A stretch of 20,277 nt of DNA. Origin: a virus. Below the pieces are notes generated by a model. The model saw nothing but the letters and a program-made list of their open reading frames with translations. It was not told where the DNA came from and did not search any database. Shown one piece after another: positions 1 to 20,277 of the stretch. A program made the position numbers and the translations under genes. The first letter of the stretch is position 1. Every line of letters starts with the position of its first letter. The stretch is from the IMG/VR virus record IMGVR_UViG_3300042566_000259, positions 1-20,277 of that record, one strand, 5' to 3'.

Positions 1-69
1 AAGGGGCGTGTTCCCAAGGCTCCAACAATCGTTTTTAACGGTGGCGCTCAGGAATTTCAGAGCATCTGA
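1..69 (+). CDS. C-terminal end of an upstream gene (partial)
   Basis: Frame 1 is open from the window edge to a TGA at 67-69 and encodes 22 residues ending in GGAQEFQSI. The other + frames give poorer peptides, and the stop fits the compact spacing to the next small gene. The gene lies upstream of a scaffold/decoration/capsid set, so a portal, head-protease or other head gene would be the usual occupant, but 22 residues do not identify it. The call rests only on the open frame and its context. Confidence 0.5.
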   Translation, partial: KGRVPKAPTIVFNGGAQEFQSI

Positions 70-119
70 TTTATCATCTGGTAAGATGTTGGTAGAGTCC
101 GACAACCGAAAGGATGATA

Positions 120-263
120 ATGCACAAGTACAAGTGCCCCAAGTGTGGTCAACAGTTCTCGACCGATGTCAAACCTTCTGAGCCGCCAATCTGTGCCCGC
201 AAGGACAGGAAGGTGAATCACCCCGTCCAAATGATTCCGTTAATCACGCCGCTTAGGGCTTGA
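120..263 (+). CDS. Small zinc-ribbon-like protein (47 aa)
   Basis: The ATG at 120 is preceded by an AAAGGA site (109-114). The product has a CPKCG knuckle at residues 6-10, a third cysteine at 25 and a histidine at 35 that could complete a metal site. The rest is basic (RKDRKVNHP). It ends 46 nt before the next start. Small CxxC proteins of this kind often bind nucleic acid or act as regulators in phages, but the family cannot be named. It is short, so chance is possible; the good ribosome site and the cysteine knuckle favour a real gene. It is one of three small Cys-knuckle genes in the window (see 10613-10888 and 10881-11036). Confidence 0.62.
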   Translation: MHKYKCPKCGQQFSTDVKPSEPPICARKDRKVNHPVQMIPLITPLRA

Positions 264-309
264 CTCGACATTCCGCAGCGGATAACATGAGAGTACAAGG
301 AGGAACCCA

Positions 310-1476
310 ATGACCACAATGACAGCCACAATTCTCGCCTACAAGGTCGACGACCTTAAAGAAGCAGTTGCAAAACTCGCAAAGATTGCAGCAAAGATTG
401 ACGCTCCAGCACCTGAACTTGTCATTCTGGACCGCTTCGAAACCACCACCCAAAAGGATGACGACTTCGTCACCGAGGTCTGGTTCAATGTTGAAATTCT
501 CAACGCCTACCCAGTTGTCGCTGGTGGCTACCAGTTCGTAGCGGCAATCGACCACATCGCTGACGGTGTGAACATGGTCCGAGTTGCTCCCGACTTCCGT
601 GAGATGGACCTCACTCACCTCAACACGGTGAGCAGCCGATGCGACCAGTGCCATGTCGACAGACTCCGCCTCCGCACCTACTTTTTCAAGAGCGAAGATG
701 GCACTGAGGTTCAGGTCGGTTCGACTTGTATGACCGACTTCCTTGGTCACAAGGTCAAGTTCCACTGGTACGAGGCACTCGACGAGATTCTCGATGACGA
801 CGAGATGTTCGGTCGCAGTGGTGGTGGTGGTGGCGGCAGCCGCTACAGCGTCATCGACTATGCGATGGCAGCCGCAACGCTCATCAACCACATCGGTTTC
901 CGCAAGGCAGACCAAGACGCATCAACCAAGAGCCAGATGGCAGCCTTCCTAACTTCGAGCCAAGGCTTCGATGCTGTCCCCAAGATGACCGCCGAGCAGC
1001 GTGACGAGGCACAAGCAGCCATCCAGTGGATTCTCGACCTTGAGCCTGACGGCGAATACCTACGCAACCTGCAAACGGTTTTCAAGTACGACCTCTCGGA
1101 CCACAAGTACCACGGTCTCATCGCTTCTTTCCTCACCGCCTACCGCCGCCACCTCGGTTGGATTGCAGAGCGGGCAGCACGAGAGATTGAAGTCAAGACT
1201 CCAGTAATCACTGGCGATAAGGTCCAAATCAGCGGCACAGTCGTCTCGGTTGACCTCAAGGAAACCGATTGGGGTTACCGCTCAGTGATGACAGTCAAGG
1301 ATGACCGTGGCTTCAAGGTCTGGGGAACTTGCCCTTCGAAAATCAGTGACTGCCACTCAGGTGACAAGGTCACTTTCATCGCAAGCGTCGAACGGTCCAG
1401 CGAAGATGAATCATTCGGCTTCTACAAGCGCCCAACAAAAGTGACAATCGAGTACATCAACAACCCAGTCCACTAA
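310..1476 (+). CDS. Zinc-motif protein with possible C-terminal OB-fold (unknown function)
   Basis: A strong AAGGAGGA site (297-304) precedes the ATG, and the 388-aa frame has consistent codon use. An N-terminal region of about 100 residues is followed by a CDQC knuckle (Cys111, Cys114) and a further Cys140 in a GSTCMTDFLG context. Proteins with this RCDxC...VGSxCxxDFLG layout occur in other phages as hypotheticals (family recollection). A Gly run lies near residues 173-178 and probably acts as a linker. The last 90 residues or so (about 298-385, GDKVQISGTVVSVDL onward, with FKVWGTC and GDKVTF strands) look like an OB-fold beta-barrel, which suggests single-stranded nucleic-acid binding. That is inference from the strand pattern. 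Such a protein is unexpected among head genes. It could belong to DNA processing or modification rather than to the virion. Confidence 0.88.
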   Translation: MTTMTATILAYKVDDLKEAVAKLAKIAAKIDAPAPELVILDRFETTTQKDDDFVTEVWFNVEILNAYPVVAGGYQFVAAIDHIADGVNMVRVAPDFREMDLTHLNTVSSRCDQCHVDRLRLRTYFFKSEDGTEVQVGSTCMTDFLGHKVKFHWYEALDEILDDDEMFGRSGGGGGGSRYSVIDYAMAAATLINHIGFRKADQDASTKSQMAAFLTSSQGFDAVPKMTAEQRDEAQAAIQWILDLEPDGEYLRNLQTVFKYDLSDHKYHGLIASFLTAYRRHLGWIAERAAREIEVKTPVITGDKVQISGTVVSVDLKETDWGYRSVMTVKDDRGFKVWGTCPSKISDCHSGDKVTFIASVERSSEDESFGFYKRPTKVTIEYINNPVH

Positions 1477-1495
1477 ACACCACTTCAGTTGCCAT

Positions 1496-1515
1496 GTGTA
1501 TGCGATGACATACAC
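1496..1515 (+). promoter_or_regulatory. Perfect 7-bp inverted repeat (hairpin or operator)
   Basis: GTGTATG (1496-1502) and CATACAC (1509-1515) are exact reverse complements around a 6-nt loop CGATGA. The repeat starts 19 nt after the stop of the preceding gene. No T-run follows directly, so it is not a classical terminator by itself. One of the ATGCGA copies (1500-1505) sits across the left arm and loop. It could be an operator or an RNA hairpin. Confidence 0.5.
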
Positions 1516-1516
1516 T

Positions 1517-1585
1517 TCAAAGAACCGAGACCCGAGGGTCGTCAGCCGAAAGGCTTTCGATTTTCGGGTTTTTCTTTGAGGAAAT
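1517..1585 (+). promoter_or_regulatory. Nested stem-loop leader upstream of the scaffold gene
   Basis: Four sets of complementary segments nest in order: TCAAAGAA (1517-1524) with TTCTTTGA (1572-1579), ACCCGA (1530-1535) with TCGGGT (1564-1569), TCG (1539-1541) with CGA (1558-1560), and AGCC (1544-1547) with GGCT (1552-1555) closed by a GAAA tetraloop. Together they make one long irregular hairpin. The inner ACCCGA/TCGGGT stem is followed by TTTTCTTT (1570-1577), which is terminator-like. The outer right arm reaches the GAGGA ribosome site (1578-1582) of the gene at 1586. The element could therefore attenuate transcription or mask translation initiation between the early-looking gene and the capsid genes. 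The function is inferred; the pairing is seen. Confidence 0.55.
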
Positions 1586-2326
1586 ATGACAGCAAAGACG
1601 CCTAAAAAGATGGTGGCACTAAAAGTGCTAGAGACCAGCGGTGTAGACCACCCTGCCCATCTTGAAGAAGGTTGGATAGTCATGAAGAACGCAAACCCCA
1701 CGGAGGACTCAGTGGCACATGCAGAAGATGATGTTGTCGTAGACATCAATGAGCAGTACATCGACCGTATGGTCGAATTGGAAGCGGAACTTGCTAAGGC
1801 TCGTGAAGTAATCGCTGACCTCCAAAAGGCAGCCGATGCGAACGACCCAGAAGAGGACGCTCCTATCGACGAAGAAGAGGCGCTTATCAAGTCCCTCCCA
1901 GAGCCAGTGCGCCAGATGCTTGCAAAGGCATCAGCAGACGCAGAATCCGCTCGTGAAGAACTTCGCAAGGAAAAGGAAATCCAGCGTGACCGCTCCTATG
2001 TCTCCAAGGCAGCAGAATGGTCAAACCTTCCTATCGAAGCCGATTCGTTTGGTGTAGCACTCCGCAAGGTTGCAGACATCAACTCGGACCTCGCTTCCAC
2101 CATCGAGAAGGCATTTGAGGCTGTCAATGCTCAGCAAGAAGCAGCAGCAATCTTCTCAGAACTCGGCGCAAATAACCGCTCCACGACAAGTGATGCGTTC
2201 GGCAAGGTCACAAGCCTCGCCAAGGCAGCAGTTGAAGCAGGCGAGTACAACACCGTCGAGCAGGCAATCAGCGGACTGGTTGCTACCAACCCAGACCTTT
2301 ACAACCAATACCTCTCAGAGAAGTAA
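1586..2326 (+). CDS. Probable capsid scaffolding / head morphogenesis protein
   Basis: The ATG follows GAGGAAAT (1578-1585). The 246-aa product begins with a segment containing GVDHPAHLEEGWIVMK, a pattern seen at the start of phage XkdF-like or scaffold-type head proteins. It continues with an acidic stretch, a predicted coiled coil (about residues 50-130, rich in E, A, K and R with heptad leucines) and a C-terminal helix pair ending near NPDLYNQYLSEK. No catalytic motif of a prohead protease is obvious, so a scaffold is favoured over a protease. Its place directly before the decoration and major capsid genes is the usual one for a scaffold. It would be expected to guide procapsid assembly and be lost from the mature head. 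Confidence 0.75.
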   Translation: MTAKTPKKMVALKVLETSGVDHPAHLEEGWIVMKNANPTEDSVAHAEDDVVVDINEQYIDRMVELEAELAKAREVIADLQKAADANDPEEDAPIDEEEALIKSLPEPVRQMLAKASADAESAREELRKEKEIQRDRSYVSKAAEWSNLPIEADSFGVALRKVADINSDLASTIEKAFEAVNAQQEAAAIFSELGANNRSTTSDAFGKVTSLAKAAVEAGEYNTVEQAISGLVATNPDLYNQYLSEK

Positions 2327-2340
2327 GGAAGGAAACCCCC

Positions 2341-2733
2341 ATGGCATACGAGATTTCTAATTACAGCGTCAAGGTTTCCCTTGTTGCTGGCGGAGACCTC
2401 TCTTCGAAGCAGTACAACTTCGTGAAGTTGAACTCAAGCGGACAGGTTATTGCAGTTGCTGCAGCAACCGACCGTCCAATCGGTGTTCTTCAGAACGCTC
2501 CAGCATCTGGCGGCGTGGCTGAAGTTCTCATTTCTGGCGGTACCAAGTTGGTGCTCGGCGGAACAGTGACCGAGGGCGGCATTGTCAGCCCAAGTTCAAC
2601 AGGCGCAGGTGTAGCAATTGTTGCTGGCACCGACACCACCAAGTACATCTGCGGAACCGCTCTCACCGAGGGTGCTTCTGGAGAAATCATCACAGCCGTT
2701 GTTGCCTGCGCCTCTGCAGGTCGAGCAGCCTAA
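2341..2733 (+). CDS. Capsid decoration protein, DUF2190-like
   Basis: The start is preceded by AAGGAAGGAAA (2325-2335), which overlaps the scaffold stop. The 130-aa product is Gly-, Ala- and Val-rich with short beta-strands. It has the pattern RPIGVLQNAPASGGVAEVLI followed by GGTVTEGGIVSPSSTG, typical of DUF2190 or related capsid cement/decoration proteins that bind the outer shell. Its length and its place between scaffold and major capsid protein match that role. No signal peptide or membrane segment is seen. Confidence 0.82.
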   Translation: MAYEISNYSVKVSLVAGGDLSSKQYNFVKLNSSGQVIAVAAATDRPIGVLQNAPASGGVAEVLISGGTKLVLGGTVTEGGIVSPSSTGAGVAIVAGTDTTKYICGTALTEGASGEIITAVVACASAGRAA

Positions 2734-2752
2734 GTAGAAGGAATAATCCAAA

Positions 2753-3730
2753 ATGGCACAGCCAACACAGACCTCCGTCCACATTGATGCAATCCTGACG
2801 AACATCTCGGTTGCATACATGCAGATGGCAAGCAACTTCGTAGCAACGAAGGTTTTCCCTCTGGTTCCAGTGGACAAGCAGAGCAACAAGTTCTTCAAGT
2901 ACACCAAGAACGACTGGTTCCGAGACGAAGCACAAGTTCGTGCCGATGCGACTGAATCAGCAGGTGGCGGATACAACTTGTCAACCGATTCCTACGCCGC
3001 TCAGGTGTGGGCTTTCCACAAGGACATCGGTGACCAGACCCGTGCAAACGCAGACGCACCAATCAACCTTGACCGTGAAGCAGCAGAGTTCGTAACGAGC
3101 CGCATCCTTCTCCGTCAAGAACTCGATTGGCAGTCAACCTTCTTCACCACAGGTGTATGGGGAACCGACTACACAGGCGTTGCAGGAACACCGTCAACTG
3201 GCGAGTTCAAGCAGTGGAGCGACTATGCGAATAGCGACCCTCTTGAGGACATCGAAGCAGCGAAGGAAAAGATTCTTTCGACCACAGGCTTCATGCCAAA
3301 CACTCTCGTTCTCGGCTATCAGGCTTTCCGCAAGTTGAAGAACCACCCAGACCTCGTGGACCGTATCAAGTACACAACCTCGAATGTCATCACCGAAGAG
3401 ATGATGGCTCGTATGTTCGAAGTTGACCGTGTGCTTGTCACCAAGTCAGTCAAGGCAACAAACAACGAAGGCGCTTCAGAGGCTTACTCATTCGTGCATG
3501 GCAAGGCTGCAATGCTTTGCTACAGCGCACCAAACGCAGGTCTCCTCCAGCCATCCGCTGGTTACACCTTCGGTTGGACGGGCGTCTCTGGTGGAATCGG
3601 TGCAACAATCGGCACCGCCCGCTTCCGTATGGAATCGCTCAAGTCAGAGCGTATTGAGGCTGAAGCAGCATGGGACCACAAGGTCATCGCTGCGGACCTC
3701 GGTTCGTTCTTCGCAAGCGTCGTCGCCTAA
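2753..3730 (+). CDS. Major capsid protein, HK97 fold
   Basis: The start follows GAAGGAA (2737-2743). The 325-aa product has the features of HK97-fold capsid proteins of the long-tailed phage group: an N-arm with ATKVFPLVPVDKQSNKFF, a mixed alpha/beta P-domain, the segment TGFMPNTLVLGYQAFRKLKN (residue 180 onward) that is very characteristic of this group, and a C-terminal RMESLKSERIEAEAAWDHKV strand followed by a hydrophobic end. There is no long N-terminal delta domain, which fits the separate upstream scaffold. It forms the icosahedral shell. This is one of the most secure calls in the window. Confidence 0.93.
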   Translation: MAQPTQTSVHIDAILTNISVAYMQMASNFVATKVFPLVPVDKQSNKFFKYTKNDWFRDEAQVRADATESAGGGYNLSTDSYAAQVWAFHKDIGDQTRANADAPINLDREAAEFVTSRILLRQELDWQSTFFTTGVWGTDYTGVAGTPSTGEFKQWSDYANSDPLEDIEAAKEKILSTTGFMPNTLVLGYQAFRKLKNHPDLVDRIKYTTSNVITEEMMARMFEVDRVLVTKSVKATNNEGASEAYSFVHGKAAMLCYSAPNAGLLQPSAGYTFGWTGVSGGIGATIGTARFRMESLKSERIEAEAAWDHKVIAADLGSFFASVVA

Positions 3731-3747
3731 TAACGAAGGAGCACCCA

Positions 3748-4026
3748 GTGCCTGAAATGTACGAAGTGCTCAGAGTGATTGCTGGAATCGATGGCAAGCC
3801 CATCTTTTCTGGTGAAATCATCGATGCGTCCGAGTGGCGCAACAAGAAGGCGTTGATTAACGCTGGGCGGTTGCGTCGCTTGGACGATGATGAAGTAGCA
3901 CCTGTTGCTCCCGTAAGCCCGAAGCCAAAGGCGGCTCCAAAGCCTAAGGCAACCCCCAAGTCAAAGGTCGTTGAAAAGACGATTGAAACACCCGAAGAGG
4001 AAGTGACCGAAGATGTCAATCAGTAA
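3748..4026 (+). CDS. Small protein with basic Pro/Lys linker and acidic tail
   Basis: I chose the GTG at 3748 because AAGGAG (3736-3741) lies 6 nt upstream. The in-frame ATG at 3670 lies inside the capsid gene, and an ATG at 3757 is possible. The 92-aa product has a folded N-terminal region of about 45 residues (YEVLRVIAGIDGKPIFSGEI, then NKKALINAGRLRRL), an A/P/K repeat (PKPKAAPKPKATPKSK) and an acidic tail. It resembles in outline the 69-aa protein at 11923: an N-terminal Y-[EK]-V strand, GK, a G-x-[IV]-[IV] strand, a helix ending GR or GA, then an acidic tail. Small proteins like this lie beside capsid and neck genes in many phages. A head-tail accessory role is an inference. Confidence 0.78.
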   Translation: MPEMYEVLRVIAGIDGKPIFSGEIIDASEWRNKKALINAGRLRRLDDDEVAPVAPVSPKPKAAPKPKATPKSKVVEKTIETPEEEVTEDVNQ

Positions 4027-4375
4027 TTACGCAGAAATCAAGTTACTCGACACACTTGGTAACACATCTTTTGCTGTCACCACTTGCTATATCAAGTTGC
4101 ACACTGGCGATGCAGGTGAGGACGGAACATCTTCAGCAGCAACCGAAACAACCCGCAAGGCTGTCTCTTGGTCCGCAGCATCGGGTGGTTCAAAGGCTTC
4201 TAGCGCAACTTTGTCGTGGACAAATGTTTCCACAACGGAGACATACACGCACTGGTCAATGTGGGATGCTTCCACTGGCGGCAACTGCCTCTGGACAGGT
4301 GCTTTGTCGGCATCTGCTTCAGTGACCGCAGGCGACACTTTTGAAATCACCTCGCTGACGCTGTCCTTGGATTAG
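4013..4375 (+). CDS. Virion structural protein, fibre-associated (hypothetical)
   Basis: The ATG at 4013 overlaps the previous gene by 14 nt, with GAGGAAG just upstream. The 120-aa product starts with SISNYAEIKLLDTLGNTSFA and later has YIKLHTGDAGEDGT. This pattern is widespread in phage structural proteins that begin with (A/S)xxNYxExKLLDxxLG and are thought to be virion or fibre-associated beta-sandwich proteins. The rest is Ser/Thr-rich beta-sheet (ATLSWTNVSTTETYTHWSMW). There is no transmembrane or enzymatic motif. It sits at the head of the adhesin-like block. Confidence 0.8.
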   Translation: MSISNYAEIKLLDTLGNTSFAVTTCYIKLHTGDAGEDGTSSAATETTRKAVSWSAASGGSKASSATLSWTNVSTTETYTHWSMWDASTGGNCLWTGALSASASVTAGDTFEITSLTLSLD

Positions 4376-4389
4376 AAAGGTGATTCGTC

Positions 4390-4881
4390 ATGGCGACGAA
4401 CTTCCCTACATCTCTTGACGCTCTCACCAATCCAACTTCCAGTGACACGCTGGCTTCACCTGACCACGCTGGTCAACATTCCGATGCGAATGACGCTATT
4501 GAGGCGTTGCAAGCAAAAGTTGGTGTTAACGGTTCTGCCGTCACATCAAGTCTTGATTACTTAGTCACAAAACGCCCTGTTGTAACGAACGCACAACCCG
4601 CCTCTTACACCCTTGTCCTCGCTGACGCTGGTAAATTGGTTGAAGTCTCTAACGCCTCTGCTAATACCCTTACAGTGCCCCCTAATTCGAGTGTGGCTTT
4701 CCCTGTCGGCACAATAATTGATGTTCTCCAGACAGGTGATGGACAAACGACAATTACTGCTGGCGCTGGCGTGACAATCAATAATGCGATTGGGCTTAAA
4801 CTTCGTGCTCGATGGTCAGCGGGTTCGCTTATCAAAAGGGCTACTGACACATGGGTTGCTCTTGGTGATTTGAGCGCCTGA
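4390..4881 (+). CDS. Probable fibre or collar-type structural protein
   Basis: AAAGGTGA (4376-4383) precedes the ATG. The 163-aa protein begins with a low-complexity N-terminus and the phrase SPDHAGQHSDANDAIEALQA (residues 23-42), a recurrent phage tail-fibre or appendage anchoring segment that is often followed by K(V/I)G. Here KVG follows. The C-terminal half is beta-rich (SYTLVLADAGKLVEVSNASA, then TLTVPPNSSVAFPVGTIIDV) and resembles the head or tail fibre knob domains that end many such proteins. It ends in a TGATG overlap with the next gene, suggesting translational coupling. Confidence 0.78.
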   Translation: MATNFPTSLDALTNPTSSDTLASPDHAGQHSDANDAIEALQAKVGVNGSAVTSSLDYLVTKRPVVTNAQPASYTLVLADAGKLVEVSNASANTLTVPPNSSVAFPVGTIIDVLQTGDGQTTITAGAGVTINNAIGLKLRARWSAGSLIKRATDTWVALGDLSA

Positions 4882-6065
4882 TGCTTGGTGTAGTTGCATC
4901 TAGCGTTTTGCCTTTACCAGTCGTGACTCTTCAGTCAACGACAAACTTCAATCAAGACCGAGCCACGATAAACGCAACTGTTGATGGACAAGGTTTGAGC
5001 ACCACCGTTACGGCTCAATACAGTTCCAATGGCGGCTCGACCTACTCAACGGCGTTAGCAATGACTGGTTCGCCAACTTACGGTTCAACGGCGATGTACG
5101 CCAATGCGACTGGTTTAACTGTGGGAACTTCCTACATTGTGAGAATTACTGCGACAAACGCCAAAGGCTCGACAGTTGTCCAGAACAGCAACGGGAACTT
5201 CACCACTTGGAGTCTCAAGACCTATCTCAACACCACTGCAGGTTCATACAGCGTAAGTGTTCCATCTATCACGCCAACGGGCGGGGCAGCAATAGCACCA
5301 ACTATTTATGAAATGCTCCTTTACGGTGGTGGTGGCGGAGCCAACTATGGCGGCGGCGGTGGCGGCGGATACCGCCTTGCTGCCAGCCACACATCATCTA
5401 CGGCTGGGACACAAACAATCAGTGGAACAGTTGGAGGAGGCGGTGCAGCAGGAAACGGCGGCGGCGGCAACGGCACTGCTACCGCAGGTGGAAGCACTTC
5501 TTTGACCATTGGCTCAACCACTTGGACTGGTGGCGGCGGTGGCGCTGGACAACATGTTGGAAATTGTGGCGCACCATCTGGTAGAGGTGGAACTGTAGGA
5601 ACTGGAACCAACGGAAATAACCTTGGCGGTACCAACACATATGGCTACTACTATTTCACAGGCAACTATGTTATTACTGGGTACAATCTGACTTGCTGCG
5701 GTTACGGCAAGTACGGTGAATGTACTGACTATTGTTTTGACTACAACAGCCCTATTTACGATTACAACCAGCCAATTTACGCTTGGGATTGTGGACGATA
5801 CGCAGGTGGTGGCGGTGGAGGAACTGACGGCGCAGGCGGAAACGCAGCAACACAGGGAAGTTCTTCACATGTCGGTGGCGCTGGTGGCACAGGCGGTGGA
5901 GCCTATGGTCTCCGTGGCGGCAACGGCGGTGGAGGTCAAGGAACACAGGGAAATGGTTCCGCAGGTGGCTTCTCGGTAGGTTCTGGAACGATTGTCGGTA
6001 GTGGCGGCTCAGTTTTTGGTGCGGGTACTGCTGGTGGTGTTACCTTTAAGTATTACGGACCGTGA
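4881..6065 (+). CDS. FN3 plus glycine-rich adhesin
   Basis: The ATG overlaps the previous stop by one base. The 394-aa product has a fibronectin type III-like domain (about residues 10-105, with GTSYIVRITATNAKG), a linker with SVPSITPTGGAA, then a glycine-rich domain (about 145-394) with runs of 5-7 Gly and the end GGVTFKYYGP. Glycine-rich C-terminal domains of this type form polyglycine-II sandwiches that display host-binding loops in some phage adhesins (known for T4-type gp38; the analogy is mine). A Tyr/Cys-rich insertion (about residues 249-307) with five cysteines interrupts the Gly-rich part. The FN3-plus-Gly-rich arrangement recurs at the C-terminus of the 16849-19584 protein, including the GGxxFKYYGP ending. 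Confidence 0.85.
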   Translation: MLGVVASSVLPLPVVTLQSTTNFNQDRATINATVDGQGLSTTVTAQYSSNGGSTYSTALAMTGSPTYGSTAMYANATGLTVGTSYIVRITATNAKGSTVVQNSNGNFTTWSLKTYLNTTAGSYSVSVPSITPTGGAAIAPTIYEMLLYGGGGGANYGGGGGGGYRLAASHTSSTAGTQTISGTVGGGGAAGNGGGGNGTATAGGSTSLTIGSTTWTGGGGGAGQHVGNCGAPSGRGGTVGTGTNGNNLGGTNTYGYYYFTGNYVITGYNLTCCGYGKYGECTDYCFDYNSPIYDYNQPIYAWDCGRYAGGGGGGTDGAGGNAATQGSSSHVGGAGGTGGGAYGLRGGNGGGGQGTQGNGSAGGFSVGSGTIVGSGGSVFGAGTAGGVTFKYYGP

Positions 6066-6072
6066 GGATTTT

Positions 6073-7164
6073 ATGATTATCAAAAACTTTTCAATCGACG
6101 ACATCAGCACATACCGCCTATATTATGTGCTCGATAAAATTACGGACACGGCGGTTTCTTTGTATCGCCGCACCCCTGCTGGTGATGAACTGTTCGAAGA
6201 TGCCGACATCCTCATTATGCGTGATGGTCATCTAGTAATCGCTTGGAAGCACCCATTCAAGTACGCAGCAAACAACTGCTTGTTTGCCGTGGATGCGAGC
6301 ACAGAAGAAGTCGTCAACATGAATTGTTGGGAACGGCTAGTGGATTTGTACGACACCCCAATAGACAACACACAAAACGGGATATTTGTGTTCTGTGATT
6401 CTGTTGCTATCGCTGACGCAAAGATTGAGTGGCGATGCGACAACACAATGTTTGGTCCTAAATCGTATTTGAGCAACCTTGGTCAAGCCGTATCTTCGTT
6501 GAGCAGAGTCATTGCCCATGAAAACATTTTGAGTCTCCACGGTGTCGGCTACATCACCTACACACATTTGACAGATGACGAAGCCATGCGTGAGTTGTAC
6601 ACAAACAATGCCGAGTATCCATGTGTTGGCTCAACACTTTCTGAAATGTTCAAACTTTTGGTCGAATGGTCGGAAGTAACGCAACAGCCTTTTGGCAATA
6701 CCGACCCGATAGCACTGAACGCTAAAAAGTTTTTGGAAGCCTTTGACTTCGACCCAGAATTGGTGAATGACCAAGTTGACATGCAAGTTGTCAACTACCT
6801 GAGAGGTTCCACAAACGCACGGAGACGCCCTGATGGTGTCGTGCCAAACAAGCCTGAGTTGATTGATTTCCTCAAAAAAAATATGGCTTGCAGTTCTCTT
6901 GCCGAACTATGTGTTCAATATCCCGACATGTGGAACACTGAAGAAGTCCTCCATGCCGAACAGCGGGTTCTGAACGAGGGAATCCAGCGTTTCAATGAGT
7001 TTTATGGCATCCCCGAAGGCTGGACTTTCGACAATCCCGAGAGATATATAGAGCATTGTGAACTGTATTTTCACGACTCAATAGGTGCCTATGTCCACAA
7101 CCAAATACGGTTATTTGTCAACAAAACCGAAGTTCTAGACAGGGTTGCCCGTGGCAACCTATAA
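6073..7164 (+). CDS. Hypothetical protein in the adhesin block (363 aa)
   Basis: I chose the ATG at 6073 because TGAGGA (6063-6068) lies 4 nt upstream and the previous gene ends at 6065. The longer in-frame start at 5992 lies inside that gene. The product is acidic and rich in aromatic residues and Asp/Asn (MIIKNFSIDDISTYRLYYVL at the start). It is probably globular, alpha/beta N-terminally and mostly helical in its second half (KPELIDFLKKNMACSSLAEL and ERYIEHCELYFHDSIGAYVH). It has no signal peptide, membrane segment, Gly repeats or recognisable catalytic motif. Its composition differs from the flanking Gly/Ser-rich fibre genes. It could be a fibre chaperone, an adhesin head or a virion enzyme. 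I do not recognise the family. Confidence 0.82.
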   Translation: MIIKNFSIDDISTYRLYYVLDKITDTAVSLYRRTPAGDELFEDADILIMRDGHLVIAWKHPFKYAANNCLFAVDASTEEVVNMNCWERLVDLYDTPIDNTQNGIFVFCDSVAIADAKIEWRCDNTMFGPKSYLSNLGQAVSSLSRVIAHENILSLHGVGYITYTHLTDDEAMRELYTNNAEYPCVGSTLSEMFKLLVEWSEVTQQPFGNTDPIALNAKKFLEAFDFDPELVNDQVDMQVVNYLRGSTNARRRPDGVVPNKPELIDFLKKNMACSSLAELCVQYPDMWNTEEVLHAEQRVLNEGIQRFNEFYGIPEGWTFDNPERYIEHCELYFHDSIGAYVHNQIRLFVNKTEVLDRVARGNL

Positions 7165-8665
7165 CGATTCTGGAGTTCTTTACTCAGCAGCAACAACGAC
7201 CTACAACCAAGCCTTCAGTACGGTCTCTACGACGGCGTCTGGGGCTGGAACAGGGTCGCAGACGGCTACCAGACTGATTACCGATTTACGCACCGCTACA
7301 GGCTCTGGAGTAGGTTCTCAGACGGTTACCAAACTCCATACAAACATACGAACTGCATCAGGGTCTGGCATAGGCGCAGCAGCGACATCCATTTCTGTGT
7401 CTCTTTATCGAAACGCTCAAGGGTCGGGACAAGCAGTCACTGAGGGAACCGCTGTCGGTTTGCTCACCGTCATCCGCAATGCGACTGGCTCTGGCTTAGG
7501 AACACAATCCGCTACCCGCCTAATCACGGACATACGAACCGCAACAGGGTCTGGAACAGGCTCCCAAACCGCTATCAGGTTGATTACTGATACCCGTACC
7601 GCTACAGGCTCTGGAACAGGGTCCCAAGCAGTTTCAGTTATCGTTATTCGAAGCAAAACAGCAACTGGGTCAGGCTCATCTTCGTCCTCAGCCGATTATT
7701 CTGTAACAAAAACAAGAAACGCTTCAGGTTCAGGATTAGGTTCTTCGACGATTTCCTCGTTTGCAACGCTCCATGCGATTGCCACGGGCAGTGGTCTGGG
7801 TCAGGCTTTTGCCGATGACCTTCATGTACACCAAAGGGTAGGAACTGGACAAGGACAGAGTTCTTCGAATAACTCCATTGTTCATCTCGTCTACCGAAAC
7901 GCACAAGGTCAAGGAAACGGTTCAACCGCTGGAGGCGCAGAATCGCTTCATACAGCCATCAGAACGGCTACAGGAAGCGGAAATGGCGTTGGTGCTACAA
8001 ACTCCTTGACAACCCGTCACCGCTCTGCTGGAGGTTCTGGCAGCGGCACATCCTCCGTCGTTTACCGACACATAGTTTTCAAAGAAGCAGTCGGAAATGG
8101 AAACGGTTCCTCATCGTCTAACGGCAAAAAAATCGTTATGCGAACAGCAAACGGGCAAGGTGTTGGCACTGCCGCAACCGTTTATCTTCACTCGGTCTAC
8201 AAACAGGCAAATGGGAGTGGTGTCGGCAACTCAAGCGTCACGATTTCCATTTCGTTGTATCGAAATGCCCTCGGTTCTGGTCAAGGAAGCACTGAAGAAA
8301 CCGCTTTTGGTCGAACCACATCTTTCCGCTCTGCTCAAGGCTCAGGCGCTGGCTCTTCCAGCATCACACGACTATGCACAAGACCAAGAACGGTGTCCGC
8401 AAACAGTTTCGGCACTTCCAGTTCGTCATTCCGTCGTGGATTCAAACGCACCACAAGCAATCAAGGCACTGGCGCCTCGCTCAGTTTCGGTCTCTACAAA
8501 GCACCCCGAACAGGGTCATCGAACGGAACCAGTACGCAAACATGCGATGGATTCCGACGCCTTTCGATATCAGTAATAAGTGGCTCCACAAAAGTAAGAG
8601 GTCCCAATTTGGTATCGACTGCCTCTGGTCGAAGCAGTGTCGTAGTAAAGGCACCTACTGGATAA
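7151..8665 (+). CDS. Repetitive fibre protein with about 21 repeats of 20-22 aa
   Basis: I prefer the GTG at 7151 (product MATYNDSGVLYSA) because AGGG (7141-7144) lies 6 nt upstream. A TTG at 7145 is also in frame. The gene overlaps the previous one by 14 nt. After about 28 residues the 504-aa product consists almost entirely of units of consensus R-[TN]-A-x-G-S-G-x-G-[ST]-S followed by alternating hydrophobic and polar residues. The period is 20 residues, with a few 22-residue units. The ending (about 50 aa) departs from the repeat. Gly at fixed positions plus beta-forming residues suggests a trimeric beta-repeat shaft, by analogy with viral fibre shafts (inference). The role would be a head or tail fibre. 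An out-of-frame continuation to 8736 is discussed as a finding. Confidence 0.85.
   Translation: MATYNDSGVLYSAATTTYNQAFSTVSTTASGAGTGSQTATRLITDLRTATGSGVGSQTVTKLHTNIRTASGSGIGAAATSISVSLYRNAQGSGQAVTEGTAVGLLTVIRNATGSGLGTQSATRLITDIRTATGSGTGSQTAIRLITDTRTATGSGTGSQAVSVIVIRSKTATGSGSSSSSADYSVTKTRNASGSGLGSSTISSFATLHAIATGSGLGQAFADDLHVHQRVGTGQGQSSSNNSIVHLVYRNAQGQGNGSTAGGAESLHTAIRTATGSGNGVGATNSLTTRHRSAGGSGSGTSSVVYRHIVFKEAVGNGNGSSSSNGKKIVMRTANGQGVGTAATVYLHSVYKQANGSGVGNSSVTISISLYRNALGSGQGSTEETAFGRTTSFRSAQGSGAGSSSITRLCTRPRTVSANSFGTSSSSFRRGFKRTTSNQGTGASLSFGLYKAPRTGSSNGTSTQTCDGFRRLSISVISGSTKVRGPNLVSTASGRSSVVVKAPTG
7229..8562 (+). repeat. Tandem degenerate 60/66-bp coding repeats
   Basis: About 21 tandem units encode the 20-22-residue fibre repeat. 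Several adjacent units are also close at the DNA level: forms of ACCGCTACAGGCTCTGGA recur near 7292, 7547 and 7602, next to ACAGG(G/C)TC(C)CA. Others have diverged while keeping the R-x-A-x-G-S-G-x-G pattern. This points to growth by unit duplication followed by drift. Units 22 residues long occur near 7409, 7869 and 8269. Confidence 0.82.
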
Positions 8666-8737
8666 CAGAAGCGGATGGGTCTAAACTCGGCGTAACTGCG
8701 GACAGCAACGCAGGTTTAGTGGTCTTAGGAGATTGAC

Positions 8738-9460
8738 ATGGCAGATGTAACTATCAAAACAGGGGACAGGCTTCCCGTCATTGCCCGCCAGTTCTTCCTT
8801 GACGACGATGCTGTGAATCTGACAGGGGCAAATGTCACTTTCAACATGTGGAGAGCGAGCACGGGGGTTCAAGTCATCACAGGTGGCTTATGCACGGTCG
8901 TGGCGGCAGCCACAGGAAGTGTTGAATACCCGTGGAGTGCCACCGATGCGACTCTTCCTGCTGGTGAATACCTTGCTTCTTTCTCGGCTTCTTTTGCGGG
9001 TCCACGAATTTTGACAGCCCCAAACAACGGCATGATTGTCGTTGAAATCCTTGGCACAACTGAAGCATCATGGTCATACACGGGAAATCCTGAAAACCGC
9101 CTTCTTGACGCTTGCCGTTTTGTTATTGGCGATACCGATTCAACAAACCAGTTATTAATGGACCAAGAAATCCTTTGGCTTCTGAGCCAATGGGAGGAAA
9201 ACATTTACACCGCTGGAGCAGAGGGATGCGTTGCAATCTCTGGCAAGTTCACTCGCATGGGCGACTACTCGAAGTCGGTTGGCGACCTTTCTTTATCGAC
9301 GCAACACCAAGCACAGGCAAATGCTTTCCTCACCCGTGCCGACCATCTTCGTAATCAAGCCGCCAATATCGGGCAGACACAGCCTTACTTCTACTCGGAC
9401 ACCAGCGGCAATGTCTTTGGACCAAGCCACTTCTCAGTCGGGATGGACACCTTCCTGTGA
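8738..9460 (+). CDS. BppU-like Ig domain fused to head-tail connector
   Basis: AGGAGA (8727-8732) precedes the ATG. The 240-aa product has two parts. Residues 1-108 (KTGDRLPVIARQFFLDDDAV, later LPAGEYLASFSASFAGPRIL) match the beta-sandwich seen in BppU-type N-terminal domains of phage baseplate or appendage proteins. Residues 117-210 (ENRLLDACRFVIGDTDSTNQ, then LLMDQEILWLLSQ and a long helix with AFLTRADHLRNQA) match head-tail connector (adaptor) proteins that sit under the portal. The two are normally separate genes. The fusion and its place at the start of the neck genes suggest a connector carrying an exposed Ig-like domain at the neck or collar. It ends in a GTGA overlap with the next gene. 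Confidence 0.82.
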   Translation: MADVTIKTGDRLPVIARQFFLDDDAVNLTGANVTFNMWRASTGVQVITGGLCTVVAAATGSVEYPWSATDATLPAGEYLASFSASFAGPRILTAPNNGMIVVEILGTTEASWSYTGNPENRLLDACRFVIGDTDSTNQLLMDQEILWLLSQWEENIYTAGAEGCVAISGKFTRMGDYSKSVGDLSLSTQHQAQANAFLTRADHLRNQAANIGQTQPYFYSDTSGNVFGPSHFSVGMDTFL

Positions 9461-9783
9461 CAATGGAGACCGAGTTCCTTTCGATGATGCCTTCTGTGGT
9501 GACGATTTATCCAGACTCGTCTCTTGACGCCTACGGAAAAATCAGCCACAGCGCCACAGGCGTTCAAGTTCGTTGCCGTGTGCAAGAAGGAACAAACCGT
9601 TATGCGACTGAACGGAATCGTGACGAATTCGAGAACGGAACCATTATTTTCTATGGTGCTCCAGCAATCACAATCAGTTCAAAAATTGTTCTTCCAGACG
9701 GCACAAGCCCTGTGATTCTTTCCGTCAAGAATCACAACGACGAAACGGGCGTTCACCATACGACCGTGACATTTGGTAAGTGA
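9457..9783 (+). CDS. Probable head-tail stopper (head closure) protein
   Basis: The GTG at 9457 overlaps the previous TGA (GTGA); an ATG at 9463 is an alternative. The 108-aa product is beta-rich: SVVTIYPDSSLDAYGKISHS, a central RCRVQEGTNRYATERNRDEF and a final VKNHNDETGVHHTTVTFGK. Small beta-barrel stopper proteins of this size and layout (YGK or YGE near residue 28, a late HHTTVTFG or similar strand) follow the connector in many siphoviruses and close the portal channel after packaging. The identification rests on position, length and strand pattern. Confidence 0.72.
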   Translation: MTMETEFLSMMPSVVTIYPDSSLDAYGKISHSATGVQVRCRVQEGTNRYATERNRDEFENGTIIFYGAPAITISSKIVLPDGTSPVILSVKNHNDETGVHHTTVTFGK

Positions 9784-9789
9784 TTCTCC

Positions 9790-10221
9790 ATGACCACTTC
9801 CTTTCGTGTCACTGGACTTGACAAACTTCTTCGTGTTCTCCTGAGGGGGTCGCCACTCGCCATCGATGCGACTCGTGCTGCTCTGTACCAAGAGGCGCAA
9901 ATCATCCTTGGAAAGTCTCTTCGTCAAGTGCCGTTTCACCACGGAACCCTTGCAGGCTCAGGAATGGTCCATGACCCCGTAGTTATGGGCAGAGACATCA
10001 TGGTTGAAATCTCCTACGGCGGACCAGCCAAGGACCGAAGCCCCAAAAACGGCGGCGAGGTCAATGTCGGCTACGCAAAGATTCAGCATGACAACTTGAC
10101 TTTCAAACATGCCGCAGGCAGGAAAGCCAACTATCTCAAAGACCCAGTCGAAGAGGCAGCAAAAGGCTTAGAAGGAAAATTGCAAAAGCGGGTTGCCGCC
10201 ATTATCGAAGGACTTGCCTAA
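9790..10221 (+). CDS. HK97 gp10-like head-tail (neck) protein
   Basis: The 143-aa product carries the pattern of HK97 gp10-like neck or tail-completion proteins: an N-terminal amphipathic helix (LDKLLRVLLRG), an LRQVPFHHGTLAGSGMV segment in which the family usually has VPVDTGxLR(x)S, beta-strands ending VEISYGGPA, then YAKIQHDNLTFKHAAGRKAN and a C-terminal helix. HDN-x-x-F-x-H-x-x-G-x-x-K-Y/N-L is especially characteristic. No strong ribosome site is visible before the ATG, so translation is probably coupled to the gene ending 6 nt upstream. The protein is expected to join the tail terminator to the neck. Confidence 0.85.
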   Translation: MTTSFRVTGLDKLLRVLLRGSPLAIDATRAALYQEAQIILGKSLRQVPFHHGTLAGSGMVHDPVVMGRDIMVEISYGGPAKDRSPKNGGEVNVGYAKIQHDNLTFKHAAGRKANYLKDPVEEAAKGLEGKLQKRVAAIIEGLA

Positions 10222-10616
10222 TGGCTTTACTTGATGCGTTAGGTGCTCACCTACAAACTTCTGGCGTTGGAACTCTCGCCACCAACATCTTCCTTACCGT
10301 GATGCCAGATTCGCCAGATGTCTGTCTTTTAATCGTTGAGGACAATGGCACTGGACCAATGCAGACATTCGGTGCCTCGGCTTATTCTGTTGAGCGCCCC
10401 CGTATCAGGGTCTTTTCTCGTGCTTCTCGTAACGATTACCCAACTGCCCGTGCTAACGCTGTTTTAGCCCGTAATGCGATTGGCGCTATTCGTAATCAAA
10501 CGATTTCTGGTGTCAGTTTCTTAACGGTCATGGCAACATCAGACTTTTACACGGTTGGTCGAGACGGAGATGACCGTCCAGTGGTGGGCGTCGACTTTTC
10601 AGGATGGATTCTGTGA
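10221..10616 (+). CDS. Tail terminator / minor capsid protein (PF12691-like)
   Basis: The ATG at 10221 overlaps the previous TAA by one base, with GAAGGA (10207-10212) upstream. The 131-aa product has an N-terminal helix (LLDALGAHLQTSGVGTL), strand NIFLTVMPDSPDVCLLIVED, strand RPRIRVFSRASRNDYPTARA and a terminal TSDFYTVGRDGDDRPVVGVDFSGW. This is the layout of tail terminator proteins annotated as minor capsid protein from bacteriophage (PF12691). These form the ring that ends tail tube polymerisation and docks onto the neck. Order and size fit. Confidence 0.86.
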   Translation: MALLDALGAHLQTSGVGTLATNIFLTVMPDSPDVCLLIVEDNGTGPMQTFGASAYSVERPRIRVFSRASRNDYPTARANAVLARNAIGAIRNQTISGVSFLTVMATSDFYTVGRDGDDRPVVGVDFSGWIL

Positions 10617-10888
10617 ACATTCGTGAAGCCGCCCTCGCTGGACCACGCAATCTTGAGGCTGCCCTTGCTGCCGCCATCAAAGCCTCTGAGAGCGCCTCTG
10701 CAGCCCTTGAAGCACTCACGGTCAGTCTTATGCTCGCCGCCTCTTTCCTAAACGAACCAGAGCCTCTGAACAACGAATTGGGCGAATGTAGGCATGTACA
10801 CACCATCGAAGTGTCAACAATGGGTGCCGTCTCAATAATCTGTGACGACTGTGGCGACACGGTCGCCGATGCGATGCACCATGGCTGA
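10613..10888 (+). CDS. Small zinc-ribbon-like protein (91 aa)
   Basis: The GTG at 10613 is chosen because CAGGA (10599-10603) lies 9 nt upstream and it makes a GTGA overlap with the preceding stop. An in-frame ATG at 10604 has no ribosome site at a workable distance. The product has an Ala-rich amphipathic helical N-terminus (about residues 5-45) and a C-terminal mini-domain with Cys59, His61 or His63, Cys77 and Cys80 (ECRHVHTIEV, then IICDDCGD), consistent with a treble-clef or zinc-ribbon site. No enzyme motif is visible. It overlaps the next, also zinc-binding, gene by 8 nt. The pair may act together, for example in regulation, but that is inference. Confidence 0.72.
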   Translation: MNIREAALAGPRNLEAALAAAIKASESASAALEALTVSLMLAASFLNEPEPLNNELGECRHVHTIEVSTMGAVSIICDDCGDTVADAMHHG

Positions 10889-11036
10889 CCAAACACCTTC
10901 CCCAGACCCATACGGGCGCACTTCCCCGACCGATGAGGCACCACGCTGCTGGCGCTGCAACCGCCTTCTCGCCATCAAGGTCACAAGACCGTGGCTAATT
11001 ATCTGCAACCGCTGCAAGGCTCAAAACGCTAAATAG
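10881..11036 (+). CDS. Com-like zinc-finger protein (51 aa)
   Basis: The ATG at 10881 lies inside the end of the previous gene. The product has two knuckles, CWRCNRLL (Cys23, Cys26) and ICNRCKAQN (Cys42, Cys45), spaced as in Mu Com (CKNCNKLL...CPRCK). Mu Com is a zinc-binding RNA-binding activator of translation of the mom DNA-modification gene. Com-like proteins are common in phages, usually near a DNA modification gene. None is visible in this window. The first 22 residues are polar and Pro-rich. Resemblance in knuckle spacing is seen; RNA binding is inferred from the family. Confidence 0.72.
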   Translation: MADQTPSPDPYGRTSPTDEAPRCWRCNRLLAIKVTRPWLIICNRCKAQNAK

Positions 11037-11064
11037 TTGACATCCAGCGAAATTTTGTTATGCT
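11037..11064 (+). promoter_or_regulatory. Sigma70-type promoter (TTGACA, extended -10)
   Basis: TTGACA (11037-11042) is a perfect -35 box beginning directly after the stop codon of the Com-like gene. After a 16-bp spacer comes TATGCT (11059-11064), preceded by TG one base away (11056-11057, extended -10). Transcription would start near 11071 and produce a leader of about 130 nt before the Rpf-like gene. This is the best promoter I see in the window, and it gives the secreted enzyme and the tail genes their own start point. Confidence 0.72.
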
Positions 11065-11101
11065 CGCTGACAACACATCGTGCAACTACACATGATGTAC
11101 G

Positions 11102-11116
11102 ACGATTACCAATCGT
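11102..11116 (+). promoter_or_regulatory. 6-bp inverted repeat in the leader
   Basis: ACGATT (11102-11107) and AATCGT (11111-11116) are exact reverse complements around ACC. The repeat lies about 30 nt into the predicted transcript of the promoter at 11037. It could be an operator half-site pair or a small hairpin. The word ATCGTTAAA at its right edge (11112-11120) recurs at 11187-11195, just before the ribosome site of the next gene. Confidence 0.4.
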
Positions 11117-11144
11117 TAAACTACGCCCCTTTTAGGAGGTTCAC

Positions 11145-11219
11145 TTGGTTAGATTCAACGGCGTTTTACGCCTGCTTCCCCGACCATCGTTAAAAGGAGC
11201 CTCATGCGTAAGCATCTAG
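11145..11219 (+). CDS. Possible leader peptide (24 aa, low confidence)
   Basis: A perfect AGGAGG (11134-11139), the strongest ribosome site in this intergenic region, is followed 5 nt later by a TTG that opens a 24-codon frame (MVRFNGVLRLLPRPSLKG at its start). It stops at 11219, 13 nt inside the Rpf-like gene. A strong site leading into a short ORF that overlaps the next start would couple its translation to that gene. TTG starts are rare, so the AGGAGG may instead reflect another structure. Confidence 0.3.
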   Translation: MVRFNGVLRLLPRPSLKGASCVSI

Positions 11220-11770
11220 CACTTGTTGCTATCACAATCATCAGCACTATCAATTCCACGCCAGCAGCAGCAAAAGCCGCAGCACCAAGCGTCCTAATTA
11301 CTTCAACCACAGCGGCAAAGAATCCGCTAGAACAACTTCGACAGTTCTCCACCGAGAGCATGCACCCAGAACTCCGTGCTCAATTCCGCACCAAAAAGGT
11401 CGCCTCAATCCGCTTCTGGGAAGCCGTTGCATGGTGTGAAACCCAACACGATTGGGAAAACGGCGGCTACTACGCAGGCGGAATGGGCATCGCTCAATCA
11501 GCATGGCGTGGATTCGGCGGATGGCAATTTGCAACCTCCCCAGCACGGGCAACCAAAGAAGAGCAAATAATCGTCGCCAATCGAATCTCGTTCCTCGGCT
11601 TCCAGACAAAGAATGTTTTCCGAACCCTCGATGACCGCCTCAATAACCGCCCCTTTTACCGTCCAGCAATCGGTTGGAGGAGTTCACAGAACTGGGGCAA
11701 GAACTGTGTCAACTGGCGGACCCGCCAACCTCTTCGAGACCGATACACACAGACACCGCTCAACCGATAA
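11204..11770 (+). CDS. Secreted Rpf-like transglycosylase
   Basis: AAAAGGAG (11192-11199) precedes the ATG. The 188-aa product starts with a Sec signal peptide (MRKHLALVAI core, hydrophobic to about residue 18, likely cleavage after AxA near 22-27). A linker follows, then an Rpf/transglycosylase-like domain (about residues 68-130): FWEAVAWCETQHDWE with the probable catalytic Glu79, GYYAGGMGIAQSAWRGFGG, and ATKEEQIIVANRI, matching the family's ATxxEQxxVAxRI helix. Cys78 and Cys168 might form a disulfide. Rpf enzymes cleave peptidoglycan glycan strands in Actinobacteria. In a phage it may serve lysis, wall penetration or remodelling. The signal peptide means export without a holin. It sits under its own promoter in the tail module, an odd place for it. 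Confidence 0.85.
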   Translation: MRKHLALVAITIISTINSTPAAAKAAAPSVLITSTTAAKNPLEQLRQFSTESMHPELRAQFRTKKVASIRFWEAVAWCETQHDWENGGYYAGGMGIAQSAWRGFGGWQFATSPARATKEEQIIVANRISFLGFQTKNVFRTLDDRLNNRPFYRPAIGWRSSQNWGKNCVNWRTRQPLRDRYTQTPLNR

Positions 11771-11922
11771 AGGTTGACCCTAGTCAACGCTTCGGCTTAT
11801 GCGATTGCCGTACAATCTGGGGCACAGCGTGTCCTAGTGACCTCGGTTGTCGGTTTGCTTTCGTGCCCTGAGTGGTCCAGACCTCAGTCGAGGTTCTGTC
11901 ATGCCCAGCAACAGGAGCACCG
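11771..11922 (+). promoter_or_regulatory. Intergenic region with GTTGAC...GTCAAC inverted repeat
   Basis: This 152-bp gap begins with a perfect 6-bp inverted repeat, GTTGAC (11773-11778), CCTA, GTCAAC (11783-11788), two bases after the preceding stop. TTGACC inside it could be a -35 box with TATGCG at 11798 after 18 bp, and TACAAT (11811-11816) could be a -10 without a good -35. A shorter repeat, ACCTC/GAGGT, lies at about 11881-11894. One ATGCGA copy (11799-11804) lies here outside any gene. I see no tRNA fold and no convincing ORF. It may be an operator/promoter or a weak processing hairpin. Confidence 0.42.
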
Positions 11923-12132
11923 ATGGCGCAATACAAGGTCAACTCAGGCATCGAATACCTCGGCAAACGAGCCGAGGTTGGAGCCGTTGTATCAGACCTC
12001 CCACCGAAGGCAATCAAGTGGCTTCGTGAAAGCGGAGCAATCAGCCCAGTAGACGGCGATGCGACTGAAGAGCCAGAAGCCGAAGAACCCGCTGCTTCAA
12101 TCGAGGAAGAAATCCCAACGGAGGAAGCATAA
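11923..12132 (+). CDS. Small acidic-tailed protein before the tail tube genes
   Basis: CAGGAG (11912-11917) sits 5 nt before the ATG, so I prefer 11923 to the upstream in-frame GTG at 11872. The 69-aa product has a compact basic N-terminal part (YKVNSGIEYLGKRAEVGAVV, then LPPKAIKWLRESGAI) and a tail made largely of Glu, Ala and Pro. The layout echoes the protein at 3748. It overlaps the tail tube gene by one base (TAATG) and so is coupled to it. Proteins of this kind in tail operons are usually annotated as hypothetical or head-tail adaptor accessories. The role is unknown. Confidence 0.8.
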   Translation: MAQYKVNSGIEYLGKRAEVGAVVSDLPPKAIKWLRESGAISPVDGDATEEPEAEEPAASIEEEIPTEEA

Positions 12133-12854
12133 TGCCTTTTCGACACGGTAAAAACACCAAAGTCCTTTCAGCAGAGTACGACATCAGTAGTTATTTGAAC
12201 GAAAGTTCAACCAGCGAAAGCGTTGAAACAGGCGAAACCACGACCTACAACACAACTGGCGGAGCAAAAACCTATGTGGTTGGACTCCGTGACTCGACCA
12301 TTTCAATGAGCGGATTCTTTGACGGAGCCGCTTCAGCAGTGGACGAAATCATGGCAACCGCAGTTGGCGCTGGCGACAGGGTCATTACTTTTGGACCAGA
12401 GGGTCTGGCGGTCGGTCGTCGTGTGACAAGCCTTAATGCGATTGAAACCTCCTATGAAGTTTCTTCACCCGTTGCCGATGTCGTCGCCATCTCTTTTGAA
12501 GGACAAACCAATGAGCGCCTTGACCGAGGAATTTCCTTGATTGATTTGGCAGCCGTATCTTCAACAGCCAACGGCACCTCACAAGACAACGCAGCCGCTA
12601 CCGCAAATGGCGGAGCGGCAAACCTTCATGTCACAGCGAATACACGCAATGGCAACACGACTTTCAAGGTCCAACACTCAGCGGATAACTCCACATGGGT
12701 TGACCTCATCACATTCTCGGTAGTCGGTTCGACGACCAAGACATCGGAGCGCAAGACCGTAACTGGGACTGTCAACCGATACATCCGTGTTCAGCACACA
12801 CTTGCTGGGTCCACGGGTTCCATCACCTACCATGCGAACTTCGCACGACGCTAA
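12132..12854 (+). CDS. Major tail (tube) protein, long paralogue
   Basis: GGAGGAAG (12120-12127) precedes the ATG. The 240-aa product has an N-terminal tail tube domain (about residues 1-135): FRHGKNTKVLSAEYDISSYL, then GGAKTYVVGLRDSTISMSGF, and a final SSPVADVVAISFEGQ. This is a form typical of tail tube subunits of actinophages. The shorter gene 12870-13289 is clearly paralogous: SSYLNE, GGAKTYVVGL and ETSSPVADVV recur. A C-terminal extension of about 85 residues (AANLHVTANTRNGNTTFKVQ, then HSADNSTWVDL and a final YIRVQHTLAGSTGS) looks like an extra beta-sandwich, possibly carbohydrate binding, that would decorate the tube surface. That function is inference. Confidence 0.87.
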   Translation: MPFRHGKNTKVLSAEYDISSYLNESSTSESVETGETTTYNTTGGAKTYVVGLRDSTISMSGFFDGAASAVDEIMATAVGAGDRVITFGPEGLAVGRRVTSLNAIETSYEVSSPVADVVAISFEGQTNERLDRGISLIDLAAVSSTANGTSQDNAAATANGGAANLHVTANTRNGNTTFKVQHSADNSTWVDLITFSVVGSTTKTSERKTVTGTVNRYIRVQHTLAGSTGSITYHANFARR

Positions 12855-12869
12855 GGACAATAAACAATC

Positions 12870-13289
12870 ATGGCTTTCAAGCACGGCAAAAACGCCTCGT
12901 TCAAGGTTGATAACTCGGGCGGAACACTGACCGACATTTCTTCCTACCTGAACGAAGTTTCACTTCCACGCTCCATTGAAACTGCAGAGACAACCTCTTT
13001 TCAGACAGCAGGCGGAGCAAAGACCTATGTTGTAGGTCTCAACGACTCAACTGTTTCTATCTCTGGAACTTGGGATGCAACTCTCGACGCACATCTTGCG
13101 GGAATCCTTGGACAAGACGCTTCGGTGTCCTTCGAGTATGGTCCAGAAGGAACAGGAACTGGCGCAGTCAAGTACACAGGCGAGGGTCTCATGACCTCGT
13201 ATGAAACATCAAGCCCAGTGGCAGATGTTGTGACTTTCTCGGCAGAGTTCCAAGTGACTGGTACAGTCACTCGTGGCACCTTCGCCTAA
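12870..13289 (+). CDS. Major tail (tube) protein, short paralogue
   Basis: The 139-aa product consists only of the tail tube domain: FKHGKNASFKVDNSGGTLTD, ISSYLNEVSLPRSIETAETT, GGAKTYVVGLNDSTVSISG and a C-terminal SSPVADVVTFSAEFQVTGTV strand. It aligns along its length with the N-terminal half of the preceding protein, so the two arose by duplication. AAGGA (12853-12857) is a modest ribosome site 12 nt upstream. Either both subunits build a mixed tube, or one forms the bulk and the other a minor or decorated fraction. The sequence cannot say which. Confidence 0.88.
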   Translation: MAFKHGKNASFKVDNSGGTLTDISSYLNEVSLPRSIETAETTSFQTAGGAKTYVVGLNDSTVSISGTWDATLDAHLAGILGQDASVSFEYGPEGTGTGAVKYTGEGLMTSYETSSPVADVVTFSAEFQVTGTVTRGTFA

Positions 13290-13309
13290 CTCTTAAAAGG
13301 AGAAAACCC

Positions 13310-13693
13310 GTGTCCCTTCGTGACCACATCCTGTCCTGTGACGATGTCCAGAAAGAAATCATTGATGTTCCTCAGTGGGGCTGCAAGATTTCTGTCCATG
13401 GCATGTCAGGCGCCGCTCGTACCCAGATGATTCAGAACGCTGCCGATAACGACGGCGTAATGAACTTCGCAAAGATGATGCCAGACATCGTCATCATGTG
13501 TACATACGACCCTGAAACAGATGAGCAAGTATTTGCCGAGAGCGACCGTGAGACCCTGATGCTCAAATCAGGTGCCGCACTGGACCTCATTGTCAACACC
13601 GCTATGCGAATCTCGGGATTGCTTGAAGATGCAGTCGACAAGGCAGGCAAGGATTTCTCGAACGCCCCAGCCAACGCTTCCTCTTTGAGTTAG
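13310..13693 (+). CDS. Tail assembly chaperone, short (G-like) form
   Basis: The GTG at 13310 follows AAAAGGAGAA (13295-13304). The 127-aa product (DDVQKEIIDVPQWGCKISVH, then GMSGAARTQMIQNAADNDG, DPETDEQVF, LMLKSGAALDLIVNTAMRIS) has the composition of short tail assembly chaperones that precede the tape measure gene, with a typical late segment resembling SGL.EDAV..A.KDF. The gene ends at TAG 13691-13693, where a second open frame continues (next entry). The chaperones bind the tape measure and guide tube assembly. They are not part of the finished tail. Confidence 0.86.
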   Translation: MSLRDHILSCDDVQKEIIDVPQWGCKISVHGMSGAARTQMIQNAADNDGVMNFAKMMPDIVIMCTYDPETDEQVFAESDRETLMLKSGAALDLIVNTAMRISGLLEDAVDKAGKDFSNAPANASSLS

Positions 13694-13827
13694 CCGAGTC
13701 GCTGGGGCGAACAGTCGGAGAGTTGCTTTACGGCTCTGGGGGTCATCGTGCGATTTCATCGCAGGAGATAACAGAGTGGATGGCGCTCTACAAATTAAGG
13801 AACTGGGAGCAACAGCAAAAACGATGA
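13310..13827 (+). CDS. Tail assembly chaperone, -1 frameshift (GT-like) product
   Basis: In the -1 frame an open stretch runs from 13627 (after a TGA at 13624) to TGA 13825-13827. It contains no ATG, GTG or TTG start before the end of the short form. It encodes FELAESLGRTVGELLYGSGG and, further on, ISSQEITEWMALYKLRNWEQ. This is the characteristic second half (LAxxLGxTVxELL...Elt.W.Aly) of phage GT chaperones. Translation must therefore shift -1 between 13627 and 13693, giving a product of about 172 aa. No canonical X-XXY-YYZ heptamer is present in that stretch. Candidates are G-GAT-TTC (13651-13657) and C-GCC-CCA (13663-13669), each with only the A-site tRNA re-pairing well. The slip site is unresolved; the frameshift itself is well supported. 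Confidence 0.83.
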
Positions 13828-13840
13828 GGATGAACTAAAG

Positions 13841-16800
13841 ATGGCAATGCTTGAGGTTGTAGCACACCTGAAGGCGAACGCTGACAACATGGTCAGCGGG
13901 TTTCGTCAAGCCCAAGGTGCTGCAGACAACTTTGGGCAATCTGTTCAGCGTCAATCTGGAGTAGTGCAGCGTGGCTTTGGAATCATGTCCAAGGCAGCGA
14001 TTGTCGGTGGTGGCATGATGCAAACCGCCATGATTATGGGCGCAAAAATGGGTATCGGTTTCGCTATGGCGAACGAGCAAGCCATCATTTCATTCAAAAC
14101 TCTCCTTGGTAGCCAAGAAAAAGCAGAGGCAATGTTCAAGGACTTGCAAGAATTTGCTGCTTCTACTCCATTTGAGTTCCCTCAACTTCGTGATGCTGCT
14201 TCTAAGTTGCTCACCACTGGCGTTGCCGCTGAGCGTGTCAAACCAATTTTGACCGCCATCGGTGACTCAACCGCTGCTATGGGCACGGGCGCTGAAGGTA
14301 TCGCTGCAGCGACCCGTGCTTTGCAGCAGATGAACCTTGTCGGCAAGGTAACTGGTCAGGACATGATGCAGTTGGCGAACGCTGGTATTCCTGCTTGGGA
14401 TGCGTTGGCAGCAGCCGCTAAAATGTCGGTTGCCGAGGTTAAAAAGGCAACTGAAAAGGGAACTCTGCAGGATTCTGTGGGTCTCTTGATGTCTGGTCTT
14501 GAGAATTATTCTGGTGAAGCCATGGGTCGTGTCAAAGGCATGATGGCTGAGCAGGCAAATACTTTGACTGGTTTGATGTCCACTTTGAAGGACAACATCA
14601 ACATTGCGCTTGGCGAGATGATGGCTCCAGCCACCGAAGGAATCAAAGACGCAATGCCTGCCATCAATGATGCGATTGGCAAAACCATGAAGTCGATGGC
14701 TAAACCAATTAACGAAATGGTCCAAGTCATGATGGATGCTTTCCAGAAATTGATACCTGCTTTGGAACCGATGATGAACGCTTTGTCCACAATCATGGTT
14801 GCTGTGGTATCGGCTTTGGTGCCAATGGTTGCTCAACTTGCAACTGCACTGCCCTCGTTGCAGCCTGTTTTTGTTGCAATTGGTCAAGCCATCGGCGATT
14901 TAAGTGTTGTTGTCGCCCCTCTGATTACACAATTCGTCACTGAATTGGTACCAGTTATCGGATTTGCGGCAACGGCTGTTTCTGGACTTACTGGTTTTAT
15001 TGCGGAACACAGGGGCGCTCTTGAAGCACTGACACCCGTGGTCGCTGCCGCCGCTGGCGCTTATTTGGCTTTCAAGGCAGTCGGCAAGATTAATGCGTTG
15101 TTCGGCAGCGCAAAACAAATCTGGGCATTGGTCACCGCAACAGTGGCAAAGACCGCAGCGGTCGGCGGGGAGGCTGCGGTCACGAGCACGGCAGCGGCTG
15201 CACAGGCTGCTCTTGCAGTTGCACAAGCATCAGCCATGGTCGCCGCTGGAGGCGGAGCAGCAGCAACTGCTGCCTACACCGCTGCACTGGCAGCCCAACA
15301 AGCGGCTACGGCGTCCGCTACAGCGGCACAGACTGGGTTGAATGTAGCCCTGATTTCTAACCCAATCGGTCTGGTTATCGCTGCAGTAGTTGCTCTTGTC
15401 GTTGCCGTTGTCGTTATGTGGAAGAAGTTTGACTGGTTCCGCCGTGGAATGAAGGGACTTTGGAACTCAATCGTCAGCATTGTGCAAACCGCCATCAACC
15501 TTATTCTGGGTTACTACGAATTTTGGATTAACGCTGTTATCACTGGCGTAAACCTGATTATCAAGGCTTGGAACAAAATTCCGTGGAACAAAGACATTGA
15601 GCCGCTCAACAAAGTCAATCTTCAGTTGGACATCACTGGCGCAAAAGTCGACAACATCAAGAAGGGCATTAACGGTATCGAGGGTGCCGCCACTGCCGCA
15701 AGTCAGACAATCAACGGTTGGGGTCAAAACCTCAGCCCTGAAATGATTGCCTTGATGCGAACCAGCCGTGCAGGTAATTATGACTACACAAAGAACAAAC
15801 CGACAGCGGGTTATGGAGCAGGTGCAGGCGGCGATACGGGAGGAGCAAATCCTCTCCAAAAATTGATTGATGCCACCAAGAAGGTTGGGGCTGATGCTGT
15901 GTCAAAAGCGGAGTCTTTCTTCAAAGACCTGACTAACCGTGCCGATGATTTTGCTAAAAGCATTAAGAGTTCGATGATGGCAGTCTGGTCATTCTCCAAT
16001 GCGATGAGTGATGCTTTGTCATCACAAAAGGATTATCAAGAGGCTCTAAACAATGTCGCTGAGGCTGAACAAGCCGTCGCACAGGCTATGTCTACCCGTG
16101 ACATGGCTGCATACAGTCGTGCCATTCAGGATTACGCTGAGGCAACTGACAATCTTGCATCTGCTGAGAAGAGCAAGATGACCTTCATGCAGTCATTGAA
16201 GAAGCAGTATGAAGATGCAAAGCGGTTTGGGGAAATCCTTACTGCTTTGCGGAAAGCAAACCTCAACGAAGCAGGAATTGCTCAAATCGTGGCTGCTGGA
16301 GCAGAGGCTGGAACAAAAATTGGTGAAGAGATTCTGGCTGGCGGCGAATCCGCAATCAGCGATGCGAACACTTGGTACAACGAACTTTTGAAGGCATCAA
16401 ACGATGCAGCCAATGCCGCCAAGGACCAGTTCTATGCTCAAGGTTTGTCTCAAGGTGAGCAACTTGTAAAGGGAATCACTGACGCTGCCAAGAAAATGGA
16501 CCTTCGTTTGACCTCAAAAGGTATGACGAAAGCACAGATTGAGAAGTTGCAAAAGAACTTCAGTGTCAACATTGGGTTCTCAATGACCTCTTTGAGCGAA
16601 CTTGCTACGCCGATGGCTAAGGGCGGCATCGTTCGTGCCCGCAGCGGCGGAACGCTGGCTTTGCTTGGCGAGGCTGGTCGTGACGAAGCGGTCATCCCGC
16701 TCGGCAAGGGCGGTAATGCGACGGGCAACACCTACCACATCACGGTCCAAGCAGGAATCGGCGACGAGCAGGAGATTGCCCGTCAACTCATTAAGGTCCT

Positions 16801-16849
16801 GCAATCACATGAAAAGCGTGTCGGTCGTCTCCCACTGAAGGTGATGTAA
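13841..16849 (+). CDS. Tape measure protein
   Basis: At 1002 aa this is the longest product and directly follows the chaperones, as expected. AGGA (13828-13831) lies upstream; ATG 13847 is a nearby alternative. Around residues 80-210 it matches the tape measure N-terminal region (FKTLLGSQEKAEAMFKDLQE, then FEFPQLRDAASKLL, TGQDMMQLANAGIPAWDALA). The rest is long helices, an Ala/Thr-rich stretch (about 390-500) and a hydrophobic segment (about 507-530, IGLVIAAVVALVVAVVVMWK) that could insert in the membrane during DNA ejection. The C-terminus has LALLGEAGRDEAVIPLGKGG, a frequent tape measure ending. At 1.5 angstrom per residue it predicts a tail of about 150 nm. It ends in a TAATG overlap with the next gene. 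Confidence 0.93.
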   Translation: MAMLEVVAHLKANADNMVSGFRQAQGAADNFGQSVQRQSGVVQRGFGIMSKAAIVGGGMMQTAMIMGAKMGIGFAMANEQAIISFKTLLGSQEKAEAMFKDLQEFAASTPFEFPQLRDAASKLLTTGVAAERVKPILTAIGDSTAAMGTGAEGIAAATRALQQMNLVGKVTGQDMMQLANAGIPAWDALAAAAKMSVAEVKKATEKGTLQDSVGLLMSGLENYSGEAMGRVKGMMAEQANTLTGLMSTLKDNINIALGEMMAPATEGIKDAMPAINDAIGKTMKSMAKPINEMVQVMMDAFQKLIPALEPMMNALSTIMVAVVSALVPMVAQLATALPSLQPVFVAIGQAIGDLSVVVAPLITQFVTELVPVIGFAATAVSGLTGFIAEHRGALEALTPVVAAAAGAYLAFKAVGKINALFGSAKQIWALVTATVAKTAAVGGEAAVTSTAAAAQAALAVAQASAMVAAGGGAAATAAYTAALAAQQAATASATAAQTGLNVALISNPIGLVIAAVVALVVAVVVMWKKFDWFRRGMKGLWNSIVSIVQTAINLILGYYEFWINAVITGVNLIIKAWNKIPWNKDIEPLNKVNLQLDITGAKVDNIKKGINGIEGAATAASQTINGWGQNLSPEMIALMRTSRAGNYDYTKNKPTAGYGAGAGGDTGGANPLQKLIDATKKVGADAVSKAESFFKDLTNRADDFAKSIKSSMMAVWSFSNAMSDALSSQKDYQEALNNVAEAEQAVAQAMSTRDMAAYSRAIQDYAEATDNLASAEKSKMTFMQSLKKQYEDAKRFGEILTALRKANLNEAGIAQIVAAGAEAGTKIGEEILAGGESAISDANTWYNELLKASNDAANAAKDQFYAQGLSQGEQLVKGITDAAKKMDLRLTSKGMTKAQIEKLQKNFSVNIGFSMTSLSELATPMAKGGIVRARSGGTLALLGEAGRDEAVIPLGKGGNATGNTYHITVQAGIGDEQEIARQLIKVLQSHEKRVGRLPLKVM

Positions 16850-19584
16850 TGGCTTATCCAGACCTCAAGGTCTACATGGCGTTTTCTGATGGTCCTTATG
16901 TCCAGAACCCCACTTGGACATCGATTACGGAATGGGTGCTTAATTGCAAAATCAATCGTGGTCGAGGCGACGACTTTGATTCGTCGTTTGTTTCCACCGC
17001 CTCGTTGACTTTGAACAACAACACACGGTTGTTTGACCCTTTCAACACGAGCAGCACCTACAACAACCAGTTGACTCCGAGGCGACCCATCAAAATAACG
17101 GGCACAGCGAATGGAACGGAATACATTATTTTTCGTGGGTTTGTCAGTGGATTCCCTGTGTCTTGGGGTTCCGCAGGAAAGATTTCGACGGTATCTATTC
17201 AGGCTTACGACATTGTCAGTTTGTTGAACTCAGCCAACCTTCGTAACGATTTTGCGGACATCTACACCCGCTCTCTTTCTCCAGTTCATTACTACAAGTG
17301 CTCCGATGCGAATGGGTCTACAACCATTAAGGACTTTGGTTCAGCGGTAAAAGATTTGTCCTTAAGCGGCTCAACTATCCCACTGGTTTCCTCATTTCCG
17401 CTCGGGATGGGGTTGAGCGGCGACTCAGCAGACCTCATTGATTCTCCCTATTTGTATTCGGCTGCTGCAACTCCAACCACAGGAAACATAACAATTTCTT
17501 TCTGGGCACGATGGAACTCCACGGACAACACTGAGCAAGTGTTTTACATGGGTTCTGCTGGTGACTCAATTGCAATTGAAGGCAATTACCAGTACGCAAC
17601 TGGTCAATACGGTGTTTTTGTTGAAACAAACCGTGGTGGAAGTATTCATCAAGCGTGGTCCCAAACTGGACGCACCCCAACTAACACCATCGCAAAGCAC
17701 TATGCGGTCACATACACCAAATCATCGGGCGTCGTTCAGGTTTACATCAACGGCGTTGCACAAACAATGGCTTCAACGGGAGTCAATACCTCAATCAACC
17801 TGTTTCCAGCAACCTCGATTACCCTGCTCAACATTGCTTTTCAAGAAGTCGCTCTGTTCGACAAAATCCTGACACCCACGGAGATAGAGACCATTTACCA
17901 ATTTGGTGCTGGCTCTTCAGACGAATCAACAACAGCCAGAATTAATCGTCTTATCGCCCTCACGGACTTGTCCCCGTGGACAACGATGAAGTCCATCCAC
18001 ACATCACCAGTCGCAACCATTAGCGGAATCCCAGAACCCAATGCGATTGTCTCCGAAACCCTTCAACAGGTCATGGAAACAGAAGGTGGATACATGTTTG
18101 CCACCCGTGAAGGTGTCCTAAAAACAGTCAATCGAAACTATCTTTCAACCAATAGCACCTCCATCACCCCTCAAATCGTCATCGCTGATGATGGCACTGG
18201 AACGGAATACAGCGGAGAAATTGAAATCTGGTACGACGGCGACAACTTCCGTAACGAAGTAACCGTCAAACAAGCAAGCGGTCTGCAGGTTTATGCGAGT
18301 GACGAAACATCGGTTGCCAATTTTGGTCGGCACAGTTATTCCATCGAGAGTCAAAGCGGTTCGGAAACGGAAGCGTCAGACCTTGCCAACCATTGGCTGA
18401 CCTTTTACAAGCAGATTGTTCCTTCGGTGAGCGCCATTGAAATCGGTAAGAAAACAAGCACAGGGGCGGCTTGGGCAACTCTTCTGCAATTAGAGGTTCT
18501 GGACCGTGTCACATTCAAGAGAACACCTTCTATTGGGTCGGCTTTTGTGACTGACCTGATTTTGAATTCTATTGAATTCGACCTGCAACCAAAAAAATGG
18601 AGCATGAAGGTAACTGGTTCGAAGCGGTTCTCATTGCTTCCACCGACGGCAACTTCCTTGTCGGTTTCCTTCAATCAGAGCAGTGCAACCTTCGGTGCCA
18701 ATGTCAATGCGAATGGCAATTCAACGACTGTTGAGTTCCAATACAGCACATCGTCCACATTCTCTTCTGGTGTCACAACGGTCTCAGGAAGCCCTTCTCC
18801 GCTGACAGGAAGCACCTCGACCGCTGTTTCTGCCTCTGTTAGCGGACTTTCCAACGGAACACTTTACTACTACCGAGTTAAAGCGACCAACTCTGTTGCT
18901 ACAACCTTTTTGTCAGGTTCATTTACAACTTACACTCTCAAAACGGTTCGCTTTTCTTCCAGTGGTACATGGACCAAGCCGACGGCTCCAACAGGCGGCG
19001 CAGCCCTTAGTTCAGGCATCGATGCGTTTGTAATTGGCGGCGGCGGAAGCAATTCTAATTTTGCTTACGGTGGTGCTGGTGGCGGAGCGGCAGTATCTAA
19101 TTCTTCTCTCAGTCTTGCCTCAAGCATGGTTGCTGTAATCGGTGCAGCCGACGGCACATCGTCGTTAACAAACCTTGGTACAGCAGCAAAAGGAAACTTC
19201 ACTGACGATTTTTTTAATCCTGACGGCGCTAGTAGCGGCAGCGGGTTTGGCGGAGGCACAGGCTATTTAGACATACTTGCCACTTTCCCATCAAATGGCG
19301 GTGGTGGTGGTGGTAACTCATCAGCGGGCGTAAGTGTGCCTTCATCAACTGGCTATGGCGGTGACGGAGGTACTGGCTCCACGGTTTACACCTTTACCTA
19401 TGGTTCGGGTGGCGGCGGATTCGGTGATTTTGGTTCTGGGGCAAACGGCGGTGGCAGTGCTTCGACCTATGGACGAGGCGGTGACGGCGGTGGAGTGGGT
19501 TTTTCAGCCACTGGTGGCTATGGCGGATTTAAGTATTATGGACCGACGGGTAGCCGCTCTGGAACAGGATGGACTGAAGTATGA
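16849..19584 (+). CDS. Minor tail protein (hub) with LamG, FN3 and Gly-rich domains
   Basis: The ATG overlaps the tape measure stop by one base. The 911-aa product has an N-terminal distal-tail/hub-like region (about residues 1-135, WVLNCKINRGRGDDFDSSFV and FRGFVSGFPVSWGSAGKIST), a LamG/concanavalin-like domain (about 141-347, with NITISFWARWNST and HYAVTYTKSSGVVQVYINGV), a second hub-like region (about 350-590) that ends in strands typical of actinophage minor tail proteins, an FN3-like domain (about 600-700, GTLYYYRVKATNS) and a Gly-rich end (about 720-900) finishing GGFKYYGPTGSRSGTGWTEV. The LamG insert interrupts the hub fold. The last two domains are paralogous to the protein at 4881-6065. 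It probably acts at the tail tip in host recognition. Confidence 0.87.
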   Translation: MAYPDLKVYMAFSDGPYVQNPTWTSITEWVLNCKINRGRGDDFDSSFVSTASLTLNNNTRLFDPFNTSSTYNNQLTPRRPIKITGTANGTEYIIFRGFVSGFPVSWGSAGKISTVSIQAYDIVSLLNSANLRNDFADIYTRSLSPVHYYKCSDANGSTTIKDFGSAVKDLSLSGSTIPLVSSFPLGMGLSGDSADLIDSPYLYSAAATPTTGNITISFWARWNSTDNTEQVFYMGSAGDSIAIEGNYQYATGQYGVFVETNRGGSIHQAWSQTGRTPTNTIAKHYAVTYTKSSGVVQVYINGVAQTMASTGVNTSINLFPATSITLLNIAFQEVALFDKILTPTEIETIYQFGAGSSDESTTARINRLIALTDLSPWTTMKSIHTSPVATISGIPEPNAIVSETLQQVMETEGGYMFATREGVLKTVNRNYLSTNSTSITPQIVIADDGTGTEYSGEIEIWYDGDNFRNEVTVKQASGLQVYASDETSVANFGRHSYSIESQSGSETEASDLANHWLTFYKQIVPSVSAIEIGKKTSTGAAWATLLQLEVLDRVTFKRTPSIGSAFVTDLILNSIEFDLQPKKWSMKVTGSKRFSLLPPTATSLSVSFNQSSATFGANVNANGNSTTVEFQYSTSSTFSSGVTTVSGSPSPLTGSTSTAVSASVSGLSNGTLYYYRVKATNSVATTFLSGSFTTYTLKTVRFSSSGTWTKPTAPTGGAALSSGIDAFVIGGGGSNSNFAYGGAGGGAAVSNSSLSLASSMVAVIGAADGTSSLTNLGTAAKGNFTDDFFNPDGASSGSGFGGGTGYLDILATFPSNGGGGGGNSSAGVSVPSSTGYGGDGGTGSTVYTFTYGSGGGGFGDFGSGANGGGSASTYGRGGDGGGVGFSATGGYGGFKYYGPTGSRSGTGWTEV

Positions 19585-19907
19585 CAATGACCTTTGCACT
19601 TATCGACGCTGACAATCAAGTTGTCAATGTGATTCTTGTGCCGATTGATGCGATGCTTGATGAGGACGGAAACATCGACGAATCAATTGGCGCTCAATAC
19701 TGCCAACAGTTTCACAATGGCACTTGGATTCGAACCTGTTTGAACGGGTCAATTAGAAAGAATTATGCAGCAGCGGGGTCAAGTTATGACCCTGAACGGG
19801 ACGCTTTTATTTTGCCCAAACCTGCCGAAAGAGCAGTGTTGGATGAGGCAACAAGCCAATGGACCATCGATGGCTTCTTCCCGCCTTACAGAGAGTTGCG
19901 CCAGTAG
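19581..19907 (+). CDS. Conserved small phage protein, tail-associated
   Basis: The start is an ATGA overlap with the preceding gene. The 108-aa product has the pattern N-x-V-x-N-V-I near the start, then GAQYCQQFHNGTWIRTCLNG, IRKNYAAAGSSYDPERDAFI and PKPAERAVLDEATSQWTIDG. This is a recurrent small protein in aquatic phages, in which FRKNYAGIGYTYD...RDAFIPPKP...W.L.(E/D)..C.W is the usual wording (family recollection, no search done). Its function is unproven; it is usually found close to tail fibre genes, so a fibre-associated or assembly role is likely. It is followed by a 75-bp gap holding one ATGCGA copy. Confidence 0.85.
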   Translation: MTMTFALIDADNQVVNVILVPIDAMLDEDGNIDESIGAQYCQQFHNGTWIRTCLNGSIRKNYAAAGSSYDPERDAFILPKPAERAVLDEATSQWTIDGFFPPYRELRQ

Positions 19908-19956
19908 ACGGCTTTAATGCGATGCACTAGGATGGTCTCGCTATCCAAGTGACCCC

Positions 19957-19971
19957 TGTGTCCCAGACACA
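19957..19971 (+). promoter_or_regulatory. 6-bp hairpin upstream of the holin-like gene
   Basis: TGTGTC (19957-19962), CCA and GACACA (19966-19971) form a perfect inverted repeat that ends two bases before the AGAGG ribosome site (19973-19977). No T-run follows, so it is not a terminator. Close to a ribosome site it could modulate translation or block upstream readthrough. No strong promoter is visible in the 75-bp gap. Confidence 0.4.
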
Positions 19972-19982
19972 AGAGGTTCATC

Positions 19983-20207
19983 ATGAAGCAAATCGTTCTC
20001 CGTGTTTTCGCCGTATTCGGCTATTCAAGCCTTGCCATGATTGGCGGCGCTTCAATGCTTGGCGTATCTGTGCTCAAAGGTGCAGCCCTTGCTGGAATCG
20101 TTGCTGCAAGCCAAGTAATCGAAAAGTTGGCTCGTGCTTACGCCGATGACGGCGTCGTTTCCAAGGCTGAACTAAATGAAATTTTCGGCGCTTCGAAGGG
20201 CGAGTAG
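19983..20207 (+). CDS. Holin-like small membrane protein
   Basis: AGAGG (19973-19977) precedes the ATG. The 74-aa product has a hydrophobic segment from about residue 7 to 28 (VFAVFGYSSLAMIGGASMLG), a second, more amphipathic Ala/Val-rich stretch (about 32-47) and a charged C-terminus (RAYADDGVVSKAELNEIF) that ends with a short D-x-x-x-x-K-x-E-L-x-x-I-F helix. Small holins of actinophages have this form: a membrane helix plus a DGx(L/V)(T/S)xxE(L/I)xxxF tail. Its position after the tail genes and directly before a secreted protein fits a lysis cassette. A structural membrane protein is the alternative. Confidence 0.72.
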   Translation: MKQIVLRVFAVFGYSSLAMIGGASMLGVSVLKGAALAGIVAASQVIEKLARAYADDGVVSKAELNEIFGASKGE

Positions 20208-20277
20208 CCTCCTACTTTTTGCTGTCCCGCTCCTGTCCCTGACTGGGGCGGGCTTTGCCCATGCCGATGCGATTGTC
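20176..20277 (+). CDS. Start of a signal-peptide protein, possible endolysin (partial)
   Basis: An ATG at 20176, inside the end of the holin-like gene in another frame, opens a frame that stays open to the window edge (34 codons). AAGG (20163-20166) lies 9 nt upstream. The peptide MKFSALRRASSLLLFAVPLL continues SLTGAGFAHA and then DAIV. It is a textbook Sec signal peptide: basic n-region, hydrophobic core, AHA cleavage site. A secreted protein right after a holin-like gene suggests a Sec-exported lysin or another cell-wall enzyme, but the mature domain is outside the window. The 32-nt overlap implies coupled translation. Confidence 0.7.
   Translation, partial: MKFSALRRASSLLLFAVPLLSLTGAGFAHADAIV

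Follow-up and report, generated by a model that had tools for sequence, protein, structure and literature searches.

A predicted exported Rpf-type enzyme encoded between the head and tail operons of a probable actinobacterial phage, and its possible use as an endolysin

Layout of the window and the Rpf-type gene

The stretch of DNA analysed here, referred to as the window, is a viral fragment of 20,277 bases (IMG/VR record IMGVR_UViG_3300042566_000259), in which head genes, connectors and tail genes follow one another in this order. The product of the major capsid gene (2753-3730) shares 50-60% identity with its counterparts from cultured phages of Arthrobacter and Microbacterium, which makes actinobacteria, probably aquatic ones, the likely hosts. 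The head region also contains an ORF of about 500 aa (7163-8665) with repeated RTATGSGxGSQT-like units, which is strongly diverged between close relatives, and the tail region includes two adjacent major tail protein genes (12132-13289), the first with an extra C-terminal part that is weakly F5/8 domain-like.

A single gene (11204-11770, plus strand, as are all features of this locus described below) lies between a Com-like zinc-finger gene (10881-11036), which forms the left edge of a variable slot, and the tail operon. The zinc-finger protein, which has a weak PHROG match to a translational regulator, was found at the left slot edge in the relatives examined and also in Arthrobacter phage Ottawa. 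The right edge is formed by a near-invariant non-coding block (11798-11922) with a TACAAT element and a CGTGTCC-N2-GTGACC motif, followed by the first gene of the tail operon, which is head-tail connector-like (11923-12132; ORF open from GTG 11872). At 11798-11905 the block contains TATGCGATTGCCGTACAAT and CGTGTCCTAGTGACC and is about 99% identical to the relative L004 and 89% to the relative L074. A GTGTCC-N2-4-GTGACC motif was also detected directly 5′ of the first tail-operon gene in L035, L041, L043, L050 and L052 and, as CTATCCAAGTGACC, at 19942 before a 74-aa membrane ORF of the window. The motifs of the block may be a late promoter or leader signal specific to this lineage.

The gene in the slot starts with ATG and encodes a predicted secreted Rpf-type transglycosylase of 188 aa, for which the profile search yielded a match to the Rpf catalytic domain (PF06737) with 47.5 bits at a cut-off of 27. 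RpfB, RpfC and RpfE are the nearest solved structures. The AlphaFold model could be superimposed on RpfB over 72 residues (Z 8.1, rmsd 2.3 Å); its confidence is low, with a mean pLDDT of only 53, and the Rpf core alone was therefore used. The product scored 35.2 bits against the NCBIfam equivalog NF046107, far from the cut-off of 200 for an RpfC orthologue. Cys78-Glu79 aligns with the catalytic Cys-Glu of RpfB (Glu79 codon at 11438-11440), and Cys78, Glu79 and Cys168 are invariant in 17 aligned family members. In Rpf proteins, the Cys-Glu motif and a second cysteine provide the catalytic glutamate and a conserved disulfide (PMC4648573), and Cys78 and Cys168 are the candidate disulfide pair here. 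The N-terminus, as read from the sequence, has a basic start, a hydrophobic stretch and an AAA site, likewise in relatives. The protein is predicted to undergo Sec-type export and to be enzymatically active.

Promoter and leader of the Rpf-type gene

A sigma70-like promoter, TTGACA-N16-TATGCT (11037-11064), precedes the gene, with the -35 hexamer at 11037-11042, a 16-nt spacer, the -10 hexamer at 11059-11064 and a TG in front of the latter. It directly adjoins the zinc-finger gene's stop codon, and promoter, Shine-Dalgarno (SD) sequence and leader ORF are located in a real intergenic gap. The pattern alone occurs at chance level, with 14 such sites in the window and 14.6 expected by shuffling. 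The existence of a dedicated promoter is supported by conservation in L004 and L074, not by the pattern in one sequence. Both relatives share the gene order, and their Rpf proteins are 83% and 60% identical, respectively, to that of the window; the hexamers and the 16-nt spacing persist as TTGACT/TATGCT in L004 and as TTGACA/TAGGCT in L074, while the TG is lost in L004. In addition, the window promoter outscored 97% of the 732 other upstream regions taken from this contig set, and the scores 5′ of 52 family members exceeded those of the 732 other genes (Mann-Whitney p = 4e-11, no correction for relatedness), a value that is too optimistic because the members are related, although several upstream classes are unrelated in sequence. 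In most family members, a promoter-like site begins 100-125 nt before the rpf gene, compared to 168 nt in the window; among the 52 members scored, the -35 is mostly placed at -98 to -124. As one part of the reading favoured below, we consider it probable that the gene is transcribed as its own unit, apart from the head and tail operons.

With a transcript start inferred at about 11071, the 5′ leader (11071-11203) contains an inverted repeat, ACATCGTG/CATGATGT (11075-11098, arms at 11075-11082 and 11091-11098), which is partly conserved, and a hairpin CGATT-ACC-AATCG (11103-11115), at about the same place as a different hairpin in L004 and L074. These are followed by a strong SD sequence, AGGAGG (11134-11139), and a leader ORF of 24 codons that starts with TTG at 11145 and overlaps the start of the Rpf gene (SD and ORF together 11134-11219). 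SD sequence, 5-nt spacing and TTG are identical in the window, L004 and L074. A conserved leader peptide was considered and rejected, as L074 encodes an unrelated peptide of 6 aa (MNKQWR) compared to MVRFNGVLRLLPRPSLKGASCVSI in the window. Two further hairpins are shared by the three sequences: GGCGT-TTT-ACGCC inside the leader ORF (11160-11172) and, according to the three-sequence alignment, a possible SD-sequestering hairpin of GCTTC (11174-11178) with GGAGC (11196-11200; 11174-11200 in total), in which a pair is changed in L074 (GUUUC with GGAAU). The leader ORF enters, or ends just before, the 5′ arm of this hairpin, which would mask the SD of the Rpf gene, and this suggests translational coupling of the two, as far as three sequences with mixed fold z-scores (-3.4 for the window, -2.2 for L074 and -0.85 for L004) can indicate. 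RNA structure of the window's own leader is not convincing, unlike that of a sister class described below. Identity to L004 is 96% at 11150-11199 and 67% at 11100-11149. No plus-strand terminator-like site was found in 11071-11203. Rfam, searched with the window at the gathering threshold and with six loci at E up to 1, returned only a tRNA with overlapping below-threshold matches and nothing at the Rpf leaders. An exact search with the leader core retrieved only three contigs, all of them already in the set.

In class B, a sister class of leaders (L005 to L123), phage rpf transcripts are predicted to start with a long hairpin, which is clearly supported: 97.8% of its cells are paired, doubly changed cells number 10 compared to 3.8 after shuffling, and no slid control came near. 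This covarying hairpin, AGACCCATACCAAGG...CTTGGTATGGGTCT, is located at 9786-9877 of L005 and in the homologous leaders of L008-L017, L021, L092, L106 and L120-L124; it encloses a second hairpin with variable sequence and retained pairing, and some leader copies end in a terminator-like U run. These covarying leaders are RNA elements for which the representatives searched gave no Rfam match. A general rule that rpf leaders are unusually stable was rejected, as it holds for class B and fails for the window's class and for class C.

The analysis bears on an earlier note on this DNA, which had described a near-perfect promoter with an extended -10, a 140-nt leader with an inverted repeat, and a strong AGGAGG with a possible short leader ORF in front of an independently expressed, signal-peptide Rpf-type transglycosylase. 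The gene, whose product starts in a signal-peptide-like manner, was confirmed, as were the AGGAGG and the leader ORF, and independent expression gains support from conservation. Promoter, TG and repeat are present as well, yet a promoter matching 10 of 12 consensus positions is good rather than near-perfect, and the leader comprises about 133 nt.

The Rpf family, the head-tail slot and other lysins

The Rpf subfamily is present at 75 viral loci or contigs. Scans of species genomes for close cellular relatives gave none that was convincing, the single match spanning 28 residues. The family occurs in two forms, a short one (mostly about 180-200 aa) and a long one (307-373 aa) with a C-terminal SLT-type domain, and many members are fused to SLT. 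Outside the window's clade, the inspected contigs have the rpf gene in non-structural surroundings, as in L005, where a WhiB gene adjoins it, and no classical lysis cassette was seen there.

The content of the head-tail slot varies across the wider capsid clade. There is no gene in it in L041, L050 and L070, while L043, L054 and L061 have phosphoesterase-like or other unrelated genes at this place. Secreted enzymes were found there in three further relatives: L057 carries a distant Rpf, L036 an SLT_3-type protein over the cut-off, and L035 a 54-aa membrane ORF followed by an SLT-like protein that stays below the Pfam cut-off but is 56% identical over 101 aa to the SLT protein of Actinomycetia phage DSL-LC01. 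In L052 the slot is empty and a secreted-type Rpf is encoded elsewhere. Between its head-completion and tail operons, this phage lineage swaps glycan-cutting enzymes. Shrooms and Ottawa, both cultured Arthrobacter phages, have 10-13 kb of non-structural genes at this head-tail junction (L127 17327-27600 and L128 1919-15405).

A search for other lysins gave no match to Amidase_2, NlpC/P60, CHAP, GH25 or M23 in any of 18 related records (27-159 kb) and none to PG_binding_1 in 19. As positive controls, three lysins, those of Trina, Ottawa and ValentiniPuff, would have been detected by the former families. The lysin A of Shrooms would have been recognised as well, but by PG_binding_1 alone; lysins of unknown families would escape such a search. 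PF06737 was matched once per Rpf-bearing record, except for L121 with two matches, one at each contig end. All contigs with a VanY match carry the short form of Rpf. One of them, that of the contractile-tailed relative L019, has VanY and SLT both inside a 931-aa tail protein of the tape-measure region (L140 4839-7634), and they are for this reason regarded as virion parts; the L009 contig likewise has its VanY match in a large ORF within the tail gene region. No hydrolase domain reached the cut-off in the tape measure or tail protein of the window, and in L036, whose late region lies wholly inside the contig, no further hydrolase of the families tested was found. Among these families, the only recognisable stand-alone lysin in the large related contigs thus appears to be the exported Rpf, SLT-fused or not, or the SLT enzyme in its place; both the window and L004 are incomplete and stop shortly past the tail genes, where the cultured relatives Ottawa, Shrooms and ValentiniPuff keep lysin A.

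No holin-family match was obtained, and no membrane gene lies beside the Rpf gene in the window; a membrane-type ORF near the slot enzyme was seen only in the relatives L035 and L036. At the right end of the window, a 74-aa membrane-like ORF (19983-20207) overlaps at its end a gene for a secreted Thr-rich protein (20176-20277; L004 18944-20182) in which a PA14 domain was seen in L004, and in the L036 contig a 453-aa ORF follows the tail genes at this same position.

Function of the enzyme and comparison with known systems

We favour, with moderate confidence, the reading that the Rpf protein is an endolysin that is exported and is transcribed independently of the head and tail operons, rather than a host-waking factor. 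This reading is based on the lack of the usual endolysin families in the large related contigs, the filling of the slot by other secreted glycosidases and the SLT fusions, together with the PF06737 match, the invariant Cys78-Glu79 and Cys168, the own promoter and two precedents, namely PF06737 in lysin A of Cluster A mycobacteriophages (PMC3314691) and the secreted endolysins, as in phage fOg44 (PMC6116005). In such a scheme, export by the host Sec system would bring the protein to the wall side; there, the bond between Cys78 and Cys168 could form, and the Rpf domain would then cut glycan strands. Depolarisation of the membrane through a phage membrane protein would determine the final timing, in the manner of Lys44 and other secreted endolysins, and the leader ORF with the SD-masking hairpin may tune translation. 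Both the lysis role and the translational control are inferred. Rpf domains alone are generally weak lytic enzymes, which speaks against an endolysin, as do the missing holin or membrane gene alongside, the fragmentary state of the window and of L004, beyond whose ends a lysin may lie, and the non-structural neighbours elsewhere in the family.

Alternatively, the exported Rpf could act outside the lysis programme and remodel the wall or keep or wake the host growing, while another enzyme lyses the cell; this is a serious rival, though one we consider rather unlikely. In the Rhodococcus phages Trina and NiceHouse, a non-structural block does include a stand-alone gene for a secreted Rpf-type protein, and Trina encodes a separate amidase LysA besides, which also counts against the endolysin reading and is compatible with the resuscitation or wall remodelling proposed in the earlier note. 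Such a role would also suit the own promoter and the position of the rpf gene in other phages, away from tail and lysis genes, and host rpf genes rise during infection by Rhodococcus phage WC1, which according to the authors may counter dormancy (PMC10986025). A literature search for rpf in connection with viral auxiliary metabolic genes found no paper. Against an accessory role stand the large relatives without another stand-alone lysin of the tested families, the replacement of Rpf by SLT enzymes in the same slot and the SLT fusions, which add wall-cutting power and not signalling. The earlier note had stated that lysis genes usually lie elsewhere and had suggested a use other than final lysis. 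The former is right for lysin A of the cultured relatives, which follows the tail genes, but in metagenomic relatives the slot itself holds alternative secreted glycosidases, and L036 has no other hydrolase in the tested families, so position does not support the latter. At the right end, which the note had read as a holin-like gene and a further secreted protein, both ORFs exist; the first is without holin-family match, and family search recognised no hydrolase in the second.

The gene might also be mere cargo in a variable slot, without an essential phage role, as the empty slots, the unrelated genes in other relatives and the non-structural genes between head and tail of the cultured Arthrobacter phages would allow. 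The catalytic residues, promoter and leader signals are conserved in three diverged relatives, however, secreted glycosidases recur in the slot, and L052 has its secreted-type Rpf elsewhere although its slot is empty, which makes cargo improbable. We regard as very improbable that the protein is a virion-associated wall hydrolase used at DNA entry, a role also suggested in the earlier note. PF06737 motifs are present in many mycobacteriophage tape measure proteins (PMC3314691), and the gene is indeed located between connector and tail genes; here, however, a separate gene of 188 codons with its own promoter and a signal-peptide-like N-terminus is unfused to any tail protein, other family members lie outside structural modules, and the tape measure and tail protein of the window showed no hydrolase domain at or above its cut-off.

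Going beyond the favoured endolysin reading, it is tentatively proposed that an exported Rpf, alone or SLT-fused, replaced the classical lysin A in several unrelated aquatic actinophage lineages, and that the dedicated promoter and the lineage-specific leader RNAs are lysis timers, a phage counterpart of bacterial rpf RNA control. Phage lysins and tape measure proteins with an Rpf domain, the secreted Rpf of Trina, secreted endolysins and regulated bacterial rpf leaders were already known. What is new is that these elements come together in one family, which is widespread and apparently restricted to viruses; its members are minimal exported Rpf enzymes that have their own promoters and that, in a single slot, are exchanged for SLT enzymes. 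If the endolysin reading is true, an entire family of aquatic actinophages would use an exported relative of resuscitation factors for lysis and do without a classical lysin A. This would explain why such genomes seem to be without endolysin and would provide small single-domain lysins against actinobacteria. It would also raise the ecological question of whether phage Rpf released at lysis stimulates neighbouring dormant cells.

With M. tuberculosis RpfB, RpfC and RpfE, the window protein shares the catalytic domain, the Cys-Glu motif, the second cysteine and, as predicted, secretion; identity is about 30% by structural alignment, and the window protein has an insertion before the last cysteine and none of the extra bacterial Rpf domains. 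The 5′ UTR RNA switch of M. tuberculosis rpfB combines an rpf gene, an own promoter and a regulatory leader, as proposed here for the window, but includes an intrinsic terminator, which was not detected in the window leader, whereas some sister-class leaders end in a U run. Regulated rpf leaders are known in bacteria (PMC6009663). The SLT protein of phage DSL-LC01 has homologues in the slots of L035 and L036 and in the C-terminal SLT domain of the long form; its gene has no Rpf domain, and a VanY gene is close by. The signal-peptide endolysin Lys44 of Oenococcus phage fOg44 may resemble the window protein in Sec export and in activation on loss of membrane potential; to our knowledge, it is not an Rpf-type enzyme. 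Among cultured actinophages, Trina gp044 and NiceHouse gp39 are stand-alone secreted Rpf-type proteins, as the window protein is predicted to be, but their genes are grouped with those for thymidylate synthase and methyltransferase, and they are 36-38% identical over 44-47% of the length. Cluster A mycobacteriophage lysin A proteins (e.g. Hammer gp13) have in common with the endolysin reading the use of an Rpf-type domain as catalytic domain in actinobacteriophages; there the domain is placed between others in a large protein, whereas the window encodes a minimal stand-alone version with an export-like signal and its own promoter.
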